Positions 1 through 64,000 of a stretch of 64,000 nt of DNA are shown piece by piece. Position numbers and translations under genes: made by a program. Below the pieces are notes generated by a model, which was not told the origin of the DNA, ran no database searches, and saw only the letters and a list, made by a program, of their open reading frames with translations. Source of the stretch: Sphingopyxis sp. 113P3. Lineage in GTDB: Bacteria > Pseudomonadota > Alphaproteobacteria > Sphingomonadales > Sphingomonadaceae. The stretch covers positions 4,356,777 to 4,420,776 of the forward strand of contig NZ_CP009452.1 of NCBI RefSeq assembly GCF_001278035.1, written 5' to 3'. Positions within the stretch are counted from its first letter, which is position 1; every line of letters begins with the position of its first letter.

Positions 1-164
1 GTCGGCGCATTTTTCGAACCTGACCCTGACTGCAGCCTGAACCGCGACGAACGGGAAATTGCCGCGCTTGCCGGACGGCGGCAAGGGCGATAGAGACGCT
101 CCCAAATCCGCAGCAACGCGGCCGGGTTCGCCCGCATCCCGCGTCCAAGATAAGGTGTTTCGGC
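1..164. other. Left-edge non-coding stretch
   Basis: I see no convincing gene here. The reading frames have Arg/Pro-rich compositions typical of high-GC shadow frames. The segment ends with AAGGTG about 7 nt before the ATG at 165, a possible ribosome binding site for the DUF3576 gene. It probably also holds that operon's promoter, but I could not pick a convincing -35/-10 pair. Confidence 0.4.
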
Positions 165-626
165 ATGTCTCAGCTTTCCGCCCTCGCCGCGCTCGGTCGC
201 CGTCCCGCCACCATCGCGCTGCTCGGGCTCGCGGCGCTCGGCCTCACGGGCTGCGGCGGCAAGGAACGGCCGCGCGCCGATCTCGCCGCGTCGCAGGTCA
301 CGACCATCGGCGTGAACAGCTATTTGTGGCGCGCCTCGCTCGATGCGCTCTCGTTCATGCCGCTGCTCCAGGCCGATTCGTCGGGCGGGGTCATCATCAC
401 CGACTGGTATGCAAACCCGCAGAACCCGAACGAGCGGATGAAGGTGACGGTATCGATTCTCGACCGCGACCTGCGCGCAGATGCGCTGCGCGTCGCAGCC
501 TCGCGGCAGGTCACGCAGGGCGGCACATGGGTCGATGCACCGGTCGAAGCGGCGACGGTGCAGAAGCTCGAGGAAGTCATCCTCACCCGCGCCCGCGATC
601 TGCGTCGTTCGGCCATCGAGGGCTAA
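165..626 (+). CDS. DUF3576 domain lipoprotein
   Basis: A 153-residue predicted lipoprotein. Residues 1-29 form a signal peptide ending in the lipobox LTGC (Cys30). The mature part contains the DUF3576 hallmarks: a TIGVNSYLWRASLDALSFMPL stretch, then GGVIITDWY and a later helix rich in Arg/Glu. DUF3576 proteins are found in alphaproteobacteria, next to leuS and the LPS-export gene lptE as here, and have no firmly assigned role. An envelope function is inferred from the lipobox and the neighbours. It is the first gene of a compact plus-strand run (DUF3576, leuS, lptE, holA), with 50 bp to leuS. The family call is firm; the function is unknown. Confidence 0.85.
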   Translation: MSQLSALAALGRRPATIALLGLAALGLTGCGGKERPRADLAASQVTTIGVNSYLWRASLDALSFMPLLQADSSGGVIITDWYANPQNPNERMKVTVSILDRDLRADALRVAASRQVTQGGTWVDAPVEAATVQKLEEVILTRARDLRRSAIEG

Positions 627-676
627 TCTTGCGGCGCGCCTGCGCCGCCCTATGACGATAACGGGGTAAGACAGAA

Positions 677-3226
677 ATGACCCGCGAAACGCGCTTTGGC
701 GCCCTGGCCGCCGACGCCCGATGGCAGGCGGCGTGGGAGCGTGCGAACAGCTTTGCCACCACCGACTCCGGCGACAAGCCCAAGGCCTATATTCTGGAGA
801 TGTTCCCCTATCCGTCGGGGCGCATCCACATGGGGCATGTGCGCAACTACACGATGGGCGATGTGCTTGCCCGCTTCAAGCGGATGACGGGGCATGACGT
901 CCTTCACCCCATGGGCTGGGACGCATTCGGCATGCCCGCCGAAAATGCGGCGATGGAAAAGGGTGTCCACCCGAACGGCTGGACCCGAGCGAACATCGAG
1001 GCAATGCGCGGCCAGCTGAAGCGGCTTGGTCTTGCGATCGACTGGAACCGCGAACTCGCGACGTGCGACGCCGACTATTACGGACAGGAACAGGCGCTGT
1101 TCCTCGATCTTTTCGCGGCCGGGCTCGTCACGCGCAAGGAAAGCTACGTCAACTGGGACCCCGTCGACATGACCGTGCTCGCCAATGAGCAGGTGATCGA
1201 TGGCCGTGGCTGGCGCTCGGGCGCGCTGGTCGAGAAGAAGAAGCTGTCGCAGTGGTTCCTCAAGATCACCGACTTCGCCGACGCGCTGCTCGAGGGGCTG
1301 AAGAGCCTCGACCAGTGGCCCGACAAGGTGCGGCTGATGCAGGAAAACTGGATCGGCAAGTCGCAGGGTCTCGAATTCTCCTTCAGGCTCGCCGGCGGCG
1401 CGCCGGGGTTCGAGGTGTTCACGACCCGTCCCGACACGCTCTACGGCGCAAGCTTCGCAGCGATTTCGCCAGACCATCCGCTTGCCGAACGCCTCGCGAA
1501 GGATTCGCCCGAACTCGCGGCCTTCATCGCCGAGTGCCGCCGTCAGGGAACCTCGGCCGAGCAGCTTGAAACCGCTGAGAAGCTGGGTTTTGACACCGGC
1601 TTGGCAGTCGAGCACCCGCTCGATCGCGACTGGCACCTGCCCGTGTGGGTCGTCAATTATGTGCTGATGGATTATGGTACCGGCGCGATTTTCGGCTGTC
1701 CGGCGCACGACCAGCGCGACCTCGACTTCGCGCGCAAATATGACCTTCCCGTCCACCGCGTCATCGCTGACGGTGAAGAGGATGGGCAAGTCTTTCACAG
1801 CGACGAGGCCTATGTCGGCCCCGGGCGTCTCGTGAATAGCCATTTCCTCAACGGCATGAGCATCGATGAGGCCAAGGCGGCTGTGATCGCGCGCGCGGAA
1901 CATGAGGGTTGGGGCAAGGGCACGACCGTGTGGCGCCTGCGCGACTGGGGCGTGTCGCGCCAGCGCTATTGGGGGACCCCGATCCCCTTCATTCATTGCA
2001 GCAGCTGCGGGCTGGTGCCCGTGCCGAAGAGCGAGCTTCCCGTCACGCTGCCCGAGGACGCCGATTTCTCGGTCCCCGGCAATCCGCTCGACCGTCATCC
2101 AACCTGGAAGCATGTCGCCTGCCCGTCGTGTGGCGGCGAGGCGGTGCGCGAGACCGACACGCTCGACACCTTCGTTGATTCTTCCTGGTATTTCTTGCGT
2201 TTCGCATCGGCCCCGTCGGACCGGCCCTTCGATCCGCAGGTGATCCAGCGCTGGTTGCCTGTCGATCAATATATCGGCGGCATCGAGCATGCGATCCTCC
2301 ACCTGCTCTACGCGCGCTTCTGGACGCGTGCGCTGAACAAGCTCGGGATGATCGATATTAAGGAGCCCTTCGCCAGCCTCTTTACGCAGGGCATGGTGAC
2401 CCACGAAACCTATTCCCGCGCACAGGGCGAGGGGCTGCCGCCGCTTTATTTCACTCCCGACGAGGTGGCGCGTTCCCCTGAGGGCGCGACGCTTCTCGCA
2501 GATGGTGAGCCCGTCGAGGTCGGCCGCGTCGTCAAGATGTCGAAGTCGAAGAAGAATGTCGTCGATCCTGACGCCATCCTCGATCAGTACGGCGCCGACG
2601 CCGCGCGCTGGTTCATGCTCTCCGACAGCCCTCCCGACCGCGACCTGCCGTGGAGCGAGGCCGGGATCGAGGGAGCCTGGCGCTTCGTTCAGCGCCTGTG
2701 GCGCCTGTTTGGCGAGACGGAGAATGCCGGCGACGGCGGCGAGGATATCGCGCTCGCTCGCAAGCTCCACCGCGCAATCGCCGGGGTCGCCGCCGATATC
2801 GAGGCGTTGGGTTTCAACAAGGCCGTGGCAAAGATCCACGCGCTTGCCAACGACATCGAAAAGGCGGTGCCCTCGGCCACGCGGGCCGAGGCGTGCCGGA
2901 CCTTGATCCTCCTCGTCGCGCCGATGATGCCGCACCTTGCCGAAGAGGCGTGGGCTGCGCTCCCCGATGCGCAGCGGACTAGCCCGTTGGTCGCGCACGC
3001 CGCCTGGCCTACCGCAAATCCGGCACTGCTCGCCGACGACGAGGTCACGATCGTGATCCAGGTCGCAGGCAAGCGCCGTGACGAAATCACGCTCGCAAAG
3101 GGGCTGGACAGGAATGCGGTCGAGGCTGCGGCTCTCGCGCGCCCGCGCATCGCGGAACTGCTCGGCGGCGTAGCGCCGAAGAAGGTGATTGTGGTCCCCG
3201 ACCGTCTGGTCAATATTGTCCCCTAA
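677..3226 (+). CDS. leuS: Leucine--tRNA ligase
   Basis: Class I aminoacyl-tRNA synthetase that charges tRNA-Leu in the cytoplasm. The 849 residues match the usual bacterial length (~860). The HIGH-type motif is HMGH at residues 51-54 inside [10 protein letters not shown]. The KMSKS loop is at residues 620-624. The CP1 editing insertion lies between them, with [12 protein letters not shown] and the [13 protein letters not shown] segment that ends with the editing-site Asp region. A zinc-type pair, CSSCG and later CPSCG, is present. The C-terminal anticodon-binding and LeuS-C regions are intact. Its stop TAA is separated by one base from the lptE start, so the two genes are almost certainly cotranscribed. 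Confidence 0.98.
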
Positions 3227-3227
3227 G

Positions 3228-3764
3228 ATGCGCGCCTTCCTTGTCTCCTGCCTCGTTGCCCTTTCGCTGCCGCTCGGCGGCTGCGGGCTCCGTCCGCTCT
3301 ACGCAAGCGGCGCGAAGGGCGGGGTGGCAACGATGCTCGCCGACATCGATGTCGGTCCGATCGAGGGACATTCGGGCTGGCTCGTCCGTAACGCGCTGCG
3401 CGACCGTTTTGTCGCGGCGCAGGGCGGGCGGGGCGAAGGCAATCGCTACCGGCTCGATGTGAGGCTTGAAGACAGCATCACCGGCTTCGGCGTCCGCTCC
3501 GACGACGCCGTGACGCGTGAGCGGCGGACGCTGCGCGCGCGCTACCAGCTTGTTGATTCGCAAACCAACCAGGTGCTGCTCGACGCGACCGCCGCGCAGG
3601 ACGCCGGCATCGACGTCGTCGGTAGCGAATATGCGACGATCGCTGCCGAAAACTCGTCGCTTGAGCGACTGGCGTCGGGGATTGCCGACCAGATCGTCGC
3701 GCGGCTCGCGGTCTACGCGAACCGCGGCGGACCCGCGGCTGCACCTGCCAACCCCTCTCCGTGA
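3228..3764 (+). CDS. lptE: LPS-assembly lipoprotein LptE
   Basis: A 178-residue outer-membrane lipoprotein. The signal peptide ends in the lipobox LGGC (Cys19), followed by the GLRPLYA sequence typical of alphaproteobacterial LptE. LptE plugs the LptD barrel and takes part in inserting lipopolysaccharide into the outer leaflet. The chosen ATG is one base after the leuS stop; an upstream in-frame ATG inside leuS is less likely because it would precede the signal peptide. Its stop overlaps the holA GTG by 4 bp (GTGA). The order leuS-lptE-holA is conserved in alphaproteobacteria, which supports a call that sequence similarity alone makes only moderately. Confidence 0.9.
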   Translation: MRAFLVSCLVALSLPLGGCGLRPLYASGAKGGVATMLADIDVGPIEGHSGWLVRNALRDRFVAAQGGRGEGNRYRLDVRLEDSITGFGVRSDDAVTRERRTLRARYQLVDSQTNQVLLDATAAQDAGIDVVGSEYATIAAENSSLERLASGIADQIVARLAVYANRGGPAAAPANPSP

Positions 3765-4792
3765 AGACGGTCAAGCCCGCTGAGCTCGAACGCCAGACCC
3801 GGCTCGACCCCGCGGTTCGCCTGACCCTGCTGACCGGTCCGGATGACGCGACAATGAACGCTGTGGCGGCGCGGCTCGTTGCGCTTGCGGGCAAGGAGGC
3901 CGAGCGGCTCGACCTTTCCTCCTCGCAGCTTGGGCAGGACCCGTCGCTGCTTGCTGCCGAAGCGGCGTCGATGTCGCTCTTCGCCGCCCAGCGCGTGATC
4001 CGGCTCGAGATCACGGGAAGCGGCGACGATTGCGTCGAGGCGGTCGCAGCGCTGATGGCTGCCGAAACCGCCGTCAATCCGGTGATAGCGACTGGGGCCA
4101 CGATAACCGCCAAGTCCAAACTGGTGAAGCTGATCGAAGGGTCGAACCATGCGGTCGCTGCCATCTGCTACCAGCCCGACCGCCGCGCGCTCGTGGGCAT
4201 TGCGATTGCGGCCGCCGAAGAACAGGGGCTGAAGCTTGCCAATGCGGAGGCGCAGCTGCTCGTCGATCTTGTCTCGGGCGATCAGGCACTGATGCGGCGC
4301 GAGCTGGAAAAGATCGCGCTCTATCTCGACGCTGCGCGCGATCGGCAGCGGCAGGTCACCGCCGCCGATATCGCCGCACTGGGCGCTGCGACCCACGAGG
4401 AAGATGTCAGCATGTGCATCAACGTCGCGCTCGGCGGCAAGGTGCGCGAACTTCCGGACATGCTGGCACAGGCGGCAGCTGTCGGAGTTGCCGAGATTCG
4501 CATCATCCGTGCGCTCGCCATACGCACGATGCAGCTCGCGCGGCTGCGCGCAGAGGTTGATGCGGGCGCGCACCCTGCAACGGTGGTGTCGGCGCGCAGC
4601 AGCGGTGTCTTCTGGAAAGAGCGCGATGCCGTCACCGCACAGCTCCACATCTGGGATTCGCTCCGCATCGCTCGGCTGATGAGCCGGTTGCTCGACTGCG
4701 AGCGAGCGCTCAAGGCGTCGGGTACCGCGGGCGCCGTGCTGTTTCGCAAGTTGATGACCGATATCGCCTGGCAGGCCGCGAGGGCACGCTAA
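3761..4792 (+). CDS. holA: DNA polymerase III subunit delta
   Basis: The delta subunit of the clamp loader, which opens the beta clamp during replication. At 343 residues it has the same length as the E. coli protein. The N-terminal region reads like HolA (VRLTLLTGPDDATMNAVAA, then the LFAAQRVIRLE segment). The C-terminal collar helices contain LARLRAEVDAGAHPATVV and FRKLMTDIAWQAAR. It starts at GTG, which overlaps the lptE stop by 4 bp and indicates translational coupling. It is the last gene of this plus-strand run and converges on the antiporter gene 35 bp away. Confidence 0.95.
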   Translation: MKTVKPAELERQTRLDPAVRLTLLTGPDDATMNAVAARLVALAGKEAERLDLSSSQLGQDPSLLAAEAASMSLFAAQRVIRLEITGSGDDCVEAVAALMAAETAVNPVIATGATITAKSKLVKLIEGSNHAVAAICYQPDRRALVGIAIAAAEEQGLKLANAEAQLLVDLVSGDQALMRRELEKIALYLDAARDRQRQVTAADIAALGAATHEEDVSMCINVALGGKVRELPDMLAQAAAVGVAEIRIIRALAIRTMQLARLRAEVDAGAHPATVVSARSSGVFWKERDAVTAQLHIWDSLRIARLMSRLLDCERALKASGTAGAVLFRKLMTDIAWQAARAR

Positions 4793-4798
4793 GCGCCG

Positions 4799-4823
4799 CC
4801 CTCTTTTGCCAGAGGGAAAGAGG
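4799..4823. terminator. Possible bidirectional terminator hairpin
   Basis: In the 35-bp gap between convergent holA and the antiporter gene, two alternative hairpins can form. One is CCCTCT/AGAGGG (4799-4816) and the other is CCTCTTT/AAAGAGG (4800-4823). Short T or A tracts lie within the loop and arms, not as a clean tail. The position between two convergent stops supports termination; the structure itself is modest. Confidence 0.4.
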
Positions 4824-4827
4824 CGAG

Positions 4828-6645
4828 TTACGCCCCGGCCTCGCGCGCTTCGAGTCGTGCCTTGGGGTCGTCGGGCGGTACGAAGCTCCAGAGCGTATCG
4901 CCTGCATCGACGCTTGGCCGGTGCTGGACCGAGAATACTGCAAGGTCACCCGAGGCGCGCACCACCGCCAGCGTGTCGCCGCCCGACGCCTTCATGCGTG
5001 CGACGTAATCGGCATAGGTGAATTTCTCCGTGATCTTCGTCCGGCCAAAGGTCCAGCCGGCCAGCAGCCGGTCGAGCTGTTCCTCGATCGGCGTGCCTGC
5101 GAGCGTGAGCACGCGCCCGCGCCGCTGGTTGCCGGGTCGCGCCACGCCGATCATTCGACTGACCCGGTCGTGCCCGACCTCGGGGGCCAGTTCGCTGCAC
5201 ACCAGCGCGTTGTAGGCGTCGTTGTCGGTAGCCGCGATCAGCTGCTGGTAGCGGCCCATGTCGAGATGGTCGTCGTGCGTCTCGTCCAATATGTCGCCGT
5301 GATAGACCGGCAGGCCGGCGCGCCGCGCGCGGCGCAGTGCAAACAGGCTCGTGTCGGCAATCAGTACGTCGCGCTCCTGCGCCTTGATGAACTGGGCAAA
5401 GGCGATCGTCCAGCTGTTGGCGCCGACGAGCAGCACGCCGTCGCCCTTGCCGCGGTCGAGCCCCAGCCAGCGCGCGAAGGGAGCGGCGGTGAAGCCGTGG
5501 GCAAAGATCGTCGCAATCACCACCGCAAAGGAAAGCGGCACCAGCGCCTCGGCGCCCGGTATGCCATAATCGGAAAGGCGCAGCGCGAACAGGCCGGTCA
5601 CCGCCGCGGCGACGATACCGCGCGGCGCGATCCACGCGACAAAAAGCCGCTCCTTGAATGGAATGCGCGTGAAGAGCAGGGCGAGCATGATCGTCAGCGG
5701 ACGCACGACGAACAGCAGCAGGACCAGGAAGAGGACGAAGCGCGCCTGGAAATTGGTGACCACGGTCCAATCGAGCGTTGCCGAAAGAATGATGAATACG
5801 CCCGACACGAGGAGGACGGTCAGATCCTCCTTGAAGCGCAGCAGCATGTGGCTTGAATCGGTTTCGCGGTTCGCCATCACCACGCCCATCACGGTGACGG
5901 TGATCAAGCCGGTTTCGTGCATGATGACATCGGCAAAGACGAAGGCGGCGATCACCGTGGTCAGCAGTACCGGCGCCTTCAGATATTCAGGCACCCACCC
6001 CCGTACGAAGGCGGAGGTCAGCGTGAAAGCCGCACCGCCGCCGATCAGCATTGCCAGCACGCTCGCCGCTACGACGTCGGTGGCGATGGCGATGCCGTTC
6101 GCCTGCGCCCCGCCGTGAGTGATATAGGCGTAGATACCAACCGCGAGCAGCGCCCCGATCGGGTCGTTCACGATGGCTTCCCATTTCAGCATATGCTTGA
6201 CGCGCGGGGTGATATTGAGCGAGCGGAGCATCGGCACGACCACCGTCGGACCCGTGACGACCATGATGCCGCCGAACAGCGCTGCGATCTCGAGCGGCAG
6301 GCCTGCCCCGTAATAGGCGGCCGCGGTGCCGAGCGCCCAGCCCACTGGCACGCCGACGAAGACGAGCATGAACACCGCGACGCCGGCGTGGCGAAGCTCG
6401 CGAAACTTCAACGTGAGCCCGCCCTCGAATAGGATAACCGCGACCGCGAGCTTGATCATCGGTTCTCGCAGCGCGCCGAAATCCTGTTCAGGGTGGAGAA
6501 GCCCCAGAACCGGGCCGGCGACGATGCCCGCGATCAGCATCAACGCGATCGCGGGTCGACCGGTGCGCCACGCGATCCACTGGGCGCCGATGCCGATGAC
6601 CCCGATGAGGGCGATTTTGACGAGCAGGGAGTCGATTGCAAACAT
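4828..6645 (-). CDS. CPA1-family cation:proton antiporter with RCK_N domain
   Basis: A 605-residue inner-membrane Na+(K+)/H+ exchanger. Roughly residues 1-390 are hydrophobic, with about 12-13 membrane segments. They contain the CPA1 signature EAIVNDPIGALLAV, the acidic core of the transport path, and WIAPRGIVAAAVTGLFALRLS near the last helices. The C-terminal ~200 residues begin GDGVLLVGANSWTIAFAQFIK and have the Rossmann-like pattern of an RCK_N/TrkA_N regulatory domain, so transport is probably gated by a nucleotide or redox ligand. It could be annotated NhaP or, by domain arrangement, as related to KefC; ion specificity cannot be read from sequence. It lies alone on the minus strand. Confidence 0.9.
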   Translation of the reverse strand: MFAIDSLLVKIALIGVIGIGAQWIAWRTGRPAIALMLIAGIVAGPVLGLLHPEQDFGALREPMIKLAVAVILFEGGLTLKFRELRHAGVAVFMLVFVGVPVGWALGTAAAYYGAGLPLEIAALFGGIMVVTGPTVVVPMLRSLNITPRVKHMLKWEAIVNDPIGALLAVGIYAYITHGGAQANGIAIATDVVAASVLAMLIGGGAAFTLTSAFVRGWVPEYLKAPVLLTTVIAAFVFADVIMHETGLITVTVMGVVMANRETDSSHMLLRFKEDLTVLLVSGVFIILSATLDWTVVTNFQARFVLFLVLLLFVVRPLTIMLALLFTRIPFKERLFVAWIAPRGIVAAAVTGLFALRLSDYGIPGAEALVPLSFAVVIATIFAHGFTAAPFARWLGLDRGKGDGVLLVGANSWTIAFAQFIKAQERDVLIADTSLFALRRARRAGLPVYHGDILDETHDDHLDMGRYQQLIAATDNDAYNALVCSELAPEVGHDRVSRMIGVARPGNQRRGRVLTLAGTPIEEQLDRLLAGWTFGRTKITEKFTYADYVARMKASGGDTLAVVRASGDLAVFSVQHRPSVDAGDTLWSFVPPDDPKARLEAREAGA

Positions 6646-6683
6646 GGCGCGGAGCCTAAGACATGGCGCGAAAAAGACGCCAC

Positions 6684-6723
6684 AAAAAAGCGACCGCCCG
6701 CTTGCCGTAAGGAAAGCGGGCGG
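6684..6723 (-). terminator. Rho-independent terminator of the TonB-dependent receptor gene
   Basis: Perfect 10-bp inverted repeat CCGCCCGCTT (6694-6703) / AAGCGGGCGG (6714-6723) with a 10-nt loop. Read on the minus strand, the stem is followed within 4 nt by six T residues (6689-6684). It lies 26 bp past the receptor stop codon, the classic intrinsic-terminator layout. Confidence 0.88.
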
Positions 6724-6749
6724 CCCCTTCTTTCAGCGAAGCTTTGCGA

Positions 6750-9551
6750 TCAGAATTTGCCGCGCAGCGTCACGCCATAGGTCCTCGGCTCCGCCAGGAA
6801 CTGCGAGAAGATCTGGCGTCCGCCAGGAAATTGAGGGTCGGCGAAGGCGGCGCCAGTCGACGTCGCGCCTTCCTGGAAGGGCGAGTTGAAGGCAACCTGC
6901 GCATATTGCTTGTTGAACAAATTCTGCGCCCACAGCTCCACCGCCCAGCGCTCGCCTGGACCGCGCACGCCGACGCGCGCGTTGACGATCGCATAGCCGT
7001 CCTGCTCCTTCTGCGGGAACAGGTCGGAGCCGGTGTTATAGTCGCTCGACAGGCGGCCATCGAGATAGACGAGGCCGGTCAGTCCGCTGCTGCCGATCTC
7101 GGGCGTCCACGCGACGCTGCCGGTCGCGACCAGCTCAGGCGCGTTCGACATATTGTCGCCCGGCAGCTTGCGGAGCGCCTGATCGAGCGGCTCCCCGCTG
7201 CTGTTGCCCACCAGATTGTCGCGATATTTGGTTCGGGCATAGGTCAGGCCCGCGGTCACGCGAAGGCTGCGCGCGGGAACCAGCGAGGCCTCGAGCTCGA
7301 ACCCCTGCGAGCGCACGCCCCAGCTCACGTCATCAGCGGGGCAGGCGCCGGTCGTTGCCGCTGCTGCATTATAATTGGGCGCCCCGGTGAACTTGCTCTG
7401 ATCGCGGTCGGCACCGCCCAGATCGCTCGAGCAACCGTTGATCGTCTGGACGATATAGGTTGAGCCGTTGAAGGTGTTGAGCTGGAAATTCTTGAAGTCC
7501 GACCGGAAGAAGGCCAGTCCCAGGCTGAACGGCCCCGTCGCATATTTGGCGCCCAGCTCATAGCTGTTCACCAGTTCGGGGTCGAACTGCAGGCTTCCGA
7601 CCAGGGCCTGCGTGCCTGCCTGTCCGCCGAAGGGAATGATGGGGGACTTCAGCGCAGAGCGGTCAAGGTTGAAGCCGCCCGCCTTGTAGCCGCGCGCATA
7701 GCTCGCATAGACAAGGAGGTCCGGGGTCGGCTTCCACGACAGGATCGCAGTTCCGGTGAACTCGTCCTCGCTGCGCTGGTCATTGATCGACACGCCATCG
7801 AGTTCGGCCGTCGAATTGCCCTGGCAAGCAAGGCCGATCAGTCCACCGGCAAGCGCCTTGGCCGTTGCGTTTGACGTCGCGCTCACCAGGTCGTCGAGAA
7901 CCAGCCCCTGGATCTGCGGGCAGACCACATTGTCGTTGGTGAAGCTTGCCGAGAACTTCTTCTTGTCGTGAGTGTACCGCAGGCCGAAGGTGAAATCGAT
8001 CGTGTCGGTGACGTGGAAGATATTGTGGGTGAACAGCGCCCAGTTGGTGTCATTCTGATAATAGCGATCATTGATGCTGCCGAGGTCACTGAGTCCGTCC
8101 AGGAGATTGAAGGCGGCGATGATGTCGGGGCCCGACGCGCCGCTCGCGGCGGCAATTGTTGCGGGACCGACGCCGGGGACGGCGCACAGCGGGCTGTTGG
8201 GCGAATAGAGGCCCGCAAGACCGCCGCCCGAAACGATACGGCAGGTAGCAAAACGGCCATATTGCGTGCCGAAGCGAATATTATCACGCACCGTCAGCTT
8301 CTCGTTGGCGTAGAAGCCGCCGATGAGCCAGTCGAGCTTGCCGTTGAAGGCCTCGCCGTTCAGCCGCACTTCCTGAGTGAAAGTGTGGAACTGGCGATAG
8401 GCGTCCGGATCGTCGGCACGATAGAGAATATCGACCGAGCCGTAATCGAGGTCGCCGGCCTGGCTTGACCGGTATTCGCGATAGGCGGTGATCGAGGTCA
8501 GCGTCGCGCCGCCAAAATCATAATCGATCTGGCCCGAAAAGCCGTAATCCTTTGTCTTGCCAGCGTAGCTGCGGCCCGGTGTAACCGACAGGGTCCGCTG
8601 GTAACCTTGATTGAAAGCGCCCGGGTCCTGGCCGAGGTCGATCAGGACTTGGGTGATGCTGTTCGTCGTCGGCGTCGCGGGAATTCCGGGATTGTTGAGG
8701 TCGCCGATATAGGGGTTGACGCTGTTGTCGATATAGATTGCGCCGCAGCATTTCTCGTCGCGGAACGTATAGTCGGCGATGAGCCGGATCGAGAGCGCGT
8801 CGGTCGGTTCGAACAACAGCTGGCCGCGCAGGAAATAGCGGTCGCGGTCATTGATATCGGTGTTGTTCGCCGGATCCTTGTAGAAGCCGTCACGCTTGAC
8901 CCAAACCCCGTCGAGGCGAGCAGCGAGCGTATCGCTGATGGGCCCGGTCACACTCGCGGCGGCGCGCCAATAGTCATAATTGCCATAGGTGATCTCGCCG
9001 GTTCCCCCGAAGGTGAATTCGGGCTTCTTCGAATAGATGCTGATGAGGCCCGCTGACGAGTTGCGTCCGCCCAGCGTGCCCTGCGGGCCACGCTGGACCT
9101 CGACGCGGTCGAGCTCGCCGAGCTCGTTGAGGCCAATGCCCGAACGCGAGCGATAAACACCGTCGATGAAGACCGGGACCGAGCTTTCGAGACCGGGGTT
9201 GTCGCCGACGGTGCCGATACCGCGGATACGGGCCGACCCGTTGGCCTCGCTGCCGGTCGACGACACGAGCAGCGACGGCGCGACCTGGTTGAGCTGGCGG
9301 ATGTCGTTGGCCCCGCTGTTCTGCATCGCCTCCGCACCCACCGCCGAGATGGCGACAGGGACGTCAGAGAGCAGCTGCGCGCGGCCCTGCGCGGTGACGA
9401 CGATGACATCGCCTGAGGAATCATCGGCCGCCGTGTCCTGGGCGGTGCTGTCCTGCGCAAAGGCGGGCGCCGCGGCCGCAGCAACCGCAAGTGAAACCCC
9501 GAGCGCGCTGGTACGCAAAAGACGGGCAGCAAGAAGGGAAGATGATTTCAT
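6750..9551 (-). CDS. TonB-dependent outer-membrane receptor
   Basis: A 933-residue beta-barrel receptor for TonB-energised uptake. A signal peptide ends near AFA/QDS (about residue 32). A TonB box-like DVIVVTA follows at ~48-54. The plug domain covers roughly residues 60-180, with VQRGPQGTLGGRNSSAGLISI, and the long barrel ends in a terminal Phe (LRGKF). Sphingomonads carry many such receptors for siderophores, sugars or aromatic compounds; the substrate cannot be read here. It has its own SD (GAGAGGAG) and a strong terminator, so it looks monocistronic. No TonB/ExbBD genes flank it. Confidence 0.95.
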   Translation of the reverse strand: MKSSSLLAARLLRTSALGVSLAVAAAAAPAFAQDSTAQDTAADDSSGDVIVVTAQGRAQLLSDVPVAISAVGAEAMQNSGANDIRQLNQVAPSLLVSSTGSEANGSARIRGIGTVGDNPGLESSVPVFIDGVYRSRSGIGLNELGELDRVEVQRGPQGTLGGRNSSAGLISIYSKKPEFTFGGTGEITYGNYDYWRAAASVTGPISDTLAARLDGVWVKRDGFYKDPANNTDINDRDRYFLRGQLLFEPTDALSIRLIADYTFRDEKCCGAIYIDNSVNPYIGDLNNPGIPATPTTNSITQVLIDLGQDPGAFNQGYQRTLSVTPGRSYAGKTKDYGFSGQIDYDFGGATLTSITAYREYRSSQAGDLDYGSVDILYRADDPDAYRQFHTFTQEVRLNGEAFNGKLDWLIGGFYANEKLTVRDNIRFGTQYGRFATCRIVSGGGLAGLYSPNSPLCAVPGVGPATIAAASGASGPDIIAAFNLLDGLSDLGSINDRYYQNDTNWALFTHNIFHVTDTIDFTFGLRYTHDKKKFSASFTNDNVVCPQIQGLVLDDLVSATSNATAKALAGGLIGLACQGNSTAELDGVSINDQRSEDEFTGTAILSWKPTPDLLVYASYARGYKAGGFNLDRSALKSPIIPFGGQAGTQALVGSLQFDPELVNSYELGAKYATGPFSLGLAFFRSDFKNFQLNTFNGSTYIVQTINGCSSDLGGADRDQSKFTGAPNYNAAAATTGACPADDVSWGVRSQGFELEASLVPARSLRVTAGLTYARTKYRDNLVGNSSGEPLDQALRKLPGDNMSNAPELVATGSVAWTPEIGSSGLTGLVYLDGRLSSDYNTGSDLFPQKEQDGYAIVNARVGVRGPGERWAVELWAQNLFNKQYAQVAFNSPFQEGATSTGAAFADPQFPGGRQIFSQFLAEPRTYGVTLRGKF

Positions 9552-9707
9552 GGTGGCACTCCTCTCAACAATTTTTTTTCGTTGCGCGAAGAAACATACC
9601 CAAACTGCGCGCCTGTTCCAGCGACGGCGAGCGGTTTCGGCGATTGTTTTTCGGAGTGATGCAATAAGGCCACAGGCCTGAAAGACGCGGATTTTCCTGG
9701 CCGGAAG

Positions 9708-10424
9708 CTAGGCCTGGGCGCGAACCCGGCGTGCCGTAGCGTCATCTCGCTCCCGGCGGATACACGGAAGGCGGAGCAGCCGTCCGCCCGCCGCGAGCAT
9801 CGCCTGATAGGGTCCGGCAAAATTTTCCGCGATCGCGTCATGGCCGACGTCGAGGCCACCGGTAAAGCTGCCGAAGGCGGGGAGAATCAGCCGCTGGTCA
9901 TTGCCCGCGAAGCAGGGTCGCGACACACCGCGCCCGCGCACCGTCAGGCGGAGCTTGGGGTGGAAATGCCCTGATATTTCGGCGCGGGTCTCATCGGCGC
10001 GGCACTGGTGGCGGAACACGATGCCGTCGATAACCATCTCTTCGGTGACCTCGCCGCCCCATGCACCGCCCGCAAAGCCGTCGTGATTGCCCGCGATCCA
10101 GACGATTCGGGTCGCGGTCGCCTGCGCGGCAAGCCGCGCCGCAACCGCTGGAGCTATGCGCTCGGCCGCCGCCACGTCGTGGAAACTGTCGCCAAGACAC
10201 CAGATCGCGCGCGCGCCCGTTTCGGTTGCGAGGCGCGCCAGTCGGTCGAGCGTGTCGTGGCTGTCATAGGGAGGCAGCGGCTGGCCGTGTCCAGCGTACC
10301 AGCTTGCCTTTTCCAGATGCAGGTCGGCGACGATCAGCGCTGCATGACGGGGCCAGAACAGCGCCCGGTCGGCGAGCAAGACGAAGGTCTGGCCGGCAAA
10401 AGAAAGGGTAGCGGCGGGCGGCAT
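9708..10424 (-). CDS. pdeM: Ligase-associated DNA damage response endonuclease PdeM
   Basis: A 238-residue calcineurin-like metallophosphoesterase. The metal-binding motifs are present in order: VADLHLEKASW, CLGDSFHD, AGNHDGF and GHFHPK. This set and the LEKASWYAGHG sequence are typical of PdeM, one member of the ligase-associated DNA repair group (ATP-dependent ligase, exonuclease, DEXH helicase, PdeM). The helicase partner is encoded just upstream at 11618-14026, but the ligase and exonuclease are not in this window. A retropepsin-like gene lies between, 39 bp away. Cellular function is inferred from the family. Confidence 0.88.
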   Translation of the reverse strand: MPPAATLSFAGQTFVLLADRALFWPRHAALIVADLHLEKASWYAGHGQPLPPYDSHDTLDRLARLATETGARAIWCLGDSFHDVAAAERIAPAVAARLAAQATATRIVWIAGNHDGFAGGAWGGEVTEEMVIDGIVFRHQCRADETRAEISGHFHPKLRLTVRGRGVSRPCFAGNDQRLILPAFGSFTGGLDVGHDAIAENFAGPYQAMLAAGGRLLRLPCIRRERDDATARRVRAQA

Positions 10425-10463
10425 GCTGCCGCTATGACGCGGCCGGCGTCCCGCGGCAAGCGG

Positions 10464-11528
10464 CTATCCTCCGCGCTGCCAGTCCGCCGCGGCATAGCGT
10501 TGCCCGGTCTCGCGCCGCGCGCCACTCGGCATGTCGAGCACGACGCGCTTGTTGGGAAAGTCTATCTCGACGCGGTCGAATAGCGACAAGCTGTCCATCC
10601 CGAGCAGAAGCGCCGGCCGCCTGTCGAGACCGAGTGCATCGAAAGCCTTTGAATCGGCGAAGGAGACAGGCAGGTCGTTGATCGAGATGCCCTCGATCTC
10701 GATCCGCTTGATTGCCGTGCGCATCGCCGGCACGTCCTCACCGGTCACCGCCCCCAATACGGCAGGGTAGAAGGGCATCGTGTTCTGTCGCCGCGCCGCA
10801 ATCAGCCTTCGCAGCGCGAGATTACCGACGCTCGACTGGGCTCCGGTATCGACGACCACGTCGATGTGGCGACCGTCGATGCGGGCGTTGGAGAGGATCA
10901 GGCGTCCCGCGCTGTTTCGCGCTGTAACGACGATCGCGTCGCTGCCGCGGATCAGCGGTCGAGCGTGCCGGCGGCTTGCCAATATCTCCATCGTCTCCCT
11001 GCGGAAATCGATGAGCAGGCGGCGCTTCTCGAGCATGTCGACCCCGATCAGCCCCGCCGCACCGATATGGCGCCCGGCAAAGGCCGGCGCATCGAACGGA
11101 TTGAGCCGAAGATCGGTCATCTCGAGCGAGGCAACGCGAAAGCTCGGTGCGACCGCAACCGTGGTGCCGATCGTTGCCAGCCGCAACCGCTCGCTTCGAC
11201 CGAGCCCCAGGCGGGCGGCGAGTTCGCGCGCGATGATGGTGCGCTCCGCCCCGGTGTCGACGAGGAAGGAAAAAGGCCCCTGCCCATCGACCATCACGGG
11301 GACCGACATGCGCCGTGTCGCATCGAGATCGAAGGGCTGGACGAAGGGGACGACGTTTTCGAGATTCTCACCCAGAAGCGCAGGATCGGCAGGTGGTGAA
11401 GAAGCCGGTGCGCTCGCTTCGCGCCCAGGCGGGGGGGCGGCTGTCACCGGTCCCGGCGCCGCCCCGACGAGCAAGGGTGCGGCGAGCAGCAAGGGCCAGA
11501 ATGGTGACCGGACGGCAATCGGCGTCAT
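10464..11528 (-). CDS. Secreted tandem retropepsin-like aspartic protease
   Basis: 354 residues with a predicted signal peptide (LLLAAPLLVGAAPGPVTA). Two retropepsin-like halves follow. The first has FLVDTGAERT at residues ~89-97 (active-site DTGA 91-94), with the flap region after it. The second has VVVDTGAQSS (DTGA 227-230). Each half ends in a hydrophobic GLIGVDML / ALLLGMDSL motif, the usual psi-loop partner. The protein thus carries both catalytic aspartates in one chain, like eukaryotic pepsins; many bacterial relatives have a single domain and must dimerise. Substrate unknown. It interrupts the usual pairing of helicase and PdeM genes. Confidence 0.85.
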   Translation of the reverse strand: MTPIAVRSPFWPLLLAAPLLVGAAPGPVTAAPPPGREASAPASSPPADPALLGENLENVVPFVQPFDLDATRRMSVPVMVDGQGPFSFLVDTGAERTIIARELAARLGLGRSERLRLATIGTTVAVAPSFRVASLEMTDLRLNPFDAPAFAGRHIGAAGLIGVDMLEKRRLLIDFRRETMEILASRRHARPLIRGSDAIVVTARNSAGRLILSNARIDGRHIDVVVDTGAQSSVGNLALRRLIAARRQNTMPFYPAVLGAVTGEDVPAMRTAIKRIEIEGISINDLPVSFADSKAFDALGLDRRPALLLGMDSLSLFDRVEIDFPNKRVVLDMPSGARRETGQRYAAADWQRGG

Positions 11529-11617
11529 ATCGGCATCCCCTCGTCATTTTCCTGCAGTTTACGCCTGATCGGACAGTCCGGCAAGCAAGGGCTCGAGGGA
11601 AGAAGGTCCCCGCCCTA

Positions 11618-14026
11618 CTAAAGCGCGCCCATCGCCCTGTCGGCGAGCGCGTCGGCCAGCTCGCCGAGAAGTGCATCGTCGAGATCGGGCCCCGCAACGC
11701 TCTCACGCCCGATCAGCATAAGCACCGGAACCGCGAGCGGGCTGATCCGGTCGAGCCGCCTGTGCACCATCGTGCCCGCCGCGCGGTCGAGCAGATCGCC
11801 CAGCCGCGCCACGTCGGTCAGCCGTTCGCGGGCATCGGCCCAGGCAGCCTCGAGCAGGAGGTGATCGGGCTCATATTTCCTGAGCACGTCGAAGATCAGA
11901 TCGGTGGAGAAGGTCACCTGCTTGCCCGTCTTGCGCTTGCCCGGATGCTGCCGCTCGATCAGTCCGCCGATTACCGCGACCTCACGAAAGGCACGCTTTA
12001 GAAGATGCGATTGCTCGACCCATTCGACGAACTCGTCGGACAGGATTTCCGCGTCGAACAGCGCCTCGGGATGCGCCACCTCGCGTAGCGACCAGACCGC
12101 AATCGCATAGTCCGTCGCGACAAAACCCACTGGCTGCAGGCCCATCCGCGCCATCCGCTTGGTAATCAGCATGCCGAGCGACTGATGCGCGTTCCACCCT
12201 TCGAAGGGGTAGCAGACCATATACTGGTGGCCCTCGTGCGGAAAGGTTTCGACCAATAGCTCGCCAGGGCGCGGCAGCACCGATCGGCGCGCCTGCATTT
12301 CAAGCCAGAAGCGGACATCCTCGGGAAAGCGTTGCCAGCTTGCCGGGTCGGCCAGGAAATTACGAACCCTGTCGGCCAGCCGCGTCGAGATGGCCAGCCG
12401 CGCGCCCATATAGGATGGGATGCGCGCAGGGCGGGACGTCGCGCGTACGATCAAGTCGGTGTCGCGGATTGCCTCGACCTCAAGGCTGAGTCCGGCAAAG
12501 GCAAATGTGTCGCCCGCAGTCAGCGTGCTTGCGAAATATTCTTCGACCTGGCCGAGGCGTCGACCGTTCCGAAAGCGAACCGACGCCATCGGCGCCTCAA
12601 CGATGATTCCAGCGTTGAGCCGGTGCTGCGCTGCAAGGCGTGGGTGCGAAATGCGCCACCGCCCGCGTCCGTCCGGGGCAAGGCGCCGGAACCTGTCATA
12701 GCTTTTGAGTGCATAACCGCCATCGCGCACAAAGCCGAGCAAGCGGCCGAAGATCTCGGCGTCGATCCACTGATAGGATGCGGCGGTGCGGATTTCGGCG
12801 AGCAGCTCGCTTTCATCGAACGGCGCCGCGCAGGCGAGTGCCATCACATGCTGCGCCAGAACGTCGAGTGCGCCGGGGCGAAACCGGTCGGCATCGCGCT
12901 CGCCCGCCTCGACGGCATCGAGCGCCGCGCGCGCCTCCAGATATTCAAAGCGATTGCCGGGGACGATCAACGCGCGGCTGGGCTCTTCGAGGCGGTGGTT
13001 CGCGCGCCCGATGCGCTGGAGCAGCCGCGAGGATCCTTTGGGTGCACCCATCTGGATCACGCAATCGACATTTCCCCAGTCGAGCCCGAGGTCGAGACTT
13101 GCCGTGGCGACCAACGCGCGCAGCCTCCCTTCGGCCATCGCCGCCTCGGCGCGCTGCCGCGCCTCGCGGTCAAGGCTCCCGTGGTGGATCCCGATCGGCA
13201 GACCGAGGTCGTTGACCTTCCAAAGCTCCTGAAAGATCAGTTCGGCGAGGCCGCGGGTATTGCAGAAGATGATCGTGGTGCGGTTCCTCGCGACCTCCGC
13301 CATCACCTGATGCACCGCATAGCGCCCCGAATGCCCGGCCCAGGGTACCGCACCTTCGGGCAGCAGAATCGCGATGCGAGGCTCGGCGCCGGGCTCACCC
13401 TCGACGATCGTCACCGCTCGCGCATCGGCATTTGGTGCAAGCCACGCCGCATATTGCGCGGGATCGGCGATTGTCGCGGACAGGCCCACGCGGCGCAGGG
13501 CGGGGGCCAGCCGCTGAAGCCGCGACAACGCAAGCGACAGAAGATCGCCGCGCTTGCCGGGCGCGAAGGCGTGGATTTCGTCGATGACTACCGTCTTCAA
13601 ACCGGCGAACATCGCGAAACTGTCGGGATAGGACAGAAGGAGCGAGAGCGATTCGGGGGTGGTGAGCAGGATGTTCGGCGGCTTCGCACGCTGCCGCGCT
13701 TTCTTGTCCGACGAGGTGTCGCCGCTGCGGCTCTCGACGCTGATATCGAGTCCCATCTCCGCAATCGGCCCGAGCAGATTGCGCTCGACGTCGGCCGCGA
13801 GTGCCTTCAGCGGCGAGACATAGAGGGTGTGGAGCTGGTCCGAGGGGTGCCGTGCGAGATCGACGAGCGTCGGCAGGAAGCCTGAGAGTGTCTTGCCTGC
13901 CCCTGTGGCAGCGACCAGCAAAGCGTGCTCCCCGCGCCCTGCCGCCGCCAGCATATCGATCTGGTGCCGCCGCACCCGCCACCCGCGCGCGGCGAACCAG
14001 TCGGAAAAGGGAGAGGGAAGCTCCAT
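11618..14026 (-). CDS. Ligase-associated DNA damage response DEXH-box helicase (Lhr-type)
   Basis: About 802 residues starting at MELPSPFSDWF; an in-frame ATG at 14098 would add 24 residues, and neither start has a good SD. The conserved order is a Walker A AATGAGKT, the DEIH box (VIDEIHAF), SAT (VGLSATIADP), and the C-terminal helicase motif LQRIGRANHR. After the two RecA folds come the Lhr-type winged-helix and C-terminal region (to LADRAMGAL). Enzymes of this type translocate 3' to 5' and are assigned to DNA repair with an ATP-dependent ligase; here only PdeM is nearby. The downstream retropepsin gene is 89 bp away on the same strand. Confidence 0.92.
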   Translation of the reverse strand: MELPSPFSDWFAARGWRVRRHQIDMLAAAGRGEHALLVAATGAGKTLSGFLPTLVDLARHPSDQLHTLYVSPLKALAADVERNLLGPIAEMGLDISVESRSGDTSSDKKARQRAKPPNILLTTPESLSLLLSYPDSFAMFAGLKTVVIDEIHAFAPGKRGDLLSLALSRLQRLAPALRRVGLSATIADPAQYAAWLAPNADARAVTIVEGEPGAEPRIAILLPEGAVPWAGHSGRYAVHQVMAEVARNRTTIIFCNTRGLAELIFQELWKVNDLGLPIGIHHGSLDREARQRAEAAMAEGRLRALVATASLDLGLDWGNVDCVIQMGAPKGSSRLLQRIGRANHRLEEPSRALIVPGNRFEYLEARAALDAVEAGERDADRFRPGALDVLAQHVMALACAAPFDESELLAEIRTAASYQWIDAEIFGRLLGFVRDGGYALKSYDRFRRLAPDGRGRWRISHPRLAAQHRLNAGIIVEAPMASVRFRNGRRLGQVEEYFASTLTAGDTFAFAGLSLEVEAIRDTDLIVRATSRPARIPSYMGARLAISTRLADRVRNFLADPASWQRFPEDVRFWLEMQARRSVLPRPGELLVETFPHEGHQYMVCYPFEGWNAHQSLGMLITKRMARMGLQPVGFVATDYAIAVWSLREVAHPEALFDAEILSDEFVEWVEQSHLLKRAFREVAVIGGLIERQHPGKRKTGKQVTFSTDLIFDVLRKYEPDHLLLEAAWADARERLTDVARLGDLLDRAAGTMVHRRLDRISPLAVPVLMLIGRESVAGPDLDDALLGELADALADRAMGAL

Positions 14027-14131
14027 GGACCCGATGTGGCGTTCCGGGAGCGGGCGGGCAAGGTCTGCGCGCATCGCGCGATACACCGCGATTGACATGC
14101 AACGAAAAAGGAAAGCCTTCCCTCCCCGCGC

Positions 14132-15013
14132 CTAGCGGCCCGTGGACCGCCCGACGCCATAATCGATCCTGATCCGCACCCAACTCCCAACCAGCAGCTG
14201 TCCGTTGCGCCGCGGGGGCCGCACCCGGAACTGCCATGCGGCGGCGAGCACCGCGCGATTGATCTGCGATCCGAACGGATATTCGTCGAGCCCGACGCAA
14301 TCCTCGACCCGATAATCGGGCGCGGTGCGGCACGCAATCAGACCCCAGCCCGGCCCGCTCGCCGTCGAGAGATATCCGCGCAGCTCGGAATCGCTCGGCT
14401 CGCGATACCAGCTCGCGGCATAGAGCGGCTCGCCATTGGGCGCGGTGCCGACCTGTTGCGTATCGCGCGATGCTGATCCGCCGACATTGGGCGGCCCGTA
14501 GACCCGGCCGTCGGAGGGGCGCAGGATCGCCTGGGAGGCCGGCGGCGCCGGGGGGTTCTCGCTTGGCTGGGGCAGAAGCGGTGGGGCCTCGGGCGCCGGG
14601 AGCGGCGTGGGCGGAGGCGCGGCAACCTCGGGCTGCGCCCGTACCGGCGTCGTCTTCGCCGGCGGGGTCTCGGGCGCGGCGGGGTCGGGCGAGGCATCCG
14701 AGCTCCCGGCTGTTTCCAGCGTCACGAGCGTGACGCCCTCTTCCCGGCTCACGCTTTGCTTTGAGAGACCAAAGCTTAAGAGCAGGACGAGCAGTCCGCC
14801 GGTAATGAGCAAGGCGAGGCCGGCGGCCAGCGTGCGCCGCGCAGCGCCGATCCCGAGCCTATGGCGGTCATGATCAGCGAGAGTGCCCGGCGGAAGCCAT
14901 CCGGGGGAGCGGCGAGCGCTGATCGAGAGGCCCGGCGGCAACATCCGCGCGGGGATAGGGGCCGCCTGCGCCGGTGACAAGGTGCTCGGTCGTCGTGCGC
15001 AGGGGAATCGCAT
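14132..15013 (-). CDS. TonB-like membrane protein, N-terminus altered by ISAs1 insertion
   Basis: Cytoplasmic N-terminus, one membrane helix (LAAGLALLITGGLLVLLLSFGL, residues ~62-82), then a VTLVTLE strand, a Pro/Ala-rich linker and a ~110-residue C-terminal domain. That domain ends in AAWQFRVRPPRRNGQLLVGSWVRIRI, the pattern of the last strands of TonB-family proteins (FRP-x-NG-V). An energy-transducer-like role is therefore suggested, but similarity is weak and no ExbB/ExbD genes are adjacent. The ATG at 15013 lies inside the left inverted repeat of the insertion sequence, so the first five residues (MRFPC) come from the element. If the native start is the ATG at 14944, the 270-residue protein is intact and only its promoter was displaced. 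Confidence 0.55.
   Translation of the reverse strand: MRFPCARRPSTLSPAQAAPIPARMLPPGLSISARRSPGWLPPGTLADHDRHRLGIGAARRTLAAGLALLITGGLLVLLLSFGLSKQSVSREEGVTLVTLETAGSSDASPDPAAPETPPAKTTPVRAQPEVAAPPPTPLPAPEAPPLLPQPSENPPAPPASQAILRPSDGRVYGPPNVGGSASRDTQQVGTAPNGEPLYAASWYREPSDSELRGYLSTASGPGWGLIACRTAPDYRVEDCVGLDEYPFGSQINRAVLAAAWQFRVRPPRRNGQLLVGSWVRIRIDYGVGRSTGR
14991..14999. repeat. ISAs1 target-site duplication, left copy
   Basis: CGTCGTGCG immediately precedes the element and is repeated exactly at 16217-16225 immediately after it. Nine bases fits the 8-10 bp duplications made by ISAs1-family elements. Confidence 0.9.
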
Positions 15014-15038
15014 TTGAAAAATATAGTAGCGCGATGAG

Positions 15039-15068
15039 TTGATATGGATTCTTTGGGTGTCCTTCATA
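15039..15068 (+). promoter_or_regulatory. Possible transposase promoter
   Basis: TTGATA (15039-15044) and TTCATA (15063-15068) with an 18-bp spacer, just ahead of a very strong SD (AAGGAGG, 15071-15077) and the transposase ATG at 15084. The -10 is only a fair match, and the distance to the SD is short. Confidence 0.3.
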
Positions 15069-15083
15069 GTAAGGAGGATATCC

Positions 15084-16211
15084 ATGTCCTGGTTTGCCGC
15101 GGCGTTTGATGATCTTCGCGATCCGCGAACGGGCAACGCGCGCCGTCACGATCTGCTGGAAGTGCTGACGATGGCGCTGACGGCGTCGATTTGCGGGGCG
15201 GAGAGTTGTTCGGATTTTGCGGATTTCGCGGTGGATCGCGAGGATCTGTTCCGGGAGTTTCTGCGCCTTGAGAATGGGGTTCCCAGCCATGACACCTTCT
15301 CCCGGATTTTCCGGCTGCTGGATCCGGCAGCCTTTGCACGCTGCTTCGAGCAGTTTCTGACCGCTCTTGGCGAAGCGGGTGCCGGTGTTGTCGCCATCGA
15401 CGGCAAGACACTGCGGCGCTCGTTCGACACGGCAGCCGGCCGATCGCCGCTGGCGGTGGTGACGGCCTTTGCCTCGTCGACACGCACCGTCATCGGCCAG
15501 GAAAGCTTCCGTCCGGGGGAAGGCGACAGCGAAATCCTTGCCGCAAGAGCGCTCCTCGAATGCCTGGACCTCACAGGCCAGCTTGTCACCGCCGATGCCC
15601 TGCACTGCCAGACCGAGACTGCGCAGCTGATCCTCGATCGTGGCGGCGATTATCTCTTACGTCTCAAGGCGAACAGACCGGCCCTGCATGAGGCGGTGGC
15701 CAGCTACTTCGCTGCACCGGATATCCTTGCCGGTCTCGCCACGACTGAGACAAGCGATGCCGATCATGGACGTCTCGAAGAGCGGCGGGCTTTTGTCAGC
15801 CATGACCTTGGCTGGCTGCACGGTCCCAAGCGCGCCTGCACCGAACCGGTGGACATGCCCGCTCTTGCCTGTCTCGGCATGATCGAGGCCACGGTCACCC
15901 GCAATGGAAAGACCACAACGACCCGCCATTATCATCTCTCATCCCGGACGCTGAGCCCGGAAGAATATCTTGCCGCCGCCAGATCCCACTGGTCGATCGA
16001 AAATGGTCTCCACTGGGTGCTCGACATGACATTCGATGAAGATCGCGCCCGCAGCCGAAAGGACCATGCCCCCGAAAATCTCGCAACCTTGCGCAAGCTC
16101 GCCCTCAATGTCCTGCGAACCGCCAGACCCGATATCTCCATCAGGAGAAAACGGAAACGCTCCGGATGGTCCAACGCCTTCGCCAAAACCATCCTCGGTC
16201 AAATGCGATAG
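15084..16211 (+). CDS. ISAs1-family transposase
   Basis: 375 residues. The N-terminal DDE-associated domain starts [21 protein letters not shown] and is typical of ISAs1/H-repeat proteins. The catalytic DDE core follows: the first Asp in [12 protein letters not shown], the second in [12 protein letters not shown], and the Glu in [19 protein letters not shown]. The start was chosen at the ATG 7 nt after AAGGAGG; an upstream in-frame ATG exists but lies in front of that SD. The reading frame is intact end to end, so the element is probably still active or was until recently. It ends 5 bp before the right tip of the element. Confidence 0.95.
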
Positions 16212-16216
16212 CCCTG

Positions 16217-16225
16217 CGTCGTGCG
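16217..16225. repeat. ISAs1 target-site duplication, right copy
   Basis: CGTCGTGCG, identical to 14991-14999 on the other side of the element. Only 26 bp of native sequence then remain before the glsA start. Confidence 0.9.
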
Positions 16226-16251
16226 CGTGTGAAGTTGCTAGGGGAAGCCGA

Positions 16252-17181
16252 ATGAAGGATCATCTCGCCCGCTGCGTTGCCGAAGCCTATGCCCAGGCTC
16301 TCCCTCACCGCGGGTCGGGGCGCGTTGCCGACTATATCCCGGCGCTGGCAAAGGCCAATCCGAACCGCTTCGGTTTCGCCCTCGCCCTCCCCGACGGCAC
16401 CGTCCATACGGCGGGCGATGCCGACGAGCCCTTCTCGATCCAGTCGGTATCAAAGGTCTTCACGCTCGCGCTCGCGCTGCGCCGCGTTGGCAGCGCGCTA
16501 TGGGCGAGCGTCGGCCGAGAGCCGTCGGGAAGCGCTTTCAACTCGATCGTCCAGCTCGAAAGCGAAGGCGGCATTCCGCGCAATCCGCTGATCAACGCCG
16601 GCGCAATCGCGACCAGCGACCGGCTGATCGACGCGCGCAGCGCCGACGCGGTGGTCGACGAAATTCTCGGTTTTGTCCGCGCCCGCGCGGGCGATGCCAG
16701 TATTGCGATTGACCCTGAGGTCGCGGCGTCCGAATCCGAAACCGGCGCGCGTAATCGCGCACTGGCCCATTTCATGGCGTCGTTCGGCACTCTTCGCCAC
16801 CCGGTCGAAACCGTGCTTTCTGTCTATTTCCGCCAATGCGCGATCGCGATGAACTGCCGTCAGCTCGCCCGCGCAGGGCTGTTTCTTGCGATGGGCGGTC
16901 GCGACCCCTTGACCGGCGAACAGCTGATCGAGCCGCACCGCGCGCGGCGCATCAATGCAATCATGATGCTTTGCGGTCACTACGACAATTCGGGCGAATT
17001 CGCATTCCGCGTCGGCCTCCCGGGAAAAAGCGGCGTCGGGGGCGGCATCCTGTGCATCGCACCGGGGCAGGGATCGATCGCGGTCTGGTCGCCGGGGCTT
17101 ACCGAGGCGGGCACGTCGCTCGTCGGCGCGATTGCGCTCGAACATTTTGCCTACGCAGCGGGCTGGTCCGTTTTCGATTGA
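16252..17181 (+). CDS. glsA: Glutaminase
   Basis: 309 residues, the usual length for GlsA (glutamine + water to glutamate + ammonia). The serine-beta-lactamase-like fold is marked by SVSK at residues 65-68 (catalytic Ser65/Lys68). Other family motifs are [31 protein letters not shown] and the C-terminal [13 protein letters not shown]. The SD AGGGGAAG precedes the ATG. The ISAs1 element ends 35 bp upstream, so the original promoter, which must have lain in or beyond the target region, is now about 1.2 kb away. Expression may depend on read-through from the element. It converges on the rlpA-like gene, with 2 bp between stops. Confidence 0.95.
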
Positions 17182-17183
17182 GA

Positions 17184-17618
17184 TCAGTCGGCGATGCCGA
17201 CAGTGCCAGCAGCTCGGCTGTTTTCGGCAAGTTTCGTGTCGGCGCCGAGCAAGGTCATGCTGACTTTCGCAGTGCCGCTGCGATGCATGCCGATCTCGCG
17301 CGCCGCGGCGCTGCTGACGTCGATCACACGGCCGCGGCTAAATGGGCCCCGATCGTTGATGCGTACGACGACGCTCTTGCCGTTTGCGGTGTTGGTAACC
17401 CGCACCCGACTGCCGAAGGCGAGGGTGCGATGCGCGGCAGTGAGCTCGTCGGGGTCGAAGCGCTCGCCGCTCGCGGTGCGGTTGCCGGCGAGCTCATTGC
17501 CGTAATAGCTCGCCACTCCGCTGCCCATTTCGGTGCCGTCGTCCCCCGCAATCTGCTCCTGCGCAGCGACCGGGATCGCAAGCAGAAGCGGCAGGGCCAT
17601 GACCGTGAACCGGCGCAT
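17184..17618 (-). CDS. rlpA: RlpA-family septal lytic transglycosylase-like protein
   Basis: 144 residues with an N-terminal signal peptide (MALPLLLAIPVAAQ) but no lipobox. The double-psi beta-barrel domain occupies residues ~35-125: GVASYYGNELAGNRTASGERFD, LTAAHRTLAFGSRVRVTN and VVVRINDRGPFSRGRVIDVS. RlpA enzymes cut denuded peptidoglycan strands at division septa. This one is short and lacks the C-terminal SPOR domain that targets RlpA to septa, so it may act more generally. A strong SD (GGGGAGG) precedes the ATG. It is 104 bp downstream of gyrB on the same strand. Confidence 0.88.
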   Translation of the reverse strand: MRRFTVMALPLLLAIPVAAQEQIAGDDGTEMGSGVASYYGNELAGNRTASGERFDPDELTAAHRTLAFGSRVRVTNTANGKSVVVRINDRGPFSRGRVIDVSSAAAREIGMHRSGTAKVSMTLLGADTKLAENSRAAGTVGIAD

Positions 17619-17722
17619 ATCAGCCTCCCCTTGTCAGGTGGGCGGCATGAAGCAGCGTCCGGCCAGGGTCGCAAGCCGCCAGCGCCGCGCTGGGCGGAAA
17701 CTGCGGCTAGCCGTTTTGGCGA

Positions 17723-20362
<2,640 letters not shown>

Positions 20363-20375
20363 CTAGTTTCGGGTC

Positions 20376-20822
20376 ATGACCTCACGCCTTCCGCTTCGCC
20401 CTCTGCTTTGCACCCTTGTCCTTTCTGCGCTCGTGCTCGCAGGTTGCTCGCAGCCCGCGCCGCCTGCCGACAATGCGAAGCTCGCGGGCGGCGAACCCAT
20501 TGCGACGCGCGCGGTGATGATCGGGACCGAAGGGCCGACGCTGCCCGCCTGCTCGAGCATCAGCCGCGTCCAGGATGGTGGCACCGACGTCTATTGGGCC
20601 CCGGGAGAAACGCGCGTCGTCAAAGCACGGCTGGCCGGAGGCACGCCCGTGTCCCTGTGCGAGGCGGCCGAGAACGACGCCTGGTTCGGCATCGTGTTTG
20701 CGGCGCCCGGTACCGACAAGGATCTATGCGGAATTGGCCGTTCGGTGGCCAGTGCGCGCGAATATCAGGGACCGTGCCGCTGGGGCTGGATCCGCGGTGG
20801 AACCGTGCGGCTGGGCGCCTGA
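20376..20822 (+). CDS. Hypothetical lipoprotein
   Basis: 148 residues. The signal peptide ends in the lipobox LAGC (Cys24). The mature protein has five further cysteines (PACSSI, SLCEAAEN, DLCGIG and GPCRWGW among them) and a SH3-like pattern of short strands (YWAPGETRVVKARLAGGTPVSLCEA...WFGIVF), which looks like a bacterial SH3-type fold but is not identified with confidence. It is divergent from gyrB with 97 bp between. No operon partners. Confidence 0.6.
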   Translation: MTSRLPLRPLLCTLVLSALVLAGCSQPAPPADNAKLAGGEPIATRAVMIGTEGPTLPACSSISRVQDGGTDVYWAPGETRVVKARLAGGTPVSLCEAAENDAWFGIVFAAPGTDKDLCGIGRSVASAREYQGPCRWGWIRGGTVRLGA

Positions 20823-20832
20823 CCCAGATCCT

Positions 20833-20854
20833 TGCCCCGACCTTGCAAGGGGCA
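20833..20854. terminator. Possible hairpin between convergent genes
   Basis: TGCCCC (20833-20838) / GGGGCA (20849-20854) with a 10-nt loop lies in the 36-bp gap between two convergent stop codons. There is no T-run on either strand, so intrinsic termination is uncertain. Confidence 0.3.
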
Positions 20855-20858
20855 CCGC

Positions 20859-21377
20859 CTACCGGCAATCCTCGATGACGCGGCCGATCTCCGAGTGCAC
20901 CGGCAGAGTGAGGGCGCGGCCGTTGCTTGCCTCCAGCGCAAAGCGGCCGCGACTGAAGGCTATGCGGTCGAGCCGTCCGTCATTCGCGGGCAAGGTGATG
21001 CCCGTCCCATCGAAGCGCAGCCTGTCGGTGCCCGCACTGGTGAGCAGCACCACGTCGATCGGCTGACCTGCCGGGCCGAGCGCTGCGGAAAGCCGGATTC
21101 CGCCGCCGCTGCACGCCAGCGTGACCAGCGGATTGACGGCTCCGGTCTCAACGAAAGCTGCGGTGCGACTGCCTGCGTCGTAGCGCCAGGCGCCATTGTA
21201 GAGCGCGCGCTGGTCCCATGGCAGGGCGGGAGCCGCCGCTGGGGGAGGAGCGGGCGGTGCCGCCGGCGGCGGCGCGGGCGGGGGCGCCTCGGGCGTCGGA
21301 ATCGCGGTGCAGCTCGCGGCAAATAGTGCCAGCGTTGCGGTCAGCGCATATTGGGCGGCGCTTTTCCATCGCGTCAT
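20859..21377 (-). CDS. Hypothetical Pro/Ala-rich lipoprotein, last gene of the MoxR operon
   Basis: 172 residues. The signal peptide ends in the lipobox AASC (Cys23), followed by a Pro/Ala linker and then a beta-rich domain (WRYDAGSRTAAFVETG, LACSGGGIRLSAALG, LTLPVHSEIGRVIEDC). The linker suggests a membrane-tethered domain reaching across the periplasm. Its ATG overlaps the nitroreductase stop by 4 bp (ATGA), so it is translationally coupled to the MoxR/DUF58 operon upstream. I do not recognise the domain. Confidence 0.7.
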   Translation of the reverse strand: MTRWKSAAQYALTATLALFAASCTAIPTPEAPPPAPPPAAPPAPPPAAAPALPWDQRALYNGAWRYDAGSRTAAFVETGAVNPLVTLACSGGGIRLSAALGPAGQPIDVVLLTSAGTDRLRFDGTGITLPANDGRLDRIAFSRGRFALEASNGRALTLPVHSEIGRVIEDCR

Positions 21378-22075
21378 CGGTCGAACCCCCGCCAGTCGAT
21401 CACTTCGTCCAGTTCAACGCGGGGTACCGGCCATTGGTTCACCGCCGCGTCGGTATCGGCATGGCCGATTGCGAGGCCCGCGAACAATATCTGATCCTCG
21501 CCGAGCCCCAGCGTCTTGCGCACCGTTGCGCCATACATCGCCCAGCATTCTTGCGGGCAGCTTGCAAGGCCGTGCTCGACGAGCAGAAGCATCACCGATT
21601 GCAGCCACATGCCCATGTCGGACCATTGCGGCGGCCCCATGATGCGCGAGCAATGAAGAAAGAGCATCACCGGCGCACCGAAGCCGCGGTAATTTTCCAT
21701 GAACTGGCCAAGCCGCGCCTTCTTGTCCTCGCGCGGAATCCCGAGCGAGGCATAGAGCGCCTCTCCCACCCCGAAACGGCGACTTTCCCAGGGATCCGTC
21801 AGCTCCTTGGGGTAGATGTCATATTCGGGTTGATACCCCTCGCGCCCCATGGCGATACGCGCCGCAACTGCGTCCTTCACCGCCTGCCATGGCGCGCCGG
21901 TGAGAAGCGTCGCCTGCCACGGCTGAAGATTGCCCCCCGAGGGCGCGCGCTGCGCGGCTTGGAAAACTGACTGCAGTACCGAGAGGTCGACCGGTTCGCT
22001 GGTGAAGGCGCGCACCGACCGGCGACGATGGAGGGCTTCGGTTACGCTAAGGGAGAGTGTGTCAGTCGCTGGCAT
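21374..22075 (-). CDS. Nitroreductase-family FMN oxidoreductase
   Basis: 233 residues from MPATDTLSL. The nitroreductase fold is recognised from RRSVRAFTSEPVDLSVLQ (FMN phosphate-binding arginines), QRAPSGGNLQPWQATLLTG, and the later GLASCPQECW and GLAIGHAD segments. Such enzymes reduce nitro or quinone compounds with NAD(P)H; the substrate is unknown. The ATG at 22075 is chosen over the GTG at 22087 because GAGGA lies 6 nt upstream of it. The start overlaps the RDD gene's end by 14 bp and the stop overlaps the lipoprotein start by 4 bp. Confidence 0.88.
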   Translation of the reverse strand: MPATDTLSLSVTEALHRRRSVRAFTSEPVDLSVLQSVFQAAQRAPSGGNLQPWQATLLTGAPWQAVKDAVAARIAMGREGYQPEYDIYPKELTDPWESRRFGVGEALYASLGIPREDKKARLGQFMENYRGFGAPVMLFLHCSRIMGPPQWSDMGMWLQSVMLLLVEHGLASCPQECWAMYGATVRKTLGLGEDQILFAGLAIGHADTDAAVNQWPVPRVELDEVIDWRGFDR

Positions 22076-22937
22076 ATTTGTCCTCACGGCGCTTGCCGAA
22101 CAGCAATTTGCGTTCGAGCCGGGCCTTCAATTGGCGATAATAGGAAAGCAGGAAGACGTCATCCTCTTCGGCGACGGGGCGCCCGATCTTCGCGCGGATC
22201 GTGTCCGCGACCTCGCGCATCGCTCGCGCGTCGGCGGCGCGAATCACGCGCTCAAGCTCCTGCAACTCGAAAATGCCGTATACGGAAAGCTCGGCATCGC
22301 TGAAGGTCAGCGCCGCGGCCGCCGCCTCGGCGGCCGCGGCAATGTCGCGGTCGAGCTTCACCCGCTCGGCCATCACGACCCAGGTTCCCGCAATCAGGTC
22401 GCCCATCCGCATTCGGTCGCGATTGAACAAGAGGAAGAGGCTGAGGGTCAGTGACCAGATAAAACCCGCGAGCATTGTCCACCAGTTCACCATTTCCTCG
22501 GCGGCGCTGAAACCGATGAAGGTGAGCGGGAGGAAGATCTCGAGCTCACGGATCAGGTTCCGCGCTACGACGGCGTCGGCGGTCAGCCGCCCGCCATCGC
22601 GCGCGACCACGCGGATTCCGACAAGCCTTTTGCCCGGCGTTGCTGCGCGCTGCCCGAGCTCGAACCCGATGAACCAGAAAGTGCGCAGCACAAAGGCGCC
22701 GAGCATCCAGATGCTGATCGCAATCGACGACTGAGACGCGCCCAGCGCCCAGATCATCAGCAGGGTGAAGCCGAGAAGGATGAGCTGTATAAGGCTGATG
22801 TCGATGACCAGAGCGCCCAGCCGGAGACCGGCACTTGCGATCCTGAGCTCGAGATCGACGCCCTCGGGAGTCACGAACTGGCGGACCTTGCTCTTGCGCA
22901 GCGCCTGCGCTCGCGCATGGACAGCGGCTGTCGTCAT
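22062..22937 (-). CDS. RDD-family membrane protein
   Basis: 291 residues. An RDD domain with three or four membrane helices covers about residues 30-175 (GALVIDISLIQLILLGFTLLMI..., FWFIGFELGQRAATPGKRLVGIRVVARDGG). A soluble, charged C-terminal region of ~110 residues follows, ending FGKRREDKYASD. RDD proteins are poorly defined; some are linked to ion exchange. Here the gene is tied to the MoxR/DUF58 cluster, an arrangement seen in other bacteria. The start ATG overlaps the SpoIIM-like stop by 4 bp. Confidence 0.85.
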   Translation of the reverse strand: MTTAAVHARAQALRKSKVRQFVTPEGVDLELRIASAGLRLGALVIDISLIQLILLGFTLLMIWALGASQSSIAISIWMLGAFVLRTFWFIGFELGQRAATPGKRLVGIRVVARDGGRLTADAVVARNLIRELEIFLPLTFIGFSAAEEMVNWWTMLAGFIWSLTLSLFLLFNRDRMRMGDLIAGTWVVMAERVKLDRDIAAAAEAAAAALTFSDAELSVYGIFELQELERVIRAADARAMREVADTIRAKIGRPVAEEDDVFLLSYYRQLKARLERKLLFGKRREDKYASD

Positions 22938-23968
22938 GAGCCCGTCTCCTGACGCGGCAGGTAGTAATAGCCGAGCCAGAAGAGCAGCATCAGTGTGCCT
23001 ATGCCATAGCGCAGCAGCGTCTCGGTGATCAGCTGCCGGCCGAAGCCTTCGAGCAATCCGGCGACAAGCAGCATGATGATCACGCCGACCATTACCTTGC
23101 CTGCCGTGCGCCCCGCGTCCGCCGCCGCCTGAAGCCGCCCGCGCGCGCCGGGAAAGACCACCGCTGCTCCGATTCGCAGCCCCGCTGCGCCCGACAGCGC
23201 GGCGGCGAACAATTCGGTGGTGCCGTGGATGAAAAGCCAGCCGCCGAAATCGAACCCCAGCCCTTTCGAAGTGAAGATGGCGATCATCGCGCCAAGGCTG
23301 ATGCCTTGATAATATTCGAGCATCATGGTCGGTATGCCGAAGGCGAAACCCAGGGCAAAGGACATGATCGACACTTGGCTGTTGTGGGTGAACAAATAGG
23401 TCGCGAACATGTGGAGCGCGCCCTCCTGTTCGCCAGCGGCCCTGCCGTGGCCGAGGGTGCCTTGCAGGAACTCGGCGCTCGCGCGCGGATCGCGTCCGCC
23501 GGCCAGCTCTTCAGGGATGAAATTATAATACCATTCGGGGTTGTGGGTAACGAGACTCCAGCTCGTCAGCGTGCCGAGCAGCAGGATCAGGACGATGATG
23601 AGCGTCTCCTTCCACACCGACTGCACCGCCGCAGGCCAGTCGTGCAGGAAAAAGCGCTTCGCCCGGTCGAGCCGAGACTGGCGCACGCCATAGATCAGGA
23701 AATAGCCGCGAATCGACAGCGCCTCGAGATGATCGAGCAGCGCCTTGTCGAGGCTCGTGGCGCGCGCGATCGACAGCGACGACAGGGTGGCGCGATAAAG
23801 GAGCGGGAGCTGTAGCAATTCCTCGCTGGACAGCGCCTTTGCGCCCCTCTTCTCGAGGCGGGTGAGCAAGGCGTCGAAAGCGATCCAGTCAGCCTCGCGC
23901 TCGGCCCTGAAGCGGCTGGTCGAGAAGGTCGGGGTCGCGGGAGCCGAGCCTGAGATCGCGGGCCGCAT
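22934..23968 (-). CDS. SpoIIM-like (stage II sporulation protein M family) membrane protein
   Basis: 344 residues with a ~90-residue cytoplasmic N-terminus and about five to six membrane helices. The family signature is FGIPTMMLEYYQGISLGAMIAIF followed by GGWLFIHGTTELFAAALSGAAGLRIGAAVVFPG, including the membrane-embedded HGxxE. The organism is not a spore former; SpoIIM-like proteins in Gram-negatives occur with RDD, DUF58 and MoxR genes, as here. The start ATG overlaps the DUF58 stop (TGATG). Confidence 0.88.
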   Translation of the reverse strand: MRPAISGSAPATPTFSTSRFRAEREADWIAFDALLTRLEKRGAKALSSEELLQLPLLYRATLSSLSIARATSLDKALLDHLEALSIRGYFLIYGVRQSRLDRAKRFFLHDWPAAVQSVWKETLIIVLILLLGTLTSWSLVTHNPEWYYNFIPEELAGGRDPRASAEFLQGTLGHGRAAGEQEGALHMFATYLFTHNSQVSIMSFALGFAFGIPTMMLEYYQGISLGAMIAIFTSKGLGFDFGGWLFIHGTTELFAAALSGAAGLRIGAAVVFPGARGRLQAAADAGRTAGKVMVGVIIMLLVAGLLEGFGRQLITETLLRYGIGTLMLLFWLGYYYLPRQETGS

Positions 23969-25299
23969 CAAAGGCCGCCCTGCTGCTTGATGCCAAGATA
24001 GGCCTCAACAACGCTCGCTCCCATTGCGTCTGCTGGCACCTCGATCACGTCAACGCCCAGTCGCTGCAGCCGCGCAATGACGAGCTGGCGGTCCAGGAGC
24101 AACGCTGCCGCGACATTGGCGCGCGTGACGTCGGCGGCACATTCGGGCCGGCGCCGCTCTTCGCTTTCCAGCTCCTCGTCGCGCATCACCACGCAAAGCA
24201 GCCGATGCGTTTTCACGAGCCGGCCCGCGGCGCGTATCATCAGGTCGGCGCTGGTCGCGTCGGTGAACTCAGTGAACAGGATGATCAGCGAACGGCGGTT
24301 GAGTGCGGCGGACAACGCGGTCAGCGCGAGCGTGAAATTGCTTTCGACATGCGCATAGTCGATCCGGCTCGCGGCGCGCTGCAGCGCCGGGAAATCCCGC
24401 GTATGCATATAGGCCGGGGTCAGCGCCTGCGGCTGCGCGGCGAAGGAGAAGAGGCTGATCCGATCGCCAAGCTTGAGCCCGGCATAGGCAAGCAGCAGCG
24501 CTGCGGATACGGCGCGGTCGACGCGCGGCATGCCGCCGACGGGTTCGGCCATCGTGCGTCCGGCGTCGATCGCGAGCACGACGCGATTGTCGCGCTCGAC
24601 CCGATATTCCTTGGCAAGCAGCTTGACGTGCCGCGCCGAGGCGTTCCAGTCGATCGCGCGGCGGTCCATGCCCGGATGATATTCGGCAAGCGCCTCGAAC
24701 TCGCTGCCTTCGCCGCGCAGTCGCTGCTGCCGCAGGCCGAACCAGCTGTTGCGCTGGAAAAGCCGCCGACCTTCTTCGCTCACCGCGCGCAAGTTCGGGA
24801 CGACAGCGATCGCGCGGCCTATTGCGAAGCGGCGCTGCTTCCAGACAAGGCCGAGGGGGCCCGCCCAGCGGATCCAAAGGGCCGCGATCTCGGCCTGTCC
24901 GCGCCGGGTGGCCGTGAGCGTGAGAGTACGCGTCAGCATCCGGGCATCGCCGCCTTCGCCCTCGGGGGTGCGTGCCTCATCTGCGATGCGGCCACCCGGC
25001 GCGATTCGCTCGTCGGCAGCCAGCGCGATTTCGGCGCGGCGCGGCGCCGCGCGCGGCCCCCTCGCGTTGATCGAGAGATCGAAGGGTTCGCCGACGCCGA
25101 TCTGGCGCGGAAAGCGCGCGTCGAGCGCAAGCTGCCGCGGGCTCGGCCCAGCTATTGTATCGAGACACAGGCACGCGAGGAGGAAGGCGATCCAGCCTGG
25201 CGCGGCCAGCCACAGCTCGGGCTGGATCAGCCCGAGCGCGAGTGCGGTCGGCGCGCCCGCGAGCAGCAGATAAATGGCCCGGCGGGTCGGGTATATCAC
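23968..25299 (-). CDS. DUF58 domain protein (vWA-like partner of MoxR)
   Basis: 443 residues from a GTG that overlaps the MoxR stop by 4 bp (GTGA); the open frame extends upstream but reads as MoxR shadow. Two N-terminal hydrophobic segments ([37 protein letters not shown]) anchor it, followed by a beta-sandwich-like stretch and the DUF58 core [27 protein letters not shown]. The vWA metal-site loop reads AIDAGRTM, in place of the common D-x-S-x-S. DUF58 proteins work with MoxR-type AAA+ ATPases as a chaperone-like pair; the target is not known here. Confidence 0.9.
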
Positions 25300-26261
25300 C
25301 GGGGCACCTCTTCCAGTTCGAGCAGCGACGCGACGACCTGTTCGACGCTGCGACCTTCGATCTCGGCCGCCGGCGACAGGATGACGCGGTGGCGGAGCAC
25401 GCCCGCGGCGAGACGCTGGACGTCGTCGGGGATCGCATAGTCGCGTCCGTCGAGTGCTGCCGCGGCGCAGGCCGCGCGCGCCAGCAGCGTTGCGGCGCGC
25501 GGGCTCGCTCCGCACTCAAGATCGGCGCTCTCGCGCGTCGCGCGGACGAGCCGGACGATATAGTCGATGATCTCGTCAGCGAGGCGAACCGTCGCAATCG
25601 TGTCGATCGCCGCCGCGATTGTTCTGGCGTCGGCAACCTGCGTGACGCCGAAATCGCCCACCGCCGGGCTTTTGAAGCGTCCGCCATGATCGGCGACGAT
25701 GCGCCGTTCCTCGTCGGCACCGGGATAGTCGACGACGAGTTTGAACAGGAAACGATCGAGTTGCGCCTCAGGCAGCGGGTAGACACCCTGCTGTTCGATC
25801 GGGTTCTGCGTTGCGAGCACGGTGAAGCGCGGGCTCATCGGATGGGGCTCGCCGTTGATCGTCACGCGCCGTTCCTGCATCGCCTCGAGCAGTGCCGCCT
25901 GTGTTTTGGGCGGCGTGCGGTTGATCTCGTCGGCGAGAAGGAGCTCGGTGAAAATCGGGCCCTTGGTCAAGGTAAAGCTCGACGTCTGAAAATTGAACAG
26001 GTTGGACCCCAGAATGTCTCCGGGCATCAGGTCGGGGGTGAACTGAATGCGCCCGAATTCGAGCCCGACCGCGCGCGCAAATGCCTGCGCGAGCAAGGTC
26101 TTGGCCGTTCCCGGCGGTCCCTCGAGGAGCACGTGGCCGCCAGCGAGCAGCGCAATCGTAACCATGCGGGTCAGGGGCCCCTGTCCGAACACCGCCTTTG
26201 CGACCTCGCCCTCGATCGCGGCGCCGAGCGCTGCAACGCCTTCGATGCTGTTAGCCGTCAC
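25296..26261 (-). CDS. MoxR-family AAA+ ATPase
   Basis: 321 residues. Walker A GPPGTAKT at residues 48-55, pre-sensor motif [14 protein letters not shown], Walker B/DEIN in [23 protein letters not shown], sensor 1 in LATQNP and the C-terminal AAA lid with sensor 2 Arg ([14 protein letters not shown]). MoxR ATPases remodel or activate partner proteins carrying vWA domains; the adjacent DUF58 gene is the likely partner. Its start overlaps the DUF4350 gene end by 11 bp. Confidence 0.95.
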
Positions 26262-27483
26262 GCAATAAATCCTTCCTGATATCGTGCAGCGCTTGCGCGT
26301 CCGCGAGAAATTCCTGGGCGCTGCGTGCGAGCGGCAGCCTCCGGGCGAGCGCTGAAAAGCCTTCGTTTTGCGCGGTCAGGCGGCGATCGATCCACGCATC
26401 GGTTGCGCTCGCATCAAGACCGGCCGGCGCGTGAAGTCGCCGCGCAATTGCCGTGCGCTGGTTCACCACATAAGCGCCTGCACTGTCGAGCTCGCGCCCT
26501 GCCTGCTTTATGAGATCCGCGCTGTTGGCGATCAGTGCCGCCTTTGAAACCGGGATAGCGCGAGCCGGCCTGAGGGCCGGGCCAAAGCGCATGGCGGCCT
26601 GCCACAGCGCGAGCAATCCCGCGGCAATCAGGCAGAGAGTGATGCCAATAAAAGGCGGAACAAAGGCGAAGCGCAGCAGCGATCTTTGGCTGCCGAACCC
26701 GTTCAGCGTCACGTCGAAGGCGATGCCGTCGGCGTCGGCGTCCTCGCTGATCGCATCGAGGAGCATCGCGCCCGCGCGCGCCGTGTCGCGCGATGCAAAG
26801 GCCAGATTGTCGATAAGGTCGGGGTCGGCGAGAATGTAGATGTCGCGGTTTTTTGTTCGAGCCAGCACCGCGCCGCCGCCCGGCGCCTCGATCAGCGTTT
26901 CAAGGTCCGGCCCCGAAAGTGTCTGGACATCCTCGGGAAGTGGAATGTCGATCCCACGCCCTGCGAGAATGCCGCGACCGCGGGCGCTCTTCGCCGCTTC
27001 GATCTCCACATCAACCTCGCCGAACCAGTCGGCGGGCAGGAGCCGGGTCGGTGCCGGTGCGCGAATGCCGGGGCCGGACCAGCCCGGCTTCTTACTTTCG
27101 CCCGGCACCGGGAGAAGCTGCCATTTTGGCAGGACGATCAGCGTCGGCGCGCCGCCCTGCGCTGCCAGTATCTCCTGCATCGCGCCGGGCCGCGTCTCGT
27201 GGGTCGGGGTCAGAACGGCGAGCTGGGCATAATCGTCGTAGCGATAGGGTTCGACCCGCCGCCTTACCTCGACTTCGGCGCCTGCGCGCTCGAGCAGATC
27301 GATCATTGCGGCATAGCCTGGCGCGCCGTTCGACAACGCGTGCCCGCCACCGTCCTTCCCGCCCGACAGCTGCGGGCCGAGCGCAACCAGAGCCCACAGC
27401 GCGATAAAGGCGGCGACGCCGACCGCGACGACCCCGCCGATCAGCCTCGGATTGAAGCTGCTATCGCTCGCCGCGCCCGTCAC
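26251..27483 (-). CDS. DUF4350 domain membrane protein
   Basis: 410 residues from a GTG that overlaps the DUF4129 stop by 4 bp. One N-terminal membrane helix ([22 protein letters not shown], residues ~14-35) precedes a periplasmic/extracytoplasmic DUF4350 region containing [24 protein letters not shown] and [17 protein letters not shown] second helix ([21 protein letters not shown]) follows, then a cytoplasmic tail. DUF4350 is a common companion of MoxR-DUF58; its GTase-like fold (similar to GldG/ABC-associated proteins) has no proven activity. Confidence 0.82.
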
Positions 27484-28175
27484 GCGCGGGCCCAGTTTCG
27501 CGCAACCGTCAACTCGGCATAAGCCGACCGGCACGCTGCCCAAGCGTCCGAGTCGATCGAGCGCCCGCCGAACAGGCTGATCTCCACCGCGCGCGCAATC
27601 CGACTGAAGGCGCTGCGCGCGACCGTGGGCAGATCGCGCGCCTCGGCAAGCGCGCGCGACGTCAATGCGGGCCGGACGAGTCCCGGCCGCCGCCCCTCAA
27701 TATCCTCGACGCTTCGATAGAGCAGCAGATGCACCGCCTCATCGAAGCGCCCTGCGGCGGCGAGTGCGTCGGCCTCGGCGAGGAGCGCGCGCGCTGCCCC
27801 CGCTTCGGCGTGCCCCACTGTCTCATCCTCGGCCTCGGATCGCCGCTCCCGCCTCAAGGGAAGATTGTCGACCCAGCGCGCGAAGGCGGGGACGAAATGA
27901 TAGAGCAGGAACAGCGCCAGCAGGATCGCCGCGATCCAGAGCATCGGTTTGAGGGCGGGTGCGCTCCACCGGAAAAACTCGCCGATCGCCTCGAACAGGG
28001 TCTTGAGCCACTCGGGGGTTTCGGGCGGCGGCGGGGCAACAGGAAAGCGCGTCTGGATATCGCCCCCCGCCATGGTCTGGCTGTATCCCGGGTCGACGAG
28101 TTCGGGATCGATCAACCATCCCTGCCCGGGCTCTCCGGCCGCGGCCGATGCCTGCGCGATCCACAGCGACATCAT
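27480..28175 (-). CDS. DUF4129 domain membrane protein, first gene of the MoxR operon
   Basis: 231 residues from MMSLWIAQAS. A short Pro-rich N-terminal segment precedes a membrane helix (MLWIAAILLALFLLYHFVPAF, residues ~78-98). The soluble C-terminal DUF4129 domain has AAAGRFDEAVHLLLYRSVEDIEGR and LTSRALAEARDLP, ending in the conserved YAELTVARNWA. It is commonly the first or last gene of MoxR/DUF58 clusters. It is divergent from the E1 dehydrogenase gene with 157 bp between starts, where the operon promoter must lie. Confidence 0.82.
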   Translation of the reverse strand: MMSLWIAQASAAAGEPGQGWLIDPELVDPGYSQTMAGGDIQTRFPVAPPPPETPEWLKTLFEAIGEFFRWSAPALKPMLWIAAILLALFLLYHFVPAFARWVDNLPLRRERRSEAEDETVGHAEAGAARALLAEADALAAAGRFDEAVHLLLYRSVEDIEGRRPGLVRPALTSRALAEARDLPTVARSAFSRIARAVEISLFGGRSIDSDAWAACRSAYAELTVARNWARA

Positions 28176-28296
28176 GTCGAAAGTTTGGCCCCGCCCAGCA
28201 TGTTCACGCGACAAGTGGTAGCGCGAGGCCGCGCGACAAGGCAAGAGATGCTTGCGCGAGGGACTGCTCCGTCTTAGCGCGCGGCACGATCCGGAT

Positions 28297-28312
28297 AGTT
28301 GCAAATGCAACT
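28297..28312. promoter_or_regulatory. Perfect 16-bp palindrome upstream of fused E1 gene (candidate operator)
   Basis: AGTTGCA-AA-TGCAACT, 7-bp arms around AA. It lies 20 bp before the E1 start, inside the divergent intergenic region shared with the DUF4129 operon. Its symmetry and position fit a repressor site of MarR- or similar-type proteins. No matching regulator gene is adjacent, so the binding protein is unknown. Confidence 0.5.
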
Positions 28313-28332
28313 TCCCGGCCGGTGGATGGAGG

Positions 28333-30543
28333 ATGGCGGTGGACGCGGCACAGGCGGTACATGAAAAATTTCTCGCGGCGCTCGCCGCCGGCGCGCTACC
28401 GCGGCGCGACGAGAGCCCCGACCCTGCCGCCGTGGGCCTGCCGCGCGCCGAGGCGATCGACATTTTCCTCTCGCAGTTGACCAGCCGCCAGATGGACCGG
28501 CTATCGCGCCATCTTCAGGCGCGCGGCGAGGGTTTCTATACGATCGGTTCATCCGGGCACGAGGGCAACGCCGCGGTGGCGGCGGCGCTGCGCGTAACCG
28601 ACATGGCCTTCCTTCACTATCGCTCGAATGCTTTCCAGCTTCACCGCGCGCGCCAGCTTCCCGGCGGCACGCCCACGTGGGACATGCTGCTGAGCTTCGC
28701 CGCATCGAGCGAGGACCCCATCTCGGGCGGTCGGCACAAGGTCATCGGGTCAAAGCTGCTCGCCATCCCGCCGCAGACTTCGACGATCGCCTCGCACCTG
28801 CCCAAGGCGGTGGGCGCCGCCTTTTCGATCGGCATCGCGCGGCGGCTCGCAATGACCGGCCTGCCCCTTCCTGACGATGCGGTGGTGCTCGCGAGCTTTG
28901 GCGATGCCTCGGCGAACCATTCGACCGCGCAGGGCGCCTTCAACACGGCAGGCTGGGCAGCGTTCCAGGGATCGCCGATGCCTCTCATTTTCCTGTGCGA
29001 AGATAATGGCATCGGCATTTCGACGCGCACGCCCACGGGCTGGATCGAGGCGCAATTCCGCCACCGCGCGGGGCTCCATTATGTCCGGTGTGACGGTACC
29101 GATCTGGTGTCGGCCTATGCAGGTGCATGCGAAGCCGCCGACTATTCGCGGCGCTATCGCAAGCCCGTGTTCCTTCACATGGCGACAGTGCGGCTATACG
29201 GCCACGCCGGCTCGGACGTGCAGGGTGCCTACCTGCCCAAGGCGCTGATCGAGGCCGATGAGGCGCGCGATCCCTTGTTGAAGGGTGCCGCGCTGATGAC
29301 CGAGCAGGGCTGGATGACTCCCGCCGAGATCGCCGACGCTTATGAAGAAATCGGCGCGACGCTCGCGCGGCAGGCCGAAGCGGCGATCCGGCGGCCCAAG
29401 ATCACGACACCCGCCGGAGTGATGGCCAGCCTGATTCCGCCGAAGCGGGAGAGGGTGCGCACGAACACCCCGTCGGCGGAGGATCGCGCTGCGATGTTCG
29501 GCAGCGACGCGAGCCAGATGGACAAGCCGATGCATATGGCCCGGCTCCTCTCCTGGGCGCTCGCAGACCTGATGCTCGCCTATCCCGAGATTGTCGTCGC
29601 GGGGGAGGATGTCGGGCCGAAGGGCGGTGTCTACAATGTCACCGCCAAACTCCATCAACGCTTCGGGTCCGCGCGCGTCGTCAATACATTACTCGACGAG
29701 CAGGCAATACTGGGCCTCGCGATCGGCATGGCGCACAACGGTTTTATCCCGATGCCCGAAATCCAGTTCCTTGCCTATGTCCACAATGCCGAGGACCAGA
29801 TTCGCGGCGAGGCTGCGACCTTGAGCTTCTTCTCGAATGGCCAGTACACCAATCCGATGGTCATCCGCATCGCGGGGCTCGGATATCAAAAGGGCTTTGG
29901 GGGTCATTTCCACAACGACAACAGCCTTGCGGTCTTTCGCGACATTCCCGGTATCATTCTTGCGGTACCCTCCAACGGGCGCGACGCGGTGCATATGCTC
30001 CGCGAATGCGTGCGGCTAGCGCGCGAGGAGCAGCGGGTGGTCGTCTTTGTCGAACCGATCGCGCTCTACATGACCCGCGATCTCCATGAGGAAGGGGATG
30101 GTCTTTGGACCAGCATCTACGAGGCGCCGGGCGAGGGAAGGCCAATCGCTCTCGGCGATGTCGGCGTGCACGGTGACGGGACCGAGCTGGCAATCGTCAC
30201 ATATGGCAACGGCTATTATCTCTCGCGCCAGGCCGAGAAGCTGCTCGCCGCGGAAGGCGTGAAGGCGCGTGTCATCGATATGCGCTGGCTCGGCCCGGTC
30301 GACGAGGACAAGCTGCTCGCCGCGGTGGGGGAGGCAAAGCGCATCCTGATCGTCGACGAATGCCGCATCACCGGATCGCAGAGCGAGGGGCTGATGGCCT
30401 TGTTTACCGAGCGCGCGCCTGGCAAGAAACTGAGGCGCATCGCCGCCGACGACAGCTTCATTCCGCTCGGCAAGGCGGCTACGCTGACCCTGCCGAGCCG
30501 GGACGGCATTGTGGCGGCAGCGAAAGAATTGCTGGCGCATTGA
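28333..30543 (+). CDS. Fused alpha/beta thiamine-diphosphate 2-oxo acid dehydrogenase E1 component
   Basis: 736 residues from an ATG preceded by GGATGGAGG. The N-terminal half (~1-390) is an E1-alpha module, with the ThDP motif GDASANHSTAQGAFNTAGWA...LCEDN at ~195-235. The C-terminal half (~400-736) is an E1-beta module (VVAGEDVGPKGGVYNVT, YTNPMVIRIAG, AIVTYGNGYYLSRQAEKLL). Separate alpha and beta chains are usual for branched-chain 2-oxo acid dehydrogenases. Single-chain fusions occur in sphingomonads and relatives. No E2 or E3 gene is nearby, so partner subunits must be encoded elsewhere, and the substrate (branched-chain 2-oxo acid or acetoin-like) is open. Confidence 0.88.
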   Translation: MAVDAAQAVHEKFLAALAAGALPRRDESPDPAAVGLPRAEAIDIFLSQLTSRQMDRLSRHLQARGEGFYTIGSSGHEGNAAVAAALRVTDMAFLHYRSNAFQLHRARQLPGGTPTWDMLLSFAASSEDPISGGRHKVIGSKLLAIPPQTSTIASHLPKAVGAAFSIGIARRLAMTGLPLPDDAVVLASFGDASANHSTAQGAFNTAGWAAFQGSPMPLIFLCEDNGIGISTRTPTGWIEAQFRHRAGLHYVRCDGTDLVSAYAGACEAADYSRRYRKPVFLHMATVRLYGHAGSDVQGAYLPKALIEADEARDPLLKGAALMTEQGWMTPAEIADAYEEIGATLARQAEAAIRRPKITTPAGVMASLIPPKRERVRTNTPSAEDRAAMFGSDASQMDKPMHMARLLSWALADLMLAYPEIVVAGEDVGPKGGVYNVTAKLHQRFGSARVVNTLLDEQAILGLAIGMAHNGFIPMPEIQFLAYVHNAEDQIRGEAATLSFFSNGQYTNPMVIRIAGLGYQKGFGGHFHNDNSLAVFRDIPGIILAVPSNGRDAVHMLRECVRLAREEQRVVVFVEPIALYMTRDLHEEGDGLWTSIYEAPGEGRPIALGDVGVHGDGTELAIVTYGNGYYLSRQAEKLLAAEGVKARVIDMRWLGPVDEDKLLAAVGEAKRILIVDECRITGSQSEGLMALFTERAPGKKLRRIAADDSFIPLGKAATLTLPSRDGIVAAAKELLAH

Positions 30544-30586
30544 TCGTCTGCACCTTCAATCCGTGGGCGGGGTGAAAAGCGAAATT

Positions 30587-30612
30587 GCTTCGACAAGCTC
30601 GGTACGAGCGCA
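30587..30612. repeat. REP-like short repeat fragment
   Basis: GCTTCGACAAGCTCGGTACG with an inner inverted repeat GCTCG-GTA-CGAGC sits between the E1 and FabD-like genes. The CTTCGACAAGCTC core resembles short interspersed sequences common in sphingomonads and xanthomonads. Only one copy is seen here, so the assignment rests on resemblance. Confidence 0.3.
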
Positions 30613-30623
30613 AGTAGGACACG

Positions 30624-31682
30624 ATGGCTGACAGAAGAAAAACCGCCCTCATCATCGCCCCGGGCCGCGGTACATACGGCAAGGGTGAGCTTGGCAGCAT
30701 AGCCCGTCTTCACGGCACGCGCTTTGGCGACCTCATCGCCCGCTTCGACGCTCATCGCCGCGACCGAGGCCAGCCACCGGTGACCGAACTCGACGGCGCT
30801 GAGCGTTTCAGCGTGGCTGTGCACATGCGCGGCGATGTCGCCGCCCCGCTGATCTACACCGCGACGATCCTCGACTATCTGAGCATCGATCGCGACGCCT
30901 TCGAGATCGTGGGCACTCTCGGCAATTCGATGGGCTGGTACAGTGCGCTCGCGATCGGGGGGGCGGTGTCGGTCGAGGACGGCTTTCGCATCGCCAACGC
31001 CATGGGAGTGAACAGCCAGTCGCACGGCCCCGGCGGACAAATGCTGCTTCAGGTCGTCGATGAGGACTGGCGTCCCGTGCCGGGCCTGCGCGAAGCTTTG
31101 CTCGCGTGCGCCGCTGACATCGGCGCGCGTCCGGGCCATTCTCTCGGCCTCTCGATCGACCTTGGCGGAATGCTTGTGCTCGCGGGCAATGAGGAAGGGC
31201 TCGCCGCGCTTGCTGCCGAAGCGCCGCCCACGCCGGGCCGCGATCCTCTGCGCCTCGCCGGTCACGGTCCCTTTCACACGCCGCTGATGGTGGGGAGTTC
31301 AACCAGGGCAAAGGCTGAACTCCCGCCGTCGCTGTTCGGCGGGCCCGCGATGCCGATGATTGACGGCCGCGGCCATGTCTGGCGCCGCTTTTCCAGCAAT
31401 CCGGCTGAAATCTGGGATTATAGCTTCGGCCACCAGATCCTTTGCCCCTATGACTTCGCGCGCTCGGTGCAGGTCGCGGTCATGGAGTTTGCGCCTGATG
31501 TACTGATCCTTCCCGGCCCCGGCGATACGCTGGGCGGCGCCATCGCGCAGGCGCTGATCGGGATCGGCTGGCAGGGGCTGACGGGCAAGGCCGATTTTGC
31601 GGCGCGGCAGGCCTCCGACCCGATCCTCCTCTCCATGGCTCGCCCCGAGCAGCGCGCCCGCGTCGTCCGCGGCTCGTCATAG
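30624..31682 (+). CDS. FabD-like ACP S-malonyltransferase-family acyltransferase
   Basis: 352 residues. The acyltransferase fold is seen from the nucleophile elbow GNSMGWYSALAIGGAVS (FabD has GHSLGEYSAL) and the catalytic-His region GHGPFHTPLM. The C-terminal DVLILPGPGDTLGGAIAQ is also FabD-like. It differs from housekeeping FabD in having Asn before the nucleophile and an N-terminal ALIIAPGRGTYGKGELG region in place of the usual FPGQGSQ. It may be a paralogue acting on another acyl-CoA. It follows the fused E1 by 80 bp, so a link to 2-oxo acid metabolism is possible. It overlaps the convergent TetR gene by 6 bp. Confidence 0.75.
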   Translation: MADRRKTALIIAPGRGTYGKGELGSIARLHGTRFGDLIARFDAHRRDRGQPPVTELDGAERFSVAVHMRGDVAAPLIYTATILDYLSIDRDAFEIVGTLGNSMGWYSALAIGGAVSVEDGFRIANAMGVNSQSHGPGGQMLLQVVDEDWRPVPGLREALLACAADIGARPGHSLGLSIDLGGMLVLAGNEEGLAALAAEAPPTPGRDPLRLAGHGPFHTPLMVGSSTRAKAELPPSLFGGPAMPMIDGRGHVWRRFSSNPAEIWDYSFGHQILCPYDFARSVQVAVMEFAPDVLILPGPGDTLGGAIAQALIGIGWQGLTGKADFAARQASDPILLSMARPEQRARVVRGSS

Positions 31683-32267
31683 AAGCGCAGCGACCGCCCG
31701 CTCGACCATCTGTGCTGCCGCCTTGCCACCGAAGCTTGCGGGGTCGAGCGACAGTTCGAGCCATAATCCGTCGACCATTGCCGTCAGCATGATAGCCAGC
31801 CGACCGGGCTCGGCTGCACCGCACGCGGCCAGGAGCTCGCCGAGCCGTGCACGGTAGCCGGCGTAGCTTTCGGCGTGAATCGCGGCCATCCGTCCATCGG
31901 ACCGCGCCAGCGCCCAGAAAGCGGTCCACGCGCCCAATAGTTCGGGGTCGGTCACGGGCGGACGGAAACTTGCCGTCAGATAGGCGGTGAGGCGCGCGCG
32001 CGGGTCACTGCCCGCCGCCTCGACCGCAGCCGCGAAAATCGCGTCCATCCGATCGCTCGTCGCCCGGTAGGTCGCGGCGATCAACTCGTCGATCCCGGCA
32101 AAATAATGGCGCAGCAACCCCGGAGACACCCCCGCCCGCGCGCAGATGGCGCGGACATTGGTCCCAGCCAGCCCATGCTCGGCGAGGCAGGCCGCTGCTG
32201 CGTCGATCAGCGCGCCTCTGCGGGCATCGGCGCTCTCGCGCGTAAAGGCTTGGCGGGCGGGTCGCAT
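31677..32267 (-). CDS. TetR/BetI-like transcriptional repressor
   Basis: 196 residues from the ATG at 32267. The N-terminal HTH is typical of TetR proteins: RRGALIDAAAACLAEHGLAGTNVRAICARAGVSPGLLRHYFAGIDELIAAT. The C-terminal ligand domain resembles BetI (ALARSDGRMAAIHAESYAGYRARL, MVDGLWLELSLDP). It is divergent from the Rieske oxygenase with only 33 bp between start codons, and that gap holds a 22-bp palindrome. Thus it most likely represses both itself and the oxygenase operon and releases on binding a substrate of that pathway. Confidence 0.9.
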   Translation of the reverse strand: MRPARQAFTRESADARRGALIDAAAACLAEHGLAGTNVRAICARAGVSPGLLRHYFAGIDELIAATYRATSDRMDAIFAAAVEAAGSDPRARLTAYLTASFRPPVTDPELLGAWTAFWALARSDGRMAAIHAESYAGYRARLGELLAACGAAEPGRLAIMLTAMVDGLWLELSLDPASFGGKAAAQMVERAVAALL

Positions 32268-32268
32268 A

Positions 32269-32290
32269 TTGTTATACGTATGTATAACAA
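32269..32290. promoter_or_regulatory. TetR operator candidate between divergent genes
   Basis: Perfect inverted repeat TTGTTATAC-GTAT-GTATAACAA (9-bp arms, 4-bp centre). It occupies most of the 33 bp between the tetR ATG (32267) and the oxygenase ATG (32301). Arm length and position are characteristic of TetR-family sites. The oxygenase SD (AAGGA) directly abuts it, so binding would also block the start region. Confidence 0.85.
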
Positions 32291-32300
32291 GGATCGGATC

Positions 32301-33467
32301 ATGGCAACGCTGCGCGGCACATTCCCCAACTTCGACCCCCTGGACGGCTGGTCCCTCCCTGCATGGACATACAGCGACCCCGAATTTTATTCGCTCGAGG
32401 TGGAGCGTATCTTCCGCCCCAGCTGGCAGGTCGTCTGCCATGACAGCGACATCCCGAATCCGGGCGACTGGCACAGCATCGACTATATCGGAGAAAGTGT
32501 CATTCTCGTCCGCGGCGCCGACCGCATCGTGCGCGCCTTCACGAATGTCTGCCGCCACCGCGGCTCGCGCCTCGTCGACGGATCGTCTGGCTGCGCGAAG
32601 AAGCTCGTGTGCCCCTATCACGCCTGGACCTACGAACTCGACGGCCGGCTCACCGGCGTTCCCGATTCAGCGAGCTATCCCACGCTTGACCGTGGCCAGG
32701 CCGGGCTTGCGCCCGTCGAGGCGGAGCGATGGCGCGGCTTCTGGTTCGTGCGTCTTGCCGACGACGGCGGCCCATCGGTTGCGTCGATGATGGCGCCCTA
32801 TGAAGCGATGATCGAGGCCTATCGTTTCGAGGAGCTTGGTGCGCTCGGCCGCGTCACCCTCCGGCCGCGCGAGGTCAATTGGAAGAATGTCGGCGACAAT
32901 TATTCGGATGGCCTTCACATCCCCGTCGCGCACCCCGGTCTCACCCGGCTGTTCGGCAAAAGCTACGGCGTCGAGGCCGAGGAGCGCGTCGACCGCATGT
33001 GGGGAGATCTGATCGACCGCCCCTCGGCCAACTGGTCGGAGCGCCTCTACCAGCAACTGCTGCCCCCGGTCCCCCACCTTCCCGACGACCGTCAGCGCCA
33101 CTGGCTCTATTTCAAGCTCTGGCCCAATGTCGCGTTCGATATCTATCCCGACCAGGTCGATTTCATGCAGTGGCTGCCGACCGGCCCGACGCGCTGCCTG
33201 ATACGCGAAATCAGCTATGTCCTCCCCGACGACCGCCGCGAGATGAAGGCCGCGCGCTACCTCAACTGGCGCATCAACCGTCAGGTGAATGCCGAGGACA
33301 CCGCCCTGATCACGCGCGTCCAGCAGGGCATGCAATCGCGAAGCTTCAGCGTCGGGCCGCTCAGCGAGAAGGAGGTCTGCCTCAAGCATTTCTGTTCGCG
33401 CATGCGCGAGATCATTCCCGAAGCGCGTCTGGAAAAGGCGCCGGCGCCGGGGTGGAGCCACCGTTGA
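32301..33467 (+). CDS. Rieske non-heme iron oxygenase, alpha subunit
   Basis: 388 residues. The Rieske [2Fe-2S] site is C84-R-H86 ... C104-P-Y-H107. The mononuclear iron site is in NVGDNYSDGLHIPVAH, with His206, His211 and the bridging Asp203 that passes electrons between subunits. The latter is Asp, unlike the Glu of carnitine monooxygenase CntA. Overall layout (single alpha chain, ~390 residues, no beta subunit nearby) fits the choline/aromatic quaternary-type oxygenases. No ferredoxin or reductase is encoded nearby, so electrons must come from elsewhere or from an unlinked partner. The next gene overlaps by 4 bp (TTGA). An in-frame ATG at 32280 lies in the operator and is less likely. Confidence 0.9.
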   Translation: MATLRGTFPNFDPLDGWSLPAWTYSDPEFYSLEVERIFRPSWQVVCHDSDIPNPGDWHSIDYIGESVILVRGADRIVRAFTNVCRHRGSRLVDGSSGCAKKLVCPYHAWTYELDGRLTGVPDSASYPTLDRGQAGLAPVEAERWRGFWFVRLADDGGPSVASMMAPYEAMIEAYRFEELGALGRVTLRPREVNWKNVGDNYSDGLHIPVAHPGLTRLFGKSYGVEAEERVDRMWGDLIDRPSANWSERLYQQLLPPVPHLPDDRQRHWLYFKLWPNVAFDIYPDQVDFMQWLPTGPTRCLIREISYVLPDDRREMKAARYLNWRINRQVNAEDTALITRVQQGMQSRSFSVGPLSEKEVCLKHFCSRMREIIPEARLEKAPAPGWSHR

Positions 33468-34684
33468 CCGCTAACGCGCCTGTCATCATCGTGGGCGGGG
33501 GGCCGGCCGGCATGGTTACAGGGCTCCTCCTCGCGCGTGCCGGGGTGCAGGTGGTAGTGCTCGAAAAACATGCCGATTTCCTCCGCGATTTTCGCGGCGA
33601 CACGGTCCATCCCTCGACGCTCGAGCTGTTTCACGAGATCGGCCTGCTTCAAAAACTGCTCGAGGAACCGCACGCGAAGCTCGACACGATGACGCTCAAT
33701 TTGCTCGGGCAGCGCTACACGATCGCGACACTGAAGCATCTGCCCGTCGCTGCGCCCTTCGTTGCGATGATGCCCCAGTGGGACTTTCTCGATTTCGTTG
33801 CGGAGCAGGCGAAGCTTTATCCGACCTTCGAGCTGCGCATGTCGACCGAAGCGGCCGGGCTCACCCATGATAGCGGCGGCCGCGTCAACGGTGTAGCGCT
33901 CGCAAATGGTGAACAGGTGGCCGCGCGGCTCGTCATCGCCGCGGACGGGCGCCGATCGGTGCTTCGTGCCGCGGCCGACCTCCCGCTTGAGGATCTGGGT
34001 GCGCCCATGGACGTGCTCTGGTTTCGCGTTCCCGTTCCCGCAGGGACCGATATGTCTGACGTCGCGCTCGGCACGATCGACCGCAGTGGAATGGTCGTGG
34101 CCATCCCGCGCGGTGATTATTGGCAATGCGCGCAGGTCATTGAAAAAGGTCACCTTGCCGCGATCGAGGCGCGCGGCATCGCCGCCTTTCGCGCCAATGT
34201 GGCGGCGCTGGTTCCAGGCCTTGCTGCAAGTGTCGATGCGGTTCGCAGTTTCGAGGACGTCAAGCTGCTCTCCGTCGCGCTCGACCGGCTGACCCGCTGG
34301 TCGCGCCCCGGCCTGCTCGCGATAGGTGACGCTGCACACGCCATGTCGCCGATCGGCGGCGTGGGCATCAACCTCGCGGTGCAGGATGCCGTTGCTGCTG
34401 CGAACATCCTCGCAGCTCCGCTCGCCGCCGGAGCCGATCCCGACCCTCTGCTCGCGCGCGTGCAGGCGCTGCGCTCGAAGCCGACGGCGCGGATGCAGGC
34501 CCTTCAGCGCTTTGCCCACCGACGCGTGATCGAGCCAATGCTGCGCGGCGATATCACCCGCGCTCCCTTCGCTGTCCGTCTGCTCGACGCCGTTCCGCTC
34601 TTGCGCCGCATACCCGGCCGTGTGCTCGGCCTCGGTTTCGGCCGCCAACATGTCGAATCCCCGCTTGCGAAAGAATATTCATGA
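33464..34684 (+). CDS. FAD-dependent monooxygenase (PHBH/UbiH-type)
   Basis: 406 residues, read from a TTG that overlaps the oxygenase stop by 4 bp; a GTG at 33452 is the alternative. The FAD-binding pattern is VIIVGGGPAGMVTGLLLARAG at the N-terminus. The DG motif VIAADGRRSVLR and the GDAAHAMSPIGGVGINLAVQDA segment follow. All are typical of single-component aromatic hydroxylases of the p-hydroxybenzoate hydroxylase type, which add an OH group to aromatic rings using NAD(P)H and O2. The substrate is unknown. It is tightly coupled to the Rieske gene before it and the FAD oxidoreductase after it. Confidence 0.88.
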   Translation: MTANAPVIIVGGGPAGMVTGLLLARAGVQVVVLEKHADFLRDFRGDTVHPSTLELFHEIGLLQKLLEEPHAKLDTMTLNLLGQRYTIATLKHLPVAAPFVAMMPQWDFLDFVAEQAKLYPTFELRMSTEAAGLTHDSGGRVNGVALANGEQVAARLVIAADGRRSVLRAAADLPLEDLGAPMDVLWFRVPVPAGTDMSDVALGTIDRSGMVVAIPRGDYWQCAQVIEKGHLAAIEARGIAAFRANVAALVPGLAASVDAVRSFEDVKLLSVALDRLTRWSRPGLLAIGDAAHAMSPIGGVGINLAVQDAVAAANILAAPLAAGADPDPLLARVQALRSKPTARMQALQRFAHRRVIEPMLRGDITRAPFAVRLLDAVPLLRRIPGRVLGLGFGRQHVESPLAKEYS

Positions 34685-36285
34685 CCAAAGCCTATGACGC
34701 CCTCATCGTCGGTGCCGGCCACAACGGTCTTGTGTGCGCCTTCTATCTCGCGCGCGCGGGACTGAAGGTCCGCATCCTTGAGGCGCGCAATGTCGTTGGC
34801 GGGGCCGCGGTGACCGAGGAATTCGCACCTGGCTTCCGCAACTCTGTCGCAAGCTACACCGTCAGCCTGCTGCAGCCGAAGGTGATCGCCGACATGAAGC
34901 TTGCCGATCATGGCTATCGCGTCATCGAGCGTCCGATCAGCAATTTCCTGCCGCAGGAAAATGGGGGCTATCTGAAGCTCGGCGGCGGGCTGGAGCGCAC
35001 GCAGGCCGAGTTTTCGAAGTTCAGCGCCCACGATGCCGCCGTGCTGCCGCAATATTATGACGCGCTCGAAAATGTCGCCGAATTGCTCCGCGATCTTGCG
35101 CTGCGAGTTCCGCCGAACGTGGGGGAGGGGCTGCGTACGCTGCTCGACGGCGCGCGGCAGGGGCGGCGTTTCGCCAGTCTCCGGCTCGAACAACAGCGCG
35201 ACGTGCTCGACCTCTTCACCAAGTCGGCGCGCACGATGCTCGACGGCTGGTTTGAAAGCGAGGCGGTCAAGGCCGCCTTCGGCTTCGATGCGGTCGTGGG
35301 CAATTATGCCAGCCCCGACACCCCAGGAAGCGCCTATGTTCTCCTCCACCACGTCTTCGGTGAGGTAAACGGCAAGAAAGGGGCGTGGGGCCATAGCGTC
35401 GGCGGCATGGGACGGATCACCGAGATCATGGCAAAGGTCTGCCGCGACCTGGGCGTCGAGATCAGCCTCGAAAGCCCGGTTGCAAAGGTGCTGGTCGACG
35501 GGGGCCAGGCGGTCGGGGTCAAGCTTGCGGGCGGCGAGGAAATCGCTGCGGCGCGGGTCATCGCGAATGTCGGGCCAAAGCTGCTTTACGAACGGTTGAT
35601 GGATGCGGCCGACCTGCCGCATGACTTCCAGCGCCGGATCAAGGGCTTCAAGGCGGGCAGCGGGACGTTCCGCATGAATGTTGCCCTGTCCGAGCTGCCC
35701 AAATTCACATGCCTGCCCGAACCGGGCGAGCACCATCAGTCGGGGATCATCCTTGCGCCTACTCTCGACTATATGGACCGCGCTTTCCTCGATGCGAAGC
35801 AATTCGGCTGGTCGAAGGCGCCGATCGTCGAAATGCTGATCCCTTCGACCGTCGACGAGAGTCTCGCGCCCCCGGGGCAGCATGTCGCGAGCCTCTTCTG
35901 CCAGCAATTCGCGCCCGAGCTGCCCGATGGCCGCGACTGGGACGATGAAGAAGAGACGGCCGCCAATGCCATCCTCGACACGGTCGAAAAATACGCGCCT
36001 GGCTTTCGCGCCAGTATCGTCGGCCAGACTCGGCTCAGCCCAAAGGGGCTCGAACGCAAATTCGGGCTGGTCGGCGGCGACATCATGCACGGGAATATGA
36101 GCCTCGACCAGCTCTGGGCGGCCCGGCCGGTGCTGGGAAATGGCGGCTACCGCGGGCCGGTCAAGGGCCTCTACATGTGCGGCGCGGGCACCCATCCCGG
36201 CGGAGGCGTGACCGGGGCGCCTGGGCACAATGCCGCGCAAGTCGTCCTGCGCGACCGGGGCCTATTCGCGCCCCGCTGGCGCTGA
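34681..36285 (+). CDS. PYROXD2-like NAD(P)/FAD-dependent oxidoreductase
   Basis: 534 residues. The N-terminal dinucleotide-binding fold DALIVGAGHNGLVCAFYLARAG is followed by EARNVVGGAAVTEEFAPGF. The C-terminal flavin motif is GLYMCGAGTHPGGGVTGAPGHNAA. This family (COG1233, related to phytoene desaturases and mammalian PYROXD2) has no agreed reaction, though carotenoid-type desaturation or polyene oxidation is often assumed. It starts with ATGA overlapping the monooxygenase stop. Three oxidising enzymes in one overlapping set suggest successive steps on one substrate. Its 3' end overlaps the convergent permease gene by 24 bp. Confidence 0.88.
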   Translation: MTKAYDALIVGAGHNGLVCAFYLARAGLKVRILEARNVVGGAAVTEEFAPGFRNSVASYTVSLLQPKVIADMKLADHGYRVIERPISNFLPQENGGYLKLGGGLERTQAEFSKFSAHDAAVLPQYYDALENVAELLRDLALRVPPNVGEGLRTLLDGARQGRRFASLRLEQQRDVLDLFTKSARTMLDGWFESEAVKAAFGFDAVVGNYASPDTPGSAYVLLHHVFGEVNGKKGAWGHSVGGMGRITEIMAKVCRDLGVEISLESPVAKVLVDGGQAVGVKLAGGEEIAAARVIANVGPKLLYERLMDAADLPHDFQRRIKGFKAGSGTFRMNVALSELPKFTCLPEPGEHHQSGIILAPTLDYMDRAFLDAKQFGWSKAPIVEMLIPSTVDESLAPPGQHVASLFCQQFAPELPDGRDWDDEEETAANAILDTVEKYAPGFRASIVGQTRLSPKGLERKFGLVGGDIMHGNMSLDQLWAARPVLGNGGYRGPVKGLYMCGAGTHPGGGVTGAPGHNAAQVVLRDRGLFAPRWR

Positions 36286-37506
36286 GCTGCGCTGCGTCCA
36301 CCAATAGAGCGGCAGCCCTGCCGCCATCAGGATCAAGCTCATCGCGCTGACCCCGATCCCAGCACCCCAGAGGGTCCAGATCGCGTAGACAAGCCCGAGC
36401 GCCGCGACCGGCATGGCCACCCCGAGGCGCAGCGCAGCTCCCGCACAGGCGAGGTAAAGCCACAGCGTCACCGAGGTTGAGAGCACGGCCATGAAATTGA
36501 ACATTTCTGCAGTGGACTTGTTGTCATTCAGGATCACGCAGGCCGTTGCGATTGCACTCGAAAGAACGAGCGCATTGGCCGGCGTGCCGTGACCGTTCGC
36601 CCGGGCGAACCATCGGGGAAGCAATCCTTGCCGTGCGAGCGTTGCGGGGAGCTCGGCCTGAATCAGCGTCCACCCATTGAGCGTCCCTAGCGCACTCACC
36701 GCAGCGAAGGCGGCGATCAGCAGGGCAGGTTCGCGGGACCAATAGGTTTCGACGAACAGCGAGAAGGGCGAGCCCGAGCCCGCCACCGAGTTCGCTGGCA
36801 GCATCAGGATGATCGCTGAACAGACGGTGAGATAAAGAAGGCCGGTCGCCACAGTGCCGATCATCGTCGCGCGCGGGATCGTCACCGATGGCCGATCGAC
36901 CTTGTCCGCCGCCACGCTTGCCGATTCGAAACCGAGCAGCGCCCACAGGGTGAAGATAGCCGAGGCGCTGACCGTGGTCAGTGACAATCCTTCTGCGGGG
37001 AAAGGCGTCAGCGCCACGGGTTCGTCGCGGCTGAAGGCGATGGGGATCAGCACGATCACCGTGGCGAGCGGCACGAGCTTGATCAATAGCGTCGTGATCT
37101 GGAACCGCCCCGCCGCCCGGGCGCCGCGCCAGTTGATTGCCGTGACGATCCAGATCAGCGCGATCGTCGCTCCGGCCATATGCCGCCCCAATGCGGGCAC
37201 GAAGATGCTGAGAAAGCTGACGGCGGCCACCGCGAGCGTCACATTGGCCGTCCATACCGATATCCAATAGGCCCAGCCTATCATGAAGCTCGGGGTGCGG
37301 CCGAAGGCGCGCTCGACAAAGCCGGTCGGGCCTCCCGCCTCGGGAAAGGCAACGGTCAGCCGCGCGAGCACGGCCGCGAGCGCAAGCGCCCCCGCAATCG
37401 TGAGAGCCCAGCCCGCGACCGCATTCCAGCCGAAGGGAGCAAGGCTTGCCGGGAGCAGGAACACCCCCGACCCGATCATATTCCCCATGACCAGCGCGAC
37501 GCACAT
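36262..37506 (-). CDS. APC-family amino acid permease
   Basis: 414 residues with about 12 membrane helices. The first conserved APC helix is VALVMGNMIGSGVFLLPASLA, with later FVERAFGRTPSFMIGWAYW and LWALLGFESASVAADKVDRPSVTIPRA. Transport direction and substrate are not readable; the pattern is closest to PotE/ArcD-type and general amino acid permeases. In-frame coding-like sequence continues upstream of the ATG (..PEQRLGLLM), but no ATG, GTG or TTG precedes it before the receptor gene's stop, so the real start may be an unusual codon. It is minus strand, downstream of the TonB-dependent receptor and 58 bp from its stop. Confidence 0.88.
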   Translation of the reverse strand: MCVALVMGNMIGSGVFLLPASLAPFGWNAVAGWALTIAGALALAAVLARLTVAFPEAGGPTGFVERAFGRTPSFMIGWAYWISVWTANVTLAVAAVSFLSIFVPALGRHMAGATIALIWIVTAINWRGARAAGRFQITTLLIKLVPLATVIVLIPIAFSRDEPVALTPFPAEGLSLTTVSASAIFTLWALLGFESASVAADKVDRPSVTIPRATMIGTVATGLLYLTVCSAIILMLPANSVAGSGSPFSLFVETYWSREPALLIAAFAAVSALGTLNGWTLIQAELPATLARQGLLPRWFARANGHGTPANALVLSSAIATACVILNDNKSTAEMFNFMAVLSTSVTLWLYLACAGAALRLGVAMPVAALGLVYAIWTLWGAGIGVSAMSLILMAAGLPLYWWTQRSSAPAGRE

Positions 37507-37564
37507 CAGGAGGCCGAGCCGTTGCTCCGGCCCGGCGCTCCGGGTCAGCGACGCATGCGGTCGA

Positions 37565-39946
37565 TCAGAAATCCTTGCTGACCTTCAGCCCGATCAGCCG
37601 AGGTCGGATGACATTGTCATAGAAGACGCCGCCGGTCGAACTGATGCCGTCCGGATCGCCGCAGATCGACTCGCCGCACTGGACCGCGCTGTTCACGACG
37701 CCGCGGCTGTCGAACAGGTTGGTCGCGAACAGCTCGGCGCTCCAGTCGTCGGATTTGACACCGATGCTGACGTCGGCGGTCGTATAGGCCTTGAAATTGC
37801 CGACGATTCCATTCTCGAAGATACGCAGATCCGACCGGCGCTTGCCGACATGGTTGACCGCCAGCTGGACATGTCCGTCAAGGCTCGCGACCGGGAAGTC
37901 GTAGCGCGCGACCGCATTGCCCTTGAACTTGGCGGTGACGGGAAGCCGCGTGCCCGCGGGAGCGAGCAGCGCGTTGGTCTGGCCCGGCGGGTCGATCGAG
38001 CAGTCGAACTGGTCGTTGGCGATCGCGCAAAAATCGCGCCGGATCGTCGCGTCATTATAGCTGCCCCCGAGGTTGAGCGACAGCCCGCCCGCCCGATAAC
38101 CCACGTCAAATTCGAAGCCGCGGATCCGCGCAATGCCCGCGCTGCGGATTTCGGTCAGGCCGTTCGCCCCGAGGAAGGACAATTGGATGTCATCCCAATC
38201 TTCCTGATAGACGGCGCCGTTGAAGCGCAGCGGCCCGAAGCTCGATTTCCACCCGAATTCGTAATTGTCGAGCGTGTCGGGGCCATAGGGTGGCAGCGTA
38301 CCGCGCCGGTTGATGCCGCCGGGCCGGAAACCGCGCGACCAGGTCCCATAAACGAGGACGTCGTCGGTGACCTTGTAGGTCAGGTTGAGCTTGTGGATGA
38401 AGTCCGTATCCTTCGTCCGCTTGTCGAGGTTGGTGCAGGGTGATCCCGCGACGACGGGCCCGGCGAAACAGCCCGCGACCCCGGTGCTGCCGAAACCGTC
38501 CGAATAGCCGAAGAAGCCGACGAGACTGTTGTCGAACTTGTAGACCCGGCCGCCGCCGGTCAGCGTCAGCCGGTCGGTGATGTCGAAGCTGAGCTCGCCG
38601 AACACGGCATAGTCGCGATCGATGCGCAGCTGCTTGGTCAACCAGATGTCGCTGGGCGTGCCGGGAACGGTGATCGCGTCGGCGATGTCGTCGATAATAT
38701 AATTCTGCTCGATATTGTGCGACTGACGCTGCCAGAAGACGCCGCCGATAAAGCGTAGCCGCGCGTCGGAGGGAGAGGCGATGCGGGCCTCGAAGAAGCT
38801 CTTCTTGTAGCGGTCGATGCCGTGGATATACTGGTTCGGGCTGACCAGATCGCCATTATTGTCATAAAAATAGGCGCCGTAGCCATAGAGCGCGTCGTAG
38901 AAATAAGCGTAATCCGAATAGTCGCTGTCAACCACGGTCTTGCGCCGCAGATGGCCGCCCGTGACCGTCAGATCCCAATTGCCGAGCTTGCCCTCGATGG
39001 TCAGCGCGGCCTGGAGCCATCTGTCCTTCGACATCTCCGGATTATACTGCACGATCTGCAGGTCGCGGGTCACCGCGGACGAGCGTTCCTGCGCAAAATT
39101 TCCGTTCGCCTTCTGCACCTGGCCCATCACTGTCGGGCGTAGCGTCCAGTCGTCGTCGAGTTCGATGCCGAGGGCAAGGCGGGCGCCATAGGTGTCGACA
39201 TCATTATAGTCGTTCTCGACAAGTGCAGCGTTATCCTGCGTGATGCCGCTCGAGAAATAGGTACGGCTGCCGGCGATATTGTCGATATAGCCGCCATCAT
39301 GGCGGTACCAGCCGACGAGGCGCAGCGCAGCGCGGTCGCTGAGCTTTGCGTTGATGAAGCCTTCGGCGACCCCGCCAATGTCACCATGCGCAACGCTATT
39401 GAGTTCGAGGCCGACCGAACCATAGGTGCCGCTGGTGTCGGGCGGATTGGTGACAAGTTTGATCGTGCCTGCCATCGAGCTTGCGCCGTAGAGCGTCCCC
39501 TGCGGTCCAGCGAGCGCCTCGACGCGCGCCAGGTCGTAGGCGTGGATGTCAAGCGCGCCCTGAATCGTCGTGATCGGCATTTCGTCGAGATAGGTGCCGA
39601 CGGTGGGCAGCGACGCCGAATGGTTGGCATTCTCCCCGCTCGCGACGCCGCGGAAATAGACCTGGCTGAAGCCCGGCCCGAGCGACTGGATCGTGACCGA
39701 CGGCAGAAATTTGACGACGTCCTGGAATTCCTTGACCTGCAGCTCGTTGAGTCTCTCGGTGCCGATCGCGGTGATCGCAAGCGGAACGTCCTGCAGATTC
39801 TGTTCGCGCTTCGACGCGGTGACGACGATATCGTCACTGCTTCTCGTCCCCGATTGCTGTGCGAAAGCCGCGCCTGACGTGCAGAGCATCGTACTGCCCA
39901 GCAGAAGCGCGCCGCTCTTTGCTACCACCGCCCTCAAATCACGCAT
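37565..39946 (-). CDS. TonB-dependent outer-membrane receptor
   Basis: 793 residues from MRDLRAVVAK, with SD GAGGGGGG 5 nt ahead. The signal peptide ends near AAFA/QQS (residue ~29). The TonB box-like DDIVVTASKR is at ~38-47. The plug has VEALAGPQGTLYGASSMAGTIKLVTNPP, and the barrel ends in Phe (VSKDF). The FecA/CirA-like family moves large substrates across the outer membrane. It is followed 58 bp downstream by an APC permease on the same strand, so both may import one compound, perhaps the substrate of the oxygenase set encoded opposite. Confidence 0.94.
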   Translation of the reverse strand: MRDLRAVVAKSGALLLGSTMLCTSGAAFAQQSGTRSSDDIVVTASKREQNLQDVPLAITAIGTERLNELQVKEFQDVVKFLPSVTIQSLGPGFSQVYFRGVASGENANHSASLPTVGTYLDEMPITTIQGALDIHAYDLARVEALAGPQGTLYGASSMAGTIKLVTNPPDTSGTYGSVGLELNSVAHGDIGGVAEGFINAKLSDRAALRLVGWYRHDGGYIDNIAGSRTYFSSGITQDNAALVENDYNDVDTYGARLALGIELDDDWTLRPTVMGQVQKANGNFAQERSSAVTRDLQIVQYNPEMSKDRWLQAALTIEGKLGNWDLTVTGGHLRRKTVVDSDYSDYAYFYDALYGYGAYFYDNNGDLVSPNQYIHGIDRYKKSFFEARIASPSDARLRFIGGVFWQRQSHNIEQNYIIDDIADAITVPGTPSDIWLTKQLRIDRDYAVFGELSFDITDRLTLTGGGRVYKFDNSLVGFFGYSDGFGSTGVAGCFAGPVVAGSPCTNLDKRTKDTDFIHKLNLTYKVTDDVLVYGTWSRGFRPGGINRRGTLPPYGPDTLDNYEFGWKSSFGPLRFNGAVYQEDWDDIQLSFLGANGLTEIRSAGIARIRGFEFDVGYRAGGLSLNLGGSYNDATIRRDFCAIANDQFDCSIDPPGQTNALLAPAGTRLPVTAKFKGNAVARYDFPVASLDGHVQLAVNHVGKRRSDLRIFENGIVGNFKAYTTADVSIGVKSDDWSAELFATNLFDSRGVVNSAVQCGESICGDPDGISSTGGVFYDNVIRPRLIGLKVSKDF

Positions 39947-40091
39947 GAGAACCCCCCTCAAATGACAGCTGTGTGATGCGAGCATGACGCAGTGCAGCGT
40001 AAGCGCAAGCTTTGTTGTCCAGGCAGCAGGGCGGTTTGTCGAAAATATCGGCTGCTGTTGCCCAAACGCAACGAATTTGCGCGCGTCGACT

Positions 40092-41921
40092 TCAGCTGAA
40101 AAGGCTGGGTGTCCCTGGATAAGCCTCCAGGACCGGGCCCAAGGCGTCGCGAAGTGGCTCGAGCCAGGCTTTGTAGGGTTGCCACTGGCCTACACCGTCC
40201 CGATTGATCGGGCGGCGCACCTGTTCGCTCGACGCCGTCCGGACGGCGCGGGCATTGGTGTGAAAGGCCATGCATGCCGCCTCGTACGGCTGGCCGAGGA
40301 AGGCGAGCATGGCGCGAACTTCGCCTTCCGGGTCGTCGAGGAGCGCCTCGTGAATCACGCGGTGGACCGCCCCCGGCTGTACTGCATCGATATGCGCCAT
40401 CAGCCGCACATAATCGCGATAATAGGCGCCCATGTCGGCGAGGTCATAGCTGAACGCCTGCCCCTTCGCATAATGCTGGCGGAAATTGGACCAGCAGCAG
40501 TCGAGCGGATGCCGCCGCGCATCGATGATCTTCGCATGGGGAAGTATCAGGCGGATCAGCGGAACATAGAGCCAGTTGTTCGGCAACTTGTCGATATAGA
40601 AGGGCTTGCCCGTTTTACGCTGCACCTGCGTCCGGCGAAGGAAGGCAGCGCCCATCTCGGCGAGTTTCTCAGGTGAAGCGGCGGCAACCGCCTCGACCCA
40701 GCGCCGCCCGTCACCGAGCGCCTCGCGCCCGAGCCCCAGCGCGAGTGCGGGGATGTCGGGGAGTTCCATCGTGCCCTCGATCGCCGAATGGCTGGCGAGA
40801 ATTTGTTCGACGAGCGTCGATCCGGCCCGCGGCATGCCGAGGATGAATATGGGATCGGGGGCGGGGTCACCGCTGCCTGCGCGGTCGACGTAAAAGGCAG
40901 GCGTGAAGGTCGCAATGGCGGCATCGACGATAGCGGTCGTTTCCTTCGCCTCGTAGCCGAGCTGATCCGCGCGGATTGCATTACCTGCCACATAATGGCG
41001 AAAGGCAGCTTCCGGCTCGCCGGCATCGTCATGCGCCTTGCCGAGCGCGAAATGAAGATGCAGCCGATCGTCGTCGCGGCCGCTGTCGGCTGCATCTGCG
41101 GCCTCCAGCGCGGCCTCCATCGCGGCGCGGTCGCGCTTGTCGAAGCGGATCGTCTTGAGATTGGCAAGACTCCACCACAGTTCCCCGAGCCCGGGATCGG
41201 CACTCAGTGCATGGCGATAGGCGGCGATACTGTCGTCCTGCCGCCCGACGGTCTTCAGCATATGGCCATAGCTCATCCACAGCTTGGCGTGGCCGGGAAA
41301 GCGGCGCGTCAGCTCCTCATAGAGAGCGATCGCCTCGTCATAGCCGCCGATGCGACCGAGCGCTGCGGCCTTAAGGTTTGCGTGGGCGGGATTGTCCGGA
41401 TCCTCACCCAGCACCGCGTCCAGCATCTCGACGGCTTCGGCATAGCGGTTCTGCTTGTAATAAACGGTTGCGAGATTGGCGCGCGCCGCGCCGAATCCCG
41501 GGGCGAGTTCGAGTGCGCGGCACAGCAGCTTTTCGGCGTCGCCATAGCGCCCGATCCGCCCGGCAACCTCCGCAAGCATGCGGATGGCCGCGACGTCGGT
41601 CGCATCGGCCTTCAGCCGCGCGCGCAGCGCCCCTTCGGCATCAGGCAGGCGATTCTCGGCGAGCGCGAGCGCTGCCTCGATCAGGGCAGGATCGTGGATC
41701 GCAGCGCTCACCGCTGCGAGTGAAGCTTGCTGAGCTTCCTCCTCGCGGCCGAGCGCGCGCAGAGCGTGCGCCGCGATCCGGTGGGCTTCAGCGGCCGTCG
41801 GCAGCGCCGCAATGATCGCGCGGGCCTGCGCGAGTGCTGCAGCGGGCTCGCCGCGCAGTAGCCGGCGAGCACTGGCGAGCGCTTCGTCGACGGAAACGGT
41901 CGCCATGCCCGCAGCCGTCAC
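40092..41921 (-). CDS. TPR-repeat sulfotransferase-family protein
   Basis: 609 residues from GTG (ATG 41906 is the alternative). Residues ~10-320 form TPR repeats (e.g. AARANLATVYYKQNRYAEAVEMLDAVLGEDPDNPAHANL). The C-terminal sulfotransferase domain begins PIFILGMPRAGSTLVEQILASHSAI (~357-381), the 5'-phosphosulfate loop that binds PAPS, and includes WVEAVAAASPEKLAEMGAAFLRR. These fused proteins are frequent in sphingomonads and are thought to sulfate surface proteins or polymers; target unknown. The start overlaps the DsbA-like stop by 4 bp. Confidence 0.88.
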   Translation of the reverse strand: MTAAGMATVSVDEALASARRLLRGEPAAALAQARAIIAALPTAAEAHRIAAHALRALGREEEAQQASLAAVSAAIHDPALIEAALALAENRLPDAEGALRARLKADATDVAAIRMLAEVAGRIGRYGDAEKLLCRALELAPGFGAARANLATVYYKQNRYAEAVEMLDAVLGEDPDNPAHANLKAAALGRIGGYDEAIALYEELTRRFPGHAKLWMSYGHMLKTVGRQDDSIAAYRHALSADPGLGELWWSLANLKTIRFDKRDRAAMEAALEAADAADSGRDDDRLHLHFALGKAHDDAGEPEAAFRHYVAGNAIRADQLGYEAKETTAIVDAAIATFTPAFYVDRAGSGDPAPDPIFILGMPRAGSTLVEQILASHSAIEGTMELPDIPALALGLGREALGDGRRWVEAVAAASPEKLAEMGAAFLRRTQVQRKTGKPFYIDKLPNNWLYVPLIRLILPHAKIIDARRHPLDCCWSNFRQHYAKGQAFSYDLADMGAYYRDYVRLMAHIDAVQPGAVHRVIHEALLDDPEGEVRAMLAFLGQPYEAACMAFHTNARAVRTASSEQVRRPINRDGVGQWQPYKAWLEPLRDALGPVLEAYPGTPSLFS

Positions 41922-43513
41922 GCTTTGGACCGCGCCTTGGTGATCGCCTGACGCAGCGCGTCATAGCCAACCTGCCCCTGAAAGATCTGGTCGCCAACCA
42001 CCCAGGTCGGCGTGGCATTGAGCTGAAGCTGACTCGCGATCGCGAGATTGCTGTCGAGTTCGCGTTGGAACAGCGCCTCGTTCGCGGTCGCATCTGCGCT
42101 CCCGTCGGTTACCACGCCGGACTTTTCGGCCGCAGCCGCGATCGCCGTCCGATCGAGCGACGTCGCCGCGAACATCGCGTGGTGGAAGGCGTCATATTTG
42201 CCCTGTCGCGCCGCCGCCAGCGCCATCAGCGCCGCGTCCCGGCTTTGGGGTGAAATGATCGGCAACTCGCGGAATACGACCTTCAGCCTTTTGTCCTCGC
42301 GCAGCAGCCGGTCGACGTCGGGAACGCTCGCCCTGCAGAAACCACAGGCGTAATCGGTGAAGACAACCAGCGTGACATCGCCATCGGCATTCCCCGCCCA
42401 TGCGCCGGCGTAAGGCTTTTCCAGCGCGGGGCGAATTGCATCGATTGCCCTGGCGATCTCGCGTCCCCGCTGCGCTTCGAGCGCTTCGGGAATGATCTGC
42501 GGATTGGCGCGGATATAATCGGCGACGATGGTCTCGACCTCGCTCTTGCTCATCCCGCCACCAAAGCGACCGCCGAGCCAGAAGGCGGCCCCGACTAGCA
42601 GAAGGACGCCGAGTGCCAGCGGCCAGCCGCGGGTGCGGAAATCATTCATGGATATCCCCTGCACGCGCGCCGGGAGCGGCGCGGCCATTGCCTTGGCGCG
42701 TTGTGACTGCTTCGCTGGGCGTGCGGCGGGTCCCGCATCGCGCGTGGGCTCGTCTTCCTCCGCTCCGGCGCGCTGCGCTGCCTGGGCCTGTGTCACCGTT
42801 GGCGGCGCGCCGGCAAAGAGCGGCAGGTCTGGCGCTGCGGGCTTCGCCTTGCGCGCTTCGGCCTCCTCGCGCGCGAGCAATTGTTCAAGCCCCGAAGGGG
42901 GCGGCGCAGGGTCTTCGCGCGCGGGGCGCAGCTTGGTCGCCGCCTCACCCAGTCCCTCCTTGCTTGCCTTCGCGACCTCAGCCAGTCCGGCCTTGGTCTT
43001 CCCTGCCACCTCGCCCAGCCCGCGTCCGGCCTCGCTCGAGAGCTTGCGCGCCTTGTCGCCAAGCGCCATCTTCTCCCACACCCTGCCGCTCGTCGCGGCG
43101 ACGGCGCGGGCCGCCTGTCCCGAGCCGCGTCCGACCGCCCGCGCTCCGGTCACCATGACGCTCGCCGCAGCCGCGGCGGCCGCGCGCGACCGGCGCGGAA
43201 GCTCCATCGCTTCGAGGCGCGCCGGAATGTCGGCGCGTTCACCTGCCTTGATGGTCCAGTCGGCAAAAGCGGCCGCGCCGCTTCGCACCGCGCGCCAGAA
43301 TCCCGCCGCGCTCGCGCGGAGCTGCTCGGGTTTGAACAATGGATCGCGCGGCGTCTCCGCGCGCTGCTCGTAACGCGTCAGATCCACCCCCACTGGCGTG
43401 GTATCCTTCGGCTTCGCGAGGCCCTCGTCGCTCCTGGACACAGGCGCGGCGGTCTGCGACGGCGCTGGATCGCGCAGCCAAGGCTGGTAATATTCTTCTT
43501 TCTTCTCTGTCAC
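41918..43513 (-). CDS. DsbA-family thioredoxin-fold protein with ~295-residue N-terminal extension
   Basis: 531 residues. A single membrane helix (WPLALGVLLLVGAAFWLGGRF, ~297-317) precedes a periplasmic DsbA/Thioredoxin_4 domain. Its active site is CGFC (390-393, in FTDYACGFCRASVPDV), and the cis-Pro loop is LNATPTWVV. BdbD/DsbA-like proteins start just before that helix (MNDFRTRGW here at ~289). Residues 1-288 are extra: low-complexity, Ala/Lys/Arg-rich, predicted helical (ARAVGRGSGQAARAVAA, GRGLGEVAGKTKAGLAEVAK). They lie in the cytoplasm. No frameshift is needed to join the parts. The TPR-sulfotransferase starts within its stop codon. Confidence 0.88.
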   Translation of the reverse strand: MTEKKEEYYQPWLRDPAPSQTAAPVSRSDEGLAKPKDTTPVGVDLTRYEQRAETPRDPLFKPEQLRASAAGFWRAVRSGAAAFADWTIKAGERADIPARLEAMELPRRSRAAAAAAASVMVTGARAVGRGSGQAARAVAATSGRVWEKMALGDKARKLSSEAGRGLGEVAGKTKAGLAEVAKASKEGLGEAATKLRPAREDPAPPPSGLEQLLAREEAEARKAKPAAPDLPLFAGAPPTVTQAQAAQRAGAEEDEPTRDAGPAARPAKQSQRAKAMAAPLPARVQGISMNDFRTRGWPLALGVLLLVGAAFWLGGRFGGGMSKSEVETIVADYIRANPQIIPEALEAQRGREIARAIDAIRPALEKPYAGAWAGNADGDVTLVVFTDYACGFCRASVPDVDRLLREDKRLKVVFRELPIISPQSRDAALMALAAARQGKYDAFHHAMFAATSLDRTAIAAAAEKSGVVTDGSADATANEALFQRELDSNLAIASQLQLNATPTWVVGDQIFQGQVGYDALRQAITKARSKA

Positions 43514-43566
43514 TTGTCGCCCTTGTGCATCGTCAGGTAGCGATGCATCCCCAAAATCGCGTGATT

Positions 43567-45015
43567 CTAGCGCCGTTTGCGCGTCCGTTCTACCTCGGCG
43601 CGCGCAACGAGCGAAATATCCTGCGCGCGAATCCAGTCGGAGGAGCCTTGCGGAAGGCCTTGCATCGCCATCTCGGCATTACGCAGGGCGAGCGCTGGCT
43701 GTCCACCCTCGAGGCTGTAGCGTTCGGCCGAGGCGAGCGCGGCTCGCGCCTGATCGCCCCGCGCGGCATAGACGATTCCAAGCTGATACCAGGCAAAGGG
43801 ATTTTCGTTGTCGAGCGCGACTGCGGTTTTCAGCACCTCTTCGGCTTCGGCATAGTTCGCTGTATCCTCGGTCGCGATGAGGGCATGACCCAGCGTCCCG
43901 GCAATGAGCGGCGCCGAACGCGAGTTGGCGACCGCCTTGCGCAGCGGCGCGATCGCGTCTTTCGGATGCCCCGATTCGAGCAGAACCTGGCCCTTGAGTT
44001 CGAGGAAATATGGGTCCTCGGGATCAGCCTTGAGCAGTGCCTCTGTCTCCGCGAGCGCCTTGTCGGGATAGGCGCCCTTATGCCATGCATAGGCTCGGGC
44101 ATAATGGGCGGGGACGCTCGTGTCGCTTTCGGGATAGAGGCGCAGCGTCTTGGCGGGCTCGGCGATATAGCCGACCAGTTTAGCCTTTACCCGCCTGAAC
44201 CGCTCTTCGATGTCGGGATTGCTTGGCTTGTTCCAAGCAGGGTCGACGACATAAACCTCGCGCAGGGCCTGGATGCGATCGCCGGACAGTGGGTGGGTAC
44301 GCCCATAGGCCTGATCGTCATCCTGCTTGATCGCATAGCGGAACTCGATGTTTTGCAGCTTCTTGAAGAAATCGAGGCTGCCCTTGCCGCTGATTCCGGC
44401 CTTCGACAGATACTGCGCACCTGCGGCGTCGGCAGTCGCTTCCTGAACGCGGCTGAAGGCGAGGAACTTGCCGAGTGCGGCTTGCTGACCTGCCATCATG
44501 ATACCCATGCCGGCGTCAGCTCCGCCTGCGGCCATCGCCGCGGCGCCCAACAGCAGACTGAGCAGCGAGATGCCGGTTGCGACCTTGGCTCCCTCGCCGA
44601 CGCGAATCGCATGGCCACCCATGATATGGCCAAGTTCGTGCGCGAGGACGCCCTGCACTTCATTGGCGCTGTCCGCCGCCTCGATCAGGCCGCTGTGGAC
44701 GTAGATGTCCTGGCTCCCCGCGACGAAGGCGTTGATGCTGCGATCGCTGAGCAGGTGGACGCGCACCTGTCCGGGGCGCAATCCCGCGGCCATGGTGATC
44801 GGGTCCATCATGTCCTGAAGCAGCGCTTCGGTCTCGGCGTCGCGCAGGATCGACTGGGCCGCCGTGGGCCGCGTTGCGACCGCGATCAACGCGAACAAGG
44901 TGATCAGGAAACGGGAAAAGGCTCGCAAGCCCTGCCCACCGAGCGCGGCCTGCAGAAGGGAGGCGGTCATTGCCGCCGGTCTTGCGCCGGGCGCCTGAAC
45001 CTCGAATGAAGCCAT
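43567..45015 (-). CDS. M48-family periplasmic metalloprotease with TPR domain (BepA-like)
   Basis: 482 residues from the ATG at 45015; an in-frame ATG at 44970 is possible. A signal-type segment (FLITLFALIAVATRPTAAQS) is followed by the zinc site HELGH (126-130 in LAHELGHIMGGHAIR) and the downstream Glu in FSRVQEATADAAGAQYL (Glu192). A long loop with Met/Gly/Ala (LLLGAAAMAAGGADAGMGIMMAG) marks the M48 gate. The C-terminus has TPR repeats (PAHYARAYAWHKGAYPDKALAETEALLKADPEDPYFLELKGQVLLESG). E. coli BepA trims misfolded LptD; a similar envelope quality-control role is likely. It lies downstream of rne, after a terminator. Confidence 0.9.
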   Translation of the reverse strand: MASFEVQAPGARPAAMTASLLQAALGGQGLRAFSRFLITLFALIAVATRPTAAQSILRDAETEALLQDMMDPITMAAGLRPGQVRVHLLSDRSINAFVAGSQDIYVHSGLIEAADSANEVQGVLAHELGHIMGGHAIRVGEGAKVATGISLLSLLLGAAAMAAGGADAGMGIMMAGQQAALGKFLAFSRVQEATADAAGAQYLSKAGISGKGSLDFFKKLQNIEFRYAIKQDDDQAYGRTHPLSGDRIQALREVYVVDPAWNKPSNPDIEERFRRVKAKLVGYIAEPAKTLRLYPESDTSVPAHYARAYAWHKGAYPDKALAETEALLKADPEDPYFLELKGQVLLESGHPKDAIAPLRKAVANSRSAPLIAGTLGHALIATEDTANYAEAEEVLKTAVALDNENPFAWYQLGIVYAARGDQARAALASAERYSLEGGQPALALRNAEMAMQGLPQGSSDWIRAQDISLVARAEVERTRKRR

Positions 45016-45090
45016 AGACCGATTATTGGGGGCCGCGCGCGCCAAAGCAAGGCGCGAGATGGCCTTTTTGCGGCCGGTCGCCCGAAAAGA

Positions 45091-45130
45091 AAAGCCGTGC
45101 GTTCCTGCTTCCGCTGGAGCGCACGGCTTT
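45091..45130 (-). terminator. Terminator hairpin downstream of rne
   Basis: Perfect 11-bp stem AAAGCCGTGCG (45091-45101) / CGCACGGCTTT (45120-45130) with an 18-nt loop, 21 bp past the rne stop. On the minus strand it is followed by TCTTTTC, a weak U tract. It separates rne from the M48 protease gene. Confidence 0.7.
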
Positions 45131-45151
45131 ATCCTGTCGAAGAAACTGCGC

Positions 45152-47779
45152 TCAGTTTCCGAAGGTGCGCTGCCACCATCCGCGGCGGGGCTCGCCTCCG
45201 GTCGCCTCATCGGCCGCCGGCGTCTCGTCCGCGGCGACCACCGTGGCGGCTTCGAGCGATTCCGCCTCGGGCGCTGCCTCGGCAGCCGCGGCCTTCTTGC
45301 TCCTGCTGGCGCGCTTGCGCACCGGCTTGGCCGCCGGTTCGGCCTCCACGGCTTCGGCGGCGGGGGCTTCTGCGAGCGCGGCTTCGGCCCGGGGCGCTTC
45401 GGTTTCCTCAGTTGCGGGCTCTGCTTCGGCCGCTTTGGCCTTGCGCGGAGCGCGTTTGCGCTTGGGCTTCTCCGGGGCGACTGGTGCCTCCTCCGCCGCT
45501 GCCTCGACGCTCTCGGCCTCGACTGGTGCTTCGGCAGCCAGGGTCATGCTTTCAGCCTCGGCCTCCTCGGTCTTCGCCTTGCGCCCGCGGCCCCCGCGGC
45601 GGCGCTTCGGCTTCGCATCGCCCTCCTCGGGTTCGGCTGCGATTTCGGCCGGGGCCTCGACTTCGGCAGGGGCGGTTTCCTCCACGGGGGTGACGTCGAT
45701 CTGCTCTGGTTCGCCCTCGCTCTCCACAGCGTCGCCTTCGACCGATTCGCCTCCCTCTTCATCGCGGCGGCCGCGGCGGCCGCGGCGGCGGCGGCGGCGG
45801 CGCTTGCGGCCCTCGCCTTCTCCCTCGCTCTCGTCACGCGCGCGGCGGGCGGGGTGTTCGTCATCCCCAGCTTCCTCGCCTTCTTCCTCCTCGACGATAT
45901 CCTCGTCTTCCTCGTCCTCGATCACTTCGATCGGGGCGAAGCTGCGGCGCGCGACCGGCGGGGGACCGCCAATCTCGATTGCCATGCGTGCGCCCTCGGT
46001 CTCGCCGTCGGGCAGGATTTCGACGCTGACGCCGTAAAGCTCCTCGATTTCGTGCAGTTCGCGGCGCTTCTCGTTGAGGAGGTAGAAGGTCGCTTCCTGG
46101 CTGGCGCGCAACGTGATCTTGCTGCCCTTGCCGCGCGCGGCCTCCTCCTCGATCAGACGCAGCGCGCTGAGACCCGCCGACGATGCGGTGCGAACGAGAC
46201 CCGTGCCCTCGCAATGCGGACAGGGCCGTGTCGAGGCTTCGAGTACGCCGGTGCGCAGCCGCTGACGGCTCATCTCCATCAGACCAAAGCCGGAAATGCG
46301 GCCGATCTGGATGCGCGCGCGGTCGTTCTTCAGCGCTTCCTTCATGGCGCGCTCGACCTTGCGGACGTTCGAACCGTGATCCATGTCGATGAAGTCGATC
46401 ACGATCAGCCCCGCCATGTCCCGCAGGCGCAGCTGCCGCGCGATCTCGTGCGCGGCCTCGAGGTTGGTGTTGAGCGCGGTCTGCTCGATATTATGCTCGC
46501 GCGTTGACCGGCCCGAGTTGATGTCGATCGACACTAGGGCCTCGGTCGGGTTGATCACGAGATAGCCTCCCGATTTCAGCTGCACGACGGGGTTGAGCAT
46601 TCCAGCGAGCTGATCCTCGACGCCATAGCGCTGATAGAGCGAGACCGGATCCGCATATTGCTTCACGCGCCGGGCGTGGCTCGGCATCAGCAGCTTCATG
46701 AACTGCTTCGCTGCCTTGTAGCCCTCGTCGCCCTCGACGAGCACTTCCTCGATATCCTTGTGATAGATGTCACGGATCGCGCGCTTCACGAGGTCGCTGT
46801 CCGAATGAATCAGCGCAGGCGCGCTCGACTGCAGCGTCTTTTCGCGGATTTCGTCCCACAGGCGCGCGAGATAGTCGAAGTCGCGCTTGATCTCGGTCTT
46901 GGTGCGGCTCATCCCGGCGGTACGCACGATGCAACCCATCGTCGGTGGCAGGTTGAGCTCGTCGATCATCGCCTTCAGCTTGCGGCGATCGGCGCCGTTC
47001 GAAATCTTGCGACTGATCCCGCCGCCGTGCATCGTGTTCGGCATCAGCACGCAATAGCGGCCGGCGAGCGAGAGATAGGTGGTCAGCGCGGCGCCCTTGT
47101 TGCCGCGCTCTTCCTTGACGACCTGGACCAGCATCACCTGACGGCGGCGAATGACGTCCTGAATCTTGTAGCGGCGGCGCAGCGACATGCGGTTTTCGCC
47201 GTCGTCTTCGTCGCTCCGGCGGCCGCGCCCGCGGCCCCGGCCGCCCTTGCGGCCGTCGCGCCCGCGGCGGCGGCGGTCGCCGCGTCCGTCTTTGCCTTCC
47301 TCGGAGGCCTGTTCGCCGTCGCCGGCTTCGGACTCGCTGCCCTCCTCGGCGTCCTCGGCGTCCTCGGCCTCTTCGCCGATGGTTACGGGGGCGGGGGCGT
47401 CGCCATTGTCGTCGTCATGGTCCTCGACGTCGGCGACATCGCCTTCGAGTTCGTCGAGATCCTCCTCGGCGCGCATCGCCGCCTCGGCAGCGTGCTCCGC
47501 TTCTTCGCGCAGCAGCGCTTCGCGGTCTTCCTTCGGAATCTGATAATAGTCGGGGTGGATTTCGCTGAAGGCCAAGAAGCCGTGGCGGTTCCCGCCATAT
47601 TCGACGAACGCCGCCTGCAACGAAGGTTCGACGCGGGTGACCTTGGCCAGATAGATGTTGCCCTTGAGCTGCTTGTGCTCGGCGGACTCGAAATCAAACT
47701 CCTCGATGCGGTTTCCCTTGGTGACGGCGACCCGGGTTTCTTCCCGGTGCCGCGCGTCGATCAACATGCGCGTGGTCAT
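45152..47779 (-). CDS. rne: Ribonuclease E/G family endoribonuclease
   Basis: 875 residues from MTTRMLIDARHREETRVAV. The S1 domain (~36-240) is interrupted by a ~110-residue acidic and Arg-rich insertion (~85-195: DDDNGDAPAP, EEAEDAEDAEE, RGRDGRKGGRGRGRGR). The DNase I-like catalytic domain has Asp419 (SIDINSGRS) and Asp462 (IVIDFIDMD). The Zn-link CPHC is at 520-523. The rest is a low-complexity, Ala/Glu/Lys-rich C-terminal half with repeated KPKRK motifs that would scaffold a degradosome. The protein is central to mRNA decay and rRNA maturation. The start was taken at GTGCATATA-ATG, with GGAG 10 nt upstream. Confidence 0.95.
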   Translation of the reverse strand: MTTRMLIDARHREETRVAVTKGNRIEEFDFESAEHKQLKGNIYLAKVTRVEPSLQAAFVEYGGNRHGFLAFSEIHPDYYQIPKEDREALLREEAEHAAEAAMRAEEDLDELEGDVADVEDHDDDNGDAPAPVTIGEEAEDAEDAEEGSESEAGDGEQASEEGKDGRGDRRRRGRDGRKGGRGRGRGRRSDEDDGENRMSLRRRYKIQDVIRRRQVMLVQVVKEERGNKGAALTTYLSLAGRYCVLMPNTMHGGGISRKISNGADRRKLKAMIDELNLPPTMGCIVRTAGMSRTKTEIKRDFDYLARLWDEIREKTLQSSAPALIHSDSDLVKRAIRDIYHKDIEEVLVEGDEGYKAAKQFMKLLMPSHARRVKQYADPVSLYQRYGVEDQLAGMLNPVVQLKSGGYLVINPTEALVSIDINSGRSTREHNIEQTALNTNLEAAHEIARQLRLRDMAGLIVIDFIDMDHGSNVRKVERAMKEALKNDRARIQIGRISGFGLMEMSRQRLRTGVLEASTRPCPHCEGTGLVRTASSAGLSALRLIEEEAARGKGSKITLRASQEATFYLLNEKRRELHEIEELYGVSVEILPDGETEGARMAIEIGGPPPVARRSFAPIEVIEDEEDEDIVEEEEGEEAGDDEHPARRARDESEGEGEGRKRRRRRRRGRRGRRDEEGGESVEGDAVESEGEPEQIDVTPVEETAPAEVEAPAEIAAEPEEGDAKPKRRRGGRGRKAKTEEAEAESMTLAAEAPVEAESVEAAAEEAPVAPEKPKRKRAPRKAKAAEAEPATEETEAPRAEAALAEAPAAEAVEAEPAAKPVRKRASRSKKAAAAEAAPEAESLEAATVVAADETPAADEATGGEPRRGWWQRTFGN

Positions 47780-48382
47780 TATATGCACTCCAAGCGCGCC
47801 GCGGCGCGCCAACAGAAAATCCCGCGAACTGCCCTTCGGGGCGGTTGCGGCGGATAAAGGTGAAACGGATAAAGACGTTATTGCAGCGAGGGGCTTGCGT
47901 CCGGTCCTGGACGCGCATGCGGTCTTCGAATCCGGCGACGGTCGGGGCAAAGGCGCCCGCGTCGGGATCAGAAGAGGGCATGGCAAGCCTCATGCGGCAT
48001 CAACCTGTTACGGGATGAGCGAGCAGGGGGCAGAATGGCTCCGCTGTCCGGTCAACCGGGTGGACTGACGGCAGGTCGCCCTTTCCCGTATGTCCGGCGC
48101 CGGGGCTGCAGCGGTCCCGCAGGTTCGCGAGATCGGCGCCTTTCCCCTCAAAAAGGCCGGACGGACCGGAAAAGGCACCGTCAATGGTGGCGTTGCTAGC
48201 ATCGGCAGGGACCAACGGCAACCTCCGCCTCCGCACAAAGATGCGATCGCGTACCAATTGTTGCGACAATGCGCTCGCGTCTTCACGCGCGCCGGACAGG
48301 AAAACCCGGGCGTTAACCGCGTTGATGCACGCCTGGATGCGGCAGGAAAGCGGCTCTTTTTGAATAAGCACTGGACCAATGC
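47780..48382. other. 603-bp divergent gap between rne and the amidase gene
   Basis: No gene is supported here; open frames present have shadow-like composition. It must hold the rne 5' leader (minus strand) and the amidase promoter (plus strand). Two features stand out. A direct repeat CGGATAAAG occurs at 47851-47859 and 47866-47874 (6-bp spacer). A hairpin AACTGCCC-TTCG-GGGCGGTT lies at 47827-47846. Long leaders are usual for rne, which regulates its own mRNA in other bacteria. Confidence 0.5.
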
Positions 48383-49312
48383 GTGCTGGGCGGCATAGTC
48401 GCCTCCATGGGCCTCTTATTCCTGTTGAGCGCGGCGCTGCTGACGCCGCCGGCGTCCGCCGGCGATGCTGCGCGCGCGGTGCCGGCGCCCCGGCCGGGCC
48501 TTCTCCAGTCCGCGAGTTTTCGCGCAAGACCGCCCGCAAAGCGCTATTCGGTCACCGTGCCGATCGGCAAGCCGCGGCCCGCGTTGCCGCTACCGCGGGT
48601 TGACGGGCCGGACGATGCAGATCTGCCGCTCGTCGTCCTTGATCCGGGCCACGGCGGGCACGACCCGGGCGCAATCTCGCCACATGGCGGGCGCCGTGAA
48701 AAGGATGTGACGCTCGCGCTTGCGCGCGCGATTCGGGATCAGCTCCTCGCAACGGGCCGTGTTCGCGTCGCGCTCACCCGGGGCGACGACCGTTATCTCG
48801 TGCTCGAGGAGCGCTACGGAATCGCGCGGCGGCTGAAGGCTGATCTCTTTCTCTCGATTCACGCCGATTCAGCCGAGAATGAGGACGCGCGCGGCGCATC
48901 GGTCTTCACTCTCTCCGAGGTCGCCTCGGACCGGGAGGCGGCGAAGCTCGCGGCGCGCGAAAACAAGGCGAACATCATCAACGGGGTCGACCTCGGGGCG
49001 CATGGCGGCGCGGTGTCGTCGATCCTGCTCGACCTGACGCAGCGCGAGACAATGAATGTTGCGTCGGACTTCGCGCGCCTGCTTCAGCGGGAGGCGGCCG
49101 ACGAGGTGCCGTTTCGCAGCAATGCGCACCGCTTTGCCTCTTTCGTCGTGCTGAAGGCGCCCGATACCCCGTCGGTGCTCTTCGAGACAGGCTTCCTGTC
49201 GAACAAGGAAGACACAGCCTTCCTCACCTCGAAGGCCGGGCAACAGAAGGTCGCGCGGGGCGTGCGTGAAGCTGTGCAGCTCCACTTCGCCCGCCGGATC
49301 GCCGAGCGCTGA
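48383..49312 (+). CDS. N-acetylmuramoyl-L-alanine amidase (Amidase_3)
   Basis: 309 residues from GTG (ATG 48407 gives 301). The signal peptide is MGLLFLLSAALLTPPASAG. The zinc amidase motifs are in order: His90 in VVLDPGHGGHDPGA, Glu106 in GRREKDVTLALA, His160 in LFLSIHADS and the C-terminal catalytic Glu in SVLFETGFLSN. Such AmiC-type enzymes cut the peptide from muramic acid during cell separation. In many alphaproteobacteria it stands directly before mrcA and prfB; here a three-gene cassette intervenes. Confidence 0.93.
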   Translation: MLGGIVASMGLLFLLSAALLTPPASAGDAARAVPAPRPGLLQSASFRARPPAKRYSVTVPIGKPRPALPLPRVDGPDDADLPLVVLDPGHGGHDPGAISPHGGRREKDVTLALARAIRDQLLATGRVRVALTRGDDRYLVLEERYGIARRLKADLFLSIHADSAENEDARGASVFTLSEVASDREAAKLAARENKANIINGVDLGAHGGAVSSILLDLTQRETMNVASDFARLLQREAADEVPFRSNAHRFASFVVLKAPDTPSVLFETGFLSNKEDTAFLTSKAGQQKVARGVREAVQLHFARRIAER

Positions 49313-49327
49313 GGATGGGACTTTCAA

Positions 49328-49349
49328 AAAGTTAGTCTTGACTAGCTTT
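49328..49349. promoter_or_regulatory. Near-perfect palindrome before the lactone oxidase/DSD1/TetR cassette
   Basis: AAAGTTAGTC-TT-GACTAGCTTT, with 9 of 10 arm positions matching, centred 54 bp before the GTG at 49393. It contains TTGACT (49338-49343), a -35-like hexamer, so a bound repressor would block the promoter. The obvious candidate is the TetR protein encoded as the cassette's third gene. Confidence 0.7.
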
Positions 49350-49392
49350 CTGCGACACTCCAGCCTCCGCCTTCTGACAGCAAAGGGACGTT

Positions 49393-50646
49393 GTGGGCTG
49401 GAGCAACTGGTCAGGAAGCGTGTCGGCAGCAGCGACCGCGGCGCGGCCTCGCGACGAGGGCGAACTCGCCGCGCTGGTCCGTCACGCGCGCAAGGTCCGC
49501 GCACTTGGTGCAGGCCACAGCTTCATGCCGCTATGCGAGACAGACGATCTGATCGTGTCGCTCGGCGAAATGCGAGGAGAGATGGTGGTCGCCCCAGACC
49601 GCCGGAGCGCGCGTATCCCCGCGGGCTGGTCGATCAAGCGGCTCACTGCCGCGCTGTGGGCCGAGGGGCTTGCGCTCGCCAATCAGGGCGACGTCAATCC
49701 GCAGTCGCTCGCGGGGGCGATGGCGACGGGTACTCACGGTACGGGCGCGACCCTCGGCAGCCTTGCAACCTTCGCGCGCGGTTTCAGGCTGATCGGGGCC
49801 GATGGCGAGCTGCACTGGTGCGACGCCGTGACCAATCCCGAACTGTACCAGGCGCAGCGCCTTTCGCTCGGCCTGTTCGGTATTGCGACGGAAATCGAAA
49901 CCCTGGTGGTACCGGCTTTTCATCTCGCCGAGCGGATCGAGAAGAGGCGGTGGGCCGAAGTGCGCGAAGGATATGACGAGCTCGCCGAACGGCATCGCCA
50001 CATCGAGTTCTGGTTCTTTCCTCACGCCGACACCGTGATCCTGAAGACGCTCACGCCCTGTGATCCGTGCGATCCGCCCGCTTCGACCACGGACATGGAG
50101 GAAACCACCTTCCGCCGTATCCTTGATGTCTCGGCGAGGCTGCCCTTTTTGACCCCCTTCCTCCAGCGCGCGATGATGCGCACGCGTTTCGACGGTGCGC
50201 GACGCGGCCCTGCACATGCGATCTTTCCTTCGGACCGCACGATCCGCTTCGAGGAAATGGAGTATGAACTGCCGCGCGCTGCCGGGCTTGACGCGCTTGA
50301 TGAGGCGGTCGGATGGATCCGAAGGAAGCGACTGCCGGTCACCTTTCCCTTCGAATATCGCACCGTCGCGGCAGACGATATATGGATGAGCCCGATGAAT
50401 GCGGGGCCAGTCGCCGCAATCTCGATGCACCAATATGCGAAGATGCCCTGGGCCGGCCACTTCGCGAGTGTCGAGGCGATCTTTCGCGCGTATGGCGGCC
50501 GGCCGCATTGGGCGAAGCGCCACACGCTCACCCGCGCCGACGTCGACGCGCTTTATCCGATGGCCGAGCGCTTTCGCGCCGTGCGGCGCGCCGCCGACCC
50601 CACGGGCAAATTTCTCAATACCCATCTGGAGACGCTGTTCTCATGA
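49393..50646 (+). CDS. FAD-linked aldonolactone (D-arabinono-1,4-lactone) oxidase
   Basis: 417 residues. An N-terminal FAD_binding_4 domain has VRALGAGHSFMPLCETDDLIVSL and a GTHGTGATLGSLATFARGFRLIGADGE stretch. The C-terminal ALO domain has WMSPMNAGPVAAISMHQY and the HWAK motif (GGRPHWAKRHTL), the signature of aldonolactone oxidoreductases. These oxidise sugar lactones at C2 with oxygen or another acceptor. Whether its substrate is a sugar lactone here is open. GTG start with SD AAGGGA. It shares a 4-bp overlap with the downstream PLP gene. Confidence 0.88.
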   Translation: MGWSNWSGSVSAAATAARPRDEGELAALVRHARKVRALGAGHSFMPLCETDDLIVSLGEMRGEMVVAPDRRSARIPAGWSIKRLTAALWAEGLALANQGDVNPQSLAGAMATGTHGTGATLGSLATFARGFRLIGADGELHWCDAVTNPELYQAQRLSLGLFGIATEIETLVVPAFHLAERIEKRRWAEVREGYDELAERHRHIEFWFFPHADTVILKTLTPCDPCDPPASTTDMEETTFRRILDVSARLPFLTPFLQRAMMRTRFDGARRGPAHAIFPSDRTIRFEEMEYELPRAAGLDALDEAVGWIRRKRLPVTFPFEYRTVAADDIWMSPMNAGPVAAISMHQYAKMPWAGHFASVEAIFRAYGGRPHWAKRHTLTRADVDALYPMAERFRAVRRAADPTGKFLNTHLETLFS

Positions 50647-51788
50647 CCGACGATCCGGCCCTGCACGCGCATCTGATCGGCCGCCAGGGTTCCCGCGCCG
50701 ACCTAAACACGCCGGTGCTGGTGCTCGACGTCGAGGCGCTCGACCGCAATATATCGGCGATGGCAGCGCTCGTGGCGGCGAAGGGCGTTGACCTGCGCCC
50801 CCATGCCAAGACGCACAAGAGCGTCGATATCGCGAAGCGCCAGCTCGCATCCGGCGCACGCGGCGTCTGCTGCGCGAAGATTGGCGAGGCCGAAGTGCTG
50901 GCCGATGGGGGCGTATCGGGAATATTGATCACCTCGCCGGTTGCCGCGCCGCAAGCCATCAGGCGACTGGCCGCGCTCGCGGCGCGCACCGAGCGATTGA
51001 TGGCGGTCGTCGATCATCCCGCGGTCGCGCAACGGCTTGCCGCGGCACTCGCCGATGTCGGCGCGAGCATCGACGTCATCATTGACGTCGATCCGGGGAT
51101 CGCGCGCACCGGCGTCGCCTCGGCAGAAATGGCGGTGGAACTGGCCCGAACGATCGCGGCGCTTCCCTCGCTTCGCTTTCGCGGCGTTCAATATTATTGT
51201 GGCTCGCAGCAGCATATCGAGGATTATGACGAACGCCGCTCTGCGATCGTCGCGCGCACCGACTATCTCACCTCGGTCATCGCCGCGCTGACCGACGCGG
51301 GCTTTGCTCCCGGCATTGTCACGGGATCGGGCACCGGGACCCACCGCATCGACCTCGAGCTCGGCGTCTTTACCGAGCTGCAGGCGGGCTCCTATGTTTT
51401 CATGGACCAGCAGTACAATGAGTGCGATCTCACCGGTGACGGTAGCCGGCCATTCGAGACCGCACTCGGCGTCGATGCGCGCGTGGTCAGCGCAAATCAT
51501 CCCGGGCTGGTCACGATAGATGCCGGTTTCAAATCGCTGTCGACCGACGGGGGCGTTGCGGTTGTGCGGCGCGGCGCGCCGGAAAGTGCCTTTTTCGCCT
51601 TCATGGGCGACGAGCATGCGGCGTTGATCGCGCCCGATATCGGCACTTTGCTGGCGCCAGGCGATCCGGTGACGCTGACCGTCCCGCACTGCGACCCGAC
51701 GGTCAATCTTTATGACCATTATCATGTCGTTGCGGGCGACACGCTGGTTGATATCTGGCCCGTGAGCGCGCGCGGCCGCGCACGGTGA
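50643..51788 (+). CDS. DSD1-family PLP-dependent enzyme (D-threonine aldolase / D-serine dehydratase-like)
   Basis: 381 residues. The alanine racemase-like N-terminal barrel has the PLP lysine in RPHAKTHKSVDIA (~55-60). The C-terminal beta domain carries the zinc-type motif PHCDPTVNLYDHYHVV. This fold-type III family cleaves D-3-hydroxyamino acids (D-threonine aldolase) or dehydrates D-serine. It overlaps the lactone oxidase by 4 bp and the TetR gene by 4 bp, so all three are coupled. Confidence 0.88.
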   Translation: MTDDPALHAHLIGRQGSRADLNTPVLVLDVEALDRNISAMAALVAAKGVDLRPHAKTHKSVDIAKRQLASGARGVCCAKIGEAEVLADGGVSGILITSPVAAPQAIRRLAALAARTERLMAVVDHPAVAQRLAAALADVGASIDVIIDVDPGIARTGVASAEMAVELARTIAALPSLRFRGVQYYCGSQQHIEDYDERRSAIVARTDYLTSVIAALTDAGFAPGIVTGSGTGTHRIDLELGVFTELQAGSYVFMDQQYNECDLTGDGSRPFETALGVDARVVSANHPGLVTIDAGFKSLSTDGGVAVVRRGAPESAFFAFMGDEHAALIAPDIGTLLAPGDPVTLTVPHCDPTVNLYDHYHVVAGDTLVDIWPVSARGRAR

Positions 51789-52396
51789 AGCCGCCGGCCA
51801 AACAGGCGCGCGCCGCGGCGACGCGCGAGCGGCTGCTCGACGTCGCGGGCGCACTGCTTGCCGAGGTTGGGGTCGAGCGCATCTCGACAAATCTCATCGC
51901 GGCGCGCGCAGGAGTGAGCCCGCCGGCGCTCTATCGCTATTTCGCCGATAAATATGCGGTGCTCGAAGCGCTGGGGCGGCGGCTGATGGCGCGCCAGAAT
52001 GCGGTGCTCGAGAGGTGGGTGGAGCGCCACGCCGAGGGCGGCATATCGGCGATGGCGGCGCACATCGGTGCACTGCTCGCGGATACGGCGGCGGTGACGC
52101 GCGCCGAGCCGGGGGCGGTCTGGATTTTGCGCGCGCTTCACGCGTCCCCGGCGCTTGCGCACGTCCGCCTCGATTCGCACCGCGGCGTCACCGACCGTCT
52201 TGCCGCAGCTTGTGCGCCCTTTCTGTCCGGCGTCGCCCCCGAGCTGTTGTGGCGCCGGCTGCGGATTGCCGTGGAGATCGGCTTTGCTGCCGACGAAATG
52301 CTCTACGAGGAAAGGCGGATCGACCCCGACGCCGCGCTCGCCGACGTCGCCGCCATGCTGAGCGCCGCGCTCGCCGAACTCGCCGCGCGGCGCTGA
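51785..52396 (+). CDS. TetR/AcrR-family transcriptional regulator
   Basis: 203 residues from GTG, overlapping the DSD1 stop by 4 bp. The HTH is in RLLDVAGALLAEVGVERISTNLIAARAGVSPPALYRYFADKYAVLEALG. The C-terminal ligand pocket region is a typical TetR helical bundle (WILRALHASPALAHVRLDSHRGVTDRLAAACAP). As the third gene of the cassette it probably binds the palindrome at 49328-49349 and regulates its own operon. Confidence 0.88.
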   Translation: MKPPAKQARAAATRERLLDVAGALLAEVGVERISTNLIAARAGVSPPALYRYFADKYAVLEALGRRLMARQNAVLERWVERHAEGGISAMAAHIGALLADTAAVTRAEPGAVWILRALHASPALAHVRLDSHRGVTDRLAAACAPFLSGVAPELLWRRLRIAVEIGFAADEMLYEERRIDPDAALADVAAMLSAALAELAARR

Positions 52397-52454
52397 GCCA
52401 CCCATCGCAACCCTTCTTCCCTTTCGGTCATGCAGGCTTTAGAGGCGAAACCCT

Positions 52455-54971
52455 ATGGTCGCCGACACCTCTTCCCATTTCCGCTACCGTCTGCGCCGCG
52501 ACAGCAATGCCGCGATGGCCTGGCTGCGCGATATGTGGACACGCCGTTGGTTCCGCTGGCTCGGCTGGCTGGCGCTCGCGGGGCTGCTCGCGTTCATCCT
52601 CATCTGGATCATCTTCGCGCGCAACCTGCCCTCGGTCGACCAGCTTCGCGACTATGAACCGCCCCTGCCCACGATGGTCCGCGACGGCGAAGGCAAGCCG
52701 GTGCATAGCTACGCGCGCGAGCGCCGGGTCCAGCTCGAGTACAGCGAATATCCCCAGCTGCTCGTCCGCGCTTTCCTGGCTGCAGAGGACCGCACCTTCT
52801 TCGAGCATGGTGGCATTGACTATCCCGGGATCGCGACCGCGATCGTCACCAACCTCAAGAACGACGGTCGCCCGATCGGCGCTTCGACGATCACCCAGCA
52901 GGTCGCGAAGAATCTGCTGCTGACCAACGAGGTCAGCTATACGCGCAAGATCCGCGAGGCGATCCTCGCCATGCGCATCGAGGGGGCTCTGACCAAAGAG
53001 CAGATCCTTGAACTCTATCTCAACGAAATCCCCCTCGGCCGCCGCAGCTTCGGCGTCCAGGCAGCAAGCCGCGCCTATTTCGACAAGGACGTCGATCAGC
53101 TCGCGCTGCACGAAATGGCCTTCCTTGCCATTCTGCCCAAGGCGCCTGAAACCTATGGCCGTGCACGAAACGCTGACAAGGCGCTGGGGCGACGCAATTT
53201 CGTGCTCGGAGCGATGGCGCGCAACGGCTGGATCACCCCCGCGCAGCGTGACGCTGCGCAGGCGATGCCGCTCGGCCTGACCGAGACGGGCAACCGCGCG
53301 GTCGCGCAGGTCGGCGGATATTATATGGAAGAGGTGCGGCGCCAGCTGATCGACCAGTTCGGCGAAACCGCCGAAGACGGGCCGCATAGCGTCTATGCCG
53401 GCGGCCTGTGGGTACGCACAGCCTATGATGACAAGATGCAGCAGGCCACCGCGAAAGCGCTGCGCGCCGGGCTGATCCGCTACGATGCTGGCAAGGGTTG
53501 GTCGGGACCGATCGCGACGATCGAGGCCGACGCGCAGTGGCAGAGCAGGCTCGCCTCGAGTTTCATCGGGATCAGCTATGATAATTGGCGCATCGCCGCG
53601 GTGCTTTCCAAGACGGGCAGCGAAGCACGCCTCGGATTTTCGGACGGTACGACCGGGCGGCTGCCAGCCAGCGCTGCACAAATGGCCTATCGCAAGCGCG
53701 GGACAAGTGCCTTCGTGGCGATGAAACCCGGTGACCTGATTGCGGTCAAGGCGACCTCGCCCGGCGTCTATTCGTTGCGCAACATTCCCGAGGTGTCGGG
53801 CGGCATGGTCGTGGAAAGCCCGCATTCGGGTCGTATTTACGCGATGCAGGGCGGTTTCGATGTCCGCCTGTCGCCGTTCAACCGTGCAACGCAGGCCGAA
53901 CGTCAGCCAGGATCGACCATCAAGCCCTTCGTCTATGCGACCGCGCTCGACAATGGCATGACCCCCGCGACGATGATCGTCGACGGGCCTTTCTGCGTCT
54001 ATCAGGGCGCAAACCTTGGAAACAAATGCTTCCGAAACTATGGCGGCGCGGGCGGAGCGGGCCAGCACACAATGCGCTGGGGGCTCGAGCAGTCGCGCAA
54101 CCTGATGACCGTCCGCACCGCAAGCCAGGTCGGGATGGAGCCGATCGTCGAGACGATCAAGACGATGGGCATCGGCACGCACGAACCCTATCTGTCGACT
54201 GCGCTCGGTGCGGGCACGACGACGGTCGAAAAGCTGGTCAACGCCTATGCGATGCTCGCCAATCACGGCCGCGCGTTGAAGCCGCGGGTGATCGATTATG
54301 TTCAGGACCGCCGCGGCAAGGTGATCTTCCCGCGCGACTGGCGCCCTTGCGAGGGATGTAACCAGAAGGACTGGGACGGCCGGCCAATGCCCCGCTTTGC
54401 GCCGTCGGGTAAGCAGCTTATGAATCCGATGACCGCCTATCAGGTCGTTCACATGCTCGAAGGGGTCATCCAGCGCGGAACCGCGCAGCGACTCCGCGAC
54501 CTCGGCGTCCCCTTGTTCGGGAAGACAGGGACGACCACGGGGCCCAAGGACGTCTGGTTCATGGGCGGTACCCCCGACGTGGTCGCGGGCCTCTATCTCG
54601 GCTTCGACCAGCCACGCAACATGGGGGGCTATGCGCAGGGGGGCAGCCTTGCCGCCCCCGTGTTCAAGGATTTCTTCCTCGAAGCGCTGGCAGACCGCCA
54701 ACCTGTGCCCTTCACCGCGCCCAAGGGCATCCGCATGGTTCGTATCGACCGTCAATCGGGTCGCCGTGTCTATGGTAGCTGGCCTGGCAGCGACCCCAAG
54801 GCGGCGATTATCTGGGAAGCCTTCAAGCCCGAAAGCGAACCCCGACGGACAATCCGCGAAGAGGAGATCAAGCCGTCGAAACCCGCCCCGCGACAGGACG
54901 CGCCGGTGGAACAGAGCAGCGGGCGGCGCAGCGACAGCGACTTCCTCGACGATCGCGGCGGAATCATCTGA
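52455..54971 (+). CDS. mrcA: Penicillin-binding protein 1A
   Basis: 838-residue bifunctional peptidoglycan synthase. Membrane anchor [20 protein letters not shown] (~34-54). Glycosyltransferase GT51 domain: [12 protein letters not shown] (catalytic Glu111) and [11 protein letters not shown]. Transpeptidase domain: QPGSTIKPF (Ser487, Lys490), SRN (547-549), KTGTT (690-694). An OB-like insertion (~350-430) sits between the two domains, as in PBP1A of other Gram-negatives. The Pro/Arg-rich C-terminus is disordered. It lies 58 bp after the TetR gene and 61 bp before prfB. Confidence 0.96.
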
Positions 54972-55032
54972 CGGCTTGCCACCGGCGCTCGAGCCTCTAT
55001 GGCCGGGGCCCATTGAATTCAGGAGCAAGAAG

Positions 55033-56160
55033 ATGCGCGCCGAAGCGCAGGATCAAATCGATACGATCAACGCCGCGCTGGCATTGCTGCGCCGATTCCT
55101 CGACTGGGACCGCGCCGTGCGCCGGCTCGACGAGCTCAATGCAAAGGTCGAGGACCCGACGCTGTGGGACAGCCCCAAGGCGGCGCAGGAGGTCATGCGC
55201 GAACGCCGCCGGCTCGATGAGGCGATCAATGCGACGCGCGCTATCGAGAAGGAGCGCGACGACACGGTCGAGTTGATCGAACTTGCCGAGATGGAGGGCG
55301 ACGAGGCGCTGATCGACGATGCTGTCGCCAGTCTCGCCGCGCTCGCGCAGCGCGCTGAACAGGACAAGGTCAAGGCGCTGCTTGCAGGCGAGGCGGACGG
55401 CAACGACTGCTATATCGAAATCCACGCAGGCGCCGGAGGCACCGAAAGCCAGGACTGGGCCGAAATGCTGCAGCGCATGTATATGCGCTGGGCCGAAAAG
55501 CGCGGGATGAAGGTCGAGCTCGTCGAATATCAGGCGGGCGAGCAGGCAGGCATCAAGTCGGCAACCATGCTGATAAAGGGCGAAAGCGCCTATGGCTATG
55601 CCAAGACCGAGAGCGGCGTGCACCGCCTTGTCCGAATCTCGCCCTACGACAGTTCGGCGCGCCGCCATACCAGCTTCTCGTCGGTTTGGGTCTATCCGGT
55701 GATCGACGACGATATCCAGATCGACATCAACGAGAGCGACCTCAAGATCGATACCTACCGCGCATCGGGCGCGGGCGGCCAGCACGTCAACACGACCGAC
55801 TCGGCCGTGCGCATCACCCACATTCCAACCGGCATTGTCGTTGCCAGCCAGAATGACCGTTCGCAGCACAAGAACCGCGCCACGGCCATGAACATGCTGA
55901 AGGCGCGGATGTACGAGGCCGAACTTCAAAAGCGCGAGGTCGAAGCGAGCGGCGAATATCAGGCGAAGACCGAGATAGGCTGGGGCCACCAGATCAGGTC
56001 CTACGTTCTCCAGCCCTATCAGCTGGTGAAGGATTTGCGCACCGGAGTGACCTCGACTGCTCCCGGCGACGTTCTTGATGGCGCGCTCGATCCCTTCATG
56101 GCAGCGGCGCTGTCGCAAAAGGTGACGGGCGAAAAGGTCGAGGTGGAGGACATCGACTGA
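55033..56160 (+). CDS. prfB: Peptide chain release factor 2, read without a frameshift
   Basis: 375 residues. RF2 recognises UGA and UAA. The GGQ motif is at 248-250 (SGAGGQHVN). The stop-codon tripeptide region reads SPY (203-205, in [15 protein letters not shown]), where E. coli RF2 has SPF; SPY also occurs in other alphaproteobacteria. The N-terminus LLRRFLDWD corresponds to the E. coli frameshift site, but here the code runs through in one frame with no in-frame UGA. SD AGGAG precedes the ATG. Its stop overlaps the next start (TGATG). Confidence 0.97.
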
Positions 56161-56885
56161 TGCAGCGCCGCGCGGCCTTCCTCGCCGCACTGGCGCTTGC
56201 ACCGCTGGTCGGCGGCTGCGATGCGCCCTGGCAGGAGGATGGCGACCGCATCGAAACCGCGCGCGATTTCCCGCCCGCCGACCGCCCTGTCGCGCCGATC
56301 ACCTCGACCAAATGGTCCACCGAAGAGGCTCGCGATCGCGTCAACGAAGCCGATGACGTCATGGATTCGGCCGACGTCCGTCCCGGTATGACTGTCGCCG
56401 ATATCGGGGCCGGCGACGGCTATTACACGGTCCGCCTAGCGGGCCGGGTCGGAGCCGACGGTCGCGTGCTCGCGCAGGATATCCAGCCCGAGGTGATCGA
56501 ACGCCTCGCCGACCGCGTCGCTCGCGAGCGGCTCGACAATGTGTCGCTGAAGCTCGGTGCGGTCGACGATCCGCGGCTTCCTGCGAACAGCTTCGACCGC
56601 GTGTTCATGGTGCATATGTATCACGAGATCGGCGAACCTTACGCCTTTCTCTGGCGACTGCGTCCTGCCCTGCGTCAGGGAGGGCAGGTGATCGTTGTCG
56701 ACGGCGACCGCCCGATTGCGCAGCATGGGACACCCTTTCGCCTGCTTGTCTGCGAGTTTCAGGCGGTGGGCTACAAGTTGCTGTCTTATAACGACAAGCA
56801 GACCGCAGGGGGTTATCTCGCGCGCTTTGTGCCCACGGGCAAGCGCCCCGATCCTGCAGCGATCAGTGTCTGCAAGAATCCCTAA
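56160..56885 (+). CDS. SAM-dependent methyltransferase-fold lipoprotein
   Basis: 241 residues. A signal peptide ends in the lipobox LVGGC (Cys20). The mature protein has a class I methyltransferase fold: motif I VADIGAGDGYYTVRLAG (~79-95), then VLAQDIQPEVIERLA and FDRVFMVHMYHEI. A SAM enzyme behind a lipoprotein signal is odd, since SAM is cytoplasmic. Either the N-terminus is misread as a lipobox or the fold has another ligand. Similar lipoprotein methyltransferases are known from alphaproteobacteria but without function. It overlaps prfB by one base. Confidence 0.82.
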   Translation: MQRRAAFLAALALAPLVGGCDAPWQEDGDRIETARDFPPADRPVAPITSTKWSTEEARDRVNEADDVMDSADVRPGMTVADIGAGDGYYTVRLAGRVGADGRVLAQDIQPEVIERLADRVARERLDNVSLKLGAVDDPRLPANSFDRVFMVHMYHEIGEPYAFLWRLRPALRQGGQVIVVDGDRPIAQHGTPFRLLVCEFQAVGYKLLSYNDKQTAGGYLARFVPTGKRPDPAAISVCKNP

Positions 56886-57247
56886 TAGACGATAAGCCGG
56901 TCGTCCGGCCCGACGCCTGCCAGAAAGCCGACGAGCCCGCCGGCGCGTATGTGTGATCCCATGTCGCCCGCGCTAAGGCTAGCGAGCGCCATGCCCGACT
57001 GGCAGGCGATCAGGACGACATTCATCGCCGCGGCTTCGGCGATCATCTGCGCAAGGTCGGGCTGGCCCGCCGCGACGCGCGCCGCGTCACCCGCGAATCC
57101 GATCGGCGCGCGCAGCAACGCGACCGCCTCGCCCTGCATGAAGAGCCGCACCGGCTCCCCTAGCGCCGCTGCCGCCATCGCGGTTTCGAGTGCCGCATAG
57201 AGGCGCGATCCGTCCGCGCTCGCTACGATCAGGTTCAGCCCTGGCAT
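56882..57247 (-). CDS. DsrE-family protein
   Basis: 121 residues from the ATG at 57247, which overlaps the moeB end by 13 bp. The pattern NLIVASADGSRLYAALETAMAAAALGEPVRLFMQGEAVALL and VLIACQSGMALASLSAGDM fits DsrE/DsrF-like proteins, which move sulfur or bind small sulfur-carrier partners. The single Cys (in ACQSG) is at the position expected for the active cysteine. Its coupling to moeB (sulfur-carrier activation) supports the call. It is the last gene of the ubiE-ubiB-coaBC-dut-moeB series and converges on the methyltransferase gene, with 4 bp overlap. Confidence 0.8.
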   Translation of the reverse strand: MPGLNLIVASADGSRLYAALETAMAAAALGEPVRLFMQGEAVALLRAPIGFAGDAARVAAGQPDLAQMIAEAAAMNVVLIACQSGMALASLSAGDMGSHIRAGGLVGFLAGVGPDDRLIVY

Positions 57248-57984
57248 ATCGGGCACCCGGGGTCCGCAGGCACGGCGACTTCGCGCCACCGCCGCTCCAA
57301 CATGTCGATGATTGCGAGCCGGCCAATGAGCGGCCGGCCCCACCCGGTGAGGGCGCGTACTGCTTCCAGCGCCGCGGTGGCCCCAATCATCCCTGGCAGC
57401 GCACCCATTACGCCCGTCTCGGCGCAATTGATCCCCTCGCGATTCGGATCATTGCCGACCAGGCACGCGTAGCAGGGGCTATCTTGGCGCCAGCCCTCGT
57501 AAAGCGCGACTTGTCCCTCGAATGCGCCGATCGCGGCCGAGAGGAGGGGGATTTCGCGCGCGACCGCGGCGCGATTCACGGCAAGGCGGGTCGGAAAATT
57601 GTCGCAGCCGTCGAGGATCAGCTGGGCGCCTGCCAAGAGCGCTTCGGCATTGCCCGCGTCAAGCCGCTCCACGCGGGGGATGGCTTCGACATGCGGGTTG
57701 ATGCGCCGGGCCGCCCGCGCCGCAACCTCGGCCTTGGGCGCACCGATGTCGTCGTCGGCGAACAGCGGCTGGCGATGAAGGTTCGACAGTTCGACGGCAT
57801 CATGGTCGATGATCGTCAGCCGGCCAGTCCCTGCGGCAGCCAGATAGGCGATCGCCGGGCAGCCGATTCCGCCCGCGCCAATCACCGCGACATGCGCGGC
57901 CTTGAGCTTCGCCTGCCCCGCACCGCCGAATTGGGGCAGAATGATCTGGCGCGCGTAGCGGTCGAGTTCGGCGTCCGACAGCAA
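57235..57984 (-). CDS. moeB: MoeB/ThiF/HesA-family adenylyltransferase
   Basis: 249 residues from a TTG start. The ATP-binding fold has AHVAVIGAGGIGCPAIAYLAAAG and later DGCDNFPTRLAVN. Two CxxC pairs (CYAC in mid-protein, CPIC at the C-terminus) bind zinc, as in MoeB/ThiF. The enzyme adenylates the C-terminal glycine of a ubiquitin-like sulfur carrier (MoaD, ThiS) for molybdopterin or thiamine synthesis. It is 3 bp after dut and overlaps the DsrE gene. Which carrier it uses is not clear. Confidence 0.9.
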   Translation of the reverse strand: MLSDAELDRYARQIILPQFGGAGQAKLKAAHVAVIGAGGIGCPAIAYLAAAGTGRLTIIDHDAVELSNLHRQPLFADDDIGAPKAEVAARAARRINPHVEAIPRVERLDAGNAEALLAGAQLILDGCDNFPTRLAVNRAAVAREIPLLSAAIGAFEGQVALYEGWRQDSPCYACLVGNDPNREGINCAETGVMGALPGMIGATAALEAVRALTGWGRPLIGRLAIIDMLERRWREVAVPADPGCPICQG

Positions 57985-57987
57985 GGG

Positions 57988-58533
57988 TCAGGGCCGCCGC
58001 AGTTTCATCGCTGCCAGCGACCCGACGCCTTCCGGGGCGCTGTCCTCGACTTCGGCTGCGGCCGTGGCGACCCCCGTCGAGCCGAAACCGCCCGCGCCTC
58101 GCGCGGTGGCATCGAGCGCCGCGACCTCGGCGAAGGTCGCGCGCTGGACCGGGGCGGGCACCAGCTGGGCGATACGGTCACCGCGCCGGATCTCGAAATT
58201 ATCCTCGGACAGATTGGCGAGGATCACCTTCACCTCACCGCGATAGTCGCTGTCGATGGTTCCCGGCGTATTGAGACAGGTGATACCATGTTTGAGAGCG
58301 AGTCCCGAGCGCGGACGCACCTGGACCTCGTAGCCCGGGGGGATTGCCATCGCAAAGCCGGTCGCGACCGCGTGGCGCGTGCCGGGGCGAAGCGTCAGCG
58401 TCTCGGCTGCAACCACGTCCATCCCCGCCGCGCCTTCCGAGGCGTAGGCGGGCAGCGGCAGGCCGCCGCCATTTGGCAGGCGCTGGATCTGGATTTCAAT
58501 TGGAATCAACGGGTGAACGGAGGTCGAGCTCAT
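57988..58533 (-). CDS. dut: dUTP diphosphatase
   Basis: 181 residues. Trimeric dUTPase motifs in order: AGMDVVAAE (I), [11 protein letters not shown] (II), [17 protein letters not shown] (III), [12 protein letters not shown] (IV) and the C-terminal GAGGFGSTG (V). It converts dUTP to dUMP. It ends with a ~25-residue tail after motif V, longer than usual. Its start overlaps the end of coaBC by 38 bp; the two genes are commonly adjacent. Confidence 0.96.
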
Positions 58534-59758
58534 CGGCGATCTTTTCCATCAATTTGCGGGCGACGGCCTGTTTGGGCAGTCGGTCCCAACTGTCGACACC
58601 GTCCTTGCTGACGATGTGAACGCGGTTGGTTTCGCCGCCCATCGGGTCGGCGGAGACATCGTTCGCGACAATCCAGTCGCATCCCTTCCTGGCGAGCTTT
58701 GCCTGGGCATGGTCGATCACGTCATGGGTTTCGGCGGCAAAGCCGATCAGCAGCGGCGGGCGCTTGGCGCTCTTGGCGAGTCCGGCGAGAATGTCAGGAT
58801 TTTCGGCGAGCGCCAGGGGGGGGACGTCTCCGCTGCCATCCTTTTTGATCTTCTGGGCACGTGTGTCGGCGGCGCGCCAGTCGGCAACCGCAGCGACCAT
58901 GATCGCGGCGTCGACGGGCAGCGCTGCCTCGACCTCTGCGGCCATTTGGATTGCGGTTTCCACGTCCACACGGACCACCCCGGGCGGGGTTGGTAGCGGC
59001 ACCGGTCCTGCAACGAGAAGCACCTCGGCACCCGCTTCGGCGGCGGCAGCGGCGATTGCAAAGCCCTGCTTCCCGCTCGACCGGTTGGCGATGTAGCGTA
59101 CCGGATCGATCGGCTCGTGCGTGGGGCCTGCAGTAACCAGGAGCCGGCGTCCATAGAGCGGGCGGTGGCTTGCAGGTGCGAAATCGGGCTGGCCGGACAG
59201 CGGAACCGCGCCCGCTGTGCGGGCGAGCGCTGCAGCAACCGCCTGCTTGATTGCCTCGGGTTCCGGCAGGCGGCCCGGGCCATATTCTCCGCACGCCATC
59301 TCACCCTCGTCGGGTTCGATCACGGTAACGCCGTCGCTGCGCAGCGTGGCGACGTTGCGCCGCGTCGCGGGGTGCAGCCACATACGCACATTCATCGCGG
59401 GTGCCGCGAGCACGGGCTTGTCGGTTGCGAGCAGGAGTGTCGTCGCGAGATCGTCGGCGATTCCGGCGGCCATCTTGGCGAGAAGGTCGGCGGTCGCGGG
59501 TGCAACGACCACCAGGTCGGCCTCGCGGGAGAGCTCGATATGCCCCATCTCGACCTCGTCCTTGAGGTCGAAAAGGTTGGTGTAGACCTTGTTTTCGCTG
59601 AGCGCCGCGAGCGTGAGAGGCGTGACGAACTGCTCGCCCGCGCGCGTCAAGACGCAGCGTACGGTCATTCCGGCCTTGCGGAGCAGGCGGACAAGCTCGA
59701 TGCTCTTGTAGGCGGCAATCCCGCCGCCAATGATGAGCAAAATGCGTTTGGCCGCCAT
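58496..59758 (-). CDS. coaBC: Bifunctional phosphopantothenoylcysteine decarboxylase / phosphopantothenate-cysteine ligase
   Basis: 420 residues. The N-terminal flavin decarboxylase domain (CoaC) has [23 protein letters not shown] and the PAMNVRMW active-site loop. The C-terminal ligase domain (CoaB) has [12 protein letters not shown] and KKDGSGDVP. Together they make 4'-phosphopantetheine for coenzyme A. The ATG at 59758 has GGGAG 7 nt upstream, and it lies 2 bp after the ccdB stop, so it is coupled to the toxin gene. A GTG at 59764 is a possible alternative. Confidence 0.95.
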
Positions 59759-59760
59759 CG

Positions 59761-60057
59761 TCACACTCCCGTCAGCAGCATGTCGACTGCGTTCAATATA
59801 TCATAGCGTCGGTCACCCAGCGACGCGACACGGACGCCCAAATCCCGTATGTCGACGGCCGACGCCAGCTGCGTCGCCATGATATGATGCTGTCCTTCGA
59901 TCTCGAAGAGGGGATGGAGGCGGGAAAGCTGTTGTGCCATCTGCGCGGGAACCAGCGGCACGACGAAGCGCGTGTCGAAATGTCCCAGCAAGTCGCTCTG
60001 GCAATCGAGCAAGAGCGCTCCTCCGTCGCGACTTCGGTGGACATCGAACTGCGCCAT
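59761..60057 (-). CDS. ccdB: CcdB-family toxin
   Basis: 98 residues, close to F-plasmid CcdB (101). MAQFDVHRS, LLLDCQSDLLGHFDTRFVVPL, MATQLASAV and the C-terminal RRYDILNAVDMLLTGV match CcdB, which poisons DNA gyrase. The last residues are LLTGV where F CcdB has FWGI, so the Trp-Gly-Ile end needed by the F protein for gyrase poisoning is altered and activity is uncertain. ATG 60057 overlaps the ccdA stop (TGATG). Confidence 0.88.
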   Translation of the reverse strand: MAQFDVHRSRDGGALLLDCQSDLLGHFDTRFVVPLVPAQMAQQLSRLHPLFEIEGQHHIMATQLASAVDIRDLGVRVASLGDRRYDILNAVDMLLTGV

Positions 60058-60302
60058 CAGAACAGCCGGTATTTCGCGAGTGGCAGCCCATGTTCGCGCG
60101 TGTAGGCGTTCCAGCTTTCGATGGCGGCGCGATTTTCTTCCTTCCACGCGACCTCGCGCGCCTTCTTGACCTCGGCGGCAAGGCCCGTCTGGCAAGCTTC
60201 GCTGACATTGATGCCGAGCCTTTTTGCCTCTTCGACCAATTCGGCGTTCAGTGAGACATTGGTCGGTTTCTTGGGGCCCTCGAATCGCGCCGGACGGTTC
60301 AT
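60057..60302 (-). CDS. ccdA: CcdA-family antitoxin
   Basis: 81 residues. The N-terminal ribbon-helix-helix DNA-binding part contains KKPTNVSLNAELVEEAKRLG, followed by a charged helix (EENRAAIESWNAYTREHGLPLAKYRLF) that ends like CcdA and would wrap the toxin. The ATG at 60302 has AAGGAG at 7-nt spacing; the ATG at 60308 sits too close to that SD. It likely binds the palindrome at 60315-60333 to autorepress. Confidence 0.88.
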   Translation of the reverse strand: MNRPARFEGPKKPTNVSLNAELVEEAKRLGINVSEACQTGLAAEVKKAREVAWKEENRAAIESWNAYTREHGLPLAKYRLF

Positions 60303-60314
60303 CGCCATTCTCCT

Positions 60315-60333
60315 TGCGCATGAGATATGCGCA
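60315..60333. promoter_or_regulatory. ccdAB operator candidate
   Basis: Perfect inverted repeat TGCGCAT-GAGAT-ATGCGCA, 7-bp arms, 13 bp ahead of the ccdA ATG. It overlaps the -10 of the candidate promoter, as expected for CcdA autorepression. Confidence 0.75.
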
Positions 60334-60350
60334 TTGGTCCCAGTCTTCAA
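60322..60350 (-). promoter_or_regulatory. Candidate ccdAB promoter
   Basis: On the minus strand, TTGAAG (60350-60345) and TATCTC (60327-60322) are spaced by 17 bp. The -35 lies over the ubiB stop codon and the -10 inside the palindrome. The hexamers match consensus moderately. Confidence 0.45.
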
Positions 60351-61900
60351 TCCAGCCAGTGGAGCATGCCGGCGCCCGCAGCCGCGCCGATCAGCGCGGT
60401 CAGCGCATAGCGCCACCACACGCGCTTTTCACCCGGCTCCCACATCAGCGGAATATCGGGGAGCGGCGGGGCCGGGGGGGCAGCGCCCGGACGGGGCAAT
60501 TGGGCGTCGAGACGGCGGATGATGTCGGGGATCAGCGCGAGCGTTTTGCCCTGCTCGCGAAGCCCATCAGCAAGCGCGGCCTCGGGTCCGAGCTCGTCGC
60601 GAATCCAGGCGCCGACGAATGGCCCCGATACGTCCCACATATTGATCGCGGGATTGAGCATCGTCGCGACCCCTTCGACCATCACCATCGTCTTCTGAAG
60701 CAAAAGCAGGTGCGGCTGAGTCTGCATATCGAAATCGCGTGTGATCGCGAAAAGGCCGTCAAGCATCTGCCCGACGCTGAGTTCGCTGACCGGCTTGCCG
60801 CGCATCGGTTCGCCGACCGCGCGAAGCGCCGTCGCGAACTCCTCGACGCTATGATATTCGGGCACATATTGCGCCTCGAAATGAATCTCGGCGACCCGGC
60901 GGTAATTGCCCGTGGTCAGCCCGTAGAGGATTTCGGCGAGCCAATAGCGCGCCTGCCGGTTGATTCGCCCCATGATGCCGAAGTCGACCGCAGCGATCGT
61001 CCCGTCGGCCTTCACGAACAAATTGCCCTGATGCATGTCGGCGTGGAAAAAGCCCTCGGCAATCGCCTGCCGCAGAAACGCGTGGACGAGATTCGCTGCG
61101 AGCGCCTCCATGTCATGCCCGGCGGCAAGGAGCTGATCGCGGTGCGAGATTTTGATGCCGTCGATCCAGTCGAGCGTCATCACGCGGCTGTTCGTTCGGT
61201 CCCAGTCGATCGCGGGGACTTCATAGGTCGGTACCCCCGTCATCGCGTCGGCGAGTTCGGACGCCGACGCCGCCTCGCGCCGCAGGTCGAGTTCGCGCAG
61301 CGTCCAGCGTCGGAAATTGGCGATCACCTGCCGCGGGCGGAGCCGGCTCGCCTCACCGCCGAGAGCCTCAAGATGGGCGGCCGCCCATTCGTAAGTTTCG
61401 ATGTCGCGGGCGAACTGCTTGTCGATGCCGGGGCGGCGCACCTTGACCGCGACCTTGCGCCCATCGGTCGTTACCGCGCGGTGGACCTGCGCGATCGAAG
61501 CCGATCCCACTGGTTCGGGGTCGAATTCGGCATAGAGGCTTTCGAGCGGCGCTTCGAAGGTCGCCTCGATTTCCTGCCGGATGCGGTCGAAGGCGACGGG
61601 GGGCAGCGCGTCCTGCAAGGTCAGAAGATTGCGCGCCGCCTCCTCCCCCACAAGGTCTGGGCGTGTCGCGAGCGTCTGCCCCAGCTTGACGGCTGCAGGA
61701 CCGATCGCCTGAAAGGCCGCGGCGTAATCGGGAATCCTTGGCTGAATGGTTCCCAGTCGTGCGATCCGGCACAGTCGCTTGACTCCCGGCGGGGTCTGCG
61801 GAGCCGTTTCGATGCCGCGCAACGCCCCGTGGCGCGCAAGAATACGGCCCCAGCGCAACAGGCGGACGATATGAGTGAGCGGCCGGGTCAAGCCTTCCAT
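60347..61900 (-). CDS. ubiB: UbiB-family atypical kinase/ATPase for ubiquinone synthesis
   Basis: 517 residues. The ABC1/ADCK/UbiB signature is AAVKLGQTLATRPDLVGEE (KxGQ motif) with SIAQVHRAVTTDGRKVAVKVRRPG and the active-site FHADMHQGNLFV / AAVDFGIMG. A C-terminal membrane helix pair (WWRYALTALIGAAAGAGMLHW) anchors it. UbiB is needed for aerobic ubiquinone synthesis and may extract lipid intermediates. Its ATG lies 13 bp inside ubiE. Confidence 0.94.
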   Translation of the reverse strand: MEGLTRPLTHIVRLLRWGRILARHGALRGIETAPQTPPGVKRLCRIARLGTIQPRIPDYAAAFQAIGPAAVKLGQTLATRPDLVGEEAARNLLTLQDALPPVAFDRIRQEIEATFEAPLESLYAEFDPEPVGSASIAQVHRAVTTDGRKVAVKVRRPGIDKQFARDIETYEWAAAHLEALGGEASRLRPRQVIANFRRWTLRELDLRREAASASELADAMTGVPTYEVPAIDWDRTNSRVMTLDWIDGIKISHRDQLLAAGHDMEALAANLVHAFLRQAIAEGFFHADMHQGNLFVKADGTIAAVDFGIMGRINRQARYWLAEILYGLTTGNYRRVAEIHFEAQYVPEYHSVEEFATALRAVGEPMRGKPVSELSVGQMLDGLFAITRDFDMQTQPHLLLLQKTMVMVEGVATMLNPAINMWDVSGPFVGAWIRDELGPEAALADGLREQGKTLALIPDIIRRLDAQLPRPGAAPPAPPLPDIPLMWEPGEKRVWWRYALTALIGAAAGAGMLHWLD

Positions 61901-62625
61901 CCGCTGTGAATGGCAACCAGGCCGCCCAGAATCGGTTCAACCTTCACCGCGCTGAACCCTGCCTTGCGGATCATCTGCGCAAAGGCCGGCATCGGCGGGA
62001 AACGGCGAATCGACTCGATCAGATAGCGATAACTGTCCTCGTCCTGCGCGATCAGCTTGCCGAGCTTGGGCACCAGATGGTGCGAATAGGCATCATAAAC
62101 CTGCGAAAAGCCCGGCCATTCATTGGTCGAAAACTCGAGGCAGAAGAAGCGTCCGCCATAGCGCAGCACGCGGTGCGCCTCGGCGAGTGCGGCCGGAATG
62201 TCGGTAACATTGCGGATACCGAAGGCGATTGTGTAGGCGTCGAAAAACTGATCGGGAAAGCTCAGCATCTCGGCGTTCTGCTCGGACCAGACGAGGCTTG
62301 TGATGCCGCGTTCAGCCGCGCGCTCCATTCCCACCCCCAGCATGTCGGGGTTGATGTCGGCGACGGTGATGCTCGCCCCTGATGGCTCCATGCGAAAGGC
62401 TATGTCGCCCGTGCCCCCTGCCATGTCGAGGATCGCCTCTCCTGCGCGCGGTTTCACCCGGCGCACAAAGCGATCCTTCCAAAGCCGGTGCAGGCCCCCC
62501 GACATCGCGTCGTTCATGATGTCATACTTGCGCGCGACGCGGCTGAACACTTCTCCGACCATCGCGGTCTTGGCGGTGGCGGGAACCTCTTCATAGCCGA
62601 AACTGACGGTATCGGGCGTAGCCAT
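61888..62625 (-). CDS. ubiE: Ubiquinone/menaquinone C-methyltransferase
   Basis: 245 residues. Motif I is ILDMAGGTGDIAFRM. Other UbiE patterns are DINPDMLGVGMERA, FDAYTIAFGIRNVTDI and RFFCLEFSTNEWPGF. It adds the methyl group to the quinone ring in ubiquinone synthesis. First gene of the series ubiE, ubiB, ccdAB, coaBC, dut, moeB, dsrE. It is divergent from mutM, with 96 bp between starts. Confidence 0.96.
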   Translation of the reverse strand: MATPDTVSFGYEEVPATAKTAMVGEVFSRVARKYDIMNDAMSGGLHRLWKDRFVRRVKPRAGEAILDMAGGTGDIAFRMEPSGASITVADINPDMLGVGMERAAERGITSLVWSEQNAEMLSFPDQFFDAYTIAFGIRNVTDIPAALAEAHRVLRYGGRFFCLEFSTNEWPGFSQVYDAYSHHLVPKLGKLIAQDEDSYRYLIESIRRFPPMPAFAQMIRKAGFSAVKVEPILGGLVAIHSGWKA

Positions 62626-62721
62626 GTGTCGCGCCTTTGCGAGGGGGGAGTGCGGAAGTGCTGCAGCGCCTTTAGCGGGGCCTTGCCGCCCGCGCAAATG
62701 GCGCGTAGCGCCGCAGACCTG

Positions 62722-63534
62722 ATGCCCGAACTCCCCGAAGTCGAAACCACCGTGCGCGGTCTGGCGCCCTTTCTTGAAGGGCAGCAACTTGTGGCTGTCA
62801 CAACCTTCCGTCCCGACCTTCGCCGGCCCTTTCCAGCCGATCTTGCGCAGCGTCTGACCGGCGCGACCGTGACGGCCCTGTCACGCCGCGCCAAATATGG
62901 CATCGTCTCGACCGATCGCGACGATCATATGATTTTTCACCTTGGCATGTCGGGGCGCTGGCGCACCGAGGGCGGCGCGGCGGGAAAGCATGATCACCTG
63001 CTGATCGAAACCGCGGGTGGCCATCGGCTCTTCCTGCATGACCCGCGCCGCTTCGGTTCGGTCGATCTCGTCACGGGTGATCCGCTGACGCGCTTCCCGG
63101 CCTTTATGACGCTCGGCCCCGAACCGCTCTCGGATGATTTCGACGCCCTCTATCTCGCGCGTGTGCTCGCCGGGCGCCGCGCGCCGATCAAGGCGATGCT
63201 GCTCGACCAGGCGGTCGTGGCCGGGCTCGGGAACATCTATGTATGCGAGGCGCTCAACATGGCGCGCATTTCGCCGCTGAAGCCCGCGGCCGACGTACCC
63301 AAGGCCAGGCTCGCGGCGCTCGCACCCGCGATCAAGGCGGTGCTGGCAGCCGCGATCGCGGCGGGAGGGTCGACCTTGCGCGATTTCCTCAGTCCCGAAG
63401 GCGACCTTGGCTATTTTGCGAAGGAGTGGCGCGTCTATGGGCGCGAAGGCGAGGCCTGCGAATGCGGGGGGACGATCGCGCGCATCGTCCAGGGCGGCCG
63501 CTCGACCTTCCATTGCCCCAAATGCCAGCGCTGA
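62722..63534 (+). CDS. mutM: Formamidopyrimidine-DNA glycosylase
   Basis: 270 residues. It removes 8-oxoguanine from DNA. The catalytic N-terminus is MPELPEVET (Pro1 after Met removal, Glu2). The helix-two-turn-helix has LGNIYVCEALNMARISP, and the C-terminal zinc finger has CECGGTIARIVQGGRSTFHCPKCQ (four cysteines). An upstream in-frame extension exists but precedes the essential N-terminal Pro and is ruled out. Confidence 0.97.
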   Translation: MPELPEVETTVRGLAPFLEGQQLVAVTTFRPDLRRPFPADLAQRLTGATVTALSRRAKYGIVSTDRDDHMIFHLGMSGRWRTEGGAAGKHDHLLIETAGGHRLFLHDPRRFGSVDLVTGDPLTRFPAFMTLGPEPLSDDFDALYLARVLAGRRAPIKAMLLDQAVVAGLGNIYVCEALNMARISPLKPAADVPKARLAALAPAIKAVLAAAIAAGGSTLRDFLSPEGDLGYFAKEWRVYGREGEACECGGTIARIVQGGRSTFHCPKCQR

Positions 63535-63549
63535 TCGGGCCGAAAAGCA

Positions 63550-63578
63550 TTGACCCGTCCCCGCTTCGTGGCTATGGG
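63550..63578 (+). promoter_or_regulatory. Candidate rpsT promoter
   Basis: TTGACC (63550-63555) and TATGGG (63573-63578), 17 bp apart, in the 178-bp gap ahead of rpsT. The -35 is good, the -10 fair. The segment between it and rpsT includes TCCGG-TCAT-CCGGA. Confidence 0.4.
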
Positions 63579-63712
63579 CGCACCCTTCGAGCAGGGTCCG
63601 GTCATCCGGAACCGGCCGCATCCGGACATTGATTCGCCGCCCGCGCGCGATTCGGCTGCTCCGCTTTCGGCTGTGCTCCGACCGTTGAACCGATTGGATT
63701 TTTGAGGAACTT

Positions 63713-63976
63713 ATGGCCAATACGCCGCAGGCAAAGAAGCGCATCCGTCGCAACACGGCGCGCACGATCGTCAACAAGAACCGCGTCTCGCGCATCCGCA
63801 CGCTGGTGAAGAAGGTCGAAGCCGCCGTCGCTGCCGGCGACAAGGACGCCGCCGCGGCGGCGTTGAAGGCGGCTCAGCCCGAGATGGCGCGTGGCGTCGC
63901 AAAGGGCGTGCTTCACAAGAACACCGTCGCACGCAAATATTCGCGCCTGACGAAGAGCGTCAACGCGATCGCCTGA
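63713..63976 (+). CDS. rpsT: 30S ribosomal protein S20
   Basis: 87 residues, the usual length. [30 protein letters not shown] at the N-terminus and the Ala-rich helical body with [15 protein letters not shown] are diagnostic. It binds 16S rRNA early in 30S assembly. SD GAGGAAC precedes the ATG. It often stands just before dnaA in alphaproteobacteria; dnaA would start beyond the window. Confidence 0.98.
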
Positions 63977-64000
63977 TTCGGCTTTCGCTGTGCTCAATTT

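Follow-up and report, generated by a model that had tools for sequence, protein, structure and literature searches.

Carnitine monooxygenase CntA, a group Va Rieske oxygenase, binds its quaternary ammonium substrate through a pi-cation contact with a tyrosine, and an aromatic residue at CntA position 203 marks clade Va (PMC7948474). A Cys-X-X-Cys pair beside the iron is found in some group V Rieske oxygenases (PMC10952381). In the papers cited here on human PYROXD2, variants of the gene explain about half of the variance of N6-methyl-lysine and N6,N6-dimethyl-lysine and are also associated with trimethyl-lysine, N-methylpipecolate, and SDMA, and the function of the protein is deduced from human genetics (PMC8109053, PMC9730628, PMC11988406). 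A limited literature search found no biochemical paper on human PYROXD2. In a limited search we likewise found no published description of a gene set that pairs a PYROXD2-like enzyme with a Rieske oxygenase.

Such a pair occurs in Sphingopyxis sp. 113P3, in a stretch of 64,000 nucleotides (hereafter, the window). The locus at 31677–36285 of the window and its right flank comprise the following features:

31677..32267, minus strand: TetR regulator with a BetI-type C-terminal domain (Pfam TetR_N and TetR_C_6)
32269..32290, no strand: putative operator of 22 bp, TTGTTATAC-N4-GTATAACAA, between the divergent TetR and Rieske genes (pattern search)
32301..33467, plus strand: Rieske oxygenase alpha subunit (Fe ligands His206, His211, and Asp333; bridging Asp203; Tyr201)
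33464..34684, plus strand: FAD-dependent monooxygenase of the PRK06185 type, an accessory gene (NF004834 match)
34681..36285, plus strand: PYROXD2/CrtO-like FAD oxidoreductase (PYR), the core partner of the Rieske gene (Pfam and NCBIfam scans, locus survey)
36262..37506, minus strand: APC permease, a relative of basic amino acid/polyamine antiporters (Pfam AA_permease_2; best NCBIfam match TIGR00905)
37565..39985, minus strand: TonB-dependent receptor for outer-membrane uptake (domain scan)
40092..41921, minus strand: sulfotransferase-family protein with a TPR region, conserved together with the receptor (domain scan)

The first-pass annotation had proposed that three oxidizing enzymes are coupled by 4-bp overlaps, and direct reading of the open reading frames confirms this arrangement. 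The FAD monooxygenase starts with TTG and overlaps the Rieske stop codon (TTGA), PYR overlaps the end of the monooxygenase gene (ATGA), and the Rieske ATG is preceded by AAGGA at 32289–32293. Domain and NCBIfam scans of nine window proteins detected no ferredoxin or reductase, as the annotation had stated, and no beta subunit, peptidase, or carotenoid gene among the same nine; neither an Rfam family nor a tRNA was detected in the window. For reductase domains of the PF00175 type, there is a single match in the genome, ∼5 kb from another Rieske gene.

Among solved structures, the Rieske protein is most similar to CntA (residues 13–349 of 388 aligned), which ranks ahead of ring hydroxylases. The two share the Rieske and iron ligands: the 2Cys-2His motif (CRH...CPYH) is present, and His206, His211, and Asp333 of the iron site are invariant in an alignment of 24 sequences (A1). 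They also share a tyrosine two residues before the bridging carboxylate, with Tyr201 equivalent to CntA Tyr203. However, the bridging residue is Asp203 at the position of CntA Glu205, a difference from carnitine monooxygenase that had been recognized at first pass, and Gly204 and Ile207 replace the Cys pair (Cys206/Cys209). The gene company differs too, with no reductase gene among the scanned neighbors. The bridging Asp is not exotic in itself, because the three other Rieske paralogs of the genome also carry it. Within a tree that contains no characterized reference sequence (six short rows of 97 were left out), all 63 members of the clade have the motif NY[SVC]D with the Tyr kept. The equivalent residue is Asn in 3vca (which we take to be Stc2), Leu in two near-identical dioxygenase structures, and Gln, Val, and Ala in the three paralogs. 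It is Phe in distant actinobacterial relatives and, because aromatic residues thus also occur there, the Tyr is only a moderately telling mark. The best NCBIfam match is the model for the glycine betaine monooxygenase GbcA (NF058607), yet the score of 149.3 bits is far below the cut-off of 670.

The distribution of these genes was surveyed in 298 genomes of the family, 97 of which bear the Rieske gene; 68 Rieske loci were fetched, with codon-scored gene calling, and 48 of them have full flanks. Rieske and PYROXD2-like genes lie within 3.5 kb of each other in 80 of the 97 Rieske-bearing genomes; among the 298 genomes sampled, the two genes are thus neighbors in no fewer than 80. This pair is the conserved core, and it is often accompanied by the TetR gene, the operator, the APC permease (33/48 full-flank loci), the TonB receptor (28/48), and the TPR-sulfotransferase (28/48). 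The suggested link to the permease and receptor on the right therefore recurs in many relatives, and the module is co-conserved well outside the strain in which it was noticed. Putative peptidases, an M20 protein, an amidohydrolase, or both, join in 26 of the full-flank loci (the amidohydrolase in 13); in Sphingopyxis sp. 113P3, homologs of both are encoded far from the locus (63% for the amidohydrolase). At the thresholds used, permease, receptor, sulfotransferase, and peptidases are all absent from 10 of the 48. Among the matches listed, 57 genomes have a PYR match and no Rieske match. In 20 loci without the Rieske gene, 20 selected neighboring ORFs, inspected by eye, were mixed and partly housekeeping, with no common partner of PYR beyond M20, which was found in three. 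Ring-cleavage and CoA-pathway genes do not figure among the families that recur across loci. In one relative (L140), a tryptophan 2,3-dioxygenase gene adjoins the module.

The FAD monooxygenase, although a clear member of its family (536.8 bits to NF004834, above the cut-off of 500), is an optional extra in Sphingopyxis sp. 113P3 and lies outside the conserved core. It is present in only three of the 68 fetched Rieske loci and in the Rieske loci of three of the 298 genomes. The three-enzyme pathway of the first-pass annotation is thus not supported, and we rejected the monooxygenase as a core step.

The palindrome that the operon was said to share with the divergent TetR gene is present as described: TTGTTATAC-GTAT-GTATAACAA has perfect 9-bp arms and, at up to three mismatches, is the sole match both in the window (zero in 100 shuffles) and in the whole genome; the permease, receptor, and sulfotransferase genes have no such site. 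Scored at ≥13 of 18 positions, the pattern recurs in 29 of 30 TetR/Rieske intergenic regions, against 0.03 expected from mononucleotide shuffles; it should be noted that the pattern was taken from the window and that the 30 regions include the window and near-copies. Sites at ≥15/18 number 37 in 88 loci, all at the start of the Rieske gene or (L045, L121) of PYR, and a reversed-pattern control found none in the same loci. We infer that the TetR protein binds the palindrome, and the view of the locus as a dedicated, TetR-controlled oxidative unit is supported. The regulator shares the TetR_C_6 domain with the choline-sensing repressor BetI, but it scores below the BetI cut-off (TIGR03384, 104.7 versus 201.3 bits), and there is one operator site in the genome.

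PYR appears to resemble human PYROXD2 over its full length (41% identity over 547 residues), a value to be read as a lead only, as it was obtained with a provisional copy of the human sequence. Its scores against the carotenoid enzyme models are below the cut-offs (CrtO, 254.7 bits, cut-off 1000; CrtI, 120.5 bits, cut-off 238.1). From its sequence, PYR looks like a bacterial relative of the human enzyme. The permease has TIGR00905 as its best match (249 bits, below the cut-off of 409.05). The amidohydrolase linked to the module in relatives is nearest, among solved structures, to the L-arginine carboxypeptidase Cc2672 (339 and 353 bits for two relatives, of 14 loci tested), with similarity over most of the protein, but it is a module gene of those relatives and not of the window.

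More distant kin were also considered. A sister clade of the Rieske protein (support 100/100) consists of four plasmid-borne proteins from Rhizobiaceae and Rhodobacterales (five of eight plasmid matches were examined). Their genes are clustered with those for one or two PYROXD2-like enzymes, a GcvT-like protein, an aminotransferase, and several ABC transporter components, among them one annotated as polyamine type. Looser kin of the pairing occur at two loci in other phyla (one Gemmatimonadota, one Chloroflexota), where GcvT-like proteins adjoin PYR; their best match is TMAO demethylase, at 269 and 286 bits (cut-off 1100). A carnitine cdhABC-type neighborhood was considered at L075, L076, and L152 and dropped, because the BKACE protein at L152 is, by score, of the 3,5-dioxohexanoate type, with a class III aminotransferase, a GNAT protein, and a protein of histone-deacetylase fold as neighbors; L075 and L076 were judged by clustering and by eye.

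We tentatively favor, at slightly under an even chance, peptide uptake combined with oxidation of a methylated basic amino acid by N-demethylation or deamination, the Nε-methyl-lysines (tri- and dimethyl-lysine) being the likeliest substrates. The TonB receptor would take up peptides, with some part played by the TPR-sulfotransferase, and peptidases, presumably exported, would release the C-terminal basic residue; their genes accompany the locus in many relatives and lie elsewhere in the genome here. The APC permease would carry this amino acid into the cell, where it, or a product of it, may free the BetI-like TetR from its single operator. The Rieske enzyme could attack the quaternary ammonium form at an N-methyl group, yielding formaldehyde and the dimethyl form, or alternatively at the adjacent methylene carbon, yielding trimethylamine and a semialdehyde; the PYROXD2-like flavoenzyme would oxidize the di- and monomethyl amines. 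Pointing to methyl-lysine are the proximity to CntA, the Tyr in 63 of 63 clade members, the GcvT-like neighbors, the Cc2672-like amidohydrolase, PYROXD2 genetics, and the likeness of permease and TetR to basic amino acid/polyamine antiporters and BetI. Against it stand the missing bridging Glu and Cys pair, the sub-cut-off scores (GbcA, BetI, TIGR00905, CrtO, TMAO demethylase), the lack of a peptidase among the scanned window proteins, the 10 bare loci, the 57 genomes with PYR only, the provisional PYROXD2 sequence, and the dioxygenase of L140. A fuller version, scavenging of methyl-lysine from proteins by TonB peptide import, trimming by a Lys/Arg carboxypeptidase at the C-terminus, opening of trimethyl-lysine by a new clade of quaternary-ammonium Rieske oxygenase with a bridging Asp and no Cys pair, and oxidation of the di- and monomethyl forms by a PYROXD2 relative, is somewhat unlikely when taken as a whole; our limited literature search found no published bacterial operon of this kind.

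Much of the same evidence would suit another quaternary or methylated amine, for instance a compound related to betaine, choline, or carnitine, a betaine derived from an amino acid, or a polyamine with methyl groups. The CntA/GbcA-like Rieske protein (with GbcA its nearest NCBIfam model), the BetI-like TetR, and the aminotransferases and ABC transporters (one polyamine type) of the sister clusters are consistent with this, whereas for small osmolytes it would be somewhat odd to find a TonB receptor, a permease of the basic amino acid type, and peptidases in the linked genes; we regard this reading as improbable, yet a real contender. Homarine catabolism was set aside after a literature search gave nothing useful.

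Aromatic or terpenoid catabolism by three enzymes in sequence, as originally proposed, is less likely than use of a methylated basic amino acid, and we consider it quite improbable. Rieske and FAD_binding_3 families, both present in the window, are frequent in aromatic catabolism, TonB receptors of sphingomonads serve many such substrates, and the bridging Asp matches that of the genome's other Rieske paralogs. However, the FAD monooxygenase is missing from nearly all homologous loci, ring-cleavage and CoA-pathway genes are absent from the conserved families, the nine scanned proteins include no beta subunit, ferredoxin, or reductase, and CntA outranks the ring hydroxylases. Of the substrate guesses made at first pass, the quaternary amine is now preferred, and the aromatic or terpenoid compound has little support. 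Similarly low is the chance that the module oxidizes an amino acid or a peptide modification that carries no methyl group, such as a residue derived from tryptophan or arginine. The arginine carboxypeptidase-like amidohydrolase and the dioxygenase beside the L140 module would fit, but the latter was seen at one locus only (among selected flanking ORFs), and chemistry on methyl-ammonium groups is indicated by the Tyr conserved in the clade and by the GcvT-like genes found in more distant relatives.

In many sphingomonads, this self-regulated gene set thus probably takes up peptides and oxidizes a methylated amino acid obtained from them. If this is true, a substrate class would be assigned to the Rieske–PYROXD2-like partnership, and quaternary-ammonium Rieske chemistry would extend to a clade without two hallmarks of CntA. 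The locus would also provide an easily assayed bacterial model, and a biochemical handle, for human PYROXD2, a gene strongly and repeatedly associated with methyl-lysines. Should the proposed substrate prove incorrect, a TetR with a single operator still offers a direct route to the inducing compound.

The oxidative genes lie between a divergent TetR gene and three genes of the opposite strand, in the following order.

31677-32267 (-), TetR gene, divergent from the Rieske gene
32269-32290, operator TTGTTATAC-GTAT-GTATAACAA, immediately 5' of the TetR start; a 10-bp gap separates it from the Rieske start
32301-33467 (+), Rieske oxygenase alpha-subunit gene
33464-34684 (+), FAD monooxygenase gene, TTG start, 4-bp overlap with the Rieske gene
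34681-36285 (+), PYROXD2/CrtO-like FAD oxidoreductase gene (PYR), 4-bp overlap with the FAD monooxygenase gene
36262-37506 (-), APC permease, right of PYR
37565-39985 (-), TonB-dependent receptor, right of the permease
40092-41921 (-), TPR-sulfotransferase-family protein, right of the receptor

The first-pass annotation described three oxidising enzymes coupled by 4-bp overlaps under a palindrome shared with the TetR gene, and the coordinates agree: the overlaps are present, and the palindrome lies between the TetR and Rieske starts. The convergent PYR and permease genes overlap by 24 bp. Directly left of the locus is a fused E1 alpha-beta 2-oxo acid dehydrogenase (28327-30543, +), and an acyltransferase-like protein is encoded at 30624-31682 (+); it weakly matches MdcH and FabD and gave no Pfam match at E 0.001.

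The suggested three-enzyme pathway reduces to a core of two. In a sample of 298 genomes spread evenly over the family, close relatives of the Rieske protein (E <= 1e-60) occur in 97 and of PYR (E <= 1e-100) in 156, with pairing counts resting on PYR coordinates for 147 genomes among the matches listed. Among these matches, PYR is also present in at least 90 of the 97 Rieske genomes and lies within 3.5 kb of the Rieske gene in at least 80 (joint presence, p about 1e-24, kinship between genomes ignored). The proposed co-occurrence check, now run, therefore finds the pairing recurring outside this strain; the remaining 17 Rieske genomes have no PYR within 3.5 kb among the matches listed, and short contigs may explain some of them. 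FAD monooxygenase relatives (E <= 1e-60) were found in 56 sampled genomes, 28 of them with the Rieske gene, although the search scored few first-look candidates per genome and may have missed weaker copies. Only three genomes (G000, G293, and G228; 71%-100% identity) have it within 1.3 kb of the Rieske gene; the other 53 relatives show at most 63% identity, and the closest of those sharing a contig with the Rieske gene is separated from it by 77 kb. The fetched loci agree nonetheless (three of 48; see below); the role of this enzyme in this strain is presumably accessory. G228 is the sole genome seen outside the window's genus with the monooxygenase in the locus; there, a tryptophan 2,3-dioxygenase and a class II aldolase adjoin the module TetR (L140:5272-6900, -).

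We scored 88 fetched loci by tblastn at fixed thresholds. The Rieske match reached at least 300 bits in 68, of which 48 have 7.5 kb or more of flank on each side. Alongside PYR (45 of 48), these full-flank loci carry TetR (29), M20 peptidase (20), amidohydrolase (13; one or other peptidase in 26), and the permease and receptor that the annotation had tied to the oxidative genes (33 and 28, respectively), counts that are not independent because some loci are near-copies (e.g., L034 and L139). The TPR-sulfotransferase equals the receptor in frequency (28). In 10 of the 48, permease, receptor, sulfotransferase, and peptidases are all absent at the set thresholds. Among 20 control loci with PYR, picked for absence of a Rieske match, TetR occurs in two, the permease in one, and M20 in three, with no receptor, sulfotransferase, amidohydrolase, or FAD monooxygenase. 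Beside the Rieske/PYR pair, L152:11086-19668 encodes a beta-keto acid cleavage enzyme (3,5-dioxohexanoate type), a class III aminotransferase, a histone-deacetylase-fold protein, a GNAT protein, and a WD40-like protein; L075 and L076 have similar gene company (the family scan covered L152). At L075:7491-9950 (+), PYR and Rieske are separated by a gene for yet another peptidase, of the M16 (insulinase) family (the copy run against Pfam); L076 and L078, likewise distant relatives, are arranged similarly.

The operator is a single site at up to three mismatches, both in the window (none in 100 shuffles) and across the 4.66-Mb genome. Of 32 divergent TetR/Rieske pairs, including the window, 30 were scored, two having no scorable region given the predicted starts; 29 of the 30, near-copies included, agree with the window's pattern in no fewer than 13 of its 18 positions (chance expectation 0.03 by mononucleotide shuffles). 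Across the 88 loci (1.6 Mb, window excluded), all 37 sites with at least 15/18 matches fall at a Rieske or PYR gene start, a few overlapped by the predicted start, and the reversed pattern gave none. No site was found at the window's permease or receptor genes. This pattern and its conservation fit a dedicated local regulator, with TetR as putative binder. In L045 and L121 the site (at least 15/18) is at the PYR start instead of the Rieske start. At L121:9006, operator and TetR precede PYR with the Rieske gene absent, which suggests that PYR can work alone under the module's operator signal.

Among solved structures, carnitine monooxygenase CntA is the Rieske protein's best match (E 4.7e-38, residues 13-349). 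In CntA, Tyr203 holds the quaternary ammonium by a pi-cation interaction; aromatic residues at this position are the mark of clade Va, its Rieske oxygenase group (PMC7948474). In a tree restricted to rows with 340 residues or more, which kept 91 of 97 and excluded 6 as too short, the 63 rows with motif NY[SVC]D, which sets the module group, form one clade (96/98) with no motif-less row inside; the tree was made from uncharacterised sequences. At the Tyr position, structure 3vca, which we take to be Stc2, has Asn, two near-identical dioxygenase structures have Leu, and Gln, Val, and Ala occur in three of this genome's Rieske paralogues. Distant actinobacterial relatives have Phe there, retaining Glu and the Cys pair; an aromatic residue is therefore common in the wider group and only moderately telling. 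The bridging residue aligned to CntA Glu205 is Asp, as the annotation had noted, and where PMC10952381 describes a Cys pair, this protein has Gly and Ile. Judged from sequence, both differences speak against a simple CntA reading. A genome search for PF00175 reductase domains gave a single one, ~5 kb from another Rieske gene.

The sister of the module clade (100/100) comprises four Rieske proteins encoded on plasmids of Rhizobiaceae and Rhodobacterales (five of eight plasmid matches examined), deep joins being tentative because long branches were flagged. Three of their clusters hold two PYR genes each, and that of L116, cut off by the end of the stretch, holds one; the clusters also carry GcvT-like and aminotransferase genes and ABC transporters, one of these (L118) annotated as polyamine type. 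In one Gemmatimonadota and one Chloroflexota locus, two or three PYR genes accompany a Rieske gene. Each also has a GcvT-like gene that, among NCBIfam models, scores best against the C-terminal half of TMAO demethylase (269 and 286 bits, cut-off 1100), compared with 229 and 216 for the GcvT model (cut-off 300).

PYR shares 41% identity across 547 residues with a provisional version of the human PYROXD2 sequence, a naming lead on which any tie to human genetics wholly depends. Three human metabolite studies (PMC8109053, PMC9730628, PMC11988406) associate PYROXD2 variants with N6-methyl-lysine and N6,N6-dimethyl-lysine; one of them adds trimethyl-lysine and N-methylpipecolate, and another SDMA.

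In two relatives tested, the amidohydrolase best matches L-arginine carboxypeptidase Cc2672 (339 and 353 bits), then Zn-dependent arginine carboxypeptidase. The L034 M20 peptidase passes PRK09133 (617.5 vs. 349), with only weak PDB matches, and both peptidase types have N-terminal stretches that, by eye, resemble signal peptides. This genome carries amidohydrolase (63%) and M20 (85%) homologues, both away from the module. The M20 gene lies near five genes that neighbor it in S. terrae too; it therefore seems to be the module that has relocated in this strain.

The sequences themselves show the gene content and order, its conservation and that of the operator, the motifs, and the relatives. The most likely working, in which we infer substrate, reactions, inducer, and reductase partner alike, is that the receptor would admit peptides, to be trimmed outside the cytoplasm; the permease would import a basic residue, whose quaternary ammonium form the Rieske enzyme would open; and oxidation of the lower methylated amine would fall to the PYROXD2-like enzyme. 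The system is both broader than first annotated, in its uptake genes and, in relatives, peptidases, and simpler, with two core enzymes, and the substrate hypothesis is testable.
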